Origin: a virus
IMG/VR virus record: IMGVR_UViG_3300027714_000008
Span: 1-64,000 of that record
Length of the DNA stretch: 64,000 bases
Strand: one strand, 5' to 3'
Positions 1 through 64,000 of this stretch are shown here, piece after piece; within the stretch, counting starts at the first letter, position 1, and each line of letters opens with the position of its first letter. The translations under genes were made by a program, and so were the position numbers. The notes beneath the pieces are model-generated. The model searched no databases and was not told the origin of the DNA. It saw only the letters and a list, made by a program, of their open reading frames with translations.

Positions 1-2
1 TG

Positions 3-248
3 GTATGCAAAATACAATTGGATCAATTGTTCAATTTGGGCATTCCACAATTCAAGGACACACGAGTTAGATGGAAGCTACAGGAAAAAATGAAACATTT
101 AAAAGAAATTGAAATGTCATACATGAGTCATTTGGCTCATGCGTTTTTAATTGCAGGAGTTCTTATAGTACATGGATTACTTCCGTGGATATGGGAAACT
201 AAAGCATCTGATATGTTATGTAAAGATAGAAACCCTTCTGGTGAATAA
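3..248 (+). CDS. Small membrane protein, DUF6356-like, possibly cut by the left edge
   Basis: The frame is open to the left end of the window, so the true start may lie outside it. Inside the window a TTG at 18 and an ATG at 90 are possible starts. The protein has a charged N-terminal half, then SHLAHAF and one hydrophobic segment ending in HGLLPWIWE. That SHL...HGLLP(W/F) pattern resembles the DUF6356 family of short bacterial inner-membrane proteins of unknown role; the match is from memory. It converges on the EF-hand gene at 303-629, with a hairpin between them. Confidence 0.6.
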   Translation, partial: VCKIQLDQLFNLGIPQFKDTRVRWKLQEKMKHLKEIEMSYMSHLAHAFLIAGVLIVHGLLPWIWETKASDMLCKDRNPSGE

Positions 249-269
249 AAAAATATAGTGAAGTGATAG

Positions 270-297
270 AACTAGGAGAATTTTAAATCCCCTAGTT
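270..297. terminator. Convergent hairpin terminator
   Basis: A 7-bp stem (AACTAGG / CCTAGTT) with a 13-base loop lies between two converging genes. On the + strand it is followed by TTTACTTT, which gives a weak intrinsic terminator. It probably serves both strands. Confidence 0.5.
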
Positions 298-302
298 TTA
301 CT

Positions 303-629
303 TTATGTCTTAGGTTTAGAGTACACTGTACTTACATAGAATGCAGTAACAATACCAGCAACCGATACAAAATATGTAGGAGCCATGCTTCCTAATATCT
401 TTGCCGCTTCAGGCACACCCATTAATATAGCAACGACTACTGCAAATGGATATAATAACATTCCACCTAAAGCAAACCATGCCATATTTCGCATTGCATC
501 TTGCTTTTTATCTGCATTTTCAATGCTAATCATTCGTTCGTGTCGATTTAATTCCGCATCTGTTATGATGCCGTCTCCGTCTAAATCAGCATCATTAAGT
601 ATGCTGTCAGTTTCTAGTTTTTTAGCCAT
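303..629 (-). CDS. EF-hand membrane protein
   Basis: This 108-residue protein has a perfect EF-hand loop near its N terminus (D15, D17, D19, G20, I22, E26), which should bind calcium. Two hydrophobic segments in the second half probably span the inner membrane. The start is fixed by a strong AAAGGAG ribosome site. A TATAAATA late promoter on the same strand lies 23 bases upstream, so late expression is likely. The gene points away from the curli operon and shares its promoter region. Its role is unknown; a calcium-responsive membrane protein is inferred only from the motif. Confidence 0.75.
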   Translation of the reverse strand: MAKKLETDSILNDADLDGDGIITDAELNRHERMISIENADKKQDAMRNMAWFALGGMLLYPFAVVVAILMGVPEAAKILGSMAPTYFVSVAGIVTAFYVSTVYSKPKT

Positions 630-651
630 TAAAATCTCCTTTAAGTGAGGT

Positions 652-659
652 TATTTATA
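652..659 (-). promoter_or_regulatory. T4-type late promoter for the EF-hand gene
   Basis: TATAAATA on the - strand matches the T4 late promoter read by gp55. It is one arm of the perfect 16-base palindrome TTATTTATATAAATAA at 651-666. Confidence 0.65.
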
Positions 660-677
660 TAAATAAAGTTATAAATA
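658..677 (+). promoter_or_regulatory. Tandem T4-type late promoters of the curli operon
   Basis: TATAAATA occurs twice on the + strand, at 658-665 and 670-677, just ahead of the 708-8416 operon. Spacing from the second copy to the first ATG is about 30 bases and includes a GGAGGAG ribosome site. With the - strand copy this makes a bidirectional late promoter region. Confidence 0.65.
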
Positions 678-707
678 GTGTATCAAAGCGAAGGAGGAGT
701 ATACTAT

Positions 708-986
708 ATGGATTTTTTATCATTAGTTGGTGACGTTGGATTTCCTATCGCTGGAGCGTTGGCGGCTGGAGGTTTTGTGTTTCTTACACTTAAATTTATC
801 CTAGCTGGTGTGACCGATTCTGTAACTACGTTAAAGAATATTATTGGATCACTAGACAATCGTGTACAAACAATGAATAACGATTTGGTAAAAATTGATG
901 CACTGTTAAGTTATGCGTTAAACGTTAAACCTAACATAGATAGAATTGCCGCTAATGAAGGTAAAGACGATGCAAGGCGTGATTAA
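708..986 (+). CDS. Holin-like membrane protein A (tandem paralogue)
   Basis: The ATG at 708 is chosen over an upstream GTG because it follows a GGAGGAG ribosome site. The 92-residue product has a short N terminus, one glycine- and alanine-rich membrane span (GFPIAGALAAGGFVFL), then a predicted coiled-coil tail with LDNRVQTMNNDLVKID. This small-span-plus-coil build is common in phage holins and spanin-like proteins but is not diagnostic. It resembles the next gene in order of parts (GFPI, span, LDN/MLDND), so the pair looks like a tandem duplication. It is first in the operon, ahead of csgF. Confidence 0.7.
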   Translation: MDFLSLVGDVGFPIAGALAAGGFVFLTLKFILAGVTDSVTTLKNIIGSLDNRVQTMNNDLVKIDALLSYALNVKPNIDRIAANEGKDDARRD

Positions 987-1312
987 TGGAAGTTGATTTA
1001 GCACAAGCGATAGGTGAATACGGATTTCCTATTATTGCCGCAATGGGCATGGGATATTTTATTTATTTTATATGGAAGTGGGTAACAGAAACAATTGATC
1101 CTGTTGTAGGTGAGACTATGTTTACATTAATCAGATTAGTTGATCGTATTCGCATGTTAGATAATGATATGATTCGTTTGAATAGTAAATTATCAATGGT
1201 ATTAGAATATAGATCCAAGATGGACGGCGAACAACAAAAAGAACTTGATGATATGGTTAACAAGTATCAATCACGTAGTGAAGCATTTAACAGTACAGGA
1301 GATGGTAAATGA
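986..1312 (+). CDS. Holin-like membrane protein B (tandem paralogue)
   Basis: The start overlaps the previous stop (TAATG), implying translational coupling. The 108-residue protein has YGFPIIAAMGMGYFIYFIWKW as a single span, followed by a charged coil containing RMLDNDMIRLNSKLSMVLEY. The same order of motifs is present in the preceding protein. It has no signal peptide cleavage site, so an inner-membrane protein with a cytoplasmic or periplasmic coil is likely. It may be a holin or an inner-membrane partner of the CsgFG channel encoded next; both are inference. Confidence 0.7.
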   Translation: MEVDLAQAIGEYGFPIIAAMGMGYFIYFIWKWVTETIDPVVGETMFTLIRLVDRIRMLDNDMIRLNSKLSMVLEYRSKMDGEQQKELDDMVNKYQSRSEAFNSTGDGK

Positions 1313-1770
1313 AAATACTAATAGCTTTAAGCACAATTTGTTTACTGACTTCTACCGAAGTTAATGCAGAACTTGTCCATAAGTTTAGTAGTCCATCTTT
1401 TAATGGTAATGGATACAGTAGTCACGTATTAAGTACAGAACAACTTATACACAATCGTAAAGAGGATGTTAAAGATAAAGCCGAGGCCGAGGCCAGACGT
1501 ATAGAAAGAGAATTAGGCAACACAACATTAAACAAATTTATTACAAACCTAGAGTCAAGAATATATGCGACGTTAAGTAAACAAATGGTAGACAGTATGT
1601 TTGCGGCATGTACAGGTGACGATTGTGCAACATCAGGAACTACTGAACTTGAAGGTAGTACAATCACTTGGGTAAAAGATAGTACCACTGGTTCAATAAC
1701 ATTGACTATATCAAACGTCGATGGAACTACTGAGATTACTATTCCCGGTGCTGGAGAATTTACGTTCTAA
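1309..1770 (+). CDS. csgF: CsgF-like curli assembly factor
   Basis: This 153-residue protein has a Sec signal peptide ending near VNA-E. The mature N terminus LVHKFSSPSFNGN matches the family pattern F-x-x-P-x-F-x-G-N of CsgF, which in E. coli inserts into the CsgG channel. The middle (LNKFITNLESRIYATL) and the C-terminal GSITLTISNVDGTTEITIPG also follow CsgF. An insert rich in E, A and R (KAEAEARRIER) and a two-cysteine stretch, CTGDDC, are extra to E. coli CsgF. It overlaps its neighbour on each side (ATGA, TAATG) and directly precedes csgG. The role should be as outer-membrane cap or chaperone of the channel. Confidence 0.85.
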   Translation: MKILIALSTICLLTSTEVNAELVHKFSSPSFNGNGYSSHVLSTEQLIHNRKEDVKDKAEAEARRIERELGNTTLNKFITNLESRIYATLSKQMVDSMFAACTGDDCATSGTTELEGSTITWVKDSTTGSITLTISNVDGTTEITIPGAGEFTF

Positions 1771-2564
1771 TGAGAATTGGTCTATTAATAATGTTGCTTT
1801 TCATGGGAGCGTGTGCAGACATAGAAGCTCCTATTAATGCTGTTCCTAAAGTGCAAGGTTCACCATTAGGAAATTCATTGCAAGATATGCCAGAGCTTGA
1901 TGGTGCTAAAATGACTATAGCAGTTTATCAATTTGCTGACAAGACAGGTCAAAGAAAGCCTGCTGACAATTCAAGTTTGTCAAGTGCAGTCACACAAGGT
2001 GGCGAAGTGTGGGTTATTAAGGCGTTACAAGATGTCGGTAACTCTACATGGTTTGAAGTAGTTGAAAGGGTCGGTCTTGATAATTTGATCAAGGAAAGAC
2101 AGTTAGTGCGTAATACAAGAGATGTTTATGAAAAGAACCTAAAGACAGGACCTACACCATTAAAGCCTATGGTGTTTGCAGGTTTAATATTAGAAGGCGG
2201 TATTGTCGGATATGATAGCAATGTTTCTACAGGTGGAACTGGTGCTAGGTATTTGGGTATCGGAATACAGACACAATACAGAGTAGATACAGTCACAATA
2301 GTTATGAGATTAGTAAGTGTTAGCACAGGTAAAGTATTACTAAGTGTAGCCACAGAAAAAACAATAGCTAGTCATAGTAATGGCGCAGATGTATTTAAGT
2401 TTTTTGATATGGGAACAAAATTAGTTGAGGCCGAATCTGGTTATAGCGTGAATGAACCAGTAAATTATGCAGTTAGAGCAGCGATTGAAGCTGGCGTTAT
2501 TGAATTGATAAACGAAGGAGCTAAGAAAGAATTCTGGAAATTCAAGGAACAAAGCAATGAATAG
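1770..2564 (+). CDS. csgG: CsgG-like curli secretion pore lipoprotein
   Basis: CsgG forms the nine-fold outer-membrane channel that exports curli subunits. The phage protein (264 residues) has a lipoprotein signal with Cys15 after LFMGA. It tracks E. coli CsgG through V-Y-x-x-x-D-x-T-G-Q, the A-L-x-D block, ERxGLxNLxxER, EGxIxGYxSNV, GGxGARYxGIG, TQYxxD and GYxxNEPV. It ends soon after the E. coli INDG/INEG region and lacks part of the C-terminal tail. Residues matching the E. coli constriction Y51, N55 and F56 are A65, S69 and L70, so the opening may be wider. It is coupled to csgF and to a curlin-repeat gene. Confidence 0.93.
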   Translation: MRIGLLIMLLFMGACADIEAPINAVPKVQGSPLGNSLQDMPELDGAKMTIAVYQFADKTGQRKPADNSSLSSAVTQGGEVWVIKALQDVGNSTWFEVVERVGLDNLIKERQLVRNTRDVYEKNLKTGPTPLKPMVFAGLILEGGIVGYDSNVSTGGTGARYLGIGIQTQYRVDTVTIVMRLVSVSTGKVLLSVATEKTIASHSNGADVFKFFDMGTKLVEAESGYSVNEPVNYAVRAAIEAGVIELINEGAKKEFWKFKEQSNE

Positions 2565-3279
2565 ACGTTTTAAAAAATATTTTTATATAACCACTATGTT
2601 AGGTCTATTGACTAGCCCTAGCTTTAGTAACGACATTTATATCTCACAAGTAGGTGATACACTAGACTTGGATATTGTGCAAGACGGACAAAACAACGTC
2701 ATTGGTACCTCTGGTCAAGCTGTTGTACTTGGTAAGACGAGTAATGCTTCAGACAATATGACATTCAGTATTACACAAACAGGTAACACAAACACTATTG
2801 CCGCACAAATATTAGGTGCGACTTATACAGGTACTTGGACATTCACTGGTGATAACAGTGATGTCATATTACTTTGTAGTAGTGCTGCAATAGGTAACTG
2901 TGATAGTGTAACACTCAATATTGCGGCTGTAGGTGATAACCAAGACTACACAATCAAGATAGGCGAGAACGCATCTGGTGATGGTGCAACAGTAAACTTC
3001 ACAGTAACAGACGATGATAACATTATATCAACTGATATTGATGGAACAAGTGCAGTGGTTACTGTTACTATTAATGGTGCATCTAGTCTTGAAACAACTG
3101 ACAGCACATTAGATATTGATATTGCTGGTAACGGAGATAGTATAGGACACACTATTGTATTCAATGCTACAGGTCGAGGTCACGCAGTAGTTCTTAATCA
3201 AAGTGGTGTATACGATAACATGATTAATCTTACCACGAATGGTGATAATCAAGCTATCAATATCACTCAATCAGACTGA
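2557..3279 (+). CDS. Curlin-repeat secreted protein 1
   Basis: The gene overlaps the end of csgG by 8 bases. The 240-residue product has an N-terminal signal peptide (cleavage near SFS-N) and no cytoplasmic domain. Curlin-like strand-turn repeats of the form I-x-Q-x-G-x-x-N are visible: ISQVGDT, IVQDGQNN, ITQTGNTN, LNQSGVYDN, TTNGDNQAINITQ. Repeats in the middle are degenerate and rich in D, T and N. A single pair CSSAAIGNC could form a disulfide. By family this is a CsgA/CsgB-type amyloid subunit exported through CsgG. The repeats are less regular than in E. coli CsgA, so self-assembly is unproven. Confidence 0.75.
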   Translation: MNRRFKKYFYITTMLGLLTSPSFSNDIYISQVGDTLDLDIVQDGQNNVIGTSGQAVVLGKTSNASDNMTFSITQTGNTNTIAAQILGATYTGTWTFTGDNSDVILLCSSAAIGNCDSVTLNIAAVGDNQDYTIKIGENASGDGATVNFTVTDDDNIISTDIDGTSAVVTVTINGASSLETTDSTLDIDIAGNGDSIGHTIVFNATGRGHAVVLNQSGVYDNMINLTTNGDNQAINITQSD

Positions 3280-4397
3280 TGTTGAGACTTTTATCATTAC
3301 TCATAGTAATGGCAACGCCAGTGTATGCAAACATTGGTGAGATAACTTCTGTTAATGGCAGTGGTGCTATTGAAAGAGGCGAAGATGCTATTGAAGCAGA
3401 GAAGGGCACAGGTATTGATATGCTTGATACTGCTGTTACTGCAAATGCCAATATGCGGATTAACTTTATAGACGATACAGTAGTTGACATAACACAACAT
3501 TCAAGACTTCTTATAGACGATTTTGTGTATGATCCTGCAAGTGGTAAAGGGTCTTTGGGTCTAAAGGCGACATTAGGCACTGTTCGTTATGCCAGTGGTC
3601 AGATAGCAAAGCGTAATAGACAGAACGTAAGAATTAGAACACCTTCTGCAACTATCGGTGTTCGTGGTACTGACTTTGTTATGGTCATAGATGAAATTGG
3701 TGGATCTATGATCACACTATTACCTAGCTGTGATACTGCTGGAATGTGTTATGTCGGAGAAATAACTGTCGAAACTGATGCTGGTTTTGTTTTATTAAAC
3801 CAAGCCTTTCAAGCCACAATAGCTTCCAATAGCATGAGTCCCCCAACAAAACCTTTATTATTAGACCTTGACGAATCCATGATAAATTCTTTATTGTTGT
3901 TGCGTAAAGTCAAACCATATGAAGAAGAAGTGGCAAAAATATTAAAGAAGAAAATTAAAGATGCAGACTTCTTAGGACTAGACTTCCTTCAATTCGATGG
4001 ACTAGACTATGATGCATTGACTGAGGAACTAGAAGGTATTTGGTTGACGGCATTAGATAACACTGACAGTCTATTACAAGACATGCTTATAGACATGCTA
4101 GATCAGCTTAATTCAGCTTTGATGCAATTGTTTTTAGATGAGCTTGCCACACAGAACTCGTCTATGTTGAGAAGAGAACAAAATGTGTACGGATTTGATC
4201 CTACGACTGGTATTACTTTAATGAACCAAAGCCCTAACTGGGTGTTTTCAAGACGTGACGACAACGGAAATAACTTTGTAGAGTTAACTTTAAATCAAGG
4301 ATATGGATATACCATAGACCTAAAACAAGGAGGCTGGGAATTGTATGACTATAGGTTGGGCGACAACACTGGTAATTCTATTAACATTACCCAATAG
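3279..4397 (+). CDS. FecR-domain exported protein
   Basis: The start overlaps the previous stop (TGATG). A Sec signal peptide (cleavage near VYA-N) precedes a FecR domain at about residues 40-150. Visible parts are RINFIDDTVVDI, HSRLLIDDFVYDP, LGTVRYASG, then IRTPSATIGVRGTDF, the family hallmark. The remainder (to 372) is acidic and helical, then ends in short Q/G/N stretches (LTLNQGYGY, INITQ) that look like curlin repeats. There is no FecR-type N-terminal helix binding a sigma factor, so it is a periplasmic or secreted FecR protein. Such genes often sit beside CHASE2 cyclases in bacteria (recalled, not checked), as here. Confidence 0.85.
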   Translation: MLRLLSLLIVMATPVYANIGEITSVNGSGAIERGEDAIEAEKGTGIDMLDTAVTANANMRINFIDDTVVDITQHSRLLIDDFVYDPASGKGSLGLKATLGTVRYASGQIAKRNRQNVRIRTPSATIGVRGTDFVMVIDEIGGSMITLLPSCDTAGMCYVGEITVETDAGFVLLNQAFQATIASNSMSPPTKPLLLDLDESMINSLLLLRKVKPYEEEVAKILKKKIKDADFLGLDFLQFDGLDYDALTEELEGIWLTALDNTDSLLQDMLIDMLDQLNSALMQLFLDELATQNSSMLRREQNVYGFDPTTGITLMNQSPNWVFSRRDDNGNNFVELTLNQGYGYTIDLKQGGWELYDYRLGDNTGNSINITQ

Positions 4398-4764
4398 CCT
4401 TTGGGCTAACGAACTGATATTAAGCCAAGTCGGTAATGACTTTACGTTGAATGTCGATCAAGATGGTAATAATCACAGTATCACATTCGATGTTGATGGT
4501 AATAATAATACTGCAAATATCACACAAACAGGTGCAGACAAAACTATGATCTTAGATTTTGAAGGCAATCCACACAACTTTAATGGCACTCAAACTGGTA
4601 GTGGCAACCATTATGTCTATATAGATATTAATACACCCAATAATCGTGGCACTGCACAAATAAATTCTACTCAAACAGGAAGCACAAGTCAAAGCTACAC
4701 TATTACAGGTACTTGCTCTAGTTATAATGGGTGTGCTTTGAATGTGACTCAAACAGGTAATTGA
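4345..4764 (+). CDS. Curlin-repeat secreted protein 2
   Basis: This 139-residue protein begins 53 bases before the FecR gene ends, in another frame, and its signal peptide (cleavage near LWA-N) is written in that overlap. The mature protein is almost all curlin-like repeats: LSQVGNDF, VDQDGNNHSI, ITQTGADK, GTQTGSGNH, STQTGSTSQ, VTQTGN. Spacing is about 20-25 residues, close to CsgA/B. A cysteine pair (CSSYNGC) mirrors that of curlin protein 1. It is shorter and more regular than the first subunit, so one may act as nucleator and the other as bulk subunit. That division is inference. Confidence 0.8.
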   Translation: MTIGWATTLVILLTLPNSLWANELILSQVGNDFTLNVDQDGNNHSITFDVDGNNNTANITQTGADKTMILDFEGNPHNFNGTQTGSGNHYVYIDINTPNNRGTAQINSTQTGSTSQSYTITGTCSSYNGCALNVTQTGN

Positions 4765-4765
4765 T

Positions 4766-6802
4766 ATGAAAAAACTATTAAGTCCTTGGTGGGCATTAAT
4801 CACTCTTATGGCATTAGTTTATATATTTGCTGTACCATCTAGCTTTGTTCAGAGTGTTAAACTAAACTACTTTGACACGCTTATAGTCAACCAAGAGCCT
4901 GTGCAAAACAATATATTCGTTGCAGAGATAGACGAAGCCACATTAGACAAGTACGGACAATATCCTTTCCCACGTAAAATATATGGCGATATAATAAGAG
5001 ACTTATATGATAGAGGTGCTGGACTTGTCGTATGGAATATTATGATGCCAGAAGAAGATCGCTTTGGTGGTGACGATTATATGGCAGATGTCATGCTAGA
5101 ACTGCCAGTCGTATTGCCTAGTAGACCTAGTAATAAAACAAAGAACGAGCCTATTAATCCAGGGGCGGCTATCATTAATGCTGATTACCTTGATGTGTTA
5201 TTACCTTATGGTGGCATTATTGCAAACGTTCCTGTTATAGAATATGCATCTGTTGGTGCTGGTATTGTATCTACAGAACCAGAAATTGATGGTGTAGTAA
5301 GGCGTATGTCCACAGTAGCAGTTGTTGATGGTACGTTATATCCAAGCCTTGCTTTAGAGACGTTACGTGTTCTTGCTGGAGATACAAACTTTCAGATTAA
5401 GTTACAACCCAATGGTGTAGAGAAAATGAGAATACCAAAATTTGGTATTATTCCTACTGATAATGAGGGTCGTGTATGGATTGATTGGAGTCAAAAAAGC
5501 CAGAATGTATCCATAGCAGATCTTCCTGATAATTTTAATGGTGCTATTGTTATTGTAGATGTGACTGCATCGGGTATATCTAATCCAATACCAACGGCTT
5601 CAGGCAGTGTATTTGCTGGTGAAACACAAGCGGCGGTATTGGGAACGATGATAGCGGGCACAAACATCAATAGACCAGACTGGGCTACGTCAGTGGAGCT
5701 AATTTGCCTTCTAGTGGGGTCTTTACTGCTTATTATTCTAAGTCGTTGGATGATAATAGGTTTAATAACAACGTTTATTCTTATTGGGTCTATTGTGCCA
5801 TACTCTATGTACGCCTATGCGACAGACAAGATATTAATAGATGTAAGCGCACCTGTTATAACATTTGTTATAATAGCTTTGCAAGTTTATGGTATTAAGT
5901 TTGTTCGTGAGTTCCTAGAGAAACAAGCGATTAAAAAACAGTTTGCTGGCTACGCTTCTAAAGAAGTTGTGGAGATACTACAAAAAAACCCATCTCTTAT
6001 TAAAGATGGTACTAAGAAAGAAGTTTCTATATGCTTCTCAGATCTACGTGGATTTACACCTTTAGGAGAATCATTTGGTGATAACGTAAAAGGACTAACA
6101 TTGATTATGAATAGTTACATGGATGCTATTACAAAACCTGTGCTTGAAGCCAATGGTATGATTATTAAATATATTGGTGACGCTTCAATGCATATTCATA
6201 ATGCGCCTATGGAAGATCCTAATCACCCTAAAACTGCCGTACAAACAGGACTAAACATGTTAAAAGCAGTGGAGAAGTTTAATGAGTATATTATATCCGA
6301 AGGGAGACCGCCTGTGGGTATGGGTGCTGGTATCAATACTGGTCTCGGTTACATTGGAGAAATGGGATCGACAGCCAGACACTCCTACGACATTCTTGGA
6401 GATGCTGTTAGCACCGCCGCAAGACTTGAATCCGCATGTAAAGGTTATGGAGTTGTATTGATTGTAGGACCTGCAACATACAAAGTCACCAAGGACGATT
6501 TCTTTTATTTAAAACTAGATGATTTAGCAGTGAAGGGTAAGACTGTAGGACTAGAAATATATACAGTCTTTGATGACATTAAAACACATTACAAGAAAAG
6601 TAAAAAGATGCACAACATAATGCATGAGCATTATCGTGCACAAGAATTTGACGATGCACTCAGTATGTGCCACACTTTACAAAAGCATTTTGACGAAAGA
6701 ATGGATGGCTATTATGAAATGTGGATTGAACGATGTGAGTTTATGAAAACACAGAAACTACCAAAAGACTGGGATGGAATTTTCGTCGCCACTACTAAAT
6801 AA
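4766..6802 (+). CDS. CHASE2-domain class III adenylate cyclase
   Basis: The 678-residue membrane enzyme has an N-terminal span (about 8-27), a periplasmic CHASE2 sensor (about 45-300; VAEIDEATLDKYGQYPFPR is typical), three spans (about 308-378) and a class III cyclase domain (about 415-605). The metal aspartates are in FSDLRGFT and YIGDASM. Adenine-specifying Lys and Asp are kept (IIKYIGD and SYDILGD), so cAMP is the expected product. In GDAVSTAARLE a serine replaces the usual transition-state asparagine, while the arginine is kept. It follows the FecR and curlin genes by 1 base. A virus-encoded cyclase could alter host second-messenger state. Confidence 0.88.
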   Translation: MKKLLSPWWALITLMALVYIFAVPSSFVQSVKLNYFDTLIVNQEPVQNNIFVAEIDEATLDKYGQYPFPRKIYGDIIRDLYDRGAGLVVWNIMMPEEDRFGGDDYMADVMLELPVVLPSRPSNKTKNEPINPGAAIINADYLDVLLPYGGIIANVPVIEYASVGAGIVSTEPEIDGVVRRMSTVAVVDGTLYPSLALETLRVLAGDTNFQIKLQPNGVEKMRIPKFGIIPTDNEGRVWIDWSQKSQNVSIADLPDNFNGAIVIVDVTASGISNPIPTASGSVFAGETQAAVLGTMIAGTNINRPDWATSVELICLLVGSLLLIILSRWMIIGLITTFILIGSIVPYSMYAYATDKILIDVSAPVITFVIIALQVYGIKFVREFLEKQAIKKQFAGYASKEVVEILQKNPSLIKDGTKKEVSICFSDLRGFTPLGESFGDNVKGLTLIMNSYMDAITKPVLEANGMIIKYIGDASMHIHNAPMEDPNHPKTAVQTGLNMLKAVEKFNEYIISEGRPPVGMGAGINTGLGYIGEMGSTARHSYDILGDAVSTAARLESACKGYGVVLIVGPATYKVTKDDFFYLKLDDLAVKGKTVGLEIYTVFDDIKTHYKKSKKMHNIMHEHYRAQEFDDALSMCHTLQKHFDERMDGYYEMWIERCEFMKTQKLPKDWDGIFVATTK

Positions 6803-6810
6803 GGAAAGAA

Positions 6811-7533
6811 ATGGAAAATATTAAACGAAGCCACGAAATGGCTATAATTGCTAAAGTTGCATACGAAGATAAGGCTAAAGCAAAAGCAGTATTCGAGGCA
6901 ATGGGATATAGCAAACATGAGTTCATTGAACATAATGGAGCGCAGTGCCACGTCGTATGGAACGATGAAGAAGTAATCATTGGATTTCGTGGAACTGAGC
7001 CTGATGAATTTTCAGATATTAAAGCAGACCTTAACGCTATACCAAAAAAATGGGAAGCTGGTGGTTTGGTTCACAAAGGATTTTGCAATGAGCTAGACAA
7101 GGTTTGGACACAACTATCTTTGGTATTAAAAAAAGAACTGAAAGATCGTAAACTCTTTATCACAGGTCACTCATTGGGTGCGGCTATGGCAACCTTGGCG
7201 GCAAGTAAACTAGAGAAATCCTGTACTTGCCTATACACATACGGAAGTCCTAAAGCTGGGAGTAGAAGTTTTGTTAAGTCTATCGACGTACTACATTACC
7301 GCTTTGTTAATAATAACGACGTTGTGGCAAAAGTACCATTTTCGTTTCTTGGATACAGACACCACGGAGAACTACGTTACATAAACTACTATGGTAACAT
7401 AAGAAAGATGACTAAATGGCAAAGAGTCAAAGACCAATTCAGAGGTCGGTGGCGTGCTATAAAGAAATGGCAAATGTTCGATGGTGCTTATGACCATGGG
7501 ATGGATAATTATAAAAAATATTTAGGAAAATAA
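6811..7533 (+). CDS. Class 3 lipase-like alpha/beta hydrolase
   Basis: The protein (240 residues) follows the lipase-3 fold. It has the oxyanion motif GFRGTEP, the nucleophile elbow GHSLGAA (Ser near residue 117), the Asp in NNNDVVAKVP and a downstream His in GYRHHGELRYI. No signal peptide is visible, so it acts in the cytoplasm or is released at lysis. It sits 8 bases after the cyclase and belongs to the same operon. Substrates are probably membrane or storage lipids. A role in membrane breakdown at lysis is plausible from context only. Confidence 0.85.
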   Translation: MENIKRSHEMAIIAKVAYEDKAKAKAVFEAMGYSKHEFIEHNGAQCHVVWNDEEVIIGFRGTEPDEFSDIKADLNAIPKKWEAGGLVHKGFCNELDKVWTQLSLVLKKELKDRKLFITGHSLGAAMATLAASKLEKSCTCLYTYGSPKAGSRSFVKSIDVLHYRFVNNNDVVAKVPFSFLGYRHHGELRYINYYGNIRKMTKWQRVKDQFRGRWRAIKKWQMFDGAYDHGMDNYKKYLGK

Positions 7534-7536
7534 AAA

Positions 7537-7998
7537 ATGTATGAATATAGATCTACCATTAATAAAATAATAGACGGAGATACAGTCGATGTTGACATTG
7601 ATTTGGGATTTGGTGTTGTACTTTCGAATGAGCGTGTTCGTATTATGGGTATTGATACACCTGAAAGTCGAACTAGTGATAAAGTCGAAAAAGTATTTGG
7701 TCTTGCCGCAAAATACAGATTGAAAGAGCTATTGGGTGCTAAACCAATTCTTAAGACTGTGATGACTAAAAAGGGAGAAGATATGAAGGGTAAGTTTGGT
7801 CGTATCCTAGGAGACTTCCTCACAGATGATGGTGTGCGAATTACACAAATAATGATTGACGAAGGCCATGCCGTACCATATACAGGTCAGAATAAAGATG
7901 ATGTACTAGAACTACACATGATTAATAGAAAAAGACTAATAAGCGAAGGGGTAGTTGACGAGCAAGCAGTTCTTTACGCTGCATCATTTAATAAATGA
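7537..7998 (+). CDS. Staphylococcal-nuclease-like (thermonuclease) protein
   Basis: The 153-residue protein shows the SNase fold pattern: IIDGDTVDVDID, then VRIMGIDTPESR with the catalytic Arg/Asp/Glu set, then GKFGRILGDF carrying the second Arg. No signal peptide is present, so it is a cytosolic nuclease, perhaps for host DNA or RNA turnover. Such genes are frequent in marine T4-like phages. It lies 3 bases after the lipase and overlaps the next gene by ATGA. Confidence 0.83.
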   Translation: MYEYRSTINKIIDGDTVDVDIDLGFGVVLSNERVRIMGIDTPESRTSDKVEKVFGLAAKYRLKELLGAKPILKTVMTKKGEDMKGKFGRILGDFLTDDGVRITQIMIDEGHAVPYTGQNKDDVLELHMINRKRLISEGVVDEQAVLYAASFNK

Positions 7999-8258
7999 TG
8001 GGGTTATTTGATAGCACTCTATGGATATACACTAGTATTATTGGTGCGTGTCTTGGTGCGGCGTTCTTGGCATACTTTAAGGACACACGTGCTGGTCTTT
8101 GGTCGTACAGACAATTAGATAAGGTGTTAAATTATCTTGTTGTGAAGTGGGGTTGGAATTGGTTACAACAACCAGACGATGTTTGGAGAAAGAAGTATCC
8201 GCATGTAACTAAAAAAATTGATGAATTAGAAAAACGTATAAAGGAATTAGAAAAATGA
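7995..8258 (+). CDS. Small membrane protein with coiled-coil tail
   Basis: The 87-residue product starts in an ATGATG overlap with the nuclease stop. One N-terminal span (LWIYTSIIGACLGAAFLAYF) is followed by a basic, tryptophan-rich stretch and a C-terminal coil (IDELEKRIKELEK). The family is not recognised. Position at the end of the late operon suggests an envelope role. Confidence 0.65.
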   Translation: MMGLFDSTLWIYTSIIGACLGAAFLAYFKDTRAGLWSYRQLDKVLNYLVVKWGWNWLQQPDDVWRKKYPHVTKKIDELEKRIKELEK

Positions 8259-8416
8259 AAGATTGGATCAAGGCTAGGAAAAATGAACGAACTACTTTAG
8301 ACGGCACTGTTATGATAGGTGCAGGTATTGCATTTCTCATACTAGGACCTCTTGCAGTGATAGCCGCATATGCAGTTATTGTATATGGAGTAGTAGTCGT
8401 AATCAAAAAAGATTAA
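8255..8416 (+). CDS. Tiny membrane protein, last gene of the curli operon
   Basis: The ATG overlaps the previous stop (ATGA). The 53-residue protein has a charged N terminus (MKDWIKARKNERTT) and one long hydrophobic segment, ending with KKD. It could be a holin-like peptide, but size and one span are all that supports this. A terminator follows 22 bases later. Confidence 0.6.
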   Translation: MKDWIKARKNERTTLDGTVMIGAGIAFLILGPLAVIAAYAVIVYGVVVVIKKD

Positions 8417-8437
8417 AACGAATACAAAATTATTGAA

Positions 8438-8464
8438 AAAGGGGGTTGACAGCTCCCTTTTTTT
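8438..8464 (+). terminator. Terminator of the curli operon, loop carries a -35 box
   Basis: AAAGGGGG pairs with GCTCCCTTT (one G-T pair) around the loop TTGACAG and is followed by a run of T. It is a good intrinsic terminator. The loop is also a consensus -35 element for the next promoter. Confidence 0.75.
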
Positions 8465-8474
8465 ATTGTAGAAG
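8446..8474 (+). promoter_or_regulatory. Early-type promoter overlapping the terminator
   Basis: TTGACA at 8446-8451 is followed after 17 bases by TAGAAG, a weak -10 box. It would drive the genes at 8510 and 8727. The same TTGACA class recurs upstream of other small genes. Confidence 0.5.
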
Positions 8475-8509
8475 TATGTATAAGTTAGTTAATAAAAGGG
8501 TATTATAAA

Positions 8510-8686
8510 ATGGCTACGTTTGAAAAAGTAACTAAAAAAGAATTGTTTATGTGGCAGGCTCCTGCATTTAACTTTGAATTGAGTGCAGACCAATTGCTTG
8601 AGAAAGCGTTAAAAGCAGGCTTTGTTACAAAAACTGGTGATGATGAGTACCTAGTAAATGATAACTTTTATGAGTATTCCGAGTAG
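8510..8686 (+). CDS. Small acidic protein, unknown
   Basis: A 58-residue reading frame starts at ATG with AAAGGG about 10 bases upstream. The product (MATFEKVTKKELFMWQ to DNFYEYSE) has no membrane span or known motif. Promoter position and codon use support a real early gene. Confidence 0.55.
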   Translation: MATFEKVTKKELFMWQAPAFNFELSADQLLEKALKAGFVTKTGDDEYLVNDNFYEYSE

Positions 8687-8726
8687 TCAAAATAGTGAGT
8701 GATGGATTTAAAATGGGAGAGTTTAA

Positions 8727-8900
8727 ATGAATAGTTATGAAGTAGTTTTTGATGGTGAGTATGGAGTTGTATTCGACACTATTGAAGCCAAAGATAGCAA
8801 AGACTTGTTGTCTAAGCTGTGTGCTGAGTATCCAGAAGACATTGGTGCAGATGGTTGTTATTATGACACCAACGGAGATGAATTTCCTATTGACTGGTAA
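8727..8900 (+). CDS. Small acidic protein, unknown
   Basis: The 57-residue frame starts at an ATG preceded by GGGAGA. The product is very acidic (MNSYEVVFDGEYGVVF, ending DEFPIDW) and may be a beta-rich host-takeover protein; that is only a guess from size and place. The longer open frame at 8749-8937 is out of phase and lacks a ribosome site. Confidence 0.6.
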   Translation: MNSYEVVFDGEYGVVFDTIEAKDSKDLLSKLCAEYPEDIGADGCYYDTNGDEFPIDW

Positions 8901-8933
8901 AAAAAATAAATTAGAAAGGTTAATATTTAGGGG

Positions 8934-8962
8934 TTGACAACATTAAAATGATTATCTATAAA
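8934..8962 (+). promoter_or_regulatory. Strong early-type promoter
   Basis: TTGACA, a 17-base spacer and TATAAA lie about 40 bases before the ATG at 9003. This is a near-consensus sigma-70 promoter. Confidence 0.8.
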
Positions 8963-9002
8963 ATAAGAGTGAGTTAATCAAAAGTCTTTGAAAGGACAGA
9001 AA

Positions 9003-9254
9003 ATGAAAATAGTAGACATCAAAAATGCAATGATAGAAATGAGCCAATCAGAGCTTTCACAAATTATCAATATAGCTCAACAGATTAAATCTATCTCTGC
9101 TCAAGTGACTTTCAACGTAGGCGACTCAGTATGGGTTGTGCAAAAAACAAAACGCACTTCTGGTATTATTGAAAAAATGAACAGTAAAAAAGCAGTCGTT
9201 TCTATGCGCGGTTCTAAGTACAACGTACCTTTCACAATGCTAGAAGCTGCATAA
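9003..9254 (+). CDS. Small protein with SH3/KOW-like C terminus
   Basis: The ATG at 9003 follows AAAGGACAG. The 83-residue product has a helical N half and a beta-rich C half (FNVGDSVWVVQKTK...GIIEKMNSKKAVVSM) resembling the small SH3/KOW barrels that bind nucleic acid. The family is not named with certainty. It is first in a three-gene early operon. Confidence 0.65.
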   Translation: MKIVDIKNAMIEMSQSELSQIINIAQQIKSISAQVTFNVGDSVWVVQKTKRTSGIIEKMNSKKAVVSMRGSKYNVPFTMLEAA

Positions 9255-9460
9255 TGAGTGACCTCATACCAGATCTTGAAATTGAAGCGGCGTGTGAGGT
9301 GGCTGATACAGACGATAACTTGAATTATCTGATTACGCTCTTGGAAATCTTGTTGAAAAAAAAAATAAACCTTTTAACTGATGACGACATAGCTTCTCTT
9401 GACAAAAGAATTGATGGATGCGTTAAGAATCTATTTGATATAGCTAATGGAGATTATTAA
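9254..9460 (+). CDS. Small acidic helical protein, unknown
   Basis: The start overlaps the previous stop (TAATG). The product (68 residues) is acidic and leucine-rich. A run of nine A bases lies inside the gene at about 9357-9365, a possible slippage site, but the frame is intact. Confidence 0.55.
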   Translation: MSDLIPDLEIEAACEVADTDDNLNYLITLLEILLKKKINLLTDDDIASLDKRIDGCVKNLFDIANGDY

Positions 9461-9645
9461 TGACTTACAAAAGTACAATGGCACTCAATTTAAGAATGAG
9501 TAATAAAGTAAAAAGTCGTCACCAAGAAGGTGTATGGAATAATCCTGTAAAGATGCAAATGATAGTCGATAACAAAGGGTGGAAACCTACAGTTTATCGC
9601 CCTTTAAAAACATCCTCTTTATTAGACTCAGACCAACTATCATAA
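9460..9645 (+). CDS. Small basic protein, unknown
   Basis: The start is coupled to the previous stop. The 61-residue product (MTYKSTMALNLRMSNKVK) is basic. Its last 52 bases overlap the end of the converging gene at 9594-10103. Confidence 0.5.
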   Translation: MTYKSTMALNLRMSNKVKSRHQEGVWNNPVKMQMIVDNKGWKPTVYRPLKTSSLLDSDQLS

Positions 9646-10103
9646 TAACCTAGCCTGTCTAACTTACGACTTGCTAGGTTTAACTTATCTTTTGACTGTA
9701 AAAGTATTAATGCCCACTTACCTTGGTTCATTTCAACGCCATTGATAATTTCTTTATCGTCAGGATGATCTGGCAAAGCTATAAAACCTCTTGGTAATAA
9801 CTCTTGTGTATTCATTTCATCAACTTCTTGTTCTAGTTCTTTGGCTGTTATCATATCAGGCTTTATCCCTATTACGATAACTTCTATCCTATCCCAAAAC
9901 TGTTTATTGAATGTTGCGTATTGATATAGTTGAACTGCTATGTCCTTTTTATGCTCAACATAACACCAATGTATTTTACCTTTGTCTAATGCAGCTTGTG
10001 CATATGGACAAGGTTCGTATCCCAAAGACTGGTTAGGTTGGCTCACAAAGGTTTTTATCCAATCTGATACGTCTTCTTCGAGTTCCATCATTTCGTTAAT
10101 CAT
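9594..10103 (-). CDS. Conserved phage protein of unknown function
   Basis: The 169-residue protein has no recognised domain. It has a CPYAQAAL stretch, a central HWCYVEHKKD and an acidic helical C half. The start overlaps the upstream stop by 8 bases. Composition suggests a soluble alpha/beta protein. Confidence 0.6.
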   Translation of the reverse strand: MINEMMELEEDVSDWIKTFVSQPNQSLGYEPCPYAQAALDKGKIHWCYVEHKKDIAVQLYQYATFNKQFWDRIEVIVIGIKPDMITAKELEQEVDEMNTQELLPRGFIALPDHPDDKEIINGVEMNQGKWALILLQSKDKLNLASRKLDRLGYYDSWSESNKEDVFKGR

Positions 10104-10425
10104 CAGGGAAGTCTCTATATAAGAAGTGTTGAATCGTTTCTACATCGACAAGATGATTGAAACCTTTATGCTCTTTCTCTATATCATCGTCATTACGTAT
10201 CACATTTGTCATAGCATCATCTAATTGTTGTAAGCCTTTAAATTCCATATCAATGCGAAACTCTGGCAAGTCCATAGACCTAAAGCCTAGCTTCATTCGA
10301 GTGATACGAAAACTTTCAATCGCTCCGTTTTTTTCCATCTTACTTAAAAACTTTTTCATTTCAGCTACAAACCAGTGTGCGTTTACACCTTCTTTGTGAT
10401 CTGCGTAAATTGTATATACATCCAT
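10096..10425 (-). CDS. DUF6614-like protein
   Basis: The 109-residue product begins MDVYTIYADHKEGV and contains ITRMKLGFRSMDLPEF and the C-terminal FLYRDFPDD. That layout resembles a short family in alphaproteobacteria that I recall as DUF6614; the link is from memory. It lies between a GNAT-like gene and an unknown gene, with coupled ends. Function is unknown. Confidence 0.6.
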   Translation of the reverse strand: MDVYTIYADHKEGVNAHWFVAEMKKFLSKMEKNGAIESFRITRMKLGFRSMDLPEFRIDMEFKGLQQLDDAMTNVIRNDDDIEKEHKGFNHLVDVETIQHFLYRDFPDD

Positions 10426-10856
10426 TATAGAGGTCCCATTTCTTCATATCCATCAAATTTGCTTTTATATGGTTGATTTTCACCTAACCATAAGTAATCA
10501 TATCCACTCTCTTTATACAAGGCACATTCTGTAAAAAGACTTTTAGCTCCAATACTTAAAGATGGTTTCTCATAATTCCACGCAAATTGAATCGCTTCTG
10601 CATCAGAAGTGCTGTGCTTACGTATTATACTAAATGCAATTAACTTTTCATTATCATAGTATCCAATTATGTCATGTAACGGATCAAGATATTCAGTATC
10701 AAAAATAGGCATATGACTTTGAAACTTTTTATACTTACAATATTTTGTATATATACTATTAAGCTGTGGTATCTTATTATGGACATCACTAATAAATTTG
10801 TAATCTAAACACACGTCATAGTATGACATAGATAAGTCTATACGTGAAAAGATCAT
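10425..10856 (-). CDS. GNAT-fold acetyltransferase-like protein
   Basis: The 143-residue product shows the GNAT order: a beta hairpin with IIGYYDNEKLIAFSII, a following strand IQFAWNYEKPSLSIGAKSLF, and YLWLGENQPYKSKF near the C terminus. This is closest in feel to the C-terminal half of arginyl-transferase-like GNAT proteins. The start has AAGGTG upstream. It is divergent from the amidinotransferase gene, with only 11 bases between them. Confidence 0.5.
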   Translation of the reverse strand: MIFSRIDLSMSYYDVCLDYKFISDVHNKIPQLNSIYTKYCKYKKFQSHMPIFDTEYLDPLHDIIGYYDNEKLIAFSIIRKHSTSDAEAIQFAWNYEKPSLSIGAKSLFTECALYKESGYDYLWLGENQPYKSKFDGYEEMGPL

Positions 10857-10867
10857 TGAGGCACCTT

Positions 10868-11965
10868 ATGAAAAATCAATACAATATTTGGAACAAATGG
10901 GACAAATTAAAAACAGTTGTCCTTGGTGATACTTATAACAAAGAATTCTACAAGGATATTAAGAGTAAGGACACTAGGGATTGTTTCTATAGAATTGCAG
11001 ATGAGTGTCAAGAAGACTTAGAAAATTATTCTAATGTATTAAAAGATTTTGGTTGCACTGTATTACGTCCTGAAATAGATACAAATGATAATATTATGAA
11101 CCACGTAGATCAAAAAGGTAGAATGCGTATGGGAAGAGGAGGTGTGCCTAGGCCACCCTTGTGTCCTAGAGATGCACAACTTGTAGTTGGTAACAATATT
11201 GTTTACACAGATATTGAAACCAACGATCCTTGGGGTAAGTTATTAAAAAAATATAACAACACTGACGTCGTTGATTTAAGAGTCGATAGTGTTTCAGGTC
11301 GTCGTCTGGATGGGTTTAAAAAAGAAGTTATACACGCACCTCAATATACTATGGTTGGACGTGATCTTTACATTGATACAAATGATACACCTATTCGTCC
11401 ATGGCAACAGCAAGAACTCCTGAAGTCTACAAAAGATATTAGATTAAACTATCTTAAAATAGGTGGTCATAATGACGGAGTTTTTCATACGTTAAAGCCA
11501 GGAGTGATTATAAGCCTAGAAGATATACAATTTTATGATAAGACATTTCCTGATTGGGATCTTTTATATTTACCTGAGCAAAGTTGGGAAAAGGTCAACG
11601 GCTTTTTAAAAATGAAAAAAAAGGTACTAGGTAAATGGTGGGTGCCTGGAGAAGAAGACAACGACGAGTTTACAATGTTTGTCGAAAGTTGGCTTAATGG
11701 TTGGGTAGGGTATACAGAAGAAACTGTATTTGACGTTAACTGTCTTGTGCTAGATGAGCATCACGTTTGTGTAAACAACATGAACCCAAAAGTGAATGCT
11801 TATCTTAAAAAGCATAAAATGGAACCTATCCACGTACCTTGGCGACACAGATACTTCTTTGATGGTGGACTACATTGTCTTACACTAGACCTTTACAGGG
11901 AAGGTCATATGACTGACTACTTCCCTGCAAGAGGTGATGTTGGTATTAATGATCTAGGTGTTTAG
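10868..11965 (+). CDS. Glycine/inosamine amidinotransferase-like enzyme
   Basis: The ATG at 10868 is chosen because GAGG lies 6 bases before it; an in-frame ATG at 10844 lacks this. The protein (365 residues) is an amidinotransferase of the AGAT family, which moves an amidino group from arginine to an amine. Motifs seen are CPRDAQLVVGN (substrate Asp), GGHNDGVFH (catalytic His) and GGLHCLTLD (nucleophile Cys near residue 336). Length fits the family. It is a host-like metabolic gene alone on the + strand between - strand genes. It may feed guanidino compounds or affect arginine pools. Confidence 0.85.
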   Translation: MKNQYNIWNKWDKLKTVVLGDTYNKEFYKDIKSKDTRDCFYRIADECQEDLENYSNVLKDFGCTVLRPEIDTNDNIMNHVDQKGRMRMGRGGVPRPPLCPRDAQLVVGNNIVYTDIETNDPWGKLLKKYNNTDVVDLRVDSVSGRRLDGFKKEVIHAPQYTMVGRDLYIDTNDTPIRPWQQQELLKSTKDIRLNYLKIGGHNDGVFHTLKPGVIISLEDIQFYDKTFPDWDLLYLPEQSWEKVNGFLKMKKKVLGKWWVPGEEDNDEFTMFVESWLNGWVGYTEETVFDVNCLVLDEHHVCVNNMNPKVNAYLKKHKMEPIHVPWRHRYFFDGGLHCLTLDLYREGHMTDYFPARGDVGINDLGV

Positions 11966-12411
11966 TTCCAACGATAAAAGATGTGATCGTCAATACGAAC
12001 TTTTTCATCAAGTGTCGGTGCCCAATTAGGATACACGCCTGTTGTGTGATAATGTGTCGAACCTTCTGAAACATCAAACTGTTCGTAAAGGTCAATAGAG
12101 TCTAAAGCCACCATGTGTGACTGAAACCATAAATCAATGTTCTTAGGGACGTCTGTGAGTCCGTCACAATACCAAGAGAACTGACACCTATGACGTTTCA
12201 TTGCACCACTGCTATGCTTCAATCCTTGATGTACAACTTTACAAACTGTATCTGGATAACGCTTATCTAATACACGATTAATAGTCACATGGGCGACTGC
12301 CATTTGACCTAAATGTGATTGATTACGAGATTCGAAATATATGTTTTTGGCTAGGCACTCCATACCTTCTGGATCTTGTGCCAATAACGCCATTAAAACT
12401 ACTGTATTCAT
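11962..12411 (-). CDS. SleB/CwlJ-type cell wall hydrolase (endolysin)
   Basis: The 149-residue enzyme matches the Hydrolase_2 (SleB) family: AKNIYFESRNQS holds the catalytic Glu, followed by GQMAVAHVTINRV and the tail STHYHTTGVYPNWA. These enzymes cut peptidoglycan glycan strands and often serve as lysins in marine phages. A short hydrophobic N terminus (MNTVVLMALLAQ) might be a weak export signal. It overlaps the converging amidinotransferase by 4 bases. Confidence 0.85.
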   Translation of the reverse strand: MNTVVLMALLAQDPEGMECLAKNIYFESRNQSHLGQMAVAHVTINRVLDKRYPDTVCKVVHQGLKHSSGAMKRHRCQFSWYCDGLTDVPKNIDLWFQSHMVALDSIDLYEQFDVSEGSTHYHTTGVYPNWAPTLDEKVRIDDHIFYRWN

Positions 12412-12575
12412 TTGTCAACTTCCACACAAATTTCATCACCATATTCTTCAGCATAAATCTTTGCGTTTTCAGCTTCAATACGTAGCAATCCTAATTTAAA
12501 ATCTTCTGATACTTCAGGTGCAGGAGTTAATACATAACCCAAATTTTGTGTCATATTTAAGTTTCTTATTACCAT
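12408..12575 (-). CDS. Small acidic protein, unknown
   Basis: AAAGGAGAT lies just before the ATG at 12575, so this start is preferred over an upstream one at 12680 that would run through the neighbouring gene. The 55-residue product ends EYGDEICVEVDK. Its stop overlaps the lysin start by 4 bases. Confidence 0.6.
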   Translation of the reverse strand: MVIRNLNMTQNLGYVLTPAPEVSEDFKLGLLRIEAENAKIYAEEYGDEICVEVDK

Positions 12576-12588
12576 TACAATATCTCCT

Positions 12589-12858
12589 TTAAGCGAACAT
12601 TGGTTGCATGTTTGAGAACACGGCGTTGTAGGCATTAACTTCACCGCTATAGTGATCAAAGAATTCATCATCATCTTCAAAAGCTACAACAGCTACTTTG
12701 CCGTTGAACAAATCATTTTGACTTGCGATGTATTCATCCCAAGCGTTCTGCATTGCGTTCATACCTTCAAGAGTATCGCCTCGACCATGTCGTGTCATAG
12801 TATCCCAACCCTCTTGGAAGGAAACTTCGTCTTGATAAAAATTAGGAATTCTAAACAT
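12589..12858 (-). CDS. Small acidic protein, unknown
   Basis: The 89-residue product begins MFRIPNFYQDEVSFQEGW and is rich in D, E and aromatic residues, with no known motif. A near-consensus promoter (12891-12919) and an AAAGAAAGCGAGA leader precede it. The leader is shared with the gene at 13056-13451. Confidence 0.65.
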   Translation of the reverse strand: MFRIPNFYQDEVSFQEGWDTMTRHGRGDTLEGMNAMQNAWDEYIASQNDLFNGKVAVVAFEDDDEFFDHYSGEVNAYNAVFSNMQPMFA

Positions 12859-12880
12859 GTGATTCTCGCTTTCTTTGTTT

Positions 12881-13054
12881 CTATACCATCTTTATATTTG
12901 ATTCGGATTGGTTTGTCAACCCTTTTATTTCAATAAATAAATCTTTTGGCATAACACCAAGACCAACAGCAGTTCTGGTCTGGCAGTAATGAGCGTAATC
13001 TTTACACTCACTAGCTGATGGAAGTTCGTAGGCGGAAGGAAAAAAATCTAACAT
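12881..13054 (-). CDS. 57-residue protein, unknown
   Basis: The ATG at 13054 lies one base after the stop of the upstream gene, with AGGA in range. The product (MLDFFPSAYELPSASECKDY) has two cysteines and no known motif. Its last third overlaps a promoter, so the C terminus may be under DNA-level constraint. Confidence 0.5.
   Translation of the reverse strand: MLDFFPSAYELPSASECKDYAHYCQTRTAVGLGVMPKDLFIEIKGLTNQSESNIKMV
12891..12919 (-). promoter_or_regulatory. Early-type promoter inside the 3' end of a small gene
   Basis: TTGACA, a 17-base spacer and TATAAA read toward 12858. They lie within the last codons of the 12881-13054 gene. The leader TATAGAAACAAAGAAAG follows. Confidence 0.78.
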
Positions 13055-13055
13055 A

Positions 13056-13451
13056 TTAAGATCCTGTTACTAATTCAAATGAGCCGTCTGCTTGTCTATC
13101 GAAACCTTCCACATATTTGTGGTGGTTGTCTTGCTCAATAGCAGACTGTGTGATCAAGTATTCGGCGGCTTTCCAAAACTCTTTGACAGTATTACCTATG
13201 ACATAGGCTTTGTAGACGATCTTCTCTTGAGTGTTGTTCATCATCTGCTCAACTGTAGCATCTTTAGAAATAACTTCATAAGTGATCTTCTGTTGACTGT
13301 CACCCTTACAGGCAGTACCTTCCCACTCACCTTCATACATCACTTGATCAAGGCTAGTGAACTCGGTGTCACAAGACCAGATTGAGTTGTAGTTCAGAGC
13401 ATCTTGGTGGAAACCGAAGTATTCGCTTTGTTCTTCATATGTCATGTGCAA
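13056..13451 (-). CDS. Conserved phage protein of unknown function
   Basis: The 131-residue soluble protein begins MHMTYEEQSEYFGFHQDAL and is acidic. No domain is recognised. It has its own strong promoter at 13480-13508 and an AAAGAAAGTGAGA leader. Confidence 0.65.
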   Translation of the reverse strand: MHMTYEEQSEYFGFHQDALNYNSIWSCDTEFTSLDQVMYEGEWEGTACKGDSQQKITYEVISKDATVEQMMNNTQEKIVYKAYVIGNTVKEFWKAAEYLITQSAIEQDNHHKYVEGFDRQADGSFELVTGS

Positions 13452-13479
13452 GTCTCACTTTCTTTGTTTCTATACTATT

Positions 13480-13508
13480 TTAATAGCACACCGATTCGGG
13501 GTTGTCAA
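13480..13508 (-). promoter_or_regulatory. Early-type promoter
   Basis: TTGACA, 17 bases and TATTAA are followed by the leader TATAGAAACAAAGAAAG. The same leader occurs after the promoter at 12891, so the two modules look duplicated. Confidence 0.78.
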
Positions 13509-13531
13509 GCCCTAAATGAAAATAATTTAAA

Positions 13532-13771
13532 TTAATATTGAGGATGATAAATTACTTTTTTGACGCTTTGTCTAATTCCCTGCCAACCTGTTTGCGCGAT
13601 GCGTACGGCTGTTGCCGCTTGAGATTGTGTTGCTTTGATTTCCCATTCGTCAGCGGCAAACTCAACAGCGGCATCAAATGCTCGCTTCCAAGATGCTGTT
13701 GCTTCGTAAGATGTCAAAGCCGCTTCGGCTAATGCTTGGATGTCGATGTCATTCATGTATGCGTTTTTCAT
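13532..13771 (-). CDS. Alanine-rich helical small protein
   Basis: The start at 13771 comes one base after the upstream stop. The 79-residue product is rich in A, Q and W (ALAEAALTSYEATASWKRAF) and should be helical. Its function is unknown. Confidence 0.55.
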   Translation of the reverse strand: MKNAYMNDIDIQALAEAALTSYEATASWKRAFDAAVEFAADEWEIKATQSQAATAVRIAQTGWQGIRQSVKKVIYHPQY

Positions 13772-13772
13772 T

Positions 13773-13940
13773 TTATTTGTCCATTGCAAGTATTAACTTC
13801 ATTTCATCAACGATGTCTTGGTATTTGGCAATCTTCTTCTCAATTGCGTACTTCTTCATTCTTACTGATGAAGTGTTACCATAGAACGTAGTTAGATATT
13901 TTTCTAACTTTTTGATTTCATTTTCATACTGTTCTAGCAT
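13773..13940 (-). CDS. Small coiled-coil protein, unknown
   Basis: AAGGAGATTGAA precedes the ATG. The 55-residue product is K/E-rich (MLEQYENEIKKLEKYL) and helical. It overlaps the upstream gene by 7 bases. Confidence 0.6.
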   Translation of the reverse strand: MLEQYENEIKKLEKYLTTFYGNTSSVRMKKYAIEKKIAKYQDIVDEMKLILAMDK

Positions 13941-14104
13941 TTCAATCTCCTTGTTTCTTCTTCATGCATTTCTTCGCAAAGCTGATCCCAACGAACTTGC
14001 TTTTCAGCAGGTGCCATTGAGTTCCAGTTATCCATGATTACACCACGAGGGCGGAAGCCATAGACTTCTTTGTGAAAATCTGAAAATAAGTTATCGTCAT
14101 ACAT
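13934..14104 (-). CDS. Small conserved phage protein (VYGFRPRG motif)
   Basis: ATGGAGGTATG precedes the start. The 56-residue product has FSDFHKEVYGFRPRG near its N terminus, a motif I recall from small conserved proteins of many large phages, of unknown role. The C half is charged and helical. It is coupled to both neighbours. Confidence 0.7.
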   Translation of the reverse strand: MYDDNLFSDFHKEVYGFRPRGVIMDNWNSMAPAEKQVRWDQLCEEMHEEETRRLKC

Positions 14105-14105
14105 A

Positions 14106-14330
14106 TCATACCTCCATTTCGATAAGAGTTGCTAAGTGATTAAGAGCTTTAGAACGTGACTTCATTTCTTTCAAAGTCATAAGAACTAGCTGAGTATTTG
14201 TCAAGCTATTACGCTTAGACCAAACAGCATAGAAGCCGTCACGATCATTAACAACTTCATACTTAGTGCCACGCGCTTCAAGGCTGTAACACATTTTGTT
14301 GTTTTCAGTCATTGTGGTTTGAACTAGCAT
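14106..14330 (-). CDS. Small protein, unknown
   Basis: The 74-residue product contains CYSLEARGTKYEVVNDRDGF and then VWSKRNSLTNTQ, a probable small beta-sheet followed by a helix. AGAAAGAGAA lies before the start. A TTGACA promoter lies upstream. Confidence 0.6.
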   Translation of the reverse strand: MLVQTTMTENNKMCYSLEARGTKYEVVNDRDGFYAVWSKRNSLTNTQLVLMTLKEMKSRSKALNHLATLIEMEV

Positions 14331-14356
14331 TGGTTCTCTTTCTGTTTAACTTATAC

Positions 14357-14389
14357 ATTATAATTAAACGATTTGAAAGAGTTTGTCAA
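14357..14389 (-). promoter_or_regulatory. Early-type promoter, ambiguous -10
   Basis: TTGACA at 14384-14389 is followed by TAATTA after 17 bases and by TATAAT after 21 bases. Either may serve as the -10 box for the gene starting at 14330. Confidence 0.5.
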
Positions 14390-14398
14390 CACTTATTT

Positions 14399-14620
14399 TT
14401 AGGTAGTTTTGTATGCACCAGTCGATTTATTCCAAGCATGCATAAGCTCCCAATACTGTAGTGATGTCATAGTAATAACATCAGTCCTACCAGTGGTATC
14501 ATCGTGCTGTATTATGTGACAATAATCATCATAGATATTGACTATAACGTCATCTAACTCCCCAGTCTCATCTAGCAATGTTATGCGAGACTCATCATCT
14601 ACCATATCAACAGTAAACAT
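14399..14620 (-). CDS. Small acidic protein, unknown
   Basis: The ATG at 14620 overlaps the upstream stop (TAATG) and is preferred to a start 30 bases earlier. The 73-residue product is beta-rich and acidic (MFTVDMVDDESRITLL). No family is recognised. Confidence 0.55.
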   Translation of the reverse strand: MFTVDMVDDESRITLLDETGELDDVIVNIYDDYCHIIQHDDTTGRTDVITMTSLQYWELMHAWNKSTGAYKTT

Positions 14621-14838
14621 TATGATAGAACCTCTGAGGCAACCAGCCAATTGTTTGCATGTTCTTCAACGTCATGTAAAGACTTACCAAGAAACTCTAG
14701 TCTATAAAATTCATTCTTATCTGGTGTAAACCATTTGATATAGAAATACTCTTCTTTTATATTGGCGTGTATTTCACAATACTGTCCATTTAAAATGCTG
14801 CCTTCGGTACTAACGAATGTAGAAAGTAATTTACCCAT
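14620..14838 (-). CDS. Small protein, unknown
   Basis: The 72-residue product (MGKLLSTFVSTEGSIL) contains an EEYFYIKWFTPDKNEFYRL stretch suggesting a small beta-sheet, then a helix. It follows the oxygenase-like gene by 3 bases. Confidence 0.55.
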   Translation of the reverse strand: MGKLLSTFVSTEGSILNGQYCEIHANIKEEYFYIKWFTPDKNEFYRLEFLGKSLHDVEEHANNWLVASEVLS

Positions 14839-14841
14839 TAT

Positions 14842-15513
14842 TTATTCCTCAGATTCCATTTCTTCTATTAAATGATCTCTCAACAATCTTGCAGTCTCAT
14901 CAAGATAATTGATTTTGCTACCATTAATAAACTTATATGCCAATGTAATACGATCACATCCAGCCCATGCAGAGTGCCAACAATGATGCTCTGGCTCATC
15001 TTTACGTCCAAAATAATAGTGCCTAGCTTGCCAACCAGGTTTATCTTGTACAGTTATAATCTTATCTTGACTTTGATCATAATACCTAAAGTAACCATCA
15101 CCATTTTTTGACCATGTAAACAATACTTGATAGCAATTGGCATTCCAATTAGTGTGCCAACCTACGTGACCCATAGGCGGATAGTAGTTTATTAAAGCAT
15201 TATGTTGCGCACCAATAGTTTTGGCAAAGTCATACCTTACTTTGTCTCTAAAAGCACTCCATATATGATCGTTTGCCACCATACTAGACATAGGTTGAGC
15301 CATGTGTGTTTCAGGAAATCCTTCATGGTATTCTTGATTTTCTAACATTACTTCTAAGTAATCTCGGCTACAAGGGTGCATGTGATCTGTTCTAATTTTT
15401 TTTGCAGAAATCACATGTTCAGGATTATCGTATCCTTTTGTATGAAAGAACTCATCAATAAAACCATCTAGTGTACTTAACAAGGCTTTATTGCGTAGAT
15501 TGATCTCAGTCAT
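14842..15513 (-). CDS. 2OG-Fe(II) oxygenase-like protein (paralogue 1)
   Basis: The ATG at 15513 overlaps the thyX stop and is chosen over a TTG at 15519. The 223-residue protein has a double-stranded beta-helix pattern: GHVGWHTNWNA, TWSKNGDGYFRYYD, DKPGWQARHYYFG and HHCWHSAWAGCDRITLAYKF. This fits 2OG-Fe(II) oxygenases, but the usual HxD metal pair reads H-T-N. It shares its whole motif order with the protein at 59019-59723. The substrate is unknown; nucleic acid or protein hydroxylation is possible. Confidence 0.7.
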   Translation of the reverse strand: MTEINLRNKALLSTLDGFIDEFFHTKGYDNPEHVISAKKIRTDHMHPCSRDYLEVMLENQEYHEGFPETHMAQPMSSMVANDHIWSAFRDKVRYDFAKTIGAQHNALINYYPPMGHVGWHTNWNANCYQVLFTWSKNGDGYFRYYDQSQDKIITVQDKPGWQARHYYFGRKDEPEHHCWHSAWAGCDRITLAYKFINGSKINYLDETARLLRDHLIEEMESEE

Positions 15514-16174
15514 TAACAAACTCCTTAATCATAGGAAACTGTATGTTGATTGCATAGGCTATAGCACGTGCAAGTTCCATGTGTTCTAATTGTGTTCCAT
15601 TACCAGAACGTAATTCGATGTAATGTATCCAAGACCGAATAGAAGCGTTTGCATACAATCGTGACACTGTATTACCTTCTGGTAAGATACAACGTGCCTG
15701 CTCTTTGGCAATACCATACTCTATAGCTTCATTATATATGCGTTTGGTATGTTCAAGTAAGAATTTCTGTTGAGCATCCCACCAAGCTTTTAATACAATA
15801 TCATCAGTCGGTATAGAGTTTTGACGATTCTTAGGGTCTTGCATACGTGCCTCACGCACAACAAATGAGGTTTCCATGCTCCGAGGATCAGCATAACGTT
15901 GTGAAAACTCTTGAAACGCCATTGACCGATGCCGTAGTAACTGGCGTGCAATGTCACGTGTAGTTTCTATTTCTATCGTAGCTGACGCCATTTCAAATGG
16001 CGACCAATGTTTATGCTTCATAAGATAATTTAAAAGCTTGTCAGCAGATTCCATATTCATCTGTCCGCTAGGATTAGATACTTTTGCACAATACGAAATC
16101 AAGTCTTGCATACTATCAATGCCTATAATCGCACCTTTAATAGGTTGTGTACATGCTATTAGTTTTACTTTCAT
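15506..16174 (-). CDS. thyX: Flavin-dependent thymidylate synthase ThyX
   Basis: ThyX makes dTMP from dUMP using FAD and methylene-tetrahydrofolate. The 222-residue protein has the signature R-H-R-x7-S in RHRSMAFQEFSQRYADP, and the C-terminal RSWIHYIELR. Length is normal. It sits after the gp41 helicase gene with 4 bases between them. It supports phage DNA synthesis in a host that probably also uses ThyX. Confidence 0.95.
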   Translation of the reverse strand: MKVKLIACTQPIKGAIIGIDSMQDLISYCAKVSNPSGQMNMESADKLLNYLMKHKHWSPFEMASATIEIETTRDIARQLLRHRSMAFQEFSQRYADPRSMETSFVVREARMQDPKNRQNSIPTDDIVLKAWWDAQQKFLLEHTKRIYNEAIEYGIAKEQARCILPEGNTVSRLYANASIRSWIHYIELRSGNGTQLEHMELARAIAYAINIQFPMIKEFVND

Positions 16175-16178
16175 AGTA

Positions 16179-17561
16179 TTATCCTACTTTAAATTCGTTA
16201 AACTTTTGTTGGACTTGAGACTTATCGAATACAGGTCTATCGTCTATGATACCTTCTGTACCCAACTCTACGTCATACAGACGCATTTTGCTTTTATCTA
16301 CACCGATTAAGAAACGTTTATCTTTATTAGGATCGTTGTATCTATTCTTAAGTTGCTTGACCATAATTTGACCTTGATCTTCTAGTTCTTCTGTAGATAC
16401 TAGAGCGAACATTAAGTCGGCTGTTGCGGGTAATCCAAAAGACTCGGACGTATCTTCAAGCCCAGGATCTGAGCTAGTGTGACCAGTACGTGTCGTCTGC
16501 GTTGCAGACACAATCGGTAAGTTAAATTCAACTGCAAGTCCTCTCATCTCTTCTGCTATGGCTTTGATATATGTATATGAGTTAATTGATCCACCCATTG
16601 CCTTCATCCGTGCAGAGCCACATATGTTAAGATAATCAACAAAGATTATTTCAGGAACAAACTTCTTCTTTAACTTCAACTCGTTTAGTAACGCACGAAA
16701 ATGGGAAGTGTTTGCTTGCCCTGTAGGGTATTCTTTAATTATAAGTTTACCATTACCAGCACGTCTAATGTTAGTAACACGATCTTTTAACATAGTCTTA
16801 GTCAATGTATCAAGATCACCAATAGGCATATCTAATAAGTTTGCATCAATACGTTCGGCTATGCGTTCTTCTGCCATTTCCATTGTGATATACAGTACGT
16901 TTCTGCCTTGACACAAAGCACCAGCCGCTACGTGACACATGAACAATGATTTACCAACACCTGTGCCAGCCAAAGCAATGTTTAATGTCTTGTTTGGTAG
17001 ACCGCCACCTGTAATTCTATTGAAGTAATCAAGGTCAAAAGGTATTCTTTCTTCTTGTGAGTGATAAAAATCAAAACGTTCTTCTACATTTTCTATGTAG
17101 TCGTGACCAACATTAGTATCAAATGATACAGCCAAAGCATCAGTTAAGATGTCAGGTAAAGAATTTTTACTTAACGTCTCATGCTTACCATCAATTATAG
17201 TAAACGATTGCATAATAGCATTATATATTGCACGATCTTGACACCACTTTTCAGTGGTGTCTAAAATCCATTGGTGATTAACATCTTCTGCTTTAAAGAC
17301 GTGGGGTAGTATTTCCATAGCTTGAGCATAATTGTTATCACCAAAGCGATCGTTCTGGTCTAGTTCAATCTTAAACTCTTCAAGTTGTGGGAGCTTATTA
17401 TATTTATTAACAAACTTACCCACTTCTTTGAACAACTGCGTATACACACCTTGAAAGTATTCAGGCTTAACGAAAGGCAAAACTTTACGTGTGAATTTTT
17501 CATTAGTTAATAAGTTCCTGAGTATCGTTTGCTCTAGGTTTATGGCTTCCGTTTGTATCAT
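16179..17561 (-). CDS. 41: Replicative DNA helicase gp41 (DnaB family)
   Basis: gp41 is the hexameric 5'-3' helicase of the T4 replisome. The 460-residue protein matches T4 gp41 in GTGVGKSLF (Walker A, near residue 199), YITMEMAEERIAERIDANLL, LKKKFVPEIIFVDYLNICG (Walker B) and ESFGLPATADLMFA. The start overlaps the upstream unknown gene by 57 bases, which is unusually long. Length is close to T4 gp41. Confidence 0.96.
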   Translation of the reverse strand: MIQTEAINLEQTILRNLLTNEKFTRKVLPFVKPEYFQGVYTQLFKEVGKFVNKYNKLPQLEEFKIELDQNDRFGDNNYAQAMEILPHVFKAEDVNHQWILDTTEKWCQDRAIYNAIMQSFTIIDGKHETLSKNSLPDILTDALAVSFDTNVGHDYIENVEERFDFYHSQEERIPFDLDYFNRITGGGLPNKTLNIALAGTGVGKSLFMCHVAAGALCQGRNVLYITMEMAEERIAERIDANLLDMPIGDLDTLTKTMLKDRVTNIRRAGNGKLIIKEYPTGQANTSHFRALLNELKLKKKFVPEIIFVDYLNICGSARMKAMGGSINSYTYIKAIAEEMRGLAVEFNLPIVSATQTTRTGHTSSDPGLEDTSESFGLPATADLMFALVSTEELEDQGQIMVKQLKNRYNDPNKDKRFLIGVDKSKMRLYDVELGTEGIIDDRPVFDKSQVQQKFNEFKVG

Positions 17562-17817
17562 TCGTCGTTCCTATTTCTAAAATATTTCCTAGTATTCCGC
17601 CTACATAACGATTGAATTGATTGTTGTCAACTGTCAATTCTGTATTAGGTGATGAAACTATATCAAAACTAAACCTAATAGATTCCGTCACTTCATCCAA
17701 TTTTAGCGTAGAGAATGATATTACAGTCTCTACGTAATCACCTTTTAAGATGCGTATATCCCATCCTTCTACATCTTTTGGAATTAGTTCGTAGTCTTCA
17801 TTTTCAATTAAATTCAT
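17503..17817 (-). CDS. Unknown protein between gp41 and uvsX
   Basis: AAGGAA before the ATG at 17817 favours this start over one at 17850. The 104-residue product (MNLIENEDYELIPKDVEGWD) has an alternating polar/hydrophobic pattern in KLDEVTESIRFSFDIVSS, suggesting beta structure. Its position in the replication operon suggests an accessory role. Confidence 0.6.
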   Translation of the reverse strand: MNLIENEDYELIPKDVEGWDIRILKGDYVETVISFSTLKLDEVTESIRFSFDIVSSPNTELTVDNNQFNRYVGGILGNILEIGTTNDTNGSHKPRANDTQELIN

Positions 17818-17846
17818 TATATCATATTCCTTAATAGGTGTAAAGC

Positions 17847-18110
17847 TCAAACGTCTTCGCCAAGCAATTTTTCACATCGTACTAAGCTCTCTAGGACTTT
17901 TATCATTGATGCGTCTTCTTTTATCATTGGTTCAGGCGAGTTTACAGTGTATATCGCTGTAAACTTATATGTGTTTTCTGAACTAAAATATGCTTGCTCA
18001 CTGTGTTCAGTAACTTTCACAATGCTATTAACTGACAACATGTAAGGTTTTTCATAGAGGTCTATTCCAGCAATATAGAATAAACCTCCGACAAGTAAAC
18101 ATTCTATCAC
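17847..18110 (-). CDS. Unknown protein downstream of uvsX
   Basis: The 87-residue product starts MIECLLVGGLFYIAGIDLYE and contains AYFSSENTYKFTAIYTVNS, a likely beta hairpin. It overlaps the uvsX stop by 4 bases. No family is recognised. Confidence 0.55.
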   Translation of the reverse strand: MIECLLVGGLFYIAGIDLYEKPYMLSVNSIVKVTEHSEQAYFSSENTYKFTAIYTVNSPEPMIKEDASMIKVLESLVRCEKLLGEDV

Positions 18111-19162
18111 GATGTATCTCCATCAATAATAGCATCCATATCTACTAAGGACTTATGCCCAATTTGATACTGTTTCATAATAAACTCCTTAAAGTCTGTA
18201 TTTTCAAATATAGGTTTCCAAAACTGTGTGTTAAGTGTATCTTTTTCACGCACTTTAGGGTCTTCTAATACGCCTGTTTCTTGATCAATTCGACAATACC
18301 ATCCATTAGAAGGTTTGCCTACATAATTACCAGCTAGGGCAACCTCTAATAGACCAGAATATTTTTCTACTCCACCATCCCACGACACAGTAATCGGTAT
18401 CTTAGATTTCTCTTTAACAAAACGAGACTTCTCAACATTAATCACAAAGTCATAACCTTCAATCTCTGTGCCTTTTTTATTCTGACGTCTGCCTAATATC
18501 CATATGTTATCAGCAGAGTAATATATACCAGTGCCACCAGACACAACTGCCTTAGAGAACATCTCTTGAGTTTGATATGTGTGATTGACTGCTAATAATG
18601 GGATATTTTTTATCTTCAAGTAAGGTGTGCACATACGGAACAAAGACTTTAACTGCTTTGCACGACTCATATCCGCAACTGATTTTTCGTCAAGAGCATC
18701 GTCTCGTTCTTTTTTAGAAGCCATATTACCTATAGAGTCAATAACAATAACCACATTGTCTTTTGTTTCTATGCCTTCTAGTTGTGACATGATGTCGTGC
18801 TTAAGCTGTTCTATGTCCATGATAGGCGTGTGCATTACACGTGTAGTATCAATACCAAATTGTTCGAAGTAAGATTGCGGTGAACCAAACTCTGAATCAT
18901 AAAATAACATTACTGCGTCTTTGTGTTTATCAAGATATGCTCCAGCCATTAATAATGCGAATGAAGTTTTAAAGTGCTTAGAAGGTCCTGCTAATACTGT
19001 CAATCCAGCATTTAATCCACCATCTACGTCACCTGATAATGCAACGTTCACCATAGGAACACTAGTCGATGTTTGCTCTTTTGTATTAAATATTTTCGAG
19101 TCTGCAAGAACATCTGTAGCTTTAATCCTGCTGTTAGTCTTTAGCTTGTCCATAATACTCAT
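18107..19162 (-). CDS. uvsX: UvsX RecA-like recombinase
   Basis: UvsX forms the strand-exchange filament used in T4 recombination-dependent replication. The 351-residue protein has the T4-type Walker A GPSKHFKTS at residues 59-67, VVIVIDSIGNM as Walker B and VVSGGTGIYYSADNIWILG. UvsY, its loader, is encoded at 36004-36447. It overlaps the sugar dehydrogenase gene by 4 bases. Confidence 0.95.
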   Translation of the reverse strand: MSIMDKLKTNSRIKATDVLADSKIFNTKEQTSTSVPMVNVALSGDVDGGLNAGLTVLAGPSKHFKTSFALLMAGAYLDKHKDAVMLFYDSEFGSPQSYFEQFGIDTTRVMHTPIMDIEQLKHDIMSQLEGIETKDNVVIVIDSIGNMASKKERDDALDEKSVADMSRAKQLKSLFRMCTPYLKIKNIPLLAVNHTYQTQEMFSKAVVSGGTGIYYSADNIWILGRRQNKKGTEIEGYDFVINVEKSRFVKEKSKIPITVSWDGGVEKYSGLLEVALAGNYVGKPSNGWYCRIDQETGVLEDPKVREKDTLNTQFWKPIFENTDFKEFIMKQYQIGHKSLVDMDAIIDGDTS

Positions 19163-20025
19163 GTATCATTTCCTTTCGTTTCATAGTTAATATTCTGTGC
19201 TTTTTCTCTATCGTCCAAATTGTATTCTTTACGATATTCGTTATTAATTGTGACGACATTATCAAGAAGGGTGAAGCGATTAAAAGCTTTGTTAAATGCC
19301 TTAGTGTCTTTGGGAAAACAAGCACCACCAAAGCCACGCTTACCATCAAATCCAGGCACTTTGGTATGAGAGCCACCTATACGAGGATCAGCTTCTATGC
19401 CTCTTAGTATGCGCTTATATGAAACGTTCATAGATTCAGAAGCATCATACAACTGATTAAAGAACGTCACTTTAGTCGCTAAGAAAGAGTTGATTGCATA
19501 TTTTGCAAATGCCGCTTCTACTGGACTCATTTTTACTACCTTTTCCATATTACACATAGAGAAGACATCGTAAGCCCATAACAATCCATCAATAGCTTCT
19601 AATGTTCCACCAAATATATTAAACTTAGGTGACACAAACTCTGCCTTAGAATTGTTTTCTGTAAGGAACTCTGGGTTATACACAAATCTACTATCAGCTC
19701 CTAGCTGGGATGCTGTAAAAGCTAATCGTTGCATTACATCAGGTGTCACAGTAGACTTAATAGCAATGCCACTTTTTGTATGTTGTATCAGCTTTAAGAC
19801 AGCATCTTCAACAATAGTAGCGTTTACTACGCCAGTATCGTCCATTGGTGTAGGCGCACATATAAATGTGATGTTAGGTTGCCACTCTACTAGATCATCA
19901 ATGCTTGTATTATATAACGGATCTACATAGAACATTTCTACGTCACGATGTGTAAATCCGTAGTCTACAGCTTTACCCACAAAGCCGTGACCGACTATGC
20001 CTAGTTTAAATTTTTCTTCACTCAT
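19159..20025 (-). CDS. UDP-glucose/GDP-mannose dehydrogenase-like enzyme
   Basis: The family oxidises UDP-sugars at C6 with NAD. The protein has the NAD motif LGIVGHGFVGKAV, APTPMDD, YNPEFLTENN, the central KYAINSFLATKVTFFNQL and the catalytic Cys motif GFGGACFPKDT. At 288 residues it lacks most of the C-terminal UDP-binding domain (usual length is near 400 or more). It may form a minimal enzyme or bind a different sugar nucleotide. It has its own promoter and sits directly before uvsX, an odd place for sugar metabolism. Confidence 0.85.
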   Translation of the reverse strand: MSEEKFKLGIVGHGFVGKAVDYGFTHRDVEMFYVDPLYNTSIDDLVEWQPNITFICAPTPMDDTGVVNATIVEDAVLKLIQHTKSGIAIKSTVTPDVMQRLAFTASQLGADSRFVYNPEFLTENNSKAEFVSPKFNIFGGTLEAIDGLLWAYDVFSMCNMEKVVKMSPVEAAFAKYAINSFLATKVTFFNQLYDASESMNVSYKRILRGIEADPRIGGSHTKVPGFDGKRGFGGACFPKDTKAFNKAFNRFTLLDNVVTINNEYRKEYNLDDREKAQNINYETKGNDT

Positions 20026-20053
20026 AATATAACCTCTTGTTAATATTTTCGAC

Positions 20054-20082
20054 AGTATAACACATATGACACAGCTTGTATA
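20054..20082 (-). promoter_or_regulatory. Early/middle-type promoter for the dehydrogenase-uvsX-gp41 operon
   Basis: TATACA, 17 bases and TATACT lie about 30 bases before the ATG at 20025. The spacing matches the other promoters in this region. Confidence 0.65.
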
Positions 20083-20084
20083 CC

Positions 20085-20753
20085 TTAAATACCATACTTT
20101 TCTTTATATTTTGCCCTGACTTTAATGAAATCTTTCAAGTAGTCGTAAGTTTGTTGACGAAATACTTGTGGATCATTGTGATCTACTGCAATAACAATAA
20201 CACTTTGTTTAATTACCATACCTGTTAACTCATACCATGCACACGCATAAAAAGAAGCCTGCATAAAGTAGTTCTGAATCCACTCCTCTTTCTTTGGTTT
20301 ACGAGATGTTTTATAATCAATAACAGACAACTCGCCGTCCCATTCTGCAATCAAATCTACTGTACCAGCAACTTCTAGTTTGTTACTATATAACGACGCT
20401 TCTTGCACATAGATATTATCTACATGCTTGTCTAGTATTGGCTTGATTTCATTGAATGAATGAATGTTATTTTGCGTAGCACCATCTTTCCAATCTTCCA
20501 TATTATTAACATAGTTTTCTGCCAACTGGTGAACCGCTGTCCCTCTTGTAGATGCTTGATATGAAATCTTATTAGCTTCTTCTGCTCCTACACGGGCACG
20601 CCAAGCCATGATAGAAGCTTTAGATTCTTCACTTAACACAGTAGTTACTGATGGATATTTCTTTCCCTCTGGTGTTCTGTAAGTTCGTCCTGTAGGTAAA
20701 GTTTCACAATCAAGTTCACCTATAAGTACATCCATGTCAATGTGCTTAAACAT
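20085..20753 (-). CDS. PD-(D/E)XK nuclease (RecB/Cas4-like)
   Basis: The 222-residue protein has RGTAVHQLAE (helix motif), AGTVDLIAEWDG with the first Asp, DYKTSRKPKK (D/E-x-K) and QASFYACAWYE, the usual order in RecB-family nucleases. Such enzymes process DNA ends and are common in marine T4-like phages. It overlaps the cytidylyltransferase gene by 8 bases. Confidence 0.85.
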   Translation of the reverse strand: MFKHIDMDVLIGELDCETLPTGRTYRTPEGKKYPSVTTVLSEESKASIMAWRARVGAEEANKISYQASTRGTAVHQLAENYVNNMEDWKDGATQNNIHSFNEIKPILDKHVDNIYVQEASLYSNKLEVAGTVDLIAEWDGELSVIDYKTSRKPKKEEWIQNYFMQASFYACAWYELTGMVIKQSVIVIAVDHNDPQVFRQQTYDYLKDFIKVRAKYKEKYGI

Positions 20754-21156
20754 CTCGCACTCTCTTTCTTAGATCAGTCGTAGAAAAGCGATGATCTCTT
20801 TTATTAAAATACAATTCAATGCCACGATTGCGACACACGTCTTTACCTGTAAATTCTTTTTGACGATATTCTTCACCAAGAACTCTGATGTCAATCGGAT
20901 ACATATTTATTATATCAAGTAAATCTTCTTCGGTACAATAGACTACCACTTCATCAACATACTTTATTGCTGACAGTTGGGCTTGTCTCTCTACAATACT
21001 TTGAATAGGAACGTTCTTTTCTTTTCTATCTACATTAGGGTCTACTTGCAACGCACAGATCAAGTAGTCACATTGAGACTTTGCTTCTCTCAACATGGCT
21101 ACATGACCTGCATGTAATAGATCAAACGTGGATGCAGTGAAGCCTATCTTTTTCAT
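20746..21156 (-). CDS. Cytidylyltransferase-like nucleotidyltransferase
   Basis: The protein (136 residues) has the HxGH motif in FDLLHAGHVAML and the C-terminal RFSTTDLRKR, which together mark the TagD/RfaE-C type family that activates glycerol-3-phosphate or heptose phosphate with CTP or ATP. The size is right for a single-domain enzyme. With the nearby sugar dehydrogenase it suggests virus-encoded sugar or lipid head-group chemistry. Confidence 0.88.
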   Translation of the reverse strand: MKKIGFTASTFDLLHAGHVAMLREAKSQCDYLICALQVDPNVDRKEKNVPIQSIVERQAQLSAIKYVDEVVVYCTEEDLLDIINMYPIDIRVLGEEYRQKEFTGKDVCRNRGIELYFNKRDHRFSTTDLRKRVRDV

Positions 21157-21473
21157 TACATAATCAACGCTGATTTCTCTGGTACGATAACATTTCTTGT
21201 ACCTGTTGCTTCACGCCATGCATTTGCAATCGTAGGGTCAGTCTCTACCATGAACATCACACTCGTAAATTTAAAGGCAACTTCTGTCGGCTCTGTTGCA
21301 CCTGTCATACAGATACCAGGAACAAATGATAATGCAGAATCGCCAGCTTGTACTAGGCGAGGTTTGTATAGTATGTACTGGTCTTTCTGAGTTTTTGTGT
21401 ATCTGCCAACAATCTCTGCACCATTTGGCAAGACAATTGTTACAACAGTTACACCTTCTTTATTTAATGTCAT
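21156..21473 (-). CDS. Small beta-rich protein, LSm-like
   Basis: The 105-residue product begins with VVTIVLPNGAEIVGRYTKTQ, a strand-turn-strand pattern like Sm-type barrels, followed by a long less ordered part. A similar N-terminal layout occurs in 33875-34288. The assignment is weak. It is coupled to the cytidylyltransferase start. Confidence 0.55.
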   Translation of the reverse strand: MTLNKEGVTVVTIVLPNGAEIVGRYTKTQKDQYILYKPRLVQAGDSALSFVPGICMTGATEPTEVAFKFTSVMFMVETDPTIANAWREATGTRNVIVPEKSALIM

Positions 21474-21483
21474 AGTTATTCCT

Positions 21484-22422
21484 TTACATATTTTTATAGA
21501 CGTACTCTAAAGCACGATCAGCTTCTTTATCTAGTGGGCGATTTTCGTACCAATTACCATTTTCAAGATCAAACTGTTGACACAGTGTAGCAATCTCGTA
21601 TGCGCTAATAGGGTATTTGCTTTTTGTTGCATTGCCAGCTGTTGCAATCATTATGGCATACATCTTACTGTACCAGCCTGTTGATGTTATAGACGTGTAT
21701 TCTGCCGCAAGCTTTCTAGGCCAAAACGGACAATTCTGATATGACGACCATTCATATGTCGCATCCATAGAATCTTTACGATATTGTACTATTTGCGACT
21801 GTATGCCTGATGGTAGACGATCAAAGAAACTGTTTGAACTAGAGCGTTCAGGCATAGGATGTTTTGCTATTAGCCCATCGGGGTCTATGTCTGATCCATC
21901 AAGGTGACTAAAAATAAAATTATTAGCTCCTTTATACTTTGCAGGGATGTAATACATACGAGATAAATCTTTAGTCTGTCTATCACCTAGATCACCTAGC
22001 TCTGTCTGTAAAGCATACCACAACTTCTTTATATCATCTTTGTGTACATCACAAGTAAGGGGAAACACTAATCGAAACTTTGGTTGTGCTTCTGTACTGC
22101 TTGCCGTACTGTAACAAATGAATCTATGTTCTTTGAAGCGTGTTTTTAAAATAGTCTCCACGTCACCATCAAAAACCATATCATCTACATCTACTGCCGC
22201 CCAACTTGCCCAAGTTAATACACTGTCATTTTTGCGTGTAGTATCTGTAGAGTAAGTAGCAGGCGACATTAGTTGGGCTGACTTTTTATCAGGCAACTCA
22301 ACAGTAGATAGTTTATATAGAAGACGTTCAAACTGGTCAAAGCTCTTTATATCGACACGCTTGTCTGTCTTAGTATCAAAGAGACTGTTAAACAGTGTCA
22401 ATGAGTAATTCACATCTTTCAT
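21484..22422 (-). CDS. Candidate AEP-like DNA primase
   Basis: The 312-residue protein has WAAVDVDDM (two Asp as in AEP motif I), CYSTASSTEAQPKFRLVFPL (central strand with Arg) and KDLSRMYYIPAKYKG (motif III-like), the order seen in archaeo-eukaryotic-type primases of mobile elements. The C half is helical. No T4 gp61 primase was seen in the window, so this gene may supply priming. It is transcribed from its own promoter just after gp43. The family call is from motif memory only. Confidence 0.55.
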   Translation of the reverse strand: MKDVNYSLTLFNSLFDTKTDKRVDIKSFDQFERLLYKLSTVELPDKKSAQLMSPATYSTDTTRKNDSVLTWASWAAVDVDDMVFDGDVETILKTRFKEHRFICYSTASSTEAQPKFRLVFPLTCDVHKDDIKKLWYALQTELGDLGDRQTKDLSRMYYIPAKYKGANNFIFSHLDGSDIDPDGLIAKHPMPERSSSNSFFDRLPSGIQSQIVQYRKDSMDATYEWSSYQNCPFWPRKLAAEYTSITSTGWYSKMYAIMIATAGNATKSKYPISAYEIATLCQQFDLENGNWYENRPLDKEADRALEYVYKNM

Positions 22423-22450
22423 AAGTTCACTTTCTCATAATAATTTTACT

Positions 22451-22479
22451 ATTATAGCACAGTCCATTCGTTTTGTAAA
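22451..22479 (-). promoter_or_regulatory. Promoter for the primase candidate
   Basis: TTTACA, 17 bases and TATAAT sit in the gap after gp43. Spacing and -10 are consensus. Confidence 0.8.
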
Positions 22480-22485
22480 GTATGT

Positions 22486-24960
22486 TTATCCAAAAAAATC
22501 ACTTAAGTCGGATACAGGCTCATCAGTCCAACCCAACGCATCAAGGAACATTGTCATAGGCTCTAAGAAAGATTTCTGAAACTGCTTATCGTAATCTATG
22601 TACGGATGCAAGTTCAGCTCTTTAGGAAGCTCATTAGGATATGCAATCACATTCTCTCTAATAGGGTTCGGAGTTTTTAAATACACGTACTTAATCTTTT
22701 CTCCGTCTTTAATATAATCGTACTTCTTGTGCAAGTTATTCTTCTTTACGTGATGGTTATACAACAAAGAGCCTCTGGCATTTATCGGAGTACCTTTTGC
22801 ATATATCTTTGTCTTATCTTCCCACTTACCTATATCTGATACACCACGTGGTGAACTCACATCCTCAGGTGGAAGACTATTAAATTCTTTACGAAAGTCT
22901 CTGATAAAGTCCTGTGTTTTCGTTTCTTCACCTTCAAGGATAACATGGAACACTTCTTTAAACTTATCACGACACACTTGCGGTGTAGAGGACTTAATAG
23001 CCTCGACACCCATAATCTTATGCTTTGGTATTGCATATTGCACACCCTCAGAGTTATGTACGTTTAGAATGTAACGTTTCTTTGCCAACCAAATACCACG
23101 ATCAGCAATAACTTCTCTATCCATTTCCATACGATCACCGAGACAATTTAGATCAGTACGCATCTTACTTAACATTTTAGCAAACGCTGGTTCGAAATGT
23201 GCCTTGCATGATTTGTCTATGAACTTGACTGCACGATCATGTGTAACACCAAACTTATTCACAAAGTCATTCATATTAACATATACTGAATCTGTATCAA
23301 TAGCGATAACATAATCTGTATTCTTTGTGCCTAAGACTTTATTTAACTCGTGGTTGATAACCTTTTCACACGACTTAATAACATGTTGACCTGTGACTGT
23401 CACACCTTCTGCAATACGCAAATCAAAGTAACGATAATACTTATTACCCATCGCACCATATAGACTATTCATAAGAATTTTAATAGCCATTTGACGATTA
23501 GTCAAAGTAGCAATCTCACGCTCAAGTTCTTTGGTAGGTGTTATTTGGTACTCTGACTGCGCTTCAAGCATACGTGTCTTAGAACGCTTACGATCATCAT
23601 AGTATTCTTCAATAAGAGAAGGCATAAAACCTTTCTTACTATTGTCAAAACGCTGACCTGTCGCAGCCATAGAATGATTACTATCAGGATCTATGGTCAA
23701 CGTTTCTGGTGACATATTCCATTGTGCAATTATGTTAGGATATAGAGACGCAAGGTCAAAGCTCACAACCCAATCATACATGCCAGGGGTGACATCTTTG
23801 ACGTAGCCACCAGGAAATGTACTATCGATAGACGAAAGGACTTTATGTGATTTTGCACGTGGGACAACAATGTTTTGATCATGTAATGCTCTATAGACAA
23901 TACTATCCCATATTGCAGTCGTACCGAAAACTTCAGACAAATTACATCCAGCCTTATAGCCCATAGTCAAGGCTAATCCCATCAAGTCAATCTTATCGTC
24001 TATACGCTCAATAAGCTCTACGTCTTTTACATTATAGTCTATGTAAAGTTGGTGGTTTTCTTTGTATAAGTTGCGAAGGCTACCGAACTCTTCATAAGAC
24101 AACTTCTTTTCACCTACCACAACGTGGGCAATATGATCTAGGCGATACGACGCCTGAGGTCCGAAACTGTATCCAAACTTTTGAAACAAGTCTAGGTAAT
24201 CTAATTGATTGATACCCATGAGTTGATAAGATTTCATCTCTTTGAATTTAAGACGTACAGTCTTTTGACGCACATCATTCCAAGGAGACATACTCTTTGA
24301 AGAAATATCCATATCGTGTTCTAAGGCAAGTCGCTCAATACGATTGACTAGATAAGGCACATCAAAGAAGCGGATATTCCAACCTGTGATAACATCAGGA
24401 TAGTCTGCTTTCCACCATGTAATCCACTTAGTAAGTAAATCAATTTCGTCATTACACCTATGGTATTGTATAAGAAGATTCTTGTGCGGAGATTTATTAT
24501 AATCGTACTCGCCACAACCCCAAACATGATAGATGCTATTACGAGAAGACTTACAACAAATAGCCGTGACAGGATGTAGAGCGTCTTCTGGCTCAGGAAA
24601 CCCATCTTCAGAATGTACCTCAATGTCAAAGTTGACAATGTTCATATGCGACTTCTTAAAGTTTACTTCACCAGGGAACTTGTCTTGAATGAATTGCATA
24701 ACAACTCTGTCCATACCATGATATGTAGGATTTGCCACTTCTGATTGTTCTTTAATAAAGTCTCGCATTGCATTGGGAGAGCCAAACGTTCTAGGTTTAA
24801 CATCATCACCATACATAGATTTCCAACCAGTGTCTTCGGCAGATGGAAAAAACAATGTCGGTTCATAACTGTACTTGTTTGATATAGGACGTCCTAAATC
24901 ATTGTAACCTCTATAGGCAATACGATTACCAATAATCTCAACTGATGTGTAAAAACTCAA
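22486..24960 (-). CDS. 43: DNA polymerase gp43 (family B)
   Basis: This is the replicative polymerase with proofreading. The 824-residue protein has exonuclease motif I with D112 and E114 (NFDIEVHSEDG), palm motif A DLASLYPNII (near 403), motif B KILMNSLYGAMGN (near 495) and motif C IAIDTDSVYV (near 553). It is somewhat shorter than T4 gp43 (898) but intact. It has a TTTACA promoter at 24985-25013. No split, intein or intron is seen. Confidence 0.97.
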   Translation of the reverse strand: MSFYTSVEIIGNRIAYRGYNDLGRPISNKYSYEPTLFFPSAEDTGWKSMYGDDVKPRTFGSPNAMRDFIKEQSEVANPTYHGMDRVVMQFIQDKFPGEVNFKKSHMNIVNFDIEVHSEDGFPEPEDALHPVTAICCKSSRNSIYHVWGCGEYDYNKSPHKNLLIQYHRCNDEIDLLTKWITWWKADYPDVITGWNIRFFDVPYLVNRIERLALEHDMDISSKSMSPWNDVRQKTVRLKFKEMKSYQLMGINQLDYLDLFQKFGYSFGPQASYRLDHIAHVVVGEKKLSYEEFGSLRNLYKENHQLYIDYNVKDVELIERIDDKIDLMGLALTMGYKAGCNLSEVFGTTAIWDSIVYRALHDQNIVVPRAKSHKVLSSIDSTFPGGYVKDVTPGMYDWVVSFDLASLYPNIIAQWNMSPETLTIDPDSNHSMAATGQRFDNSKKGFMPSLIEEYYDDRKRSKTRMLEAQSEYQITPTKELEREIATLTNRQMAIKILMNSLYGAMGNKYYRYFDLRIAEGVTVTGQHVIKSCEKVINHELNKVLGTKNTDYVIAIDTDSVYVNMNDFVNKFGVTHDRAVKFIDKSCKAHFEPAFAKMLSKMRTDLNCLGDRMEMDREVIADRGIWLAKKRYILNVHNSEGVQYAIPKHKIMGVEAIKSSTPQVCRDKFKEVFHVILEGEETKTQDFIRDFRKEFNSLPPEDVSSPRGVSDIGKWEDKTKIYAKGTPINARGSLLYNHHVKKNNLHKKYDYIKDGEKIKYVYLKTPNPIRENVIAYPNELPKELNLHPYIDYDKQFQKSFLEPMTMFLDALGWTDEPVSDLSDFFG

Positions 24961-24984
24961 AACGCAAACTCCTTATTTGTAAGC

Positions 24985-25013
24985 ATTGTATCATAATTTA
25001 GTATACTTGTAAA
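24985..25013 (-). promoter_or_regulatory. Promoter for gp43
   Basis: TTTACA, 17 bases and TACAAT lie in the 54-base gap upstream of gp43. AAGGAG follows before the ATG. Confidence 0.75.
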
Positions 25014-25014
25014 G

Positions 25015-25668
25015 CTATATAATATATTTGATACTCGTTGCTTTCATTTTGTACTTCCGTCTTTCCTTCTTATTGAGAGGATATACGAATATGTGTTTGC
25101 CTTTACTATGAACGTACTCTGCTTCGCCGTTCTCTAGCTGTTCCTTAATTTTTTGTGCGTATGGTTTAAGACGCCTCTCGCCATTCTTAGGTGTGTAGTA
25201 CGTCCGTATTGTCTTTTCGTGATACAGACGATCATTACCTTTAATCTTTATCGATCTACCCTTTGCAGTCATACCCAAATAGTAAAAGTTTGATGCATAG
25301 TATATAGTGCCTACATGACCTTGCATACTGTCAGCATAACTGACAACAACTTTACAGTCTGTGTTCTGTCTCAACCAATTGATTGTCTGAGATATGAAGT
25401 AACTTTCGGTATTCTTCGGAGTATCATCAATACAGCACAATCGTCTTAGTTCAACAACGTCTGTTTCAACTTCCCCATACTTCTTCCAAACACTTGCCAT
25501 GCCTAGATACCCATATATCATAACACCAATCATTTCAGCCTTATCAAAAAGACCGAAACAGAAACGAGTAGCCAAGCCATTTGTGTTCTTGGAGTAATGC
25601 CAATCAACAACAAATGGTGTAGCTTCTTGTATAGTTATTGGTGATACAGTGTAATCCGTAACGCTCAT
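25015..25668 (-). CDS. Mom-like DNA base modification enzyme
   Basis: The 217-residue protein follows the Mu Mom-like GNAT family: WHYSKNTNGLA at the N terminus, ELRRLCCIDDTPKNTESYFI in the centre, VVSYADSMQGHVGTIYYASNF and KTIRTYYTPK toward the end. Mom-type enzymes modify adenine in phage DNA and protect it from restriction. The C terminus is strongly basic, fitting DNA binding. It lies directly before gp43 in the replication cluster. Recognition is by motif memory; the exact chemistry is unknown. Confidence 0.75.
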   Translation of the reverse strand: MSVTDYTVSPITIQEATPFVVDWHYSKNTNGLATRFCFGLFDKAEMIGVMIYGYLGMASVWKKYGEVETDVVELRRLCCIDDTPKNTESYFISQTINWLRQNTDCKVVVSYADSMQGHVGTIYYASNFYYLGMTAKGRSIKIKGNDRLYHEKTIRTYYTPKNGERRLKPYAQKIKEQLENGEAEYVHSKGKHIFVYPLNKKERRKYKMKATSIKYII

Positions 25669-25686
25669 TACAATCTTCCTTATGAC

Positions 25687-25851
25687 TTACAAATCTACCT
25701 TTCTAACAACTTCAATCATAGCCGTGTTTCCGTCATCATAGGTGACTTCATGCAGTTCAGTGCTTAATTCTTTGCTTAAATCTATGGCTGCACGAACAAG
25801 TCTGCGACTTACTTCTACTCTTGTACCAACTTCATTTAATTGCTGTTTCAT
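25687..25851 (-). CDS. Small protein, unknown
   Basis: GGAG lies upstream of the ATG at 25851. The 54-residue product (MKQQLNEVGTRVEVSRRLV) has a helix followed by a short beta stretch (HEVTYDDGNTAMIEVV). It is not recognised. Confidence 0.6.
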   Translation of the reverse strand: MKQQLNEVGTRVEVSRRLVRAAIDLSKELSTELHEVTYDDGNTAMIEVVRKVDL

Positions 25852-25919
25852 AATATACTCCAATGTGTTTTAAGTGACAGGCCAAGTATTTGGCCTATCA
25901 TAGTAGCTATATATACCAC

Positions 25920-26120
25920 TTAGAAGAAGCGTCTACGCCTAACATAGGGTTCTTGCGACATGGCGATAGTCTCGATGTCGCCTCTGTAGATACCTATATC
26001 TCTTAGCTCATAATCTGTAAGCGAAGATAAGTCTTTTATCGTTCTGCGATAGTCGGCAGGTTTTTGTGCAGATAATACGACACCGGATATTGCAGATGTG
26101 ACTGCTGTTAAAAGTTTCAT
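25920..26120 (-). CDS. DUF1127-like small protein
   Basis: The 66-residue product carries LSSLTDYELRDIGIYRGDIE, the hallmark of DUF1127 (YjiS-like) proteins, common in alpha- and gammaproteobacteria and linked in some hosts to RNA and phosphate or carbon regulation. The N terminus is hydrophobic and the C terminus is arginine-rich (VRRRRFF). It appears to be acquired from a proteobacterial host. It overlaps the next gene by 4 bases. Confidence 0.8.
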   Translation of the reverse strand: MKLLTAVTSAISGVVLSAQKPADYRRTIKDLSSLTDYELRDIGIYRGDIETIAMSQEPYVRRRRFF

Positions 26121-26353
26121 TTCTTCAAGTCCTCTAATTTACCTTCATTCACTGCTGTATACACTGCATGGAATGAATGCGTCTTGTAGTAATCTTTTTC
26201 ATGCAATAGTTTTGCAATGTAGAAATTGGCGTGTATTTGACGAGCCTCAATCAGAGATTCAAGACAACCTTTGAAAAAACGGCACACTGCCATGATCGCA
26301 TCAGTTAGGGGATTCGTTAAGTAGTTGTTTACTAGTAGTATTGTATGTGTCAT
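26117..26353 (-). CDS. Small host-like helical protein
   Basis: The ATG at 26353 follows GAGGAA and is preferred over 26416. The 78-residue product contains LESLIEARQIHANFYIAKLL, a pattern I associate with small alphaproteobacterial proteins often encoded beside DUF1127 genes. It begins inside the end of the Hsp20 gene, with 53 bases of overlap. Its role is unknown. Confidence 0.6.
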   Translation of the reverse strand: MTHTILLVNNYLTNPLTDAIMAVCRFFKGCLESLIEARQIHANFYIAKLLHEKDYYKTHSFHAVYTAVNEGKLEDLKK

Positions 26354-26783
26354 TTTTGGATTCCTCGTTTTTTCCAATGTTAATTTTACGAGGACGCTGA
26401 TCTTCTGGGATAACATACTTCAAGTTAATTGCGAGTATGCCGTCTTGAATATCGGCTCCATGCACTTCTACGTGCTCCGACAGTCTAAAGGTTCGTCTAA
26501 ACTTCTTCGTAGATATACCACGATGTACGAAGTCTCTCCCCTTTGATATATGCTCACCAGTTATGCTCAATGTTCGATCTTTCACTTCTATGTCGAGTTC
26601 ATCTTCACCGAAACCTGCAACAGCCAATTCAATCAAAAAATCTGATTGTCCAATTCTGATGATGTTATGAGGTGGGTAATGATCTTTTGCATGTCTTGCA
26701 ACATGGTCTAGTTCGCTAAAGAGGTGGTCAAATCCAACGAATGATGCACGTGGAAATAATGTGGTGTGAGTTAAGCCTGTCAT
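26301..26783 (-). CDS. Small heat shock protein Hsp20
   Basis: The 160-residue protein has the IbpA-type alpha-crystallin domain: the N motif VGFDHLFSELD, then DFLIELAVAGFGEDELDIEV, TLSITGEH and RRTFRLSEHVEV, ending in a strand with ILAINLKYVIPE. Hsp20 genes are frequent in marine T4-like phages and probably help capsid folding under stress. It has a strong promoter at 26881-26911 whose -10 is also a late promoter. Confidence 0.93.
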   Translation of the reverse strand: MTGLTHTTLFPRASFVGFDHLFSELDHVARHAKDHYPPHNIIRIGQSDFLIELAVAGFGEDELDIEVKDRTLSITGEHISKGRDFVHRGISTKKFRRTFRLSEHVEVHGADIQDGILAINLKYVIPEDQRPRKINIGKNEESKNDTYNTTSKQLLNESPN

Positions 26784-26880
26784 TTAGTTTCTCCTTAATT
26801 ACAAGCAAGATTTATGAGACCAGATTTCTGCATCTCACGTATATTAGACTACTACAAATTGTTCATAGTTAGTCTGTCTG

Positions 26881-26911
26881 TATTTATATCAGAATTATAA
26901 AGGGATGTCAA
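26881..26911 (-). promoter_or_regulatory. Hsp20 promoter with fused early and late elements
   Basis: TTGACA, 17 bases and TATAAATA lie upstream of Hsp20. The -10 box TATAAA is also the first six bases of the T4 late promoter TATAAATA, so host RNA polymerase with either sigma factor could use it. The leader is about 95 bases long. Confidence 0.75.
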
Positions 26912-26941
26912 CCTTTTTTTTATTTCTAAGTAAGAAAGAAT

Positions 26942-27508
26942 TTATATGTAAGTAGAAGGATCTATGTCACCTTCTACTCCGAATGAAAAGCCTACACGCG
27001 CACAATGTGGTTTAATCAAATGCCATGTGCCACGTGGTATCCATATTAGATCACCAGGAGTAAACACCTTGTCAAACTTCACGACACCAGTTGACCAATC
27101 AGTAATTGCGTCTATTGTATAGTCTTTCCAGTCTTCTGATTCCCATATACTCCAATTAATACTACCTATGACGTTAAGAAACAACACATCTTCTTTATCT
27201 CTATGGACACTATGGCTTTCACTATCGGAAGTGAACCCTGCAAATCCATACAAGGTAATATGGTTTTTATGAAACGTTTTTGTTAGGGCTTTATGAATAT
27301 CCTTAGCAAAAGATGGTGTACCACTTCGTAAATGCATATCACGTAAAGTTACACGTTTCCTATGATTAACCCAATCCGTTAAAGTTAAAGGATGCGATAC
27401 CAAATACTTTGTGAAGTCATACATATCATAGTCAATTGTGTCATAAGGTTTACTGCAATAATAATCCCTATTCCTGACATGCGTTAAGAATGTTTCATCA
27501 AACATCAA
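26942..27508 (-). CDS. Cupin/JmjC-like oxygenase
   Basis: The 188-residue protein has SHSVHRDKEDVLFLNVIGSI (H-x-D metal pair), a central beta-sheet and FTPGDLIWIPRGTWHLIKP with the second His, the layout of cupin or JmjC-type 2OG oxygenases. Members hydroxylate proteins or small molecules. It is coupled to regA by 4 bases. The substrate is unknown. Confidence 0.7.
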   Translation of the reverse strand: MMFDETFLTHVRNRDYYCSKPYDTIDYDMYDFTKYLVSHPLTLTDWVNHRKRVTLRDMHLRSGTPSFAKDIHKALTKTFHKNHITLYGFAGFTSDSESHSVHRDKEDVLFLNVIGSINWSIWESEDWKDYTIDAITDWSTGVVKFDKVFTPGDLIWIPRGTWHLIKPHCARVGFSFGVEGDIDPSTYI

Positions 27509-27912
27509 CCATTACCGATATTGTATTTCGGACATAGCTCCCAATTAGTCTTTTCTTTATAAGGAATGATTTTAATCTGTCTTAATGGTGCACAATCTAA
27601 TTCAACTTTTACAGCGAATGAGACTAGACCCCAATCACTAAGCAAAGTTGCAATTGTATTCCTACGATTAATATCATTCTCTTCAAGATTAGCTTTCTTA
27701 CCATCAAGTAAAAACAACTCTTTAAAGTGTACAATAAAATACCTACCTTGCTTATGCAAGATGTGGCATGACTGATACAGTTTATTTTCTTTTCTTGATG
27801 CCACACCAATACGTGTTAGCGTTTCACGAACTTTTAAAAAGTCGTCTGGTTCATTTAATAAGATCTCTAACATATCTGTAGGAGTCCAATGAACTATTTT
27901 ATTTTCTTCCAC
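27505..27912 (-). CDS. regA: RegA translational repressor
   Basis: RegA binds phage early mRNAs at start sites and reduces their translation. The product (135 residues) matches T4 RegA in EPDDFLKVRETLTRIGVA, LYQSCHILHKQGRYFIVHFKE, LLSDWGLV and the C-terminal W-x-L-x-PKYNIGN. It has about 13 extra N-terminal residues (MEENKIVHWTPTDM). It is encoded between gp62 and the cupin gene, as expected. Confidence 0.94.
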   Translation of the reverse strand: MEENKIVHWTPTDMLEILLNEPDDFLKVRETLTRIGVASRKENKLYQSCHILHKQGRYFIVHFKELFLLDGKKANLEENDINRRNTIATLLSDWGLVSFAVKVELDCAPLRQIKIIPYKEKTNWELCPKYNIGNG

Positions 27913-28276
27913 CTTTACTCACCTTTTTTCTTATTTCTGCAACTTGACTAGATGATAAGAGTGTGAGTGCTTGGCGAGCTTTTTCATTGCTATAACCATA
28001 ATATTCTTTCACGACGTCCATGTCATTATTCAGTTCAGGTTTAATCCATTTAGAGAAACGTTTTCGTTTCCTAATCGTATTTATAAGAAAATCAAATTGC
28101 AGTTTGTTATCAAGATGATGGTACTGATTCATCACATTTGCAAAAAATACAGTGTCTTGAAAGTAAGATAGCGATCTATTAATCATAAAAGGCGCATACG
28201 CCTTCTCAGTAATATCATCGACCATAATATCTTTTTTGCTTGAATTTATAGCGTTTAAATATTCAAATGGGTTCAT
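27899..28276 (-). CDS. 62: Clamp loader small subunit gp62
   Basis: gp62 pairs with gp44 to load the gp45 clamp. The 125-residue product contains NPFEYLNAIN, AYAPFMINRSLSYFQDTVFF and a basic C terminus (KKVSKGGRK), as in short marine gp62 proteins. It is shorter than T4 gp62 (187). It overlaps gp44 and regA. Confidence 0.88.
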   Translation of the reverse strand: MNPFEYLNAINSSKKDIMVDDITEKAYAPFMINRSLSYFQDTVFFANVMNQYHHLDNKLQFDFLINTIRKRKRFSKWIKPELNNDMDVVKEYYGYSNEKARQALTLLSSSQVAEIRKKVSKGGRK

Positions 28277-29217
28277 TATAAAAACTCCAAATCCATAACT
28301 TCAGTCATACAAGCAACCAAGTTTATTTCATAGTCTGCAACGAAGGCAAACTTGTATTGATAATCAGCAAGTATTAACACAAGTTGTGGTACTGATGCAG
28401 GTTTTAGATAGTCTAGCATGCTATCATATATACCACGAATTATAGCAGAAGTGTCTAGGTCTTGGTGATTAACCACCCATCCACGCATTTTTTTCCAGTC
28501 TTTATTTTTTAGATGATGCATAAGTTCTTTAAACGAGTCAGCACTGCTTTCGGCTAAATTATTAATGTTATGAATTGTATTATCACTCATTGACAAGCTT
28601 TGTGCTTCATTGACAACACGTCGCCAATCTGGTGCATGCTTCATAATAATTGGCACTAAAGCTTTGTCTTCATACTTAACGTTTTCTTCATCAAGGATAT
28701 ACTTTAGTCGCGCCATGAATTGACCAGCTAATGATGCAAGGTTTTTCTTAGTCGTATTAAATTCATATATACTACAACGTGAATGTAATGGTTCAATAAT
28801 GCGGTTTTTAAAATTACAAGTAAGGATGAAACGACAGTTGTTACTGAATTCTTCAATAAACCCACGAAGGGCTGGTTGTGTTGATTGCGGATTAAGATAG
28901 TCTGCCTCATCAAGAATAACAACTTTGTAGCTACCAGTAAGTGATATAGAAGATGCAAACTGCTTTATCTTACCGCGTAACGTATCAATGTTACCTTCTT
29001 CACTTCCGTTAACAACAATGTAATCACATCCGATTGCATTGCATAACGCTTTAGCCACAGTAGTCTTACCAAGGCCAGCAGTTCCAGTGAAAAGCATGTT
29101 TTGCATCTCACCAGAATCTACTATAGCTTGAAAGGTTTTCTTTAGGCTTTTAGGTAAAACAGTATCAGCTATGTTAGTAGGACGATAGCGTTCAACCCAT
29201 AAAAAGTCTTTAGTCAT
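28276..29217 (-). CDS. 44: Clamp loader large subunit gp44
   Basis: This is the AAA+ ATPase of the clamp loader. The ATG at 29217 is chosen because GGAG lies 6 bases before it. The protein (313 residues) has WVERYRP at the start, Walker A GTAGLGKTT (about 45-53), Walker B VVILDEAD and the SRC motif LHSRCSIYEF. Promoter 29247-29275 precedes it. Confidence 0.95.
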   Translation of the reverse strand: MTKDFLWVERYRPTNIADTVLPKSLKKTFQAIVDSGEMQNMLFTGTAGLGKTTVAKALCNAIGCDYIVVNGSEEGNIDTLRGKIKQFASSISLTGSYKVVILDEADYLNPQSTQPALRGFIEEFSNNCRFILTCNFKNRIIEPLHSRCSIYEFNTTKKNLASLAGQFMARLKYILDEENVKYEDKALVPIIMKHAPDWRRVVNEAQSLSMSDNTIHNINNLAESSADSFKELMHHLKNKDWKKMRGWVVNHQDLDTSAIIRGIYDSMLDYLKPASVPQLVLILADYQYKFAFVADYEINLVACMTEVMDLEFL

Positions 29218-29246
29218 TGTGCTCTCCATAATATAAATAATTTGTA

Positions 29247-29275
29247 AGTGTAAGTCAATTAGAGCGGTATGTAAA
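29247..29275 (-). promoter_or_regulatory. Promoter for gp44
   Basis: TTTACA, 17 bases and TACACT lie upstream of gp44. The -10 is weaker than others in the series. Confidence 0.6.
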
Positions 29276-29279
29276 CTCT

Positions 29280-29498
29280 TTATTCTTTGTTAGCGGCATT
29301 CTCTGCTTGAAAAGCTTCGGCTACTTGAATTAGTTGTGCCGCTTGATCACGAAGACCACCGATTGTTGAAAGTTCTTCACCTTTAAATGCACCACGTTGG
29401 GTTAATGTATCGACTACTGCGATACAGCTACGTGCTACACGATTTGAAAGGTCATAAACCTGTGAGTGATCTTGTTGTTCGGCTACTTTAGATGCCAT
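29280..29498 (-). CDS. Small protein between gp45 and gp44, unknown
   Basis: GGAGCA before the ATG at 29498 favours this start over 29540. The 72-residue product (MASKVAEQQDHSQVYDLSNR) is alanine-rich and helical. It follows gp45 by 2 bases and may be an accessory clamp protein; that is inferred from position only. Confidence 0.65.
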   Translation of the reverse strand: MASKVAEQQDHSQVYDLSNRVARSCIAVVDTLTQRGAFKGEELSTIGGLRDQAAQLIQVAEAFQAENAANKE

Positions 29499-29500
29499 AA

Positions 29501-30175
29501 TTATGCTCCATACTTTGATGATTTTTCTAATGCTATCCAATATTCTGCATCAGAAGTTGTGTTGATAAAATGTGAGATTAGTTTAGACGAGATTTCTACC
29601 TTATAGTCTCCTGGTAATAGTTTCATGTTAGCGATACTTAAAACAACATTGAACTCATCAGTGTCATATGTTCCTTCAACATCGATAGAGAAAGTGTTTG
29701 ATGTAGGATTAGCTTCATCAAATACAGTTAGACTTATAGAACCATTGTTTGCACGAATGGATAAAGTCGAATGACCTAACGCACCAGCGGCACGTTTAAT
29801 CTTATTTAGCGTATCATTTGAGATAGCAAAATTAATTTCTGTGTCTGGCATAGTGATGTCTTTAGTAGACGTAGTGAGGTATTCACTGTCAGTAAAGAAA
29901 TACTTAACCTTAGATAGACCTGATTGGTCTTTAATGAGTACATGAGTGTCCTCAAAAGACATTGCTGGTTTATCTACAAGTCCAATAACATTCAAAAACT
30001 CGTTAAGATCGTATACACCAAACTTCTGTGGGAAGTTTATATCGAGTACGGCTTTACCAAATACATTCTTACCCTCAGAAAGAGTTCGAATAATATTCCC
30101 AGATTCAACCACTATGTTTGGATTGATAGTTGCAAAGTTCTTTAAGACCTGCAAAGCATTTTCATTTAGTTCCAT
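29501..30175 (-). CDS. 45: Sliding clamp gp45
   Basis: gp45 is the trimeric processivity clamp and also the activator of late transcription together with gp55 and gp33. The 224-residue protein matches T4 gp45 in length and in NALQVLKNFATINPNIV, GVYDLNEFLNVIG and the C-terminal EYWIALEKSS. It has its own promoter. Late promoters elsewhere in the window imply that this dual role is used. Confidence 0.92.
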   Translation of the reverse strand: MELNENALQVLKNFATINPNIVVESGNIIRTLSEGKNVFGKAVLDINFPQKFGVYDLNEFLNVIGLVDKPAMSFEDTHVLIKDQSGLSKVKYFFTDSEYLTTSTKDITMPDTEINFAISNDTLNKIKRAAGALGHSTLSIRANNGSISLTVFDEANPTSNTFSIDVEGTYDTDEFNVVLSIANMKLLPGDYKVEISSKLISHFINTTSDAEYWIALEKSSKYGA

Positions 30176-30203
30176 AATTAACCTTTCAATTTATGTTCTT
30201 TGA

Positions 30204-30232
30204 ATAGTAACACATCAAAGCATGTTTGTAAA
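30204..30232 (-). promoter_or_regulatory. Promoter for gp45
   Basis: TTTACA, 17 bases and TACTAT precede gp45. GAAAGG lies before the ATG. Confidence 0.7.
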
Positions 30233-30241
30233 TACATATTA

Positions 30242-31963
30242 TCACTTTATATTACTAAAGTTTTTATCTTTAAAAAACTCTAGTTTCTTTTCAAATTTAC
30301 TTTCAAGCATATCACCCTTATGTGATATAACAAATACATTTGTATCAGCAGTCAAAGTCTCGATTATCTTCATAAGATTATCAACACCTTCATAGTCTAA
30401 AGAAGAATCAAAAGTCTCGTCTAAGATTAAAAGATTGGTTGAGACAGAGTTCTTCATTTTTGCAACTTGACGCCATGTGAACAGTAGAGCCAAATCGATA
30501 CGTTGTTTCTCCCCTTCAGAAAATGAAGCGTAAGAGAAACTATCTCTGTGCCTTGATTTGATCGTTTCAGAAAACGATTCGTCCAATTCAAAATGCACAA
30601 AAAATTCTAAGGTTTGTAAATAATTATTCACAAGTTTATTAATAACTGGTATGTACTGTTTGACGATCTTAGTCTTAATGCCAGTGTCTTTTAACATTTC
30701 TGTGATAGCTATGTTATACTGAAACTGTTCATTAGACTCTAGCCTAGTCTCTGTAAGAGCGTTCTTTTCCATCACATAAGATTCAAGATCGTCTTTGGCA
30801 ACATTGATGTCACTACTTGTATCGGTAAGGTTATCTATTTCGTCACTCAATACTTTAATCTGTAATTCAATACGAGACATTGCAGATTGATTAGCGTTCA
30901 TCTGTGTTTGAAAGTTGCGTATCTCTTGCATCTTATGTTCAGCCGCTTCTAATTCTTTCTGTGTACTCGTCAGCTTTACTTCAATATCAGTCAACGCTTT
31001 GCTTAATTCTTTCGCTTTAGCCTTAGCATCATTTAACTTTTCAGCCTTCACATGTTCTTCTATATCCTGACTACATGTGGGACAAGTAGAATTGTCTTCA
31101 AAAAACTTAGCGTCTTTGACAACTGTACGAACGTCTTTAGTGAATTGATTTTGATAACCTAATAGTTTTGATTTAGTAGACTGCGTACTATTAATAGTAG
31201 TAGGAATAGAAGCTCCAGCCTCTACCAAGTCCAATAACTCGTCGTTATCTTTTAAAATGCCAGTAATATCTTTACGCATCTCAATGATATTTGTTTGTTT
31301 TTGGTCTTTTAAATCTTTATTAATTCTGTTGACATCAGATATATACTTTTTTTGTACGTCTATCTTATTTTTCTGTATGTCTATCTTGTAGTCTATTTCA
31401 CGAATGACACCTTTTAGAATAGAGTTCTTTTCCTTTATCAATGAGTTCATCTTAGAGAACACACCTATGTCTAATAAGTCTTCGATAACATCTCTACGAT
31501 GTTGTGCAGGCAACTGCATGAACGGAACGAATGAAGAAGATCCTAGCACAACAATTTGATGAAAGCTTTTATGATTGAGTTTCAAGATGTTTTGTTCTAG
31601 GATCTTCTGGTACTGAGTTGCATGTGACTCTTGGTTTAGCATCTCACCATTCTTATAGATTGCAAAGACTGCGGGTTTAATCCCACGTACAATCCTAAAC
31701 TCTGATCCAGCCGCTTCAAACACGACTTCGACAGAGCAGTCTTTATTATTAATAGAGTTGACTAGCTGTGGTTTATTAATATTACGATGAGGCTTACCAA
31801 ACAATGCGAATGATAAGGCATCAAGTAATGTGGACTTTCCAGCACCATTGTGACCTACGATTAACGTAGTCTTAAATGATTGGAAATCTATCTCGGTAAA
31901 CGCATTACCTGTAGATAAAAAATTCTTCCACTTTAATGTTTTAAATAAAATCAACTCAAACAA
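30242..31963 (-). CDS. 46: Recombination nuclease subunit gp46 (Rad50/SbcC-like)
   Basis: gp46 is the ATPase of the gp46-gp47 end-resection complex. The 573-residue protein has Walker A GHNGAGKST (37-45), a zinc-hook CPTC between long coiled coils, the signature SFSEGEKQRIDLALLF and Walker B LLILDETFDSS. The start is a TTG, as no ATG is in frame nearby. Promoter 31982-32010 precedes it. Confidence 0.95.
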   Translation of the reverse strand: MFELILFKTLKWKNFLSTGNAFTEIDFQSFKTTLIVGHNGAGKSTLLDALSFALFGKPHRNINKPQLVNSINNKDCSVEVVFEAAGSEFRIVRGIKPAVFAIYKNGEMLNQESHATQYQKILEQNILKLNHKSFHQIVVLGSSSFVPFMQLPAQHRRDVIEDLLDIGVFSKMNSLIKEKNSILKGVIREIDYKIDIQKNKIDVQKKYISDVNRINKDLKDQKQTNIIEMRKDITGILKDNDELLDLVEAGASIPTTINSTQSTKSKLLGYQNQFTKDVRTVVKDAKFFEDNSTCPTCSQDIEEHVKAEKLNDAKAKAKELSKALTDIEVKLTSTQKELEAAEHKMQEIRNFQTQMNANQSAMSRIELQIKVLSDEIDNLTDTSSDINVAKDDLESYVMEKNALTETRLESNEQFQYNIAITEMLKDTGIKTKIVKQYIPVINKLVNNYLQTLEFFVHFELDESFSETIKSRHRDSFSYASFSEGEKQRIDLALLFTWRQVAKMKNSVSTNLLILDETFDSSLDYEGVDNLMKIIETLTADTNVFVISHKGDMLESKFEKKLEFFKDKNFSNIK

Positions 31964-31981
31964 CTTTCATAATATTAAAGT

Positions 31982-32010
31982 ATAATAACAGATTTTCAGA
32001 CTATTGTAAA
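31982..32010 (-). promoter_or_regulatory. Promoter for gp46
   Basis: TTTACA, 17 bases and TATTAT lie in the gp47-gp46 gap. Confidence 0.72.
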
Positions 32011-32017
32011 CAGTTAA

Positions 32018-33079
32018 TTATACTATTTCAAAAGTTTGTGCTTCTTGTAATAGCTCTGACATTTGCTTCTTGATACGATCACGATCCAATTCAGTATCTA
32101 CTGCATCTACATATGTATTCAATAGGCTAAAAGTGTCTTCTAAAAGTACATCCTCGTCTACAACATTCTCTCCTATAAATTCTGCAAAGCTTTCTGCAAT
32201 CTTTAATTCGTGTATGTCTCTGCTTTGTATATCGTCTACAAATTTATCAAACGCTTTTATGTCTTTCTTATTAACCACGTTAATCTTTACAAACTTATTA
32301 TCTACTTTAGAAAAGTCAAAGTTTGTCATGTCTTTGTTTATATCGTCATAACTTATACGCTCAAACAATGTATAGGGATTATGAATTGACACAATTTGTT
32401 CAGTAGAAGTGTCGAATACATGGAAGTATTTTTTATCATGTGCATCATTCCAGAAGAACTCCATTTGAGAACCTAAGTAATGTATATTATTTTTAGAAGA
32501 CTTAGTGTGGAAGTGACCTGAGTAAACACTATCAAATCTATCAAAGACAGAAGAATCCATGCCATGAATACTCTCTACACCTTTTGCCATTTCATATCCG
32601 ATGATGTCAAAGTGACCGCCCATATATCTAGCTGGTGTATCACGAATGAAATTCATCGACTCTTCTTCATTCTCTGAGTTTATCCAAGGGACTAAAGCAA
32701 TCTCAAACTCATCATATTTCATAGTAGTAGGCTTGTGGATAATAGTAACCACATCCATATAATGGCCTAAGAGTTCTTTTAAAGAGTTTAGATTGTTAGT
32801 ATTCTTATAGTACACATCATGGTTGCCTACAATAATATCCATAGTCATATTATGTAATCGCAACTTGTTAAGGAAGTGGTGACGATTTCTATTCAATGAT
32901 TTAAAGTTTATAAACTTTCTATTATCGTAATAATCGCCAAGATGTATGATGTGCTTTATGTCGTGTTCAATACAATACGGAAAGAATACTTTCTCATAGA
33001 ATGTTTCTGCATTATCTAATAGTATATTAGAGCTGTTACGGCTACCACAATGTGTATCATTCAGTAAAGCTATTTTCAT
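32018..33079 (-). CDS. 47: Recombination nuclease subunit gp47 (Mre11/SbcD-like)
   Basis: gp47 is the metallophosphoesterase partner of gp46. The protein (353 residues) has all metal motifs: NDTHCG (D8, H10), HLGDYYDNR, VGNHDVYY, GGHFD and SGHFHTK. The C half is the usual capping and partner-binding part. Length is normal. Confidence 0.95.
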   Translation of the reverse strand: MKIALLNDTHCGSRNSSNILLDNAETFYEKVFFPYCIEHDIKHIIHLGDYYDNRKFINFKSLNRNRHHFLNKLRLHNMTMDIIVGNHDVYYKNTNNLNSLKELLGHYMDVVTIIHKPTTMKYDEFEIALVPWINSENEEESMNFIRDTPARYMGGHFDIIGYEMAKGVESIHGMDSSVFDRFDSVYSGHFHTKSSKNNIHYLGSQMEFFWNDAHDKKYFHVFDTSTEQIVSIHNPYTLFERISYDDINKDMTNFDFSKVDNKFVKINVVNKKDIKAFDKFVDDIQSRDIHELKIAESFAEFIGENVVDEDVLLEDTFSLLNTYVDAVDTELDRDRIKKQMSELLQEAQTFEIV

Positions 33080-33131
33080 AATATAAATTCCTAAGGTTAT
33101 TTAAATGAGATACTTGTCGTTTTCATTCTCC

Positions 33132-33728
33132 TTAGTCAAGAAAATCTGACAGGTCTGAATCAACTTTAAATTGATACTTCTTACGAACCTTCTCATCTTT
33201 GGCAAACTGTTTAATTTCGGTGTCTTTTTCTTTTACCGCATCAATACGGCTCTTTAATGTATCAATAAACCCTTGGACGACTTGCCTAGAACCTACATCC
33301 ATTTGACCTGATACCACATAGTCTTCCATACCAGATTGCGACAAATACTTCAACTTAGTATCTTGTTGCTTCTTTTCTTTAGCAATGCGCCGTAAGAATG
33401 CGTACCAAGATATTTGTGTAAAGTACCCAAAGGCATTTGGTTTACCAGTACGTGTCGCCGCTTCAATGTTATAATTCTGAATTGCCCTTAGACAATTCTC
33501 TACTGCATCCATAACCATTTCTTCACGATATGTGTATCCAATAAAATTTGACTTATGAGATAAACCCTCTGCAATCTTTAGAAAGCAGTTAGCAATATAA
33601 TCGTACACAATGGGTAAAGATGTTTCATTAGCCTGAGCCTCTTGTAATACTGTGCAATACTCTACCACTGCATTTGAAAAGTCTTTATTGTTGACGTAGT
33701 GGATGTTTTCTTTTGTGCGTCTAGCCAT
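33132..33728 (-). CDS. 55: Late sigma factor gp55
   Basis: gp55 directs host RNA polymerase to TATAAATA late promoters. The 198-residue product has a central sigma region-2-like segment (FGYFTQISWYAFLRRIAKEKKQ) and a C-terminal acidic end (DSDLSDFLD) that in T4 binds the clamp. Its presence agrees with the late promoters found before the structural and curli genes. AGGAG precedes the start. Confidence 0.92.
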   Translation of the reverse strand: MARRTKENIHYVNNKDFSNAVVEYCTVLQEAQANETSLPIVYDYIANCFLKIAEGLSHKSNFIGYTYREEMVMDAVENCLRAIQNYNIEAATRTGKPNAFGYFTQISWYAFLRRIAKEKKQQDTKLKYLSQSGMEDYVVSGQMDVGSRQVVQGFIDTLKSRIDAVKEKDTEIKQFAKDEKVRKKYQFKVDSDLSDFLD

Positions 33729-33750
33729 GATAACTCCTAATGTTCTTTCA

Positions 33751-33779
33751 ATTATAAACCATTAATAATAAACTGTAAA
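33751..33779 (-). promoter_or_regulatory. Promoter for gp55
   Basis: TTTACA, 17 bases and TATAAT lie upstream of gp55. Spacing and -10 are consensus. Confidence 0.8.
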
Positions 33780-33813
33780 CCCTTAAATTGGTTTTTCTCA
33801 CTTCATTTAGCTA

Positions 33814-33842
33814 TTGACAGATTGTTCAAACGTGTATATAAT
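33814..33842 (+). promoter_or_regulatory. Orphan consensus promoter, antisense to uvsW region
   Basis: TTGACA, a 17-base spacer and TATAAT form a perfect sigma-70 promoter on the + strand. No + strand gene follows, so its transcript would run antisense into the LSm-like gene and uvsW. It is back to back with the gp55 promoter. Confidence 0.7.
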
Positions 33843-33874
33843 AAAGAAGTAATGTATTGAAGGGTAGTATATAC

Positions 33875-34288
33875 CTAGTGTACTGTCTTTCCAGGAAAGG
33901 ATAAAATATTGTCTGTATCTTTTTCTTCGGTAATCTCTTCGTCTTCATGTGTTATTTTAAAGCCACTTATTTCTTTCATACGCTGTGCCAATTCTTCATC
34001 GGTCAGCTCTTTTGCTTCGATTGCATTATAGTAGTGCTTGAGGAGTTCTTGTGTGGGGTTGGCTTCTGCCATAACAAAATCAGGGTTTAATACCTGTAGT
34101 TGTTGCTGATCTTGGTATACCATCCATGTTCTAAACTGAAAGAATCTACCAGTCAATTCATTATCTACACAATGAATCTCATACACATTTTTAATTACAA
34201 ATGAGTGTTCTTCTTCGGTAGGCCATTCTACTATGTCAGCAACGATCTCTGTACCATCACCTAACTTCATATGCTTTATGTGTTTCAT
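33875..34288 (-). CDS. LSm-like small protein
   Basis: The 137-residue product starts with a strand pattern MKLGDGTEIVADIVEW, as in Sm-fold proteins of marine T4-like phages that usually read K-L-x-x-G-E-x-I-x-A. A C-terminal acidic tail (HEDEEITEEKDTDN) follows. It is coupled to uvsW. RNA binding is a guess from fold. Confidence 0.6.
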   Translation of the reverse strand: MKHIKHMKLGDGTEIVADIVEWPTEEEHSFVIKNVYEIHCVDNELTGRFFQFRTWMVYQDQQQLQVLNPDFVMAEANPTQELLKHYYNAIEAKELTDEELAQRMKEISGFKITHEDEEITEEKDTDNILSFPGKTVH

Positions 34289-35760
34289 TCTATGTCCACC
34301 TGTACTATTTTATAATCAAATTGTTCTTTATGATAAATCTTAACTCTTTCAGCCGAATGTAAGAGCGTGAAGTTCTTCTTTGCTTTCCAATGTAAGTCGT
34401 CTGCTATATCAAACAACTGTGTAGTCGTGTCATTATCTGACTTACGAAGCCCACGCCCAATAGATTGTAACACCTTGATTTGTGATTTACTCGGTGATGC
34501 GAACACTATATTGTGTAGGTTACGTATATTTATACCAGTAGAAAACGTCCCTAGAGAAGCCACAATGATAGCATCAGATTGCGTTTCAACAATCCCTCTA
34601 ATAGTTTCTCTTACTTTGGCATCAACGTCACCAGAAACAAAGAATACCTTACGACCTTCTGATGCTTTAGCCTGTATCATATCAAACAAAGGTTTTCCAT
34701 GACCTTCTACTCTTAGATACAATACTAGAGTGTTGCCCTTTTGATTTAAGGCAAGGTTACGTATAAATTTATTACGTCCTTCATGCTTTATTATAAATTC
34801 TATTTCCTTTTGATAATCGTTATTTGTATTATCAAGTCTTGTTTCGTCTGCATACTTCAACATCAACATAGTAATTTTTAATTGAGCAAGGTCTCCAGCA
34901 TCTTGTAACGTCTTTGTTTTTGTGACTTGGTAGACAGGACCAAACAAACCTTCTAACACTAGCTTGTGTGTCTGTGTACCATCTAAAGTTCCTGTAAGAC
35001 CAAATCTATATTTTGCTTCTACTGCCTTGTTCATAATAGACGACAAAGACTTTGATTTAAATCCATGACACTCATCACCAAATATCGCATCAAACTGATG
35101 AAACCATTTACGTGGCATTTTATATATCGATTGCCATGTAGAAATTATCACACGTTTATTAGTATCTTTATCTTTACCAGAATATATTCTATGAACTTTT
35201 GCATCAGCATCGTATCCATAATCAGAAACATCTTTATACAACTGTTCAACCAACGATGTTGTAGGAACAATAATAAGTATTTTGTTCTTACACGTTGCTA
35301 AAATATACCTCATTAAAATATACATGATTAAAGATTTACCTGAACCAGTTGGAGATAGTAGAATAGCGTTCTTACGTCTAAGGCCAATCATAACTGCATC
35401 GTGCTGATATTCTCTAGGCGTGTACGGCATATTCAATAAATTGTAGAACTCTAGCAAATGGTCTTCATTTATCTCGTCTAACACCGCTGGAAGCCCATAC
35501 GCGGTCTCTATTGTATCCATGCTATACTTACGCTCTGCACAGAACTTAATAACATAAACGTAAAGTCCAGAAGACAACTCGCCATTCATAGAATTGTATA
35601 GACGTATCTTTCCGTCCCAAACCTTTGCTTTAAAGGCTGGCATAAATTTGTAACCTGGTACAAAAAAGGAAAAGTAATCACTTAGCTCTTGAGCAATACC
35701 AAGGTCACAGTCTATCGTGAGCATGCTATAGTCTTTAAGCTCTAATGTAATATCAGCCAC
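34285..35760 (-). CDS. uvsW: UvsW helicase
   Basis: UvsW is the SF2 helicase that resolves branched DNA and shuts down origin R-loops. The 491-residue protein has SPTGSGKSLI (Walker A, near 135), IIVPTTSLVEQ, FGDECHGFKSKS (DEAD-like), RFGLTGTLDG, FSTGINIRNLHN and QSIGRGLRK. It is close to T4 UvsW in length (about 500). It is coupled to the genes on both sides. Confidence 0.95.
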   Translation of the reverse strand: MADITLELKDYSMLTIDCDLGIAQELSDYFSFFVPGYKFMPAFKAKVWDGKIRLYNSMNGELSSGLYVYVIKFCAERKYSMDTIETAYGLPAVLDEINEDHLLEFYNLLNMPYTPREYQHDAVMIGLRRKNAILLSPTGSGKSLIMYILMRYILATCKNKILIIVPTTSLVEQLYKDVSDYGYDADAKVHRIYSGKDKDTNKRVIISTWQSIYKMPRKWFHQFDAIFGDECHGFKSKSLSSIMNKAVEAKYRFGLTGTLDGTQTHKLVLEGLFGPVYQVTKTKTLQDAGDLAQLKITMLMLKYADETRLDNTNNDYQKEIEFIIKHEGRNKFIRNLALNQKGNTLVLYLRVEGHGKPLFDMIQAKASEGRKVFFVSGDVDAKVRETIRGIVETQSDAIIVASLGTFSTGINIRNLHNIVFASPSKSQIKVLQSIGRGLRKSDNDTTTQLFDIADDLHWKAKKNFTLLHSAERVKIYHKEQFDYKIVQVDIE

Positions 35761-36004
35761 TAATATAAGAACCTTTTGGTCTGTACCATTGTTTCTGATC
35801 GTGTAGTCTACCTAGGAGATTTTCTATCTTACTAAGCTCAGTACCTTCAGCACGACCTTCACCATACACTCGCACATTTGCGTCTGTTGGAGTTACATCA
35901 AGGGTATACCTTCTGGACAGCTTTGCCACGTACATTCGTAATGCGTGATCTATAATATCCAAATCTTCTACATCTAATTTAAATGTATCGTTGTGCTTAC
36001 TCAT
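35753..36004 (-). CDS. Small conserved phage protein near uvsY
   Basis: The 83-residue product (MSKHNDTFKLDVEDLDIIDH) is helical at its N half. Small conserved proteins in this slot between uvsY and uvsW are usual in marine T4-like phages. Function is unknown. Confidence 0.65.
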   Translation of the reverse strand: MSKHNDTFKLDVEDLDIIDHALRMYVAKLSRRYTLDVTPTDANVRVYGEGRAEGTELSKIENLLGRLHDQKQWYRPKGSYISG

Positions 36005-36447
36005 TATCCACCTGCTTCAAAAGTTTTCCATTTAATCATATTACCAATTGTCTGATGTCGCCAATTAATATTAGATACTATTTCACTCAAGGTACTTATA
36101 ACAGTTTTCCAATACTCAAGTTTCTCTATTGATTTTTGAATATCAGTATCAGCGTTATAGTAGTAGTCCATTTCACCCTTTAATACTTTAAGACCATGAA
36201 AAGGATCGTACTCCCAACCATTAGCCACAATATCATCGCCAGACATTTTACCATTATAGTAAAGCCATTTTTGCTTTAGTAATATCTTTTGAGATTGTTC
36301 TGATCTCTTAGACATCAGTTTAGCCTCTGAGAGAAGTCTCAAATACTTGGCGTGTAGTTTTGGGGTAAGTCTTGAAGCTTCGTCTAGCTTTGTATTAATT
36401 TGGCAATCTTCTTGCCACATATCTAAAATCACATTTAAGTCTATCAT
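36004..36447 (-). CDS. uvsY: UvsY recombination mediator
   Basis: UvsY loads UvsX on SSB-covered DNA. The protein (147 residues) matches T4 UvsY in MWQEDCQIN, LDEASRLTPKLHAKYLRLL and RHQTIGNMIKWKTFEAGG. Length is normal (T4 137). Confidence 0.92.
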   Translation of the reverse strand: MIDLNVILDMWQEDCQINTKLDEASRLTPKLHAKYLRLLSEAKLMSKRSEQSQKILLKQKWLYYNGKMSGDDIVANGWEYDPFHGLKVLKGEMDYYYNADTDIQKSIEKLEYWKTVISTLSEIVSNINWRHQTIGNMIKWKTFEAGG

Positions 36448-36463
36448 AATAATCCTTCATATT

Positions 36464-37024
36464 TTATCTAATTTCAAAGTAAGTATACCTGAAGTTAACA
36501 GGATATGCAATGTTTTGTTCAGTAGACACCGCTTCAAAGTTTACAGAGCCTATCGATGTTGGCATACAGTCTATATATCTTATTTGTTTGAGTGTGTTAT
36601 TGGCACTTGATAATACTGACAATGTAATGTCTGCATACGTTGGTGGGCTAACATCATAGTCCACAGTACCACTTAATCCCATAGGTCTTTTTTCTTTTGT
36701 TTCTACTAATCTCTCAAGCCAATTCTGCATCTCTTGATATGAATTTAATTCTTCATCAAGGATAACATTAACACTAAGCTCTCCGAATGATATTTTATCT
36801 GGTGCAAAAGGCACTGAACTCACACGTGAATATGGTAACTCTACAGCAGATGCAGTCATGTCAGGATGCGTAAACGATTGCGCAAAGTATTCTAAGTTTG
36901 GAAAATTCTTACGATTGATCAACATCTTAAAGCCTGTTGGCTGTAAAAAGTTAGTAGTTGTCAAAGTGCTTATGTTCTTTTTTGGATTCAAGACACTTGT
37001 ATTAACTGGATTTAACTGAGGCAT
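36464..37024 (-). CDS. Tail-tube-fold virion protein (gp19/gp54-like)
   Basis: The 186-residue protein has the tail-tube pattern: GFKMLINRKNFPNLEYFAQS, then MTASAVELPYSRVSSVPFAP, then LSVNVILDEELNSYQEMQNWL. That layout is shared by gp19-type tube proteins and baseplate hub-cap proteins. It is not the main tube protein, which is at 43624-44154. It is preceded by a TATAAATA late promoter and followed by uvsY, as in other T4-like phages. Confidence 0.7.
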   Translation of the reverse strand: MPQLNPVNTSVLNPKKNISTLTTTNFLQPTGFKMLINRKNFPNLEYFAQSFTHPDMTASAVELPYSRVSSVPFAPDKISFGELSVNVILDEELNSYQEMQNWLERLVETKEKRPMGLSGTVDYDVSPPTYADITLSVLSSANNTLKQIRYIDCMPTSIGSVNFEAVSTEQNIAYPVNFRYTYFEIR

Positions 37025-37051
37025 AATCGTATCCTATTTTTCTTACACTTA

Positions 37052-37059
37052 TATTTATA
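37052..37059 (-). promoter_or_regulatory. T4-type late promoter
   Basis: TATAAATA on the - strand sits 28 bases before the tail-tube-like gene. Confidence 0.65.
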
Positions 37060-37100
37060 AGGTAAATTAAAGGGTTTATTTGAAACAATGAAAATAGTAG

Positions 37101-37128
37101 TTGACATTATCCTAGTTTTCTATATAAA
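37101..37128 (+). promoter_or_regulatory. Early-type promoter
   Basis: TTGACA, 16 bases and TATAAA precede the gene at 37157. A TATAGAAACAA leader, like those at 12.9 and 13.5 kb, follows. Confidence 0.75.
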
Positions 37129-37156
37129 GATTATAGAAACAATAAGGAAATGTATT

Positions 37157-37366
37157 ATGTCAAATGCTTATATTGTAACAGGTTCACAAGATGGTATCAT
37201 TAGTGTTTTCACTAGTTGGAAAAAAGCAACTGTAGTAGCACTAAAATATTGTGGTGAAGAAGGTCAAGAAGTATATCGAGATGACAATGATGATCGTGCA
37301 TGGACTGTCCGATACTTCGAAGGATGGAATGGAGAAGCCCACATTGAACGTTGGTACATGAAATAG
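37157..37366 (+). CDS. Small protein, unknown
   Basis: The ATG at 37157 follows AAGGAA and lies downstream of the promoter; an upstream in-frame ATG at 37088 would precede the promoter. The 69-residue product begins MSNAYIVTGSQDGIISVFTS and looks like a small beta-sheet with one helix. Function is unknown. Confidence 0.65.
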   Translation: MSNAYIVTGSQDGIISVFTSWKKATVVALKYCGEEGQEVYRDDNDDRAWTVRYFEGWNGEAHIERWYMK

Positions 37367-37372
37367 TATGTG

Positions 37373-37401
37373 TTGACAAATAAAATCATATGTGATATAA
37401 A
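37373..37401 (+). promoter_or_regulatory. Strong early-type promoter
   Basis: TTGACA, 17 bases and TATAAA lie about 40 bases before the ATG at 37444. Confidence 0.8.
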
Positions 37402-37443
37402 GATAATGTGAGTTAAATTTTTAATAATCTTGGAGGATTATAG

Positions 37444-37752
37444 ATGAAGTTACTTAAGTCTCAACGTGAAGCTCTTTCATATGCAGTCTCTTATTATGAC
37501 GCATATTGGAGAACCTATGATCAAATCGTAGTAGCTCCTGAAATCTACATTAAGAAAGGTTTTCATTCTAGCTGCTCTAAAGCAGATGTGAAATACTACT
37601 TGGATATGGAAAAGCTGATAGATGCTGGCGTGATTGCGCGTCAAACATATACGCCTATGGGCAATAAGCGATCCGAGTGTGATAATCATGCGGCTCATAT
37701 CATCGACCATGAAAAGGTGCGTGAGATGTGTAGGACAGGAGTTGTAGCATGA
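37444..37752 (+). CDS. Small protein, unknown (winged-helix-like?)
   Basis: TTGGAGG lies before the ATG. The 102-residue product (MKLLKSQREALSYAVSYYDA) has a helix-rich N half and MEKLIDAGVIARQTYTPMG, which resembles the wing of small DNA-binding proteins. This is tentative. It begins a three-gene early operon. Confidence 0.6.
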   Translation: MKLLKSQREALSYAVSYYDAYWRTYDQIVVAPEIYIKKGFHSSCSKADVKYYLDMEKLIDAGVIARQTYTPMGNKRSECDNHAAHIIDHEKVREMCRTGVVA

Positions 37753-37898
37753 GAAGTTGGTCGGTGATTGCTAGTAGTAAATGGTCTACAGAAAAGACAT
37801 CTGGCTTGACATACAGTGAGGCACGTGAGTTACATTCAACACACCATATATCAGGTAAATGGTATATGGTGCAATCATTCTTAGAAGGAACAAAATAA
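37749..37898 (+). CDS. 49-residue protein, unknown
   Basis: The ATG overlaps the previous stop (ATGA) and the stop overlaps the next ATG (TAATG). The product (MRSWSVIASSKWSTEKTSGL) is small and basic, perhaps a host-takeover peptide. Coupling on both ends supports it as a gene. Confidence 0.55.
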   Translation: MRSWSVIASSKWSTEKTSGLTYSEARELHSTHHISGKWYMVQSFLEGTK

Positions 37899-38089
37899 TG
37901 AGTTCTGCATATAAAATTAAACCAAGAGATGAGGTTACAACTAAAGAAAGTATACTTATTGCTGAATTCTTAAAAAACAATGCTGTCACAAAAATTAAAA
38001 CTGGACACACTGTCACTGGATCACAAAGGTTTAAAGAAGACAAAAAGAATGAGGTGTATTACAAAAAATATAATGGTAGTAAGACATAA
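37898..38089 (+). CDS. Small basic protein, unknown
   Basis: The ATG at 37898 overlaps the upstream stop, so it is preferred over 37859. The 63-residue product is lysine-rich (MSSAYKIKPRDEVTTKES). Two terminators follow. Confidence 0.55.
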   Translation: MSSAYKIKPRDEVTTKESILIAEFLKNNAVTKIKTGHTVTGSQRFKEDKKNEVYYKKYNGSKT

Positions 38090-38093
38090 AAAA

Positions 38094-38111
38094 AGCCCAC
38101 CGAAGTGAGCT
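38094..38111 (-). terminator. gp23 terminator with UUCG tetraloop
   Basis: On the - strand GCTCAC-TTCG-GTGGGC is followed by seven T. It stands 47 bases after gp23 and is a strong intrinsic terminator for the capsid operon. Confidence 0.85.
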
Positions 38112-38121
38112 TTAATTAAGT

Positions 38122-38150
38122 GGGATAGGTTAAACACCTATCCCTTTTTT
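38122..38150 (+). terminator. Terminator of the 37.4-38.1 kb operon
   Basis: GGGATAGGT and ACCTATCCC form a perfect 9-bp stem with a 5-base loop, followed by six T on the + strand. Confidence 0.88.
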
Positions 38151-38157
38151 GTATTTC

Positions 38158-39513
38158 TTACTGTAGGATGTTGTCTACACGGAAGATTCGGTAGTATTGG
38201 TTAGTCTTAGCAGTAGCTAATCCGTCATTTGGTGTTGAACCAACGAATGGGTTTGAGACCATGCCGTAGCGTGTCTTAAATCCGATTTTCGGTTGGAAGT
38301 CATTCTCACCAACTGCACGAACCATAGTTAATGGTACGTATGGGCAATAGAAGATACCAGCATCGTATGCGTTTGTACCTTTATAGCCTACAGTTACGTA
38401 ATCTGCAACTGCATATGGATCGATGTACACACGTGTACGACCATTCATAACACCAGCGAATGTGTTGCCTGTATCGTCTACTTGTAGATCTACTGACAAT
38501 GCTGGAGTATAATCCAACATACCAGAAGCCGCTAATGCAGAAGCTACGTCAGATGAACATAGGATGAAGTTACCCTTGCCGCGACGTGTTTCTTTTGCAA
38601 TTACGTTAGCTTCACGTTCGATCTGCATGATCAAACCTTTGAACTTCTCTACTGACCAACGACCATCTGCATCTGTTGACAAGTCAAAGATACCTTGGAT
38701 AGCAACGTTAGTTGACAATGCACCAGTTTTAGCTTGGCTGTTGATTGAACGAATTACTTCGCGGTTAATCTCAGCTAAGATTTCTGTTGACAAGATGTTA
38801 GCTAATTCAGTTTCAGCGTCTAAGCCGTGAATTGCTTTCAAGTCTTGTGCAAGCTCTAATGAGTATTCAGCTTTCAAAGCACGTGATTTTGCAGTCACAG
38901 TAGCTTTTTCAATTGTGAAACCCATCTCGTTGAAAGTAGAAGCTGTGCTACCTAATCCTTCTGCGTCGCCTGTTGGCATACCACCAGCAAATATTGGACC
39001 TGTACGCTCATTGTTGATTGAGCTGTCTTTTAGGTTGTATGAATTAGCTACACCAGAAGTTGCAGACGAGTCATCTGTTAAACCATTTAAGCCAGATGCA
39101 CCAGCACTTTGTGTCACACTTGAGTCACCAGAGAATACTGTATCTGCTTCGTTGAATAAAGCTTCTGTTGAACCAGTTGTACCAGCTGTATAACGTGACT
39201 TCATTGCAAAGATCAAGCCAGTTGGACCTGTCATTGGCTGTACACCACATAAATCGTATGCGATCATGTTTGGCATTGAACGACGTACTAAAGAGATTAA
39301 AACTGGATCCCAATTAGCTGCAGAAGAACCAACGTTGTTTGGTGTTTCCGCTAAGAAACCTGATTGAGCACGCTCTTCATTTAGTGCTTTCTCTTGGTTT
39401 TCTAAAGTGACAGCAGTAACCGAACGGCGATGCTTGTCTTTGATTGAAGGCGCAGATTCTTCATTAAGAACTGGTGCCCATTTTTTGACTAAACTGTCAT
39501 ATGATTCCATCAT
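38158..39513 (-). CDS. 23: Major capsid protein gp23
   Basis: gp23 builds the T4-like head. The 451-residue protein has the conserved SLVRRSMPNMIAYDLCGVQPMTGPTGLIF block and RYGMVSNPFV near the C terminus (given here in parts: SLVRRSMPNMIAYDLCG, VQPMTGPTG). A gp21 processing site FLAE at residues 53-56 is expected to release the N terminus. It is shorter than T4 gp23 (521), as in marine members. It is the last gene of the late operon. Confidence 0.97.
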   Translation of the reverse strand: MMESYDSLVKKWAPVLNEESAPSIKDKHRRSVTAVTLENQEKALNEERAQSGFLAETPNNVGSSAANWDPVLISLVRRSMPNMIAYDLCGVQPMTGPTGLIFAMKSRYTAGTTGSTEALFNEADTVFSGDSSVTQSAGASGLNGLTDDSSATSGVANSYNLKDSSINNERTGPIFAGGMPTGDAEGLGSTASTFNEMGFTIEKATVTAKSRALKAEYSLELAQDLKAIHGLDAETELANILSTEILAEINREVIRSINSQAKTGALSTNVAIQGIFDLSTDADGRWSVEKFKGLIMQIEREANVIAKETRRGKGNFILCSSDVASALAASGMLDYTPALSVDLQVDDTGNTFAGVMNGRTRVYIDPYAVADYVTVGYKGTNAYDAGIFYCPYVPLTMVRAVGENDFQPKIGFKTRYGMVSNPFVGSTPNDGLATAKTNQYYRIFRVDNILQ

Positions 39514-39537
39514 TGGATGTATTCCTATTAATTAAAT

Positions 39538-40458
39538 TTACTGGGTTGATTTGATTGCGGCAACGTAACGCTGCATTGATTCTGATAACTCTACCTGAGT
39601 AGTTGTGTCATCTTCAATCAATTCTTCGCTTGTTGTAGCTTTTTTGGCAAAGACAGATTCTTTAATGGTTGCAACTTTATTTGCAAATTCATTATCGAAA
39701 TCGTAACCTTCAACCATGGTGCGTAATTTGTCAACTTGTGTGTCAGCTAAATCACTTGACGCTTCACGGATAGCCGCTTCACGTAAATGGTGTGCAACTT
39801 CAGCTTTAGATGCAAGTAATTGCTCTGTAGCTTCGTTTAATTTAGCTGATAATGTATCAACACTTTCTGCAAGATCATCTACTAGATCAACTTTGGCTTC
39901 TGGGATGTCTACATAAGATTCAGTGAACAAGGTCTTTAAACCTGTCATAAAGTCTTCTGCTATTTCCGCACGGAGACCTGATTGGATTGCCAATTGGTTC
40001 TCTTCTACCCAAGCTTCAACAACGTAGTTGAGATAGCTATCAACTTTTTCAACAAGCTCTGCTTTAGTAGCGGATACTTCTTCATCAAGTTGAGTGGCAT
40101 ATGATTCTTCCAAACGATCAACTTCTTCTGCAAGCTTTGCTTTCACATTAGCTTCAAAGATAATAGTTGCTTTAGCTTTAAACTCTCCTGAAAGAGTTGC
40201 CTCAGATTCTACTAATGAGTTAAGTTCGTCATGGAAGTCTACTTGTAAGTCTGCAGCTTCTGTGGCTACCACTTTATCCATTTTTTCAGCTTTCGCTGAA
40301 TTTGATTTGTCGCCCTTGCGCTTTTTAGCTTTGGGGCTTTTGCCTTCTGCAGCTTTTACTGAAGCTATTGAGGCTTCTTCTGCGTTCTTCGGATCGTGAG
40401 CTTCTTCGATTTCATTCTCGTCGAGCACCACATCCTGGTCTTGGATTTGATCAGTCAT
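39538..40458 (-). CDS. 22: Prohead scaffold protein gp22
   Basis: This acidic, helical 306-residue protein is encoded between protease gp21 and capsid gp23, the T4 order. The N terminus is rich in E, A and K and the rest is coiled coil (ALAEEVDRLEESYATQL is typical). gp22 forms the inner scaffold and is cleaved by gp21. Recognition rests on place and composition. Confidence 0.88.
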   Translation of the reverse strand: MTDQIQDQDVVLDENEIEEAHDPKNAEEASIASVKAAEGKSPKAKKRKGDKSNSAKAEKMDKVVATEAADLQVDFHDELNSLVESEATLSGEFKAKATIIFEANVKAKLAEEVDRLEESYATQLDEEVSATKAELVEKVDSYLNYVVEAWVEENQLAIQSGLRAEIAEDFMTGLKTLFTESYVDIPEAKVDLVDDLAESVDTLSAKLNEATEQLLASKAEVAHHLREAAIREASSDLADTQVDKLRTMVEGYDFDNEFANKVATIKESVFAKKATTSEELIEDDTTTQVELSESMQRYVAAIKSTQ

Positions 40459-40467
40459 GTATGACTC

Positions 40468-41130
40468 CTAATAAGTTATATTTTTCAGTTCCGAGAGGAA
40501 ATTCTTAAACTCACGAGCCTGTACCTCATAGAGGTCAGTTCGAGAAGCCTTTTTAATTTCAGTCTCCATTTTTTCAATTACCTGAGATTCGATAATGCCG
40601 TTGTTCCAAACCCACTCCACACCTTCCATAATTCCATTGACAAAAGCCGTTGGAGCTGATGGATCTTGTACAATATCAACTGTACTAAGAATGAAGTCAT
40701 CTTTGACATACATTACGCCGTTACGATTCTCAAGACTACCCATACCACGAGTTGACACACCTAGTTGAACGCCACCATCAAGAAGACCTTTTACAATCTG
40801 CCCCATAGGAGTTTCCAATATGCGTGCTTTTCCTACAACATCATTTCCATTCCAATCAAGGCTTTCTATGATGTGCGAAACTTTATCAAGATTTACAGTG
40901 GGACCTTCTGGATGGTTAAGTTCTCCAACTGCACGTCTTGTTTTTACCTGTTCTGTAACGTATTTATTAACGGCTGATTCCATGATCTTCCGTGGATAAA
41001 CTCGTCCATTTCTATTCTTTGATTCTGATTGCATAAAGACGCCTTCAATAAAGTGGTCTTTACCACCTTCTGCTTTGGCCTCTGAAAAACATTCAAGATT
41101 ATTATCTGTGTATTCTGCAATCAGTTTCAT
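40468..41130 (-). CDS. 21: Prohead protease gp21
   Basis: gp21 matures the head by cutting gp22, gp23 and others at (I/L)xE sites. The 220-residue protein has AVGELNHPEGP (catalytic His) and QLGVSTRGMGS (catalytic Ser), typical of the U9/S77 family. Length matches T4 gp21. Confidence 0.94.
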   Translation of the reverse strand: MKLIAEYTDNNLECFSEAKAEGGKDHFIEGVFMQSESKNRNGRVYPRKIMESAVNKYVTEQVKTRRAVGELNHPEGPTVNLDKVSHIIESLDWNGNDVVGKARILETPMGQIVKGLLDGGVQLGVSTRGMGSLENRNGVMYVKDDFILSTVDIVQDPSAPTAFVNGIMEGVEWVWNNGIIESQVIEKMETEIKKASRTDLYEVQAREFKNFLSELKNITY

Positions 41131-41134
41131 TCTA

Positions 41135-41425
41135 TTATCCTCTAGGGAAATCTACTGGTGAAAGCTTTACGGCTGTATTTGCCGCAAATATCTCATCAGA
41201 CTTTGCTTTGATAACGACAACAGATTCCATAGGAGCTAATGTCATTGATCCTTTAAGTACGTTTCCAGCAGTTTGTATAGTCACAAGATAAGCTGTGGTT
41301 GCATTAGTATTAACACAACGTACTGTTCTGGCTTTATTTATATTCAATAATGCTGGCACTCCAGCTGAGTCAGTGTGTACAGCCGCTGCAATTTCTGCGC
41401 CTGTGGGTGTTACAAAGTTTACCAT
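41135..41425 (-). CDS. Small protein before gp21, possibly head decoration
   Basis: The 96-residue product (MVNFVTPTGAEIAAAVHTDS) is an all-beta protein with VVVIKAKSDEIFAAN near the C terminus. It is one base from the next gene. Similar small genes near gp21 occur in marine T4-like phages. Decoration is inferred only. Confidence 0.6.
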   Translation of the reverse strand: MVNFVTPTGAEIAAAVHTDSAGVPALLNINKARTVRCVNTNATTAYLVTIQTAGNVLKGSMTLAPMESVVVIKAKSDEIFAANTAVKLSPVDFPRG

Positions 41426-41626
41426 TTACTTACCTGTCTTTAATTGTTTGATGAACTCTTTAGCCATTTTCTCAGCAGTCTTTTGATTAGGAAAAGTGTC
41501 AAACTTGTCGCCGTCTATAGACACATCAATCATACCTTGCTTACTAGATGTGAATACAACTGGGTATCCATTAATCTTTTTACTTGTGGATTTAAGTCCA
41601 GCTCTTAGTTCTTTTAAGGTTTTCAT
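41426..41626 (-). CDS. Small basic protein between gp67 and gp21 (gp68 position)
   Basis: The 66-residue product (MKTLKELRAGLKSTSKKING) is basic and ends IKQLKTGK. It occupies the slot of T4 gp68, a prohead core protein of 141 residues, but is much shorter. A late promoter lies 23 bases upstream. Confidence 0.6.
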   Translation of the reverse strand: MKTLKELRAGLKSTSKKINGYPVVFTSSKQGMIDVSIDGDKFDTFPNQKTAEKMAKEFIKQLKTGK

Positions 41627-41648
41627 TTCAATCCCATTCAGTTATCTT

Positions 41649-41656
41649 TATTTATA
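41649..41656 (-). promoter_or_regulatory. T4-type late promoter
   Basis: TATAAATA lies 23 bases before the gene starting at 41626. Confidence 0.65.
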
Positions 41657-41695
41657 CAAAAATAAGTTTACAACTTTAATTAATTCCAACCTTCT

Positions 41696-41971
41696 TTAAT
41701 CTTCATCATCATCATCATCTTCATCATCGTCCTCATCGTCGTCATCGTCGTCGTCAGACTCTTCTTCTGTTTCATCGTCGTCTAATTCTAAATCCTCAGG
41801 ATCGACATCTTCTACATCATCTGGCAATTCACCAAATATATGTCCTGCCGCAACGACCTTTTGTTGGGCTAAAGCATCATCGATACGTTGACCCATCATT
41901 TGTTCAAAGCTATTTTCTGCTGCATTAAAATCTTTATCTACAACACTGTCTATAAAATCTTGTGTACTCAT
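41696..41971 (-). CDS. 67: Prohead core protein gp67
   Basis: AAGGTGAT precedes the ATG at 41971. The 91-residue protein begins MSTQDFIDSVVDKDFNAAE and ends in a very long run of D and E, the mark of gp67-type core proteins. It lies between portal and protease genes, the T4 order. The D/E run makes a low-complexity triplet stretch at about 41700-41755. Confidence 0.85.
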   Translation of the reverse strand: MSTQDFIDSVVDKDFNAAENSFEQMMGQRIDDALAQQKVVAAGHIFGELPDDVEDVDPEDLELDDDETEEESDDDDDDDEDDDEDDDDDED

Positions 41972-41986
41972 TATAATCACCTTTGT

Positions 41987-43549
41987 TTATTCGTCTTCTT
42001 TTTCATCAGACTGATTGTTATTATCTACTTCTTTATCTTCTTTATCTTTAGGGTCTTCAACTTCGCCTACTTTTATTTCAGCACCAATTTGATCGCCCAT
42101 TTCTTTAATCTGTTGTTCATCAAAGTGAAGAACATTTTTCATAATCCATTCTTTAGAGAAGTATTCACCAGCATATGATTGAACTTCATTTAATATACCT
42201 AGGCGTCCCTGTAGAATTTCTGTTTCTTTCAATTCTGTAAAGTGATTGTCACGAACAAAATCGATATTGATATTAGATTTCCAATCGTCCCAATCTTCTT
42301 GGACTATGATTTGTTTTAGAAGTAGTTGCTTCTTTAGTATGTTTAAGAACAAAGAAGAAAAACGACGACGTAGTTTGTCGATAAACTTTTGAAATTTAAG
42401 TTCTTCTCTGCTTATTTCAGACGATCTACCTAATTGGAACGTGGACTCTTGCTCTAGTCTTTGTACTGGAACATTTAATGCACGATATAATTTCTTTTGA
42501 AAGTATATGATGTCTTCGATTTGACCTAGATTATCACCACCGGGTAGTGTACTAATCTCTGTGCCTTTACCGCCTTCACGACGTGGAAGCCAGAAATCTT
42601 CTAGCATAGACATGTGCTTGCGATCATCCTTGACTTCACCAGTGGTTGCATCATAGACAATTTTATTCTTATAACGAGCCATGATGTTTTTCATGTACTC
42701 TTCGGCTTTACCACGCGGTAAGTTACCGACATCAACGTAGAATATTCTACGCTCAGGTGCACGTGCCAAACGATAGATAACTAATGAGTCTTCCATCATT
42801 CTTAATTGGTTGATAGGCTTTAACGCCTTATGTAGATATGATACTACTTTTTTACGATGCTCATCAAGCAATCCAGATGTCACATAGCTTATCGCATCTA
42901 CGTTTATCTTGACAACGTTTGTAGCTACGTTTCCAGGCTTTTCTTCGTAGACAAAAAACTCACTTACTTTCTCTACAATGTCAGCATTAGTAACAGGATC
43001 TTTCTTTTTCTTAATCTCTTTTACTTTGCGAATTTTAGTCGCATCGATAGGACGAATTTCTTGTATACCAGCTTTTAAGTTGGCTTCATTAACAACTAGG
43101 TGATGCACCATTCTGCCGTCAATATACCAACGTTTAAACATATCAGAACCTAAATCTGAAAAGTTTAACATAGAAACAACATCATCAAATTCAGTAAAGA
43201 TTTGTTTCTTAACCTTGTCACTCATACCTTTGATCTTATCAAGGTTTACTTTGACAGGAGCTTCAAGTTCAGATGTGCTTACCGCTTCGTTACAAATCTC
43301 ATCAATTGCCATATCCACTTCTGGGTGCATGCCAACTGCCCTGTATCTTTGGACTAACTCTACAGAACCTTTTGCGTTATCGCCTTCAAAATCAATGTAC
43401 TGACCTGTGTGTGAACCAGATGCAGTTACGTAACCAGCACCATCATCGTCGATAGGTGGTACAATTGAGGGTAACTTTACTTTAGCCTGTGCATTCTTTT
43501 CTGCTTTACGCAGTTCAAAACCAAATAATTTAACTATTGGACCAGCCAT
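41987..43549 (-). CDS. 20: Portal protein gp20
   Basis: gp20 is the dodecameric portal through which DNA is packed. The 520-residue protein has RYRAVGMHPEVDMAIDEICN, RAPERRIFYVDVGNLPRGKA and NVPVQRLEQESTFQLGRSSE, all typical. Length matches T4 (524). The C terminus is highly charged. A late promoter and a hairpin lie upstream. Confidence 0.96.
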   Translation of the reverse strand: MAGPIVKLFGFELRKAEKNAQAKVKLPSIVPPIDDDGAGYVTASGSHTGQYIDFEGDNAKGSVELVQRYRAVGMHPEVDMAIDEICNEAVSTSELEAPVKVNLDKIKGMSDKVKKQIFTEFDDVVSMLNFSDLGSDMFKRWYIDGRMVHHLVVNEANLKAGIQEIRPIDATKIRKVKEIKKKKDPVTNADIVEKVSEFFVYEEKPGNVATNVVKINVDAISYVTSGLLDEHRKKVVSYLHKALKPINQLRMMEDSLVIYRLARAPERRIFYVDVGNLPRGKAEEYMKNIMARYKNKIVYDATTGEVKDDRKHMSMLEDFWLPRREGGKGTEISTLPGGDNLGQIEDIIYFQKKLYRALNVPVQRLEQESTFQLGRSSEISREELKFQKFIDKLRRRFSSLFLNILKKQLLLKQIIVQEDWDDWKSNINIDFVRDNHFTELKETEILQGRLGILNEVQSYAGEYFSKEWIMKNVLHFDEQQIKEMGDQIGAEIKVGEVEDPKDKEDKEVDNNNQSDEKEDE

Positions 43550-43574
43550 AATATATCCTTCTAAGTGTAAGTAA

Positions 43575-43599
43575 AGAGGGGCAAGTTAATCACCCCTCT
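43575..43599 (-). other. Hairpin between gp19 and gp20
   Basis: A 7-bp stem (AGAGGGG / CCCCTCT) with an 11-base loop and a short TTTA tail lies just after the late promoter at 43608. It may end gp19 transcripts or form a 5' stem-loop on the gp20 mRNA. Confidence 0.55.
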
Positions 43600-43607
43600 A
43601 ATATCTT

Positions 43608-43615
43608 TATTTATA
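43608..43615 (-). promoter_or_regulatory. T4-type late promoter for gp20
   Basis: TATAAATA lies 58 bases before the gp20 start, 9 bases after the gp19 stop. Confidence 0.65.
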
Positions 43616-43623
43616 ACAGCTTT

Positions 43624-44154
43624 TTAGCTAGTTACGCCAGCCGCTTCCCAATACTGTATCTGGAATTCGACTTGGAATTCTTCGATGACATCAGTAGCTC
43701 CATAACTAAGATCAATTGGTGATACATTCGTAGGAAAACAACCACGGAAGTTGTATGTCTTAAGTGATGAACCATCTTTATCAAGTTGTTCAACGATAAG
43801 ATCTGCTGAATAATCATTCACACTTGTCAAGCCAGTGTTTGCTTGATGGTTGTTCATGCCATTCATCCAACGTTCCATTGAGTCACGTACAACAAAGTCT
43901 GTGTCATTGATAATAGTCGGTGTCCATACATCAAATGTACGATCGCCAGCCATTTTTAACTGTCGTCCACGAAATGGTACTATGATAGTACCAAGTATAG
44001 ACCCAGGAAGCTGTGCCGCTGAACAAAGGAATGAAGTAATTTCTACATCACCTTGTGCATAAGCAGGAAAGTTTATGGTTGCTTTGAATAGATTTGGTCT
44101 AGCTCCGCCACCTCTTAGTTTTGACTTAAAGTCATCAACGCCTAATATTGCCAT
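43624..44154 (-). CDS. 19: Tail tube protein gp19
   Basis: gp19 forms the inner tail tube. The 176-residue protein has RPNLFKATINFPAYAQGD, AAQLPGSILGTIIVPFRGRQ, DRTFDVWTPTIIND and the C-terminal FRGCFPTNVSPIDLSYG, as in other T4-like tubes. It follows gp18 by 15 bases. Confidence 0.95.
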   Translation of the reverse strand: MAILGVDDFKSKLRGGGARPNLFKATINFPAYAQGDVEITSFLCSAAQLPGSILGTIIVPFRGRQLKMAGDRTFDVWTPTIINDTDFVVRDSMERWMNGMNNHQANTGLTSVNDYSADLIVEQLDKDGSSLKTYNFRGCFPTNVSPIDLSYGATDVIEEFQVEFQIQYWEAAGVTS

Positions 44155-44169
44155 TTTCTAATATCTCCC

Positions 44170-45909
44170 TTAGACCGAGCCAACAACTTCTTCGAAGTCT
44201 ACACCAGTTCTAACAGCTACGAAATTTAGTGTAACGTAGTTGATTGAACGTGCAGGCTTGATGAAGATATTTGCTATGAATTCATTTCTATCTATAACGG
44301 CTGCGGAGTTATTTGATTCGTCACAAACAACACGGAAATCTGTAATACCGCGACGACCTTGGATTTCTCTCAAGAAAGGTTCTACGATGTTTACAAATTC
44401 TGCACGTGTAAATTCGTCATTGAATTCAAACATAACATTTCTTGCAGCAATTGCAATTGCTCTTTCCATAGTCAGGAACAAGCGACGAACGTTGATACGA
44501 TCGAAAGCTGATGGTCTGGCTAAGAATGTTTTATCACCAAATAACAATACGCCTTGACCAGGAATATTTGCAACTGGATTAATACCAGCTTTATATAGTG
44601 TGTCTCGTTCTGCTTTAGTCGGAGAATATGTTAAGGCAGTTATACCTAAAACTGAACCACGTCTTTGACCAGCTGGTGAAAACCAAGGTGCCGCTTGAAG
44701 ATCAGAAGCCGCCATAATACCTGCAACCGAAGATGCGTCTGGAATTTGGATATATTGGTCATTGTACTTGTCATATACTTTAAGATAGTTGTTTGAAACA
44801 ACCAAGTAAGACGACCTTGTAAACGTGTCTGTTGTTACAATTGAAGTAGCAACTGGTGTTGATGCATTCACAACTGCAGCTCTGTTAGGTGATGCTACTA
44901 CGACACAATCTTTACGTGTAGTTCCAGCAATTACAATCATGTTATTAACAACAGTTGTCATATCACCTTGTGCTGACATACCAGGAGCGATTAAGAAGTC
45001 AACAGTAATTGTGTCAACGTCACTAAACAATGCCATACCTGTGCCATACTTACTTGCAGTAAGTGCGGCTGAATCAGCACCAGCAGTTAAACTAGATGTT
45101 ATTGGAGCAGATGCAGATGCTTGATACGTTGTACCTTGAGCGGCTGTGCCAGCATTAGTTAGTGCAGCTAATGTACCTTCAAAAGTTGCAAGGTAAACAT
45201 ATTTAGATGCACTATTAATTACGTCTTTAACATAATTAGATGATCCGTCTGAAGATTTTGCATCAGATGCAACAGAGACAAATGCGTAACGCTCTAATAT
45301 AGTACCAGGAGTTCCTGTAAACAGACCATCCTCGTCTATAACTGCAACGTGTACTTCGTCATTTACAGCACTTCTTGCTAATCCATAGGCAGATGTTACT
45401 GGTGGTGAATCGAAAGCCGCTCTTTGACCCCATACTGAAAAGTATGTGCCTGAAGAATCTGAGCCTGCTGGACATAAAGAAACTCTTAAAGAGTTACCTA
45501 GTGCGCCTGGATATCTTGCAATCCAACCACCAGCATTTGTGTCACCAGAGTCAGAACCAAACGTACTTGATAACGAGTCAAAGTGCTCTTCTTCTCTCAC
45601 AAGTAACGTTAGCCCTGCGGAGTTTGCATTGTATGCATGCGCTGTAGCTTCTCGTACCACTTGTAGAGAACTTGAATATTTTAAATAGTATGCGGCAGAC
45701 AGAAAGTCTACAGCCTTAGTAGATGATGGGGAAGCGAATGTCGCCGCAAGATTAGCCTCTGTGTCTATCAGAGTAGCTTTTCTAACTGGTCCCCATCTAA
45801 AATCACCTACAAATGCGCCTGTTGTCGATTGTACATTTGGCACTACGCCAGTTAAATCAACTTCTTTGACTACAATTGCTGGGGATTCTGATGGACTGAA
45901 TATTGCCAT
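44170..45909 (-). CDS. 18: Contractile tail sheath gp18
   Basis: gp18 forms the contractile sheath. The 579-residue protein has SPAIVVKEVDLTGVVPNVQS at the N terminus and RLFLTMERAIAIAARNVMFE with IFIKPARSINYVTLNFVAV at the C terminus, the conserved core region. It is shorter than T4 gp18 (659) because the outer domains are reduced. Its late promoter is at 45974-45981. Confidence 0.95.
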   Translation of the reverse strand: MAIFSPSESPAIVVKEVDLTGVVPNVQSTTGAFVGDFRWGPVRKATLIDTEANLAATFASPSSTKAVDFLSAAYYLKYSSSLQVVREATAHAYNANSAGLTLLVREEEHFDSLSSTFGSDSGDTNAGGWIARYPGALGNSLRVSLCPAGSDSSGTYFSVWGQRAAFDSPPVTSAYGLARSAVNDEVHVAVIDEDGLFTGTPGTILERYAFVSVASDAKSSDGSSNYVKDVINSASKYVYLATFEGTLAALTNAGTAAQGTTYQASASAPITSSLTAGADSAALTASKYGTGMALFSDVDTITVDFLIAPGMSAQGDMTTVVNNMIVIAGTTRKDCVVVASPNRAAVVNASTPVATSIVTTDTFTRSSYLVVSNNYLKVYDKYNDQYIQIPDASSVAGIMAASDLQAAPWFSPAGQRRGSVLGITALTYSPTKAERDTLYKAGINPVANIPGQGVLLFGDKTFLARPSAFDRINVRRLFLTMERAIAIAARNVMFEFNDEFTRAEFVNIVEPFLREIQGRRGITDFRVVCDESNNSAAVIDRNEFIANIFIKPARSINYVTLNFVAVRTGVDFEEVVGSV

Positions 45910-45973
45910 GTATAGATCCTTTTCAGATATTAATTAATAAGTTATCATAATACGAGTTCTTTATCATTATGTG

Positions 45974-45981
45974 TATTTATA
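45974..45981 (-). promoter_or_regulatory. T4-type late promoter for gp18
   Basis: TATAAATA lies 65 bases before gp18 and just after the QueC-like gene. Confidence 0.65.
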
Positions 45982-45986
45982 ACATT

Positions 45987-46622
45987 TTAATATTGTCCAA
46001 ATGCCCATTTCTTCTCCTGACAATGATAGCATATTTTACATGGTTCTGTGTAATTATTAGTTCTCTCAGCATAATACGTACAAGACCAACTCTCTTTAAT
46101 ATACCTTTCAGGTAAATCTAATTGCTTAAACAAAAGAGCTATGTCTCGTTTGTCCATATGAGCAAAAGGTCTATAGGTTTTTGCACCAGTTGCATGATGT
46201 ACTTGATAGATAGTATTAGTCTTATTGACTCTTCTTTCATCTTTGTACATACTACCCCAAGTATTAACAATGTTCCATGAAGGTAGTGCAGTAAGGCCAG
46301 TTATAATTATTTTTAAATCCTTGTACTTTTCATACATTTTCTTATCAAAAATACCATGAATTTCATGTTGTTCATTAATACCATCCTCTTCCCAATGAAA
46401 TACTTCAATTTCTTTTATATTAAGATTTGGATGTTTAATTCTTGCATCAGATAAAATACCTTTGGTAATAGATGCAGTGTTTGTAACTCTACTACCAATT
46501 GATTGCATAGGAAGGATAGACACATTTGGAGATATTATATCACATATATAAAATAATAAAACCAATGAATCTAATCCACCAGAAATACCAACACCGACCA
46601 TTCCAGAATCAGGTAAGTCCAT
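45987..46622 (-). CDS. QueC-like PP-loop ATPase
   Basis: The 211-residue protein has a PP-loop SGGLDSLVLLF near the N terminus and a zinc-type cysteine set at the end: SWSC, then PCKICYHC, then WAFG. That pair of marks is typical of QueC, which makes 7-cyano-7-deazaguanine for queuosine or phage DNA modification. The middle (IIITGLTALPSW, KTYRPFAHMDKRDIALL) also fits an ATP pyrophosphatase. No queD, queE or folE is in the window. It is wedged between terminase and sheath genes. Confidence 0.72.
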   Translation of the reverse strand: MDLPDSGMVGVGISGGLDSLVLLFYICDIISPNVSILPMQSIGSRVTNTASITKGILSDARIKHPNLNIKEIEVFHWEEDGINEQHEIHGIFDKKMYEKYKDLKIIITGLTALPSWNIVNTWGSMYKDERRVNKTNTIYQVHHATGAKTYRPFAHMDKRDIALLFKQLDLPERYIKESWSCTYYAERTNNYTEPCKICYHCQEKKWAFGQY

Positions 46623-46625
46623 AAT

Positions 46626-48245
46626 TTAAAATCCCATATTTACCTTAACGTTTTTATCGACTGTCCATACACCCATATCTTCTTCTAGTATATTACTTTC
46701 GTCGTCTTGACCATCGTTTATAAACCCGAATGGCACTAAATCGTTTTCAATCTCTTTCATACGTTGTTCAAACATCATTTCCTTTAGATTAACATCAGTC
46801 AGTTCTTCAAAGTTATTACCCACGGCAAAATATCCAAACAACACTAGGTTCATCATTAAGTCGTCATGGTTTCCTTCTGATGCTTCGTATGATGCACCTT
46901 TGGCTACAAACGTGGACATCTCTAATATAGTCTGAGGGTCTACAATATCTAACTTGCCATGTTCAATAATGTCTTTAATGGCAGAACACCCAATACGTTT
47001 TGTTTTCCTAGTCATCTCTACACCAATACGATCAGCTCTTATAAGAGAATCCATGTGAAGGTTTTCGTACTCTAAATCATTATATAGGCCGTTACAAACC
47101 AGCGATCCTTGATCATTAGCTTCAATAATAGTATAAGCCTCATTGTAGAGATTTGCATACTTATAAATAATTGTAGGGTAGAGGATTGGTGAGATAGTAT
47201 TACAGCGATACACAGCAACCTGCTTAAAAGGTCTTTGGCTAATATCGATCAAGTTAAACGTGCTATAGTCCAATCCTCTACCTCTCGCAACATCAACTAA
47301 CATTATGTAGCTATGTTTGGGATCAGGATTTTCATACATTAAAAAACTACCGCCTTCTAACACTTGTACATGAGGTTTGGCTTTTTGTCGTAATAAATGT
47401 TCTGCTGAAATTAAAGTTGCGCCTGTGCCAAAGAAAGTGTTACCAAATTCTTGATCAAATTGTAATTGGCTTGTATTACCAATAGTCTTGTCTTTCCATT
47501 TTTCATCACGACCAGGAACGTCCCACCAATCAACTCTGAATGGCACAAATTCACTTGTGTTTTGCATAGCACCTTCCCAAATTTTATGGAACATGTTACC
47601 TATACCATTAGCAGTAGAAGTGATAATAATCTTTGTGTCCTTACCAGATGAAACAACTGGATATGTAGACGTGTAAAATTCTGCCGCACGTTCAACAAAT
47701 GCAAACTCGTCTAAGTACAATAGGTTAACAGACATACCACGAATTGAGCTACCACTAGTTGCGGCTGCAATAATTCTGCTTAGATTAGAAAATTCTAAAG
47801 AACCTTTATTTAAAGCCTTTGTGCCTGGTTGTAAAAAGAAAGGTAAGTTCTCTAGCATCAAAGTAACTCTTGCCAACATTTCACGCGCAGTAGCACCCTT
47901 GTTTGCTAAAACAGCAACAGTTTTCTCGGCATGGAATATTGCATACCACAATAAGTAAGCAACAGAACTTATTGATTTTCCAGACTGTCTACAGGCAAGC
48001 ACAATAGAAAATCTATTATTTTGAAAGTGACTAAACATTTGCTCTTGATAAGGATACAAATCAAATGGAACAAGCCCTCTATCTAAGCTGATAACCTTAC
48101 AGTATGTTCTTGCAAAGTAAGAAGCATCGTGCATGCACTTAGCATACTCTTTGACTTGCCATTCAGACCATTCTTGTACAACGTTATCGGCTTTAACTTG
48201 TCTATTACCATTATAACTTTTACTCGTATCCATCACAATAGCCAT
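46626..48245 (-). CDS. 17: Terminase large subunit gp17
   Basis: gp17 is the packaging ATPase-nuclease. The 539-residue protein has ACRQSGKSISS (Walker A), LLYLDEFAFVERA (Walker B), ITSTANGIGNMFHKI, the nuclease motif LVDVARGRGLDYS and IIEANDQGSLVCNGLY. It follows gp16 by 2 bases. Confidence 0.97.
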   Translation of the reverse strand: MAIVMDTSKSYNGNRQVKADNVVQEWSEWQVKEYAKCMHDASYFARTYCKVISLDRGLVPFDLYPYQEQMFSHFQNNRFSIVLACRQSGKSISSVAYLLWYAIFHAEKTVAVLANKGATAREMLARVTLMLENLPFFLQPGTKALNKGSLEFSNLSRIIAAATSGSSIRGMSVNLLYLDEFAFVERAAEFYTSTYPVVSSGKDTKIIITSTANGIGNMFHKIWEGAMQNTSEFVPFRVDWWDVPGRDEKWKDKTIGNTSQLQFDQEFGNTFFGTGATLISAEHLLRQKAKPHVQVLEGGSFLMYENPDPKHSYIMLVDVARGRGLDYSTFNLIDISQRPFKQVAVYRCNTISPILYPTIIYKYANLYNEAYTIIEANDQGSLVCNGLYNDLEYENLHMDSLIRADRIGVEMTRKTKRIGCSAIKDIIEHGKLDIVDPQTILEMSTFVAKGASYEASEGNHDDLMMNLVLFGYFAVGNNFEELTDVNLKEMMFEQRMKEIENDLVPFGFINDGQDDESNILEEDMGVWTVDKNVKVNMGF

Positions 48246-48247
48246 TA

Positions 48248-48610
48248 TTAATCCTTGTCTGGTAGTACGTCTATGACGTCACCCTCTTTTTTCTGTAAGT
48301 CTGATAGCATTTTTTGTATCTCTACAGTAGACCCAACTAATAAATTATTAGTGATGCCACCAGCTGGAATATCAGAAGGGTCTTCCTTCTTAATATCTTT
48401 TTTCTTTTTGTGTAAATCTAATAGATTACCATTGACATCTGCCATTGTTTTCATTAGGCCAGAAAGCACTTCAAATGCGCGAGGGTGTTCTGTTGATCTT
48501 GCAACTTCGATCATATCTTCTAAGGCTGCTGAACCTTTTACTAGGATGTCGTGGTAAGTTTGTCTTGCATACTCAAAATCATTATCTACATTATCAGATG
48601 AATCAATCAT
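48248..48610 (-). CDS. 16: Terminase small subunit gp16
   Basis: The 120-residue product, encoded just before gp17, has EYARQTYHDILVKGSAALED and a helical core (RAFEVLSGLMKTMADVNGN), as in short gp16 proteins. It recognises DNA for packaging. It overlaps gp15 by 4 bases. Confidence 0.88.
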   Translation of the reverse strand: MIDSSDNVDNDFEYARQTYHDILVKGSAALEDMIEVARSTEHPRAFEVLSGLMKTMADVNGNLLDLHKKKKDIKKEDPSDIPAGGITNNLLVGSTVEIQKMLSDLQKKEGDVIDVLPDKD

Positions 48611-49389
48611 GCGCTATCTAAAGCTCCATAGAATGTTGTCGTAAATCCATAATCACTATCTGGACTTGCGGATGCTGGGTTAGGTATCACTCTGATTGTT
48701 GAAACTAACTCATCAGAGTCTTTTATACCACTATTTATAGTGTGTAATTTCATGTCTGCTTGACGTATAATCTTACCAGTTGTAACAGGACCATAGAAAT
48801 TAATTTTCATTTCAAAGTCTAAAGTGTAAAGAATACTACGTCTTTGCTCTAAAGCACCTTCATAGTCGTCTGTGAATGAAACACTCTGCAAAGAAATAGG
48901 GCTGTCTTCTAATATATCTTCACCTGCAATAGGCTTTATTGTTAAAGTATATTGTGGAGCAAAGTAAGGAACAATCTGTTCAACTATTTGTAACGCATCA
49001 TCTTGAGACTTTGCATAGATGTTTAATTGAAAGTTTATATTATAAGGTACTGGTGTTTTAACTTTGTTTCTATCGTAAACACTAGTGCCTGTAGTGTTAA
49101 ACTGATTGACCTTACTTAATTGTCTGACTGGATCATAAACAATATTAACAATCTCGAATGATATGCGAGGAAGTTTGATAGCCAATTGTCTTTCAGCATC
49201 TTCACCATTAGTCTGTGATCTAAGACGTTCAATAAAATCACGTTTAGGCGCATATGTCAATGGTACTTTAACTTGACTTATTACTGCGCCAGCAGAGTTC
49301 TTACGTAACACATGTAAGTTATTAAACAGACTGCCAAACACGGCAACTGATTTACGAATTCTTTGATGATAGAAATATGTACCAAACAT
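48607..49389 (-). CDS. 15: Tail sheath terminator gp15
   Basis: gp15 caps the tail and joins it to the neck. The 260-residue protein starts MFGTYFYHQRIRKSVAVFGS and has PRISFEIVNIVYDP, as in T4 gp15. It lies between gp14 and gp16, the T4 order. Confidence 0.93.
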   Translation of the reverse strand: MFGTYFYHQRIRKSVAVFGSLFNNLHVLRKNSAGAVISQVKVPLTYAPKRDFIERLRSQTNGEDAERQLAIKLPRISFEIVNIVYDPVRQLSKVNQFNTTGTSVYDRNKVKTPVPYNINFQLNIYAKSQDDALQIVEQIVPYFAPQYTLTIKPIAGEDILEDSPISLQSVSFTDDYEGALEQRRSILYTLDFEMKINFYGPVTTGKIIRQADMKLHTINSGIKDSDELVSTIRVIPNPASASPDSDYGFTTTFYGALDSA

Positions 49390-49392
49390 TAT

Positions 49393-50310
49393 TTAAGTCT
49401 CCACGTCACCAAATGGGTTGCTTTCAGAGAAGTCTAAGAAGCCACCAGCTATGGTTTTAAAATCAGCATTTTGTTCATCGTCAGAAATTCTATTATCCTC
49501 TACAACACCACTAGCCTGTACGACACCTTTTGCACCCGATGTTAGACCTGTGATTGTTCCAGAGTCAAGGAATTCACGGAACTTACCATCTGTAGAACCA
49601 ATGTGAGCCAAAGATAACACGCTATCAGAATCAGAAGCAAAGTTAGCCGCTGGTGCAAATGCGACGACTTCACCCCTCATAAATATTCCAAGGTCACTGT
49701 CAAGTGTCTGTGAAACGTTTTCGCCAACTTGGAACAAAGTTGCGCTTGATGAATCTTGATGTAATGTAAGATCCATTTGATAGGCACTATGCTTTTCAAT
49801 ATCATCAATAGCTTTGACACCTGTATCAAAATCTTCATCATTGTATTCGAATAGAGAACAACGCATTTTAAATGTTGGTAGATTCTTAAGCTGATAAAAA
49901 GGCGATTCGTCTTCGACCTTTTGAATTTCAAAAGTAGAGTTTGACATAGGCAAATGTATTAAATCACCTTCTCTAGGTCTATAGAAAGCAATATCATTCT
50001 TACCGACTAATTGATCAAAGCGACGTCGTGCAACAATAAACGTTGCTTCGTCTCTTATCTCAACACCGAATTTTGAAAACAAGTCTCTTTCACCATCAAA
50101 ACCTTCTAGGTTCTCAATATACATTTCAATCTTATGAGATTTTTTAAATTTAGAAACAGAGTCGTCACCAAATATACGATCTTCGTTTACTAATTCACGA
50201 GGAATATAGAAAACGTCTTGACCATACATTTGTAGAGACTCAATTATTATGTCTTCATATAATGTCTGTTCGCTTTTAACGCCGACATTGAAGTATGCAT
50301 TGGTTGCCAT
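49393..50310 (-). CDS. 14: Neck protein gp14
   Basis: The 305-residue protein has SEQTLYEDIIIESLQMYGQD, YIPRELVNEDRIFGDD and FYRPREGDLIHLP, which are standard for gp14 of the neck. It follows gp13 by 1 base. Confidence 0.94.
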   Translation of the reverse strand: MATNAYFNVGVKSEQTLYEDIIIESLQMYGQDVFYIPRELVNEDRIFGDDSVSKFKKSHKIEMYIENLEGFDGERDLFSKFGVEIRDEATFIVARRRFDQLVGKNDIAFYRPREGDLIHLPMSNSTFEIQKVEDESPFYQLKNLPTFKMRCSLFEYNDEDFDTGVKAIDDIEKHSAYQMDLTLHQDSSSATLFQVGENVSQTLDSDLGIFMRGEVVAFAPAANFASDSDSVLSLAHIGSTDGKFREFLDSGTITGLTSGAKGVVQASGVVEDNRISDDEQNADFKTIAGGFLDFSESNPFGDVET

Positions 50311-50311
50311 A

Positions 50312-51067
50312 TTATCCTACAAAGAAATCTGGTGGAAATTCGTGTTCTAGTCGCATTGTTTCTTTTAGTGTTGCAATCTCGGCAGTAGCATCGTCATACA
50401 ATTGTCTACCATTAAGAAGAACGCCGCCTGGAAGTTGCATACCTTCAAACTTAATTAGGTTTGCACCCCATTGTTGTTTTATCAACTGTGTGGTGAAGTC
50501 TTTTACAAACATATCATTATAGACTGATGTGAAAGTTTCTGGATTAATTATGTTGTCTGTTTCAAGAACTACGTAATCACCAGCTTTAATAGATTTATCA
50601 TTCATGTTACTAAACCACTTTAGACGATTCTGATGTCTACGGAAATTTACTTGTGGCGTGCCAGTCAATTGACTTTCTAGTAAAGATAGATATTGTTGCA
50701 TCTGTGTGAAGTAACCAAGATCACCTATAAAGCTACCTTGGTTTGCCACATCTTGTAGCATCAATTGATATTTAATACTAAAAAAGTTTCTTGAAACTGA
50801 TGCACCAGTTTGTATTGGTAATGCTTTTATAACATACAATATATTGGTAGGTAAAGTTATATATTCGTTTGTAATGTCTGTAGCAGTCATTAAATGAACA
50901 TGAAAACCTCTTGATACTGCATCAGAATGAAACTCTGCATAATACTGTAGAGCGTCGTCTATACGATCGTCTATTTGATCCTCGTCTACGTTAATTTCAA
51001 TGACAGGAGCACCTAGCCTACGAAGAGCATGGTCTTGTAATTGTACTCTGCTTGTAACAATAGCCAT
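50312..51067 (-). CDS. 13: Neck protein gp13
   Basis: The protein (251 residues) starts MAIVTSRVQLQDHALRRLGA and has DEDQIDDRIDDALQYYAEFH, typical of gp13. It is followed by gp14. A hairpin and a late-promoter-like octamer lie upstream. Confidence 0.94.
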   Translation of the reverse strand: MAIVTSRVQLQDHALRRLGAPVIEINVDEDQIDDRIDDALQYYAEFHSDAVSRGFHVHLMTATDITNEYITLPTNILYVIKALPIQTGASVSRNFFSIKYQLMLQDVANQGSFIGDLGYFTQMQQYLSLLESQLTGTPQVNFRRHQNRLKWFSNMNDKSIKAGDYVVLETDNIINPETFTSVYNDMFVKDFTTQLIKQQWGANLIKFEGMQLPGGVLLNGRQLYDDATAEIATLKETMRLEHEFPPDFFVG

Positions 51068-51092
51068 TAAAAATAATCCTTCTGGTGTAATA

Positions 51093-51116
51093 GGAGAGAG
51101 ATATTATTCCCTCTCC
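51093..51116 (-). other. Hairpin upstream of gp13
   Basis: On the - strand GGAGAGGG pairs with CTCTCTCC (one G-T pair) around an 8-base loop. No T run follows, so it is not a clear terminator. GCTAAATA, a 6-of-8 late promoter match, lies just before it at 51121-51128. Confidence 0.45.
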
Positions 51117-51128
51117 ATTCTATTTAGC

Positions 51129-54100
51129 TTAGTTTAATAGGTTGCCAGCGGCATTATATACATTAATTCTATAATGAGAAGCCGCTTGTCCGTCTAAAGT
51201 ACCAGCATTAACACCACTTGTGCCGTTGACATCAACTGTTCTAAGGGCAGTTAGTATCTGTGCGGCTGTCTGATCGGCTGTAGCACTTGATTCAATGCCG
51301 TCTAGTTTAGTACCATCGGCGGCAACGTCACGACCATCAACTGTTCCCGATGCGGCAAGGTTGACAACAGTTAACGTACCTGAGCTAGAATTAAAGGTAA
51401 GATTAGAACCACTCTTTGGCGGCAATTCGCCTGTCGCACCAGTTGTAAATAATGGAAAACAAGTCGTATCACTTGATTCATCTGCTACTGTAACAGCAGT
51501 AGCAACAGCTGCTAAAGCAACATCAATATTAGCCGTACCATTGAAAGATGTACCACCGATAGTTCTTGCAGTTGCTAATGCAGTTGCAGTTGCCGATAAA
51601 TCTACTGCAATATTAGCACTACCATTAAATGATGTTCCACCAATAGTCCTTGCAGTTGTTAAAGTGGCGGCTGAACCAGATGTGTTTTGATTACCAGTTG
51701 CATTAACACCAGCAAGGTTTATATTCGCTGATCCATTAAATGATACACCACCAATAGTCCTTGCAGTTGCTAATGTAGTTGCGGTATTCGCTAAACCCAC
51801 TGCAATATTAGCACTACCATTAAATGATGTACCGCCAATTGTTCTTGCAGTTGTTAGCGTAGCGGCTGAACCAGATGTGTTTTGATTACCAGTTGCATTA
51901 ACACCAGCAAGATTTATATTAGCACCACCATTAAACGATACGCCACCAATAGTTCTTGCAGTTGCCAATGTAGTTGCAGTTGCGGCATTACCAGTGACTT
52001 CACCAGTAAAATTAGTTGCTGTTATTTTACCTGTACTTGGATTGTAAGTAAGCCCTGTGTCATGTTTTATCGCCGTAACTGCGCCACTTGTTGCCGCGTC
52101 AAACTTAATTGTAAAGTTTGTGTTAGTTGATTCGTCTGCTGTTGTTACAGCACCAGCAGCTGCCCATGATAGTGTTTTGTCACCACTTGTTACTAAGGCT
52201 TGTCCAGCAGAACCATCTGCATTTGGCAATGTCCATATAACGTTAGCGGATGGAGAAACTGGTTGACCAAATCCTACATAGTTACTTGCGTTACTGTCAA
52301 GGAACCTTTGTTCTGTTACTGCTGACACAAGTGATGTTAATACGCCTGAGCTAGGGTTATATGTTAAGCCAGTATCCGTCTCAATACCCTGTGTCCCTGT
52401 TGCACCATCTACGAATGTAGGAAATACTGTTTCATTGGCTGTATTGTTAGCAGTTGCCGTAATTGCAGTTCCTATTGCTGCAGTGCCAGATGTGTTTTGA
52501 TTACCAGCAGCATTAACACCAGCAAGGTTTATATTCGCTGATCCATTAAAGGATACGCCACCGATTGTTCTTGGAGTAGCTAAGATGGTTGCAGTTGCCG
52601 CATTACCAGTTAATTCACCTGTAAGTGCGCCCTCAAATGTACCAGCTTTAACAATACCCAACGTGACTGAACTATCAGCCATGTTTATAGTACCTGAAAC
52701 ATCAGAGTCGTAAGCGTTTAAGAATGTCCACTTAGTCTCACTCACATCAAAGAATAGACCCACGTGAGTGTGGCCTATACCTGAGCTACCAGTGTTTCTG
52801 TTTGTAAATATACCAGTATCAACATTGATAGGAGATGCTGAACCTAGCCATGCGTTATTTAATGTGTGACCAGTTACTGCACCAAATTCTACACTAATAC
52901 CATTTGCTAATGTGTGCGCACTATCGTTAATTCTAATATTTTCACCTAGGACAGTAGAAAATGCAGAGTCATAAGAAAACTTGAATGAGTCACCAGCCGA
53001 GTCTGCACTATCAATTGCAAGATAGAAAGCTCTGTTGACAATATCTGTAAAGTGACCTTTAAGAACCGCATCATCAAGACCTGAACCTGTTACCAATGCA
53101 GTGTTTGCATCACCTATTGTATCACCTTGGTTAAGATTATTAAATGCGCCACCAATATTGATATTCTGTGTGGATGCGTTTACTTGAGTACCTAAAACTG
53201 TTAAGTTATTACCAACAACCAAATTAGTGCCTATGTGAGCATCACCAATAGTTCTAAAAGTTTGAGTCGTATCATGGCTTAACTCGACCAGAATTTGTCC
53301 AGTGCTTGCATGACTTGTTAAAACACGACCAACTGTAATTGGAAAGTTAGGGAATGAATTTTCTGTACTAGACAATGCACCAGCTGATGCTCCAAGGAAT
53401 ACAGCGGCATTGGCAGTCAAAGAAGACGTGTCGATGTTATTTACTAGACCTGAGTTTGTTACGTACCCAAATGTGCCATTCTCAATATCATGGGTTGCAA
53501 GACCAGAAACTTCGTAGTGATCCGCGTTTGATCCGTTTGCAAGTCCGATTGTAGGTGTAGTACCTTGCACACCAACATAATAGACTGGTTTACCATCAAG
53601 GATTGTTGCACCAGATCCGTTATAAACTCTAGTAACTTGCTCTTGACCAACTTGTAAAGTCATAGCAGCTTCGTCGTTGTAGACTGCTAAAGCACCGAAT
53701 GCTGAGTCGTAAAATACTCGACCTTCTGCATGTGCAGGGATAATACCAGAATAATCTAAGAAGCCTGGTGCAATTGAAGTGGCAGTGACAACATCGAATG
53801 TTACGTCGTCTGTTGTTGCAACTGCTTGACCAATAGCAATGTCGTTGGCATTTACTGTGACACCAGTACCAGCACCAATGTTTAATGTGCGTGTAGCTGC
53901 AATAGTACCACCGCCTGTCAAACCTGCACCAGCAGTAATTGTTACGCCGGTGTGATCAATATGTTCGTTTGCAACAAATCCACTTAGATTGTCGTGTACG
54001 ATTTGTCCGTCATTAGTTGTGATGTTATCTGCATTTGCAGTTAAACCAGTACCAGCAATAACATTAAGTGTACGATTGGCGGCGATAGTACCACCGCCTG

Positions 54101-55007
54101 TTAAACCAGTGCCCGCAATAACAGAAACACCTGAGTGATCGATATGCTCATTTGCAACAAATCCGCTTAGACTGTCATGTACAATGTCACCATCAGTTGT
54201 AGTAATCACACCAGTGCTATCATTGTATGTAATACCAGTACCACCACTTATAGCGTTCTTAGCGTCACTGTCTGCACGAGCAGTCGTGTAATAAAGGTTA
54301 CTACCTTCTGTAAGATTAGCTGTAGTGAAAGGACCTAGTGTAGCAGTTGCAGTAAATGTACCACCATCTGCTGTACCAATTGTTAAGATGCCGTTACTAC
54401 TATCGTATCCAAATGATGCAACACCTGCAACTGGAAATACTCCAGCAGAGTCTATTAGTCCTTGAGCGTTTACTGTAAATTTTGGAACTAAAGAACCAGA
54501 ACCATAAGTACCAGCAGTCACACCTGTGTTTGTTATTGATATTTTACCAGCGGCAGAGTCGTATGTAATTCCTGTGGAAGCTACTAGCTTGGCTCTTACT
54601 TCTGCTACACTAGGACCTGTATATGTTAATACGCCTGTTGCAGGGACATATGCAAAAGAACCATCTCCACCAGCGTCTGTTAGACTGATTGCGTTCTTTG
54701 CATCAGAATCAGCTCTTGCTGTAGTGTAGTATAGATTATTACCTTCGCCTAAGTTGGTAGTGCTTTTTGTAGCTATTCGTACATCAAAGGCAGAGTCAAC
54801 TCTTGATGTTGTATGATACAAATTGCTACTGCCTTCAGTAATCTCATCTGTATTATCCTTTGATGCTATTTGTGTAGCAACGTATGCTTGCGTAGCAACT
54901 GGAAGGTTTGCCTGAGTTATAATGCCACTTACGTTTACTGAACTATCAAACGTTGAAGGTCCTTTGACTGTAATGCCATTCTTAACTATAAAATTCTTGT
55001 CTGCCAT
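51129..55007 (-). CDS. Giant repetitive tail fibre protein
   Basis: The 1292-residue protein starts MADKNFIVKNGITVKGPSTF, an N-terminal pattern of marine phage fibre proteins. It contains repeated units: YYTTARADSDAKNAIS (several copies), GLTGGGTIAANRTLNV with SGFVANEHIDH (three copies) and ARTIGGVSFNGSANI (at least six copies). It ends VYNAAGNLLN. It is probably a receptor-facing fibre or adhesin arm. The repeats may drive length or allele variation by recombination. No chaperone domain is recognised. Confidence 0.85.
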   Translation of the reverse strand: MADKNFIVKNGITVKGPSTFDSSVNVSGIITQANLPVATQAYVATQIASKDNTDEITEGSSNLYHTTSRVDSAFDVRIATKSTTNLGEGNNLYYTTARADSDAKNAISLTDAGGDGSFAYVPATGVLTYTGPSVAEVRAKLVASTGITYDSAAGKISITNTGVTAGTYGSGSLVPKFTVNAQGLIDSAGVFPVAGVASFGYDSSNGILTIGTADGGTFTATATLGPFTTANLTEGSNLYYTTARADSDAKNAISGGTGITYNDSTGVITTTDGDIVHDSLSGFVANEHIDHSGVSVIAGTGLTGGGTIAANRTLNVIAGTGLTANADNITTNDGQIVHDNLSGFVANEHIDHTGVTITAGAGLTGGGTIAATRTLNIGAGTGVTVNANDIAIGQAVATTDDVTFDVVTATSIAPGFLDYSGIIPAHAEGRVFYDSAFGALAVYNDEAAMTLQVGQEQVTRVYNGSGATILDGKPVYYVGVQGTTPTIGLANGSNADHYEVSGLATHDIENGTFGYVTNSGLVNNIDTSSLTANAAVFLGASAGALSSTENSFPNFPITVGRVLTSHASTGQILVELSHDTTQTFRTIGDAHIGTNLVVGNNLTVLGTQVNASTQNINIGGAFNNLNQGDTIGDANTALVTGSGLDDAVLKGHFTDIVNRAFYLAIDSADSAGDSFKFSYDSAFSTVLGENIRINDSAHTLANGISVEFGAVTGHTLNNAWLGSASPINVDTGIFTNRNTGSSGIGHTHVGLFFDVSETKWTFLNAYDSDVSGTINMADSSVTLGIVKAGTFEGALTGELTGNAATATILATPRTIGGVSFNGSANINLAGVNAAGNQNTSGTAAIGTAITATANNTANETVFPTFVDGATGTQGIETDTGLTYNPSSGVLTSLVSAVTEQRFLDSNASNYVGFGQPVSPSANVIWTLPNADGSAGQALVTSGDKTLSWAAAGAVTTADESTNTNFTIKFDAATSGAVTAIKHDTGLTYNPSTGKITATNFTGEVTGNAATATTLATARTIGGVSFNGGANINLAGVNATGNQNTSGSAATLTTARTIGGTSFNGSANIAVGLANTATTLATARTIGGVSFNGSANINLAGVNATGNQNTSGSAATLTTARTIGGTSFNGSANIAVDLSATATALATARTIGGTSFNGTANIDVALAAVATAVTVADESSDTTCFPLFTTGATGELPPKSGSNLTFNSSSGTLTVVNLAASGTVDGRDVAADGTKLDGIESSATADQTAAQILTALRTVDVNGTSGVNAGTLDGQAASHYRINVYNAAGNLLN
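51530..51990 (-). repeat. In-frame repeats in the tail fibre gene
   Basis: At least five near-identical units encode ARTIGG(V/T)SFNGSANI followed by LA(G)VNATGNQNTSG or similar. Two unit types alternate, so this looks like recent tandem growth. A further copy is near 52530-52580. Confidence 0.8.
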
Positions 55008-55026
55008 GGTTCATTGTCCCCGATGG

Positions 55027-55653
55027 TTATGTGATAATTGTTTGGTGGGCTTTAACTAATATTGTATTTGCAGGATTACGTGTAAATTTAACTTCAATTG
55101 TGCCTGAGTTATTTGTTACAGCTAAAGATCCTAGATCACTATCACCAGTATGTACTATACCATATTCTGTACTTGCTATATTTGTTCCGTCAAATGCAGT
55201 CAATATTTTAGAGATTTGTGTCTCTGTAGAACTGCCATTGTATGCTGAAATATTAAATTCTATTGCAGTGGATGCACCACCTGTTACATATGATGCAACG
55301 ATTGTAGCTGATCCGCTTGTTACTGATACACCAACTGGTTGTGCTTTAACTATACCATTCTTAGTATAAAGAGTGCCAATGTAAGCACCTCTAAATCTTA
55401 TATCATCTGTGCCAATATCAATCGCATCTGAATCAGAGGCAAATAATGCACCAGAAATAGTTGCACTATCAAGTGTTTTATTAGTTAGTGTTTGTGCACC
55501 CGACGTTGTAACAGATTCAAATCCACCAGCGGTCGAACCATTATGTACTCTAATACTATTTAATTGATTATCATATGAGATTTCACCAGCAGCCCCAGTA
55601 AAGTTATTATTCTGAGCTGTTGTGCCTCGTCTAAACTGGACTACTGTAGGCAT
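55027..55653 (-). CDS. Tail fibre/adhesin protein with MTD-like N terminus
   Basis: The 208-residue product starts MPTVVQFRRGTTAQNNNFTG and then GAAGEISYDNQLNSIRVHNG, the fold of phage fibre N-terminal adaptor domains. A middle TLTNKTLDSATISG is common in fibres. The C half is beta-rich. It lies directly before the giant fibre gene. Confidence 0.75.
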   Translation of the reverse strand: MPTVVQFRRGTTAQNNNFTGAAGEISYDNQLNSIRVHNGSTAGGFESVTTSGAQTLTNKTLDSATISGALFASDSDAIDIGTDDIRFRGAYIGTLYTKNGIVKAQPVGVSVTSGSATIVASYVTGGASTAIEFNISAYNGSSTETQISKILTAFDGTNIASTEYGIVHTGDSDLGSLAVTNNSGTIEVKFTRNPANTILVKAHQTIIT

Positions 55654-55671
55654 TTATTTAATTCCTTATTT

Positions 55672-56157
55672 CTATACACTTGAATCTACGCCAAGATCTA
55701 TTGTTGCTAACGAACCTACAGGATTCATACATTCAAATGTTCCGCCTGTTGAAATTCCAAACGCATCAATTTGACCTGTTGAGTCTACTGTTCCATAATT
55801 ACCTTCTGGAAAGTTAACTGCTCCAACGCCTGTTATGACTGCGTTATCTACATATATTTTATTTACCGCATCATTATTATCAGAAGGCGAAGATAAATTA
55901 ACAATCCTAAGACTGTTCATGTTTATCTGACCAGTCATTGTTCCACCAGATGTGAGCAATGTTTCTGATTGTGCCGAATCTATTTGAGCCTTTATAGCAT
56001 CAGAATCAGTAAAAAATTTAACTACATTATCGGCATTTTTATAAAAAAGTCTTCCGTCTTTATAGTTAATAGCCAATTCACCATAGGCCAAATCGCCAAC
56101 AAGAGGTATCTTGCCAGCCGAATCTGATTTAAGTAATCTAATCTCTACGTTAGACAA
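55672..56157 (-). CDS. Tail fibre protein, adaptor-like
   Basis: The 161-residue protein has MSNVEIRLLKSDSAGKIPLV, GDLAYGELAINYKDGRLFYK and GTMTGQINMNSLRIVNLSSP with DAVNKIYVDN, motifs of T4-like fibre shafts. A late promoter lies 44 bases upstream. Confidence 0.75.
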   Translation of the reverse strand: MSNVEIRLLKSDSAGKIPLVGDLAYGELAINYKDGRLFYKNADNVVKFFTDSDAIKAQIDSAQSETLLTSGGTMTGQINMNSLRIVNLSSPSDNNDAVNKIYVDNAVITGVGAVNFPEGNYGTVDSTGQIDAFGISTGGTFECMNPVGSLATIDLGVDSSV

Positions 56158-56200
56158 TGTCTATTCTTTTCTTTTTAGTAAAACTATATAATATTAGTTC

Positions 56201-56208
56201 TATTTATA
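56201..56208 (-). promoter_or_regulatory. T4-type late promoter
   Basis: TATAAATA lies 44 bases before the gene that starts at 56157. Confidence 0.65.
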
Positions 56209-56212
56209 ACGA

Positions 56213-57205
56213 TTAATACTCGCCGCCGTCAACAATATTCAAAGTTACACCACCATTAACTACAGTGAATTGAGTATTATCAAAGAAAGCTAAACCTCTT
56301 TGCGTGTATGAGGCGTTAAATACATTGATTTTAAACTTACCGCTTGATGAATCCAAGTTAAAACCGATAGATGCATCAGCAGTAGTTATCTTTGCTCCTA
56401 CATCAGAATCGAAACCTAAATATGAACCAGCAAGTGTACTCGCTTTAAATGGCGCAAGTGAAAATGACGAGTGTGCTATATTAATTGCAGTCGATCCTGT
56501 TGGATCTAGTGTATAGTTATCATACACCTTAAATGTCTTATCTGTTGCGTCTCTGAACATACCAGTAAACGCAAAACCTGAACTATCTTCTTTGCGTCCA
56601 GCCGCATAACCAATATCAATAGAAGCGTTTGGGCTTCCAGCTGAGTCATTAGAGTTAAGCTTGATGTGATGGTCTGCAAGGTTCAAAGTCTCTGAATTAA
56701 TAACAGTCTGTGTGCCTGTAACTGTAAGCCCACCTGTAATTGTGAGATTTGCCAAAGACAAAGTGTCGTCAATATTAATAGCAACGTTGTTATTAGTTAC
56801 TACTGTTCTTAAACCATTACCACCCGAAAAAGTTAAAGTGTCAGCTAGGATTGATACAGAATCAGTTCCAGAGTCGCCAGCCAAAGCAATGTTAGTAGCA
56901 ACACTTATTTCTCCAGCAGAGTCAAGTCTACCATCCGAAAGTATTTTTATTTGTGGTATTTTTGTGGCTGAACCATAAGTTCCAGCAGTAACATTAACAG
57001 GAGGTAAAGCATCCGAGGCTTCCCATTTGCCAACAGACGAATCATACGCAAGAAGGTTGCCGTGTGATGCACCCGAAACATCTACGTCAGATAAACTTGC
57101 AAATGATCCACCAGATTGAACAATGCTACGTATTGGTGCGCCAACAACCACTTTTTTTACTTGAGTTTCATTCAACCCAGCGATTATGACAGTTCTATCA
57201 ACCAT
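56213..57205 (-). CDS. Tail fibre-type structural protein
   Basis: The 330-residue protein is beta-rich with many S, D and G (ASLSDVDVSGASHGNLLAYD) and has TGTQTVINSETLNLADHHIK, known in fibre proteins of marine myoviruses. It lies among other fibre genes. Its exact place in the virion is unknown. Confidence 0.75.
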   Translation of the reverse strand: MVDRTVIIAGLNETQVKKVVVGAPIRSIVQSGGSFASLSDVDVSGASHGNLLAYDSSVGKWEASDALPPVNVTAGTYGSATKIPQIKILSDGRLDSAGEISVATNIALAGDSGTDSVSILADTLTFSGGNGLRTVVTNNNVAINIDDTLSLANLTITGGLTVTGTQTVINSETLNLADHHIKLNSNDSAGSPNASIDIGYAAGRKEDSSGFAFTGMFRDATDKTFKVYDNYTLDPTGSTAINIAHSSFSLAPFKASTLAGSYLGFDSDVGAKITTADASIGFNLDSSSGKFKINVFNASYTQRGLAFFDNTQFTVVNGGVTLNIVDGGEY

Positions 57206-57214
57206 AGCTTTGTA

Positions 57215-57571
57215 TTACCTTGTAATCGATGCGTTTACGTTAATTCTTCCTTCTAACACTCTTTCAACAATTAACGTAGAAGAGCTATCAAGATACTGTA
57301 TTTCAGCATCGTAAAGGTATCGACCAGGTTTAAGTATTTCAGTTTGAGCATTAGTCAAAGAAAGATTTACAATGCCTGATGTCGCAGGGCTTGTAATCAC
57401 GGCTAAGAAATCGTGGCTATCTGCACTATCAGAATTTATTGATCTTTTTAATTTTGCTTTAGCAGAAAAATTAGTTAAATTCTTAGCAGTATCATCTATT
57501 GAGTTTACTAAGTGTACTTCAATAGCTACGTCAGTACCTTGATCTATTTCAATTTCTTCGTATTGTGCCAT
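57215..57571 (-). CDS. Baseplate/fibre accessory protein (BppU-N-like)
   Basis: The 118-residue protein has IEIDQGTDVAIEVHLVNSID, KLKRSINSDSADS and LKPGRYLYDAEIQYLDSSST, an Ig-like sandwich as in the N-terminal domain of BppU-type receptor-binding adaptors. A late promoter at 57602 precedes it. Confidence 0.65.
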   Translation of the reverse strand: MAQYEEIEIDQGTDVAIEVHLVNSIDDTAKNLTNFSAKAKLKRSINSDSADSHDFLAVITSPATSGIVNLSLTNAQTEILKPGRYLYDAEIQYLDSSSTLIVERVLEGRINVNASITR

Positions 57572-57601
57572 GAATGGTACCTTTACTTGTGTTCTTTACA
57601 T

Positions 57602-57609
57602 TATTTATA
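57602..57609 (-). promoter_or_regulatory. T4-type late promoter
   Basis: TATAAATA lies 31 bases before the gene starting at 57571. It overlaps the stop codon of the upstream glycosyltransferase. Confidence 0.65.
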
Positions 57610-58387
57610 ACAAATATTTCCCCATACCAGAATAAAAAATAGATTCGTGGCAAGAATTAAATACACAAATAGCTTTACTTTCATCATAAAAAACTAATAC
57701 TTTACCGATCACAGCTCCACCAGCTGCTAATGTAGACTCTGTGTCTAATCTAATAAAGTAAGATTTATCTGGATCAATGTGAGGTGTAAGTTTACATCTA
57801 AAATACCAATCATCTTCACTTAAACTACAAAAATTAGCACTAGGAATTTCATAGCTAAAAAATCTATCAATGCCATGATATAGATTAGTATAAAGTTTTA
57901 TTGATTTTACAAACTTATTATATAAGTCTTGATTCTCATTGTTGTACCAAACCATAATTGAAGAATTGTAATAAGGTTTGGTATGTTTCGAAAACTCCTG
58001 AAAATAATCATTAGAATAATCATTTAAACTTTCCTCAAAAACTTGATCTATTAGAGTTAGTTTATTATGTGACGCTTCATCAAATAGATGATCGATATTA
58101 TTTTGTATCACTACATCTAAATCTAAATAAAGATTGACACCATCATAATCATTTTGTTTAAACATGGTAAGTTTCCACCACCAAGCTTTTAAATCGAGTC
58201 GCGTGTCTAATGAAACAATGCTTATTCTTTCGTCAACACCCTCAGAATCTTCTGTATAACAATAAAAGTTAAATGGCAAAGTGATGTTTCTCTCTGCCAT
58301 TCTATAGAGTCTATTTACATGTTCAGCAGTGAACTTGTCACCCCATTTAACACATACTACGTTGTGTTCCAAATCTTTTGTACCCAT
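57605..58387 (-). CDS. GT-A glycosyltransferase-like protein 1
   Basis: The 260-residue product has VVCVKWGDKFTAEHVNRLYR, WWWKLTMF and the DxD metal motif in LYLDLDVVIQNNID, as in family-8-type GT-A enzymes. No membrane span is present. It overlaps the next gene by 31 bases. With two similar genes nearby it may glycosylate virion proteins or host surface sugars. Confidence 0.72.
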   Translation of the reverse strand: MGTKDLEHNVVCVKWGDKFTAEHVNRLYRMAERNITLPFNFYCYTEDSEGVDERISIVSLDTRLDLKAWWWKLTMFKQNDYDGVNLYLDLDVVIQNNIDHLFDEASHNKLTLIDQVFEESLNDYSNDYFQEFSKHTKPYYNSSIMVWYNNENQDLYNKFVKSIKLYTNLYHGIDRFFSYEIPSANFCSLSEDDWYFRCKLTPHIDPDKSYFIRLDTESTLAAGGAVIGKVLVFYDESKAICVFNSCHESIFYSGMGKYLL

Positions 58388-59022
58388 TCTGCTTTGTCCT
58401 CAATCATATTGTCGTCATATATGAAATGTACTAGCTTGATTTGATCGCCAAACTTCTCTTGAGTTATCAAAGGCTTGTTATAGTAATCGTAGTATTTATT
58501 TATTATATCCTTGTTGTTTCTGGACGAACCTTCTGTATGAACACCTAACCATTGGCCTGGGAGTTCCTCTATAAAGTAATTAGAATCAGTAACAAAGTTT
58601 TGTTCGCCCATTCCCATAATACCAATTAATTTTCCATAGTGATTAATCCAGAAATCAGGATTAGAATAAAATTTGTCGTAAACGGCAAGTTGATTATAAC
58701 CAGGATTAATTTTATAAAACCCACCATTATATTTACAACCACTGTTTTTCCACCATCTTGGAAACGCTCCAATATGATTTTCTACAATGTCATAGTTGAA
58801 TAGTTCATCTAGGCTTCCATTAACAATAATATCTATGTCCATAACAATGCAAGGATCTTGGCGTTTAAAAAAAGATATTTTATCCCAATGACCATTAGGG
58901 CAATCAGTCTTTACAATAAAGTTAAAATCGCCAGAATAATTCCTAGCTATGCCATTTTGTAAATTGTCAATATATTTTGAGCTATACTTTTCACCGAAAT
59001 GTGTTACGCATATATCAATCAT
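58357..59022 (-). CDS. GT-A glycosyltransferase-like protein 2
   Basis: The 221-residue protein has THFGEKYSSKYIDNLQNGI at the N terminus and a DxD motif in CIVMDIDIIVNGSLDELF, with GIMGMGEQNFV further on. It shares its build with protein 1 but is quite diverged. It is coupled to the oxygenase-like gene upstream. Confidence 0.7.
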   Translation of the reverse strand: MIDICVTHFGEKYSSKYIDNLQNGIARNYSGDFNFIVKTDCPNGHWDKISFFKRQDPCIVMDIDIIVNGSLDELFNYDIVENHIGAFPRWWKNSGCKYNGGFYKINPGYNQLAVYDKFYSNPDFWINHYGKLIGIMGMGEQNFVTDSNYFIEELPGQWLGVHTEGSSRNNKDIINKYYDYYNKPLITQEKFGDQIKLVHFIYDDNMIEDKAEWVQKIWNTT

Positions 59023-59723
59023 TCAATGCCTATTTCTTCTAGTACGTCTTCCCAAAAGCCTTTACTTGTTTGATCAAATACATAAGACACTGTAAATCTC
59101 CAACAATCAGTAGAAGCCATATGATACACCAAGTTTTCAGGACCATCTTCATATGATCCAAAGTAAAAGGCTTTAGCTTGCCAACCCACTTTATCTTTTA
59201 CTAAAACTTCTTCACCAGTTTTAGGATCTACATGTTTCCAATACCCATCACCAGTTTCAGACCAAGTTAAAACTATATTGTAACTTGGTGCGTTTGCATT
59301 ATTATGCCAACCAATGTAGCCACCAGGAGGGTACACAGCCGCCAAAGCATTAGATCTAGTGCTTAAAATAGAAGACAACTTTTTATTAAGCCTTATGTAG
59401 TTGTCATTAAAGTATTTCTCTTTGATTTTATCATCGTCTGTCCTTGGAGTTCTATCCCAATAATCAGATGTTTTTACTTGCTTAAATGTATACCCATAAA
59501 GACATTCAGGATAACCATCGTGGTCTTTATAATCAGCCATGATTTTCTTTTTGTATGCGTCACTTATATTTTCTTCACGTTTGTTTTTTTCGTTGTTTGC
59601 ATTTATAAGATAAGCATGTTTTTTAAAAGATTCTAAATCGTTATACCAAAGGTCTTTAAACTCATTGAGTGTATCAAGAACTTCGTTATTAACAATGTTA
59701 ACACTTGTCATAGTCTTTGTCAT
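59019..59723 (-). CDS. 2OG-Fe(II) oxygenase-like protein (paralogue 2)
   Basis: The 234-residue protein has GGYIGWHNNANAPSYNIVL, TWSETGDGYWKHVD, DKVGWQAKAFYFG and LVYHMASTDCWRFTVSY. These match, in order, the motifs of the protein at 14842-15513, including H-x-N in place of H-x-D. The copy sits within a glycosyltransferase cassette, suggesting hydroxylation before glycosylation. That link is inference. Confidence 0.7.
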   Translation of the reverse strand: MTKTMTSVNIVNNEVLDTLNEFKDLWYNDLESFKKHAYLINANNEKNKREENISDAYKKKIMADYKDHDGYPECLYGYTFKQVKTSDYWDRTPRTDDDKIKEKYFNDNYIRLNKKLSSILSTRSNALAAVYPPGGYIGWHNNANAPSYNIVLTWSETGDGYWKHVDPKTGEEVLVKDKVGWQAKAFYFGSYEDGPENLVYHMASTDCWRFTVSYVFDQTSKGFWEDVLEEIGIE

Positions 59724-59726
59724 TCT

Positions 59727-60470
59727 TCAATACCGATCATATTTTTCTATTAAACCGCTGTAGTGTTGGATTATAACACCTTTCTCTGGCTTTGTAAACC
59801 CTTTAATTTCATACGTCATATACCAATTCCATCTCTCACCATCTTCAAAGGAACCTACTTTAAGATCTTTATAATAAGGGTGTTCCTCTGTTAAAAACCA
59901 TAAAGTGAATTGATCGAATTGACGTAATACTTCTGGATGCAAATCAAAATCTTGTTTACCATCTTTATATGCAGGCCACCAATTTCCAGCAAATTGATTG
60001 CGGTAATATTCGTTCCACATTTTCATAAAACTTTGAACTATAGGTTTTCTAATATCATAAAGAACTATGCCACCACAAAGTTTCATTTCTCCACCACGCC
60101 ACTTACGAATTGCAAACAAAGAATCTTTGTCCACAGGCAAATCAACAAAGGCTATGTCGTTTCCTTTAAGTTGATCAAATGCAAACTCAATATCTTCATG
60201 TATGATTTCTACGTCAGCGTCAACATACATTGTAATATCAAAAGGAGTCTTATCTAAAGCCCATAGCTTTTCTCTTACATGGTCACCGCAATATATTAAG
60301 TGGTCCGCAATAGATTCGCGCCCATCACAGAAAGCTTCCTCTGTAACAAGACAAACTTTAGCGTCTGGATAGTTATCTCTAATAGAATTTATTGCGTTTA
60401 TAGCTAAATCAAAAAACCTAGGTTTAGTAGATGCTACAAGTAAAAACCCTTTAGTCGGTTCCGTTTTCAT
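59727..60470 (-). CDS. GT-A glycosyltransferase-like protein 3
   Basis: The 247-residue protein starts MKTEPTKGFLLVASTKPRFF, has SIRDNYPDAKVCLVTEE and a DxD motif in ITMYVDADVEIIHEDIEF, and KLCGGIVLYDIRKP. This is a cytosolic GT-A fold. It overlaps the gene upstream by 20 bases. Confidence 0.7.
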   Translation of the reverse strand: MKTEPTKGFLLVASTKPRFFDLAINAINSIRDNYPDAKVCLVTEEAFCDGRESIADHLIYCGDHVREKLWALDKTPFDITMYVDADVEIIHEDIEFAFDQLKGNDIAFVDLPVDKDSLFAIRKWRGGEMKLCGGIVLYDIRKPIVQSFMKMWNEYYRNQFAGNWWPAYKDGKQDFDLHPEVLRQFDQFTLWFLTEEHPYYKDLKVGSFEDGERWNWYMTYEIKGFTKPEKGVIIQHYSGLIEKYDRY

Positions 60471-60909
60471 TATTTAATACTTCCATCACAATCATCATAC
60501 AATATACATTAACTTCAACGACGTTTTGAGCTTTTCTTAATTTAGATTTTAAAACTCTATTAGTAGAATTTTTAATAGCGTCTATCTCGAAAGCAGAAAT
60601 CTTAGCTTCAAATAGTTGTTGAAGGTCTTTTGCTCTTGCTCTTTCTAATCTTGCTTGTTCTGCTTCAGTGCGTTCAACTAATTTCTTTTCGTTACGTTCG
60701 TTAGTGTTGGCAGTGATTGCTTCAAAAGTTATAGCATCAAGAACTTCTTTAAAGTCTGGATTTTCATTTCCATCAACATCAAATTTATTTACAGTAAGTT
60801 GTTGAGTAGTAGAATTTTCATTCTCATCGACAATCGTTAAAATTGTTGTTATTCTATTTTGATCATAACTTTCCCAAAAGGACTTTTTATCCCAAGTGCG
60901 ATTATTCAT
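60451..60909 (-). CDS. Unknown protein, possible fibre assembly factor
   Basis: GGAG before the ATG at 60909 favours this start over 60921. The 152-residue product has a beta-rich N half and a long charged helix (EKKLVERTEAEQARLERARA). That build resembles small tail assembly factors. No family is named. Confidence 0.6.
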   Translation of the reverse strand: MNNRTWDKKSFWESYDQNRITTILTIVDENENSTTQQLTVNKFDVDGNENPDFKEVLDAITFEAITANTNERNEKKLVERTEAEQARLERARAKDLQQLFEAKISAFEIDAIKNSTNRVLKSKLRKAQNVVEVNVYCMMIVMEVLNNENGTD

Positions 60910-60957
60910 AGTATTCTCCATTACTTTTAATTATATATATCAGTTATTATAACACAT

Positions 60958-62163
60958 TTAAGCTTTACGTACATACAAAGTATATGTTTCAATTGTACCA
61001 ACGCCAGAACCAATAGTTTCGCCTGCATAGTTACCAGTATAAGCACCAGTGTAGTTGCCAACGTAGTTACCAGTATAAGCACCAGTGTAGTTGCCAACAT
61101 AGTTACCAGTATAAGCACCAGTGTAGTTACCAACATAGTTACCAGTAAACGTTGCCGCACCTAAGAAGTTTGCCACATACTGGAATTGTTGACCACCGCC
61201 TTCATAATAAATAACTGTACGCACTCTTTGAAAGTTTGCACCATTTGGATTTACATAACCTGCTGAGTAAGTACCAGCATAAGTACCAGAATAATCTGCT
61301 GAGTAAGTAGCTGAGTAAGTACCAGAATAATCTGCTGAGTAGGTACCAGCATAAGTCCCAGAATAATCTGCTGAGTAGGTTACATCTGAAGTTGTTTTCT
61401 TTGTATCTGTTGCTGTACCTTGTGCTTGCCAAGTTCCAGTTGCAGATGGTACACCATTAGCAGATGATCTTAATTGATATGCACCAACATTATTTGCCGC
61501 CGCCATTGTGTACTTTCGTAACCAAGTACCGAATGTATGTTTAATTTCTGCATCGTCCATTTCTTGTAGACCATCGAAGCTTGAATCGTCATTTTTTATC
61601 TTGACAGGACGAACTGCTGTAGGAGCCGTCATTGTTTGACGTTGCCAAATACTATGTGTGATTGTGCTACCATTTGATGCTTGTGTGTCAGTAAAGACGT
61701 CTGCCAAATGTTCGTCGTAATCTGAACCAGGAGTAGACGAGGCTAACTTGTAAGTGCCTGGATAATTGCCTGCGAATACCACAGCAGACAAACGAGCTAA
61801 AAGCGTATTCATATTTGCATCTGTGAATTCATCTGTTGCGGTGTTATCATCATCCCACGTTATAGGTCTGTGAAAATCGCCACCATTAGTTGCTACAGAA
61901 CCAGACTTTTGAAATAGAACTGTATTAGTTGTACCTGTACTGATACCAGAACCTGGATGTGTGCCAATTGCTTGGTTGAAGAATGTGTTTGAGTACGTTC
62001 CTATATTAGTAGAACTTGAATTAGATGTTGTTAAAGCGGCTACAGCAGTTTGAGCTTGTGCGGCAAGATGTAATCCAGCTTGATACGAAAGATATGCTTC
62101 CTCAGTCGTGGTCATCTCTTTCAAGTTACCATTGGTATCACTTAATTTAATTGGGACACTCAT
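60958..62163 (-). CDS. Tail fibre protein with YTGNYVG repeats
   Basis: The 401-residue protein has an N-terminal half with MSVPIKLSDTNGNLKEMTTT and ends in a repetitive region. Two repeat types occur: Y-S-A-D-Y-S-G-T-Y blocks (about 270-300) and a 12-residue G-N-Y-T-G-A-Y-T-G-N-Y-V unit (about 340-388). Tyrosine every third or fourth residue suggests a beta-solenoid or stacked fibre. It is probably a receptor-facing fibre. It precedes the glycosyltransferase cassette. Confidence 0.75.
   Translation of the reverse strand: MSVPIKLSDTNGNLKEMTTTEEAYLSYQAGLHLAAQAQTAVAALTTSNSSSTNIGTYSNTFFNQAIGTHPGSGISTGTTNTVLFQKSGSVATNGGDFHRPITWDDDNTATDEFTDANMNTLLARLSAVVFAGNYPGTYKLASSTPGSDYDEHLADVFTDTQASNGSTITHSIWQRQTMTAPTAVRPVKIKNDDSSFDGLQEMDDAEIKHTFGTWLRKYTMAAANNVGAYQLRSSANGVPSATGTWQAQGTATDTKKTTSDVTYSADYSGTYAGTYSADYSGTYSATYSADYSGTYAGTYSAGYVNPNGANFQRVRTVIYYEGGGQQFQYVANFLGAATFTGNYVGNYTGAYTGNYVGNYTGAYTGNYVGNYTGAYTGNYAGETIGSGVGTIETYTLYVRKA
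61030..61146 (-). repeat. 36-base tandem repeats in a fibre gene
   Basis: Three and a bit copies of a 36-base unit encode G-N-Y-T-G-A-Y-T-G-N-Y-V. Copies are nearly identical at the DNA level. Confidence 0.85.
61262..61378 (-). repeat. Tyrosine-rich tandem repeats in a fibre gene
   Basis: Repeats encode Y-S-A-D-Y-S-G-T-Y with A/G-T variants. They are in frame and distinct from the 36-base set. Confidence 0.75.
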
Positions 62164-62173
62164 CTTTTATTCC

Positions 62174-62494
62174 TTATGTGTTCAGTAAAGTACCAGCTGC
62201 GTTATACACATTTGGTAATCGTCTATTCAACTCATTAACAGAGCTTACCAGCGATGTTTTGTTTGTAGTAGTCAAAGATGCCAATGAAAGAACTCCACCA
62301 CTATCACCATAAAAATTAGTCCTTAATGATAATACATCACTATCAACATCTGAGTGGACTTTATTAACAGCAACAACAAGTGATGTTGCAGAGTCCGTCA
62401 AAGATGTAAGATCACCTTGCAATATTCCAAGTTGATTTGTTTTATCTCTCCAACTAGCAATTGTAGTTGAAAGATCAACGTTGATTAATGACAT
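62174..62494 (-). CDS. Small fibre-associated structural protein
   Basis: The 106-residue product is S/T/L-rich and ends RRLPNVYNAAGTLLN-T. The VYNAAG-LLN tail is shared with the giant fibre protein at 51129-55007. It lies at the head of the fibre gene set. Confidence 0.65.
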   Translation of the reverse strand: MSLINVDLSTTIASWRDKTNQLGILQGDLTSLTDSATSLVVAVNKVHSDVDSDVLSLRTNFYGDSGGVLSLASLTTTNKTSLVSSVNELNRRLPNVYNAAGTLLNT

Positions 62495-62495
62495 G

Positions 62496-62711
62496 TCATA
62501 ACTTCTCTATAATCTGGCTTAACATCATTTTAATATCTTTTACATCACTTTTAAGCTGGTTAATTTCTTCCCTTTCAGCCGCCTTAGTCTCTCTTTGGTT
62601 TACCCTGAGGTTCTTAATGCGATTGATCTCAGTGCTATTTATATTAATTATAGCACCTGTATTTTTATCTCTTGCTAATCCGCTATGACCTTCTACCTTC
62701 ACTAAATCCAT
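62496..62711 (-). CDS. Small coiled-coil protein, conserved in marine myoviruses
   Basis: The 71-residue product starts MDLVKVEGHSGLARDKNTGA, a pattern I recall from cyanomyovirus structural clusters, and ends in a coiled coil (EINQLKSDVKDIKMMLSQ). Function is unknown. Confidence 0.7.
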   Translation of the reverse strand: MDLVKVEGHSGLARDKNTGAIININSTEINRIKNLRVNQRETKAAEREEINQLKSDVKDIKMMLSQIIEKL

Positions 62712-64000
62712 TATGTGCCTAATGCAATAGTTCTTAACGCTTTAAATCTAGGTACGTCTGTTGACGATGTTGAACGCATTACTATTTTAATTTGGTAAGT
62801 AGTAAATGGTGCAAGGTCTCCTTGATATGTTCCACCTATGACATATTTATACTCTCTGAATACGTTATAATTTGTATCAATAGGAAGCGTATTATGATTT
62901 GAATCAGGTTCTACTTTTGATGCCTCTATCCAAGCAGTGTCTTCAATGCTTACGTCACCACCAGCATCTAACACTTTATAGAAAAGATCAAAGTCTGTAC
63001 CCTGAGGTCTATTGACATCAACAAGGACTTTAATACCAGTTGCAGGTTCAGCTAATAAAACAGGTATTGATATGTGTTTAGCCAAGGTAGATCCAAAGTT
63101 TGCAACTGTCTCAGCTACATAGCTTAATGGGACGTTAAATCCAGTTGTTGCCGCTGAATCTGGATTATCAATAATGTTGTGGACTGATATAACAGAAGCT
63201 CTTTGTAAGTCTACAGAAGGAGCCGCATATGAACTTGTTGTCACTAACTCCAAATCAATAGTATAAGAAGACCTAGTAAGGGCTGTGTCTCTAACAGCAG
63301 TCGCAATAACAGCTGGAGAATTTAAGAACGTATCCATTTTGTTTGCTGTTGCGTGTTTAGGTAAAGTCCCATAAGCAGTTTCACCACCACCAAAAGATTT
63401 AGAAGTTGTTAGACCAGCTACCATGCGATGATTTGTGCCATTTGGTTGAAGTATTTCAATATTAGGCTTAAAGCTATCTATGATATATTGTTGTGTAGCA
63501 AGGATGCTATTACCACCACCGAATATAGCTGAGTCTGCCGAACTGTCCATTTCAAATTTATAGCCAGTACCATCAATGTGAGTAACAGCTCTTGATCCTA
63601 AGATACTTGCACCTAAAACACCATTGATGCTAGTAGCAGAATCTAACCCACTTGAGTCAGAAGATATATGTACGACGTCATTTACTTGAAAGCCGTGGTT
63701 AGGATGTGCAACAGTAACAGTTGCATCACTTGCCGCAAATAGAAACGGATTACTTGTTAATGATTTTACAGGTGGCGGAGCCGCATTAAATCTTACTAAT
63801 GCGTTAGTGCCTGTGAAGTTGGCTCTATATACTTTAAAAGTTAAATCACGAGTCTGATCCGCTTCAAATACTCTACCATTAGCAGACTTAAAGAATATGC
63901 CTGCGTATGGATCTGTTTGAAGTCTTTCTGTTGTTGAACCTAGTTTGAAGTCACCTAACTTAGCAGTCCACACTTGATATGCATTACCAAGAGCATTTGA
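62711..64000 (-). CDS. C-terminal part of a large virion structural protein
   Basis: The frame stays open to the right end of the window, so only the last 429 or so residues are seen. The visible part has NAYQVWTAKLGDFKLGSTTE and GRVFEADQTRDLTFKVYRAN, known from large structural proteins of marine T4-like phages. It ends FKALRTIALGT. A baseplate or fibre place is likely. Confidence 0.8.
   Translation of the reverse strand, partial: SNALGNAYQVWTAKLGDFKLGSTTERLQTDPYAGIFFKSANGRVFEADQTRDLTFKVYRANFTGTNALVRFNAAPPPVKSLTSNPFLFAASDATVTVAHPNHGFQVNDVVHISSDSSGLDSATSINGVLGASILGSRAVTHIDGTGYKFEMDSSADSAIFGGGNSILATQQYIIDSFKPNIEILQPNGTNHRMVAGLTTSKSFGGGETAYGTLPKHATANKMDTFLNSPAVIATAVRDTALTRSSYTIDLELVTTSSYAAPSVDLQRASVISVHNIIDNPDSAATTGFNVPLSYVAETVANFGSTLAKHISIPVLLAEPATGIKVLVDVNRPQGTDFDLFYKVLDAGGDVSIEDTAWIEASKVEPDSNHNTLPIDTNYNVFREYKYVIGGTYQGDLAPFTTYQIKIVMRSTSSTDVPRFKALRTIALGT

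What the first reader, a model, noticed from the sequence alone, without database searches (positions are those of the whole stretch)
651..677. Divergent late promoter region controls the curli operon
A perfect 16-base palindrome carries TATAAATA on both strands and a second + strand TATAAATA follows. This matches the T4 late consensus seen before gp18, gp20 and fibre genes here, and gp55 and gp45 are encoded. The curli operon should thus be made with virion and lysis genes, not as an early host-takeover function.
Basis: partly seen in the sequence, partly recalled or inferred. Interest (0 to 1): 0.65.

Follow-up and report, generated by a model that had tools for sequence, protein, structure and literature searches.

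The report
Late promoter for phage curli operon
A marine T4-like virus carries genes for bacterial amyloid (curli) secretion, and the switch in front of them is the same kind of 'late' switch that turns on its particle-building genes; the same switch sits in front of these genes in dozens of related viruses, so the curli proteins are probably made while new virus particles are being assembled, not when the cell is first taken over.

Summary
In detail: 651-666 is a perfect palindrome with TATAAATA on both strands, and a second + strand TATAAATA lies at 670-677. The late-promoter reading holds. TATAAATA is the most over-represented 8-mer upstream of genes in this record and among the top two in the cultured relative HTVC008M, mostly before virion genes. 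gp55, gp45 and gp33 are encoded. A hairpin separates the site from upstream genes, and no sigma70-type promoter is present. Relatives give the strongest support: all 25 dereplicated lead-gene loci followed by csgF/csgG have the core TAAATA within 100 nt upstream. Where csgF is itself first, 26 of 28 have it; where lead genes precede csgF, only 3 of 11 have it next to csgF. The motif therefore follows the operon start. Opposite-strand motifs occur where a gene diverges (17/29 against 1/21, p=7e-5), so a divergent late region is credible; T4 itself has one. Not shown: transcription timing, which + box is used, and co-expression with lysis genes. The promoter type is known; its attachment to the phage curli operon was not found in the literature searched. 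Side find: in HTVC008M many late boxes lie exactly 5 nt before ATG, predicting leaderless late mRNAs.

The parts
670..677 (+). TATAAATA, most likely main late promoter -10 box of the curli operon; T4 geometry predicts +1 at about 682-683, 30 nt from box to ATG 708
   Evidence: equivalent box 29-30 nt before ATG in L006-L009
658..665 (+). second TATAAATA on + strand, alternative or auxiliary late box (predicted +1 at A671)
   Evidence: retained only in near-identical contigs L004/L005
652..659 (-). TATAAATA on - strand, predicted late promoter of the divergent gene 303-629 (predicted +1 at 646, 22 nt from box to ATG)
   Evidence: reverse motifs associate with divergent genes
651..666 (.). perfect 16-bp palindrome formed by the overlapping divergent boxes
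255..306 (.). hairpin between converging genes 18-248 (+) and 303-629 (-), probable two-way terminator shielding the operon from upstream transcription
   Evidence: fold z-score -5.2 on +, -4.2 on -
303..629 (-). divergent small membrane-protein gene; homologue of HTVC008M gp021, which lies inside the tail/baseplate cluster there
708..986 (+). operon lead gene 1 (phrog_18771), ribosome site AAGGAGGAG, ATG at 708
986..1312 (+). operon lead gene 2 (phrog_18771, same family as gene 1)
1309..1770 (+). CsgF
   Evidence: Pfam PF10614, E 1.5e-11
1770..2564 (+). CsgG
   Evidence: Pfam PF03783, E 3.9e-54
2557..3279 (+). curlin-like protein (homologue of HTVC008M gp016)
3279..4397 (+). FecR-domain protein
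   Evidence: Pfam PF04773
4345..4764 (+). curlin-repeat protein
   Evidence: Pfam PF07012
4766..6802 (+). CHASE2 adenylate/guanylate cyclase
   Evidence: Pfam PF05226, PF00211
6811..9460 (+). further co-directional genes (class 3 lipase at 6811-7533, then small genes), possibly the same transcript; no further + strand TATAAATA before 29232
33132..33728 (-). gp55 late sigma factor
   Evidence: phrog_234, E 6e-49
29501..30175 (-). gp45 sliding clamp
   Evidence: phrog_223, E 1e-67

Best explanation
651-677 is a divergent T4-type late promoter region. Host RNA polymerase carrying the phage sigma factor gp55 and co-activator gp33, activated by the gp45 clamp on replicating DNA, opens at TATAAATA. 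One box on the + strand (probably 670-677, perhaps helped by 658-665) starts the curli operon; the overlapping box on the - strand starts the small gene 303-629. The operon is therefore transcribed during virion assembly. Shown by sequence: motif, placement, conservation, machinery genes, no sigma70 alternative. Inferred: actual initiation, late timing, choice of box, and mutual exclusion of the overlapping boxes.
For: TATAAATA is the most over-represented 8-mer upstream of genes in the record and among the top two in HTVC008M, and the top permuted form in both. gp55, gp45 and gp33 are present. The curli upstream region lacks a sigma70 promoter (best 7 of 12), while HTVC008M gp55, gp43, primase and exonuclease genes have 11 of 12. 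TAAATA lies within 100 nt upstream in 53 of 58 dereplicated lead-gene loci (shuffles 9.3 +/- 2.8, reverse strand 19), including 25 of 25 with csgF/csgG downstream. In csgF-first loci 26 of 28 have it directly before csgF, against 3 of 11 where lead genes come first. At the T4-predicted +1 column 82% are A or G. In HTVC008M the curli-containing unit follows a terminator hairpin and starts with TATAAATAG; csgF has its own. Reverse motifs occur in 17 of 29 divergent loci against 1 of 21 co-directional.
Against: No RNA data. The exact palindrome is not conserved beyond near-identical contigs. The predicted +1 for box 670-677 is T683 (A at 682), not ideal. Most related contigs are fragments: gp55 was found in 3 of 40 and gp33 in 3 of 16. 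Some large ones (236, 111 and 100 kb) showed neither, so who reads the motif there is open. Late boxes also precede a few non-structural genes (gp32, Hsp20).
Confidence: 0.88

Rival explanations
1. The operon is transcribed early or in the middle period from a sigma70-type promoter or by read-through, and the TATAAATA boxes add only a late boost or nothing.
For: In T4-like cyanophages many middle genes carry both early and late promoters (PMC2984593). HTVC008M gp32 has a late box although a replication gene.
Against: sigma70 matches upstream of 25 curli loci are at chance (1 with 10 or more of 12, shuffles 0.95). A stable hairpin and a divergent gene block read-through in the window. Early promoters are easy to see elsewhere in HTVC008M.
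Confidence: 0.08
2. The palindrome is an operator for a dimeric regulator, not a pair of promoters.
For: Perfect 16-bp dyad in a short intergenic region.
Against: Relatives keep the + box and its spacing but not the dyad. The dyad is fully explained by two overlapping TATAAATA. 16-bp palindromes occur four times in the window.
Confidence: 0.04
3. The - strand box is a chance by-product of AT-rich sequence; only the + promoter is real.
For: Exact overlapping dyads are rare: 4 of 53 related loci, against 0.6 expected.
Against: Reverse motifs associate with divergent genes (p=7e-5). Gene 303-629 has no good sigma70 candidate upstream (best 7 of 12). T4 has overlapping divergent late boxes between genes 26 and 51.
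Confidence: 0.2

Closest known systems
T4 late promoter (TATAAATA; gp55/gp33/gp45)
   Same: Same 8-bp box, no -35 element, all three phage factors encoded, boxes before virion genes, and overlapping divergent boxes as between T4 genes 26 and 51 (PMC2988020)
   Different: Here it drives a curli secretion operon, absent from the T4 region read here; wider family consensus is NATAAATA(G/C)
Cyanophage late promoter NATAAATA (S-PM2, Syn9)
   Same: Relaxed first base; late factor genes g55, g33, g45 conserved (PMC2984593)
   Different: Operon content; host group
Pelagimyophage / Melnitz curli operon (T8SS)
   Same: CsgF, CsgG, curlin-repeat proteins, FecR, adenylate cyclase in the same order (PMC7029224, PMC9599517, PMC9004378)
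   Different: These papers did not assign the operon a late promoter in the passages read; one states that late promoter prediction was unsuccessful in pelagimyophages (PMC7029224)

Membership tests
T4-type late promoter | 8-bp TATAAATA box | tested here: met
T4-type late promoter | no sigma70 -35/-10 promoter at the site | tested here: met
   best match 7 of 12 in the 120 nt before ATG 708; no listed + strand site in the gap 630-707
T4-type late promoter | box upstream of virion genes in the same genome | tested here: met
T4-type late promoter | gp55, gp33 and gp45 encoded | tested here: met
T4-type late promoter | start site about 6 nt after the box | tested here: inconclusive
   82% purine at that column across the family, but T683 in the window; no RNA data
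T4-type late promoter | transcription depends on gp55 and concurrent replication | not testable with these tools
   needs infection or in vitro transcription
Curli (T8SS) operon | CsgG and CsgF | tested here: met
Curli (T8SS) operon | curlin-repeat subunits | tested here: met
   PF07012 in 4345-4764; 2557-3279 only by homology to the annotated HTVC008M curlin-associated protein
Curli (T8SS) operon | CsgE, CsgD (present in enterobacterial curli; not in the phage operons described) | tested here: inconclusive
   no match among the ten genes 303-7533 scanned with Pfam; rest of the genome not searched for them

The most novel reading that the evidence does not exclude
Across marine T4-like phages the curli operon is a fixed part of the late (virion-assembly) regulon: the late box moves with whichever gene comes first. 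The phage amyloid system would then act at particle release or afterwards (envelope opening, aggregation of debris and neighbours, virion tethering) rather than feeding or defending the infected cell early. In the HTVC008M lineage some of these boxes sit exactly 5 nt before ATG, which would make late mRNAs, csgF's included, leaderless.
Probability: 0.5. Interest if true: 0.62.

Novelty: new member of a known kind. Interest (0 to 1): 0.48.

Why it matters
Four published ideas for phage curli make different timing predictions. Uptake of cofactors and defence against superinfection (PMC9599517) need expression well before lysis. Sibling capture (PMC7029224, PMC9599517) and control of lysis timing (PMC9004378) fit late expression. 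A conserved late promoter favours the second pair and turns the question into a simple time-course experiment in HTVC008M or Melnitz, both cultured. It also shows that late promoters can be recognised in pelagimyophages, where an earlier attempt reported failure, and so lets their gene programmes be read from sequence.

Tried and rejected
Palindrome as regulator operator: rejected because relatives keep the box and not the dyad. sigma70 early promoter: searched in the window and in 25 curli loci, at chance. A published transcriptome to check timing: the only pelagiphage time course found concerns podophages HTVC022P/HTVC027P without curli mentions (PMC12753301). The cyanophage transcriptome paper sought under PMC5029184 is not held. 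gp55 co-occurrence in related contigs: mostly uninformative because contigs are fragments.

Full report
WHAT IS THERE. The 78-bp gap between the divergent genes 303-629 (-) and 708-986 (+) holds three copies of TATAAATA: 652-659 (-), 658-665 (+) and 670-677 (+). The first two overlap and form the perfect palindrome TTATTTATATAAATAA, 651-666. Palindromes of 16 bp are not rare in this 37% GC sequence (four in the window); the boxes matter, not the dyad. The first + strand gene starts at ATG 708, not at the GTG 678 that a mechanical ORF list gives: the ATG follows AAGGAGGAG, and its homologues start at the same residue.

THE OPERON. Pfam finds CsgF (1309-1770), CsgG (1770-2564), FecR (3279-4397), a curlin-repeat protein (4345-4764) and a CHASE2 cyclase (4766-6802). 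2557-3279 matches the curlin-associated protein of HTVC008M. Order and content agree with HTVC008M and Melnitz and with the operon described in PMC9599517. Upstream, the + gene 18-248 and the - gene 303-629 converge on a stable hairpin at 255-306 (z -5.2 and -4.2 on the two strands). The curli operon must therefore start in the 78-bp gap, apart from leakage through the hairpin.

MOTIF IN THE GENOME. With about 130 genes called by me in the 98.7-kb record (longest non-overlapping ORFs), 12 of 25 TATAAATA lie in the same-strand gap upstream of a gene; the 56 distinct arrangements of the same letters (TATAAATA included) average 1.4, and the best other reaches 5. In HTVC008M, with its deposited annotation, it is 13 of 21 against an average of 1.6. 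Counting all 8-mers without prior choice, TATAAATA is first in the record, and ATAAATAG and TATAAATA are first and second in HTVC008M. In HTVC008M the sites precede gp2, gp18, gp20, baseplate and fibre genes, gp32, a porin, an S-layer-type gene, Hsp20, the gene that opens the curli-containing unit (6267) and csgF itself (7549). HTVC008M early-type promoters, TTGACTTTT-N17-GATATAAT, stand before gp55, gp43, primase and an exonuclease gene. The two classes separate well, and curli falls in the TATAAATA class.

MACHINERY. gp55 matches phrog_234 (E 6e-49) and gp45 phrog_223 (E 1e-67). gp33 matches PF16805 over its cut-off at 91973-92185 of the record, outside the window. These are the three proteins that T4 late transcription uses (PMC2988020).

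RELATIVES. The lead gene was used as a probe in IMG/VR (best 80 of more than 580). After removing upstream regions more than 70% alike, 58 remain; 53 have TAAATA within 100 nt before the ATG (shuffles 9.3 +/- 2.8, maximum 18; reverse strand 19), 40 have NATAAATA and 26 TATAAATA. The column six bases after the box, the T4 start position, is 82% purine against 35% one base before. All 25 loci in which csgF or csgG follows have the motif. A second scan with CsgG gave 39 dereplicated csgF starts. In 28 there is no lead gene upstream, and 26 of these have the motif within 100 nt before csgF, most often 17-21 nt away; of 11 with lead genes in front only 3 have one there. The motif goes with the start of the transcription unit. 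sigma70-like sites in the 25 curli loci are at the shuffle level.

DIVERGENT ARRANGEMENT. Of 29 loci where the next gene upstream diverges, 17 carry TAAATA on the reverse strand within the 100 nt; of 21 co-directional loci only 1 does (Fisher p 7e-5). Close overlap of the two boxes, as here, recurs in four other loci (0.6 expected). T4 itself has a palindromic overlap, TATTTATAAATA, between late genes 26 and 51. The divergent gene 303-629 is homologous to HTVC008M gp021 (45% identity), which lies among tail and baseplate genes there, so a late promoter for it makes sense.

HOW IT PROBABLY WORKS. gp55-RNA polymerase with gp33, activated by gp45 clamps on replicating DNA, opens at the boxes (mechanism from T4, PMC2988020). 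Box 670-677 has the family spacing to the ATG (29-30 nt in L006-L009) and is the likeliest start for the operon. Box 658-665 could add a start at A671. The - box would start gene 303-629 at 646. Overlapping boxes cannot be open together, so the two strands should compete; this is inference.

WHAT IS NOT SHOWN. No RNA time course for any curli-bearing myophage turned up in the papers I could search. 'With lysis genes' is not supported: the Melnitz lysin candidate was assigned an early promoter by its authors. gp55 was found in only 3 of 40 related records, most of which are fragments. gp33 was found in three more, but a 236-kb record (G024) gave no gp55, gp33, gp45 or gp23; for that lineage the factor that reads the motif is unknown.

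NOVELTY. The promoter type is well known, so this is a new member of a known kind. A late promoter for the phage curli operon was not found in the passages read of the three curli papers. PMC7029224 reports that late promoter prediction in pelagimyophages did not succeed, and PMC9004378 argues for a role in lysis timing from gene order. The comparison here supplies a working motif for the first and an independent, promoter-based argument for the second.

SIDE FIND. Spacing from NATAAATA to ATG in HTVC008M is exactly 5 nt in 9 of 24 cases and never 4 or 6. In 50 kb of T4 none of 16 is under 12 nt, and in 50 kb of Melnitz none of 10 is under 16. Over all loci 15 of 71 non-redundant TATAAATA-ATG pairs have 5 nt, none 4 or 6. 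With T4 geometry the A of ATG would be the first transcribed base. Leaderless late mRNAs in this lineage are a testable prediction; two literature searches gave no report on T4-like phages.

Noticed in passing
HTVC008M (L014-L016) 6267, 7549, 18922-, 31119, 49747; record G000 81903+; cyclase genes in Melnitz L002 and in L071: Late boxes exactly 5 nt before ATG (sharp spike, none at 4 or 6), predicting leaderless late mRNAs, including csgF in HTVC008M and the cyclase gene in Melnitz; absent from the T4 region examined.
   Followed up: partly
window 33814 (+) and HTVC008M 80267 (-): A sigma70-like promoter points away from gp55 in the gap upstream of gp55 in both phages, against the gene direction: a possible antisense or small RNA. 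A third of the same kind is at G000 73762 (+).
   Followed up: no
HTVC008M 698, 80353, 97020, 118213, 144003: Uniform early promoters TTGACTTTT-N17-(TGT)GATATAAT before gp55, gp43, primase and exonuclease; together with TATAAATA they give a usable promoter map for a pelagimyophage.
   Followed up: partly
window 708-986 and 986-1312: The two operon lead genes belong to one family (phrog_18771), a tandem pair of about 100-residue proteins without any Pfam domain. A histidine kinase is reported in this position in podophage curli clusters (PMC9599517), but no kinase domain was found here.
   Followed up: no
L132 / G024 (236,751 bp): A large phage record with a curli operon and a NATAAATAC box before csgF, but no detectable gp55, gp33, gp45, gp23 or sigma70 region 2; the factor that reads the motif there is unknown.
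   Followed up: partly
L006, L008 upstream of the operon: The genes diverging from the curli operon there have TGTACA-N17-TATAAT promoters by eye, so an early-type leftward unit and a late-type rightward unit share one junction.
   Followed up: no
window 26881 (-) and HTVC008M 91888 (+): A late box precedes the Hsp20 gene in both phages, 97 and 72 nt before the start.
   Followed up: no

What the first reader, a model, noticed from the sequence alone, without database searches (positions are those of the whole stretch)
1309..4764. Virus-encoded curli-type secretion cassette (csgF, csgG and two curlin-repeat proteins)
Seen: four coupled genes encode a CsgF-like factor, a CsgG lipoprotein and two signal-peptide proteins made of I/V-x-Q-x-G-x-x-N repeats. 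Known: CsgG with CsgF exports amyloid subunits in bacteria; I recall CsgG/CsgF-like genes from some marine T4-like phages, unchecked. Inference: the phage exports fibres late in infection, or uses the pore for lysis or superinfection exclusion. A phage that carries both pore and substrates is the best candidate for a novel system here.
Basis: partly seen in the sequence, partly recalled or inferred. Interest (0 to 1): 0.93.

Follow-up and report, generated by a model that had tools for sequence, protein, structure and literature searches.

The report
Phage-carried curli export gene set
This uncultured marine T4-like phage carries a complete curli-type set of genes for exporting sticky protein fibres through the outer membrane; the set is real, but the same gene set is already published for phages of SAR11 and OM43 bacteria, and what is new here is mainly evidence that it is switched on late in infection and that one fibre protein is very variable.

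Summary
Profiles confirm CsgF (1309-1770), CsgG (1770-2564) and a curlin-repeat protein (4345-4764). The other curlin (2557-3279) matches weakly itself, but 39 of 55 in its alignment match. The host sequence is a T4-like virus record.

It is not a novel system. The same order (two small proteins, csgF, csgG, curlin, FecR, curlin, cyclase) is in HTVC008M and Melnitz and was published in 2020-2022.

Added here: (1) T4-type late promoters precede the operon's first gene (26 of 60 phage clusters against 1.6% background), and this phage encodes the late sigma factor, so expression is probably late. (2) The second curlin ranges from 108 to 502 aa, usually behind a conserved N-terminus, which fits variable surface fibres better than a bare pore. 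(3) A Hyphomonas sp. metagenome-assembled genome has csgF-csgG-curlin-FecR-cyclase in this order, sister to the phage clade. (4) The published "histidine kinases" have no kinase profile. (5) Most phage cyclases replace a catalytic Asn by Ser.

Most likely it builds surface fibres on infected cells before lysis. No fibre has been seen.

The parts
658..677 (+). two TATAAATA boxes (658-665 and 670-677), T4-type late promoter -10 elements, ahead of the first gene of the unit
   Evidence: 18 sites in the window against 8.2 expected, no shuffle of 100 reaches 18; the same motif upstream of the first gene in 26 of 60 phage clusters against 1.6% background
708..986 (+). small protein 1: one predicted membrane helix then a helical stretch; ATG at 708 after GGAGGAG (ORF list starts at GTG 678); paralogue of small protein 2
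   Evidence: (phrog_18771 E 3e-30); in the phage collection found only in the phages that also carry the T8SS; no histidine kinase domain match
986..1312 (+). small protein 2, same family as small protein 1
   Evidence: (phrog_18771 E 2e-30)
1309..1770 (+). CsgF, extracellular factor that caps the pore; keeps F26, P29, F31 and G33 in all eight phage rows
   Evidence: Pfam CsgF E 1.5e-11; PMC10133297 reports that E. coli CsgF F24, F26 and F31 are needed for binding CsgG
1770..2564 (+). CsgG, outer-membrane lipoprotein pore (lipobox LFMGAC)
   Evidence: E 3.9e-54; (solved CsgG chains E 2.5e-52)
2557..3279 (+). curlin 1, conserved substrate with signal peptide and degenerate curlin repeats
3279..4397 (+). 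secreted FecR-domain protein with no N-terminal anti-sigma domain seen; predicted beta tail with a curlin-like ending (...GxNxIxIxQ)
   Evidence: Pfam FecR E 3.5e-8; model, tail pLDDT about 85; tail conserved; FecR part resembles PupR and a putative anti-sigma factor
4345..4764 (+). curlin 2, variable substrate (139 aa here, 108-502 aa in other phages)
   Evidence: Curlin_rpt E 8e-7
4766..6802 (+). CHASE2 sensor with class III adenylate/guanylate cyclase domain; Ser at the place of the transition-state Asn
   Evidence: CHASE2 E 6e-32, cyclase E 1.3e-16
6811..7998 (+). class 3 lipase (6811-7533) and a nuclease-like gene (7537-7998), same strand with gaps of 8 and 3 bases; may be co-transcribed, link to the module not shown
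   Evidence: (Lipase_3 E 2.7e-22); lipase next to the module in a minority of relatives

Best explanation
A complete, compact type VIII (curli-type) secretion operon carried by a T4-like phage and transcribed as one unit in the late phase of infection. CsgG forms the outer-membrane pore, CsgF docks on it from outside, and the two curlins cross the inner membrane by the host Sec system, pass the pore and assemble into amyloid-like fibres on the infected cell. Curlin 1 is the conserved subunit. Curlin 2 has a conserved start (usually NDIYxxQxGDxxxLxIxQDG) but a body that differs from phage to phage, so it probably gives the fibre its specific surface. The secreted FecR protein and the CHASE2 cyclase act as a pair that senses the envelope or the fibre and makes a cyclic nucleotide. 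Of the possible benefits I rank first the holding together or coating of infected cells and their debris so that released virions meet neighbouring host cells; competitor exclusion comes second. Shown by computation: gene identities, order, conservation, late promoters. Inferred: export, fibre formation, the sensing pair, the benefit.
For: Profile matches for CsgF, CsgG, curlin, FecR, CHASE2 and cyclase. Of the 90 phage-type loci surveyed nearly all keep csgF-csgG-curlin 1-FecR-curlin 2-cyclase in this order as far as their contigs reach. Curlin 1 predicted as a beta-strand stack. Both curlins share a homologous N-terminal region after the signal peptide, as two substrates of one exporter would. 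CsgF keeps F26 and F31, needed for CsgG docking in E. coli. Late promoters at the first gene only: 26 of 60 clusters against 1.6% background, and 0 of 256 upstream of csgG, FecR, curlin 2 and small protein 2. In this window the same motif precedes the tail sheath, portal and tail tube genes, and gp55 (late sigma, E 6e-49) and gp45 are encoded.
Against: No fibre has been seen: the Melnitz authors saw no clumping under their conditions (PMC9004378). No CsgE gate in this record, although Alphaproteobacteria also lack it (PMC3521004). No curlin matches a solved amyloid structure. No cyclic-nucleotide-binding protein was found in the record, so the cyclase would need a host receptor. The virus record is 98.7 kb and probably incomplete.
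Confidence: 0.6

Rival explanations
1. The CsgGF pore works as a lysis-timing pore (pinholin-like) or secretin, as proposed for Melnitz, and the curlins are passengers.
For: Late transcription would fit a lysis role; the two small membrane proteins are linked to the module in most loci where the flank is long enough and one weak match is to a holin family (E 0.06). PMC9004378 argues for this.
Against: CsgG is an outer-membrane lipoprotein, whereas holins act in the inner membrane. Curlin substrates, FecR and cyclase are kept next to the pore across the phages surveyed, and CsgF keeps its docking residues. PMC9004378 states that Melnitz lacks csgA/csgB, but the deposited Melnitz record itself names two curlin-associated repeat proteins.
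Confidence: 0.15
2. The fibres block superinfection by competing phages on the infected cell.
For: Variable curlin 2 bodies look like surface parts under diversifying selection; suggested in PMC9599517.
Against: Late promoters make protection start only after replication has begun, whereas the T4 exclusion genes imm and sp are known (from general knowledge) to act early.
Confidence: 0.25
3. The open pore is used to take up nutrients or cofactors (cobalamin, siderophores), with FecR as an iron-linked regulator.
For: Suggested in PMC9599517 and PMC7029224 because CsgE is absent and FecR present.
Against: Here FecR is a secreted protein whose FecR domain follows the signal peptide with no N-terminal anti-sigma domain match and no partner sigma gene seen beside it. 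Late transcription is a poor time for uptake to pay. Substrates are conserved. FecR-domain proteins paired with CHASE2 sensors occur in a Burkholderia biofilm operon (PMC5192318).
Confidence: 0.07

Closest known systems
Pelagiphage T8SS module (Wittmers et al. 2022, PMC9599517; Myoviridae and HTVC023P-type Podoviridae)
   Same: Same order: one or two small genes (called HK there), csgF, csgG, csgA/B, FecR, csgA/B, adenylate cyclase; no CsgE; alphaproteobacterial affinity.
   Different: The small pair has no kinase domain match here. A bacterial operon with FecR and cyclase is found (L095), which that paper said does not occur in bacterial T8SS operons. Late promoters and the Asn to Ser change in the cyclase are not mentioned in the passages read.
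Pelagibacter phage HTVC008M and Methylophilales phage Melnitz
   Same: Every gene from small protein 1 to the cyclase has a homologue in the same order (CsgG 52% and 50% identity).
   Different: Window curlin 2 is short (139 aa against 441 and 341); HTVC008M cyclase keeps the canonical Asn and lacks the C-terminal extension; major capsid protein only about 60% identical, so this is a different phage lineage.
Hyphomonas sp. TMED17 operon (L095, bacterial metagenome-assembled genome, 705-kb contig)
   Same: csgF-csgG-curlin-FecR-CHASE2 cyclase in the same order; CsgG is the sister of the phage clade (support 99/89); the cyclase ends in the same way (DWDGVFKMTTK).
   Different: One large curlin of 504 aa, no small pair, canonical Asn in the cyclase, no curlin-like tail on FecR, ordinary bacterial neighbours.
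E. coli curli csgBAC-csgDEFG
   Same: CsgG pore, CsgF, curlin-repeat substrates.
   Different: No CsgD, CsgC or CsgE found; adds FecR and a cyclase; curlins longer and more degenerate.

Membership tests
Type VIII (curli) secretion system | CsgG-family outer-membrane lipoprotein pore | tested here: met
   Pfam CsgG E 3.9e-54; solved CsgG chains E 2.5e-52; lipobox LFMGAC
Type VIII (curli) secretion system | CsgF with the N-terminal peptide that docks on CsgG | tested here: met
   Pfam CsgF E 1.5e-11; F26, P29, F31, G33 invariant in eight phage rows; F24 not kept
Type VIII (curli) secretion system | Curlin-repeat substrate(s) with signal peptide in the same operon | tested here: met
   Curlin 2 E 8e-7 above cut-off; curlin 1 through its relatives, 39 of 55
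Type VIII (curli) secretion system | CsgE periplasmic gate | tested here: not met
   No match at E 10 in the record; not a required feature: Alphaproteobacteria lack it
Type VIII (curli) secretion system | Secretion of subunits and amyloid fibres on the surface | not testable with these tools
   needs expression and staining
Pelagiphage T8SS module | Order csgF-csgG-csgA/B-FecR-csgA/B-cyclase in a marine phage | tested here: met
Pelagiphage T8SS module | Histidine kinase upstream of csgF | tested here: not met
   The two upstream proteins are 93 and 108 aa from their ATG starts, with one membrane helix, and match no histidine kinase catalytic or dimerisation domain in 18 members. A homologous pair stands at this place in HTVC008M, so this probably corrects the name rather than excluding the window
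FecR anti-sigma regulator (iron signalling) | N-terminal anti-sigma domain and partner FecI sigma gene | tested here: not met
   Only the FecR domain matches, directly after a signal peptide; no sigma gene adjacent
Class III adenylate cyclase | Two metal Asp, substrate Lys and Asp, transition-state Asn and Arg | tested here: inconclusive
   All kept except Asn, which is Ser here and in 42 of 48 readable phage sequences; activity not testable here

The most novel reading that the evidence does not exclude
Phages build a late-expressed, phage-specific amyloid coat: a conserved curlin core plus a hypervariable second curlin are displayed through a phage-made CsgGF pore, while the FecR protein, ending in a curlin-like repeat, ties the fibre to the CHASE2 cyclase so that fibre assembly is sensed and reported by a cyclic nucleotide during the last phase of infection.
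Probability: 0.25. Interest if true: 0.75.

Novelty: already known. Interest (0 to 1): 0.38.

Why it matters
The hosts of the known relatives (SAR11, OM43) are streamlined ocean bacteria reported to have no curli of their own, so the phage gives the infected cell an ability it otherwise lacks. What the module is for is an open question in the three papers cited. Late promoters narrow the time window, the variable second curlin points to a surface role, and the Hyphomonas operon gives a bacterial counterpart in which the FecR-cyclase pairing could be tested.

Tried and rejected
Near-identical DNA in phage records: none. Curlin 1 against solved structures: no significant hit. The idea that the FecR tail is a true curlin repeat: motif and predicted beta strands agree, profile comparison with the curlin 2 C-terminus gives P 5e-4 but probability only 32%, comparison with curlin 1 fails, a tail profile finds no curlin protein, and only 1 of 49 members hits Curlin_rpt (E 0.039): kept as suggestive only. 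The idea that the small pair is a holin of a known family: no Pfam match. A cyclic-nucleotide receptor in the phage: none found. Search for further bacterial operons with FecR of the phage type in 385 Alphaproteobacteria and 105 genomes of the same family: only the Hyphomonas genome. tRNA, tmRNA and known RNA families in the window: none. CsgF profile against solved structures gave only a spurious hit to a designed repeat protein.
Full report
What is there. The window is the first 64 kb of a 98.7-kb virus record. It encodes T4-type gp17, gp20, gp23, tail sheath, tail tube, gp43, gp44/45/46, UvsW-like helicase and late sigma gp55, so it is a T4-like myovirus. Its capsid protein is 67% identical to Phage C48C1 and about 60% to Melnitz and HTVC008M. 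On the + strand, opposite to most of the genome, lies a tight run of genes from about 708 to 6802 (perhaps 7998) that overlap or lie at most 8 bases apart. They encode two small membrane proteins, CsgF, CsgG, curlin 1, a FecR-domain protein, curlin 2, a CHASE2 cyclase, then a lipase and a nuclease-like protein.

Check of the observation. CsgG, CsgF and curlin 2 pass Pfam cut-offs. Curlin 1 alone does not, but 39 of the 55 aligned family members match the curlin repeat, it is related to curlin 2 over its N-terminal part (E 3e-30), and its model is a stack of short beta strands.

It is already known. HTVC008M and Melnitz carry homologues of all these genes in the same order, from the small pair to the cyclase. 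Zaragoza-Solas et al. 2020 (PMC7029224) reported csgF/csgG with hypothetical partners in pelagimyophages. Wittmers et al. 2022 (PMC9599517) reported the whole module, with both curlins, FecR and adenylate cyclase, in pelagimyophages and pelagipodophages. Buchholz et al. 2022 (PMC9004378) discussed it in Melnitz as a pore without substrates. The deposited Melnitz record itself names two curlin-associated repeat proteins, so the statement in that paper that csgA and csgB are missing does not hold.

(a) Timing. TATAAATA, the T4 late promoter box, occurs 18 times in the window against 8.2 expected, with none of 100 shuffles as high. Two copies lie at 658-677 just before the first gene of the unit; others lie just before the portal, sheath and tail tube genes. 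Over 60 phage clusters (CsgG below 90% identity), 26 have the box at the first gene of the unit against a background of 1.6% (p about 1e-30). Before csgG, FecR, curlin 2 and small protein 2 it is never found, 0 of 256. With gp55 and gp45 encoded here, late transcription of the operon is well supported, though not measured. The p-value treats clusters as independent, which they are not fully.

(b) Variable substrate. Curlin 1 is conserved in length (about 225-265 aa in most phages), while the second curlin runs from 108 to 502 aa with different repeat bodies, in most cases behind a common start. The slot between it and the cyclase sometimes also holds signal-peptide proteins of 490-636 aa without a Pfam match. 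A pore-only role would not need this.

(c) Bacterial counterpart. Of 74 bacterial csgG loci with a neighbourhood, only Hyphomonas sp. TMED17 (L095, 705-kb contig with ordinary bacterial neighbours) has csgF-csgG-curlin-FecR-CHASE2 cyclase together. Its CsgG is sister to the phage clade (99/89; its branch is long, so the place is not certain). Its FecR is by far the closest among 385 Alphaproteobacteria (1.7e-48 against 2.8e-32 for the next). PMC9599517 states that FecR and cyclase are not within bacterial T8SS operons; this is one counter-example, and it suggests that the phages took up the operon whole. The direction of transfer is inferred.

(d) The 'histidine kinases' are not kinases by these tests. 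The two small proteins are paralogues of about 90-120 aa with one membrane helix and no kinase catalytic or dimerisation domain match in 18 members. In 50,697 phage records small protein 1 is found only in the T8SS-bearing phages HTVC008M and Melnitz. In the fetched loci the pair lies upstream on the same strand in 41, downstream on the opposite strand in 20 and downstream on the same strand in 2; in 29 it was not seen within the fetched stretch. So it travels with the module; its role is unknown.

(e) Cyclase. The metal and substrate residues are kept, but the transition-state Asn is Ser in 42 of 48 readable phage sequences (36 by pattern and 6 read from the printed sequences). The bacterial L095 and six phages, among them HTVC008M, keep Asn. 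In mammalian cyclases this Asn is known to matter for catalysis (general knowledge, not looked up), so the phage enzymes may be slow or altered.

(f) FecR protein. The FecR domain directly follows the signal peptide, its model resembles the signalling domain of PupR and a putative anti-sigma factor, and no anti-sigma domain or sigma gene accompanies it. This speaks against the reading 'iron regulator'. A conserved C-terminal tail with predicted beta strands ends like a curlin repeat; the statistical support is weak. FecR-domain proteins paired with CHASE2 sensors occur in a Burkholderia biofilm operon (PMC5192318), which supports treating them as a sensing pair.

How it most likely works. Late in infection the phage makes a CsgG-CsgF pore and exports its curlins to the infected cell's surface. 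The purpose is inferred: aggregation or coating of cells before lysis is ranked first, competitor exclusion second, lysis timing third, uptake last.

Limits. All evidence is computational. The record may be incomplete. E-values from the locus searches are relative to the candidates only. Gene order was judged from profile hits on ORFs, and many contigs end inside the module.

Noticed in passing
L012:5971-6855 (Brevundimonas phage vB_BpoS-Domovoi, and four relatives): A CsgG homologue (Pfam E 1e-17) in jumbo Brevundimonas phages, mostly annotated hypothetical; the genes either side match no Pfam family, so no CsgF or curlin was recognised next to it.
   Followed up: partly
L013 (OR851715, 'Salmonella phage S.Kent 1-2-1'): A 1.5-kb contig deposited as phage that encodes a CsgG about 40% identical to the window's and enterobacterial in type; probably host DNA rather than a phage gene.
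   Followed up: no
L089, L090, L091, L092, L093, L094: Contigs filed under bacterial metagenome-assembled genomes (Rhodobacteraceae, Pirellulales, Pelagibacter, Flavobacteriaceae) carry the phage-type module and group with the phages; most likely misbinned phage contigs.
   Followed up: partly
L022:12002-13912, L052:11865-13652, L047:5612-7084, L065:12532-14370: Signal-peptide proteins of 490-636 aa in the slot between curlin 2 and the cyclase; those scanned match no Pfam family. Possible further surface proteins.
   Followed up: partly
window 303-629 (-): Small protein with a weak EF-hand-like motif and a membrane segment, with its own TATAAATA box at 652-659 pointing away from the T8SS unit; a relative lies near the module in about 15 loci.
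   Followed up: no
window 25015-25668 (-): Mom-like DNA modification protein (phrog_1384, E 1.5e-62), a possible anti-restriction gene.
   Followed up: no
L081, L083, L085, L086: The two small genes are interleaved with csgF and csgG (small 2, csgF, small 1, csgG), a different arrangement from the other phages.
   Followed up: no
L011:9649-11700 against L010:9850-11736: The Melnitz cyclase has a CHASE2 half like that of HTVC008M and a catalytic half like that of the window group, which looks like domain exchange between phage lineages.
   Followed up: no
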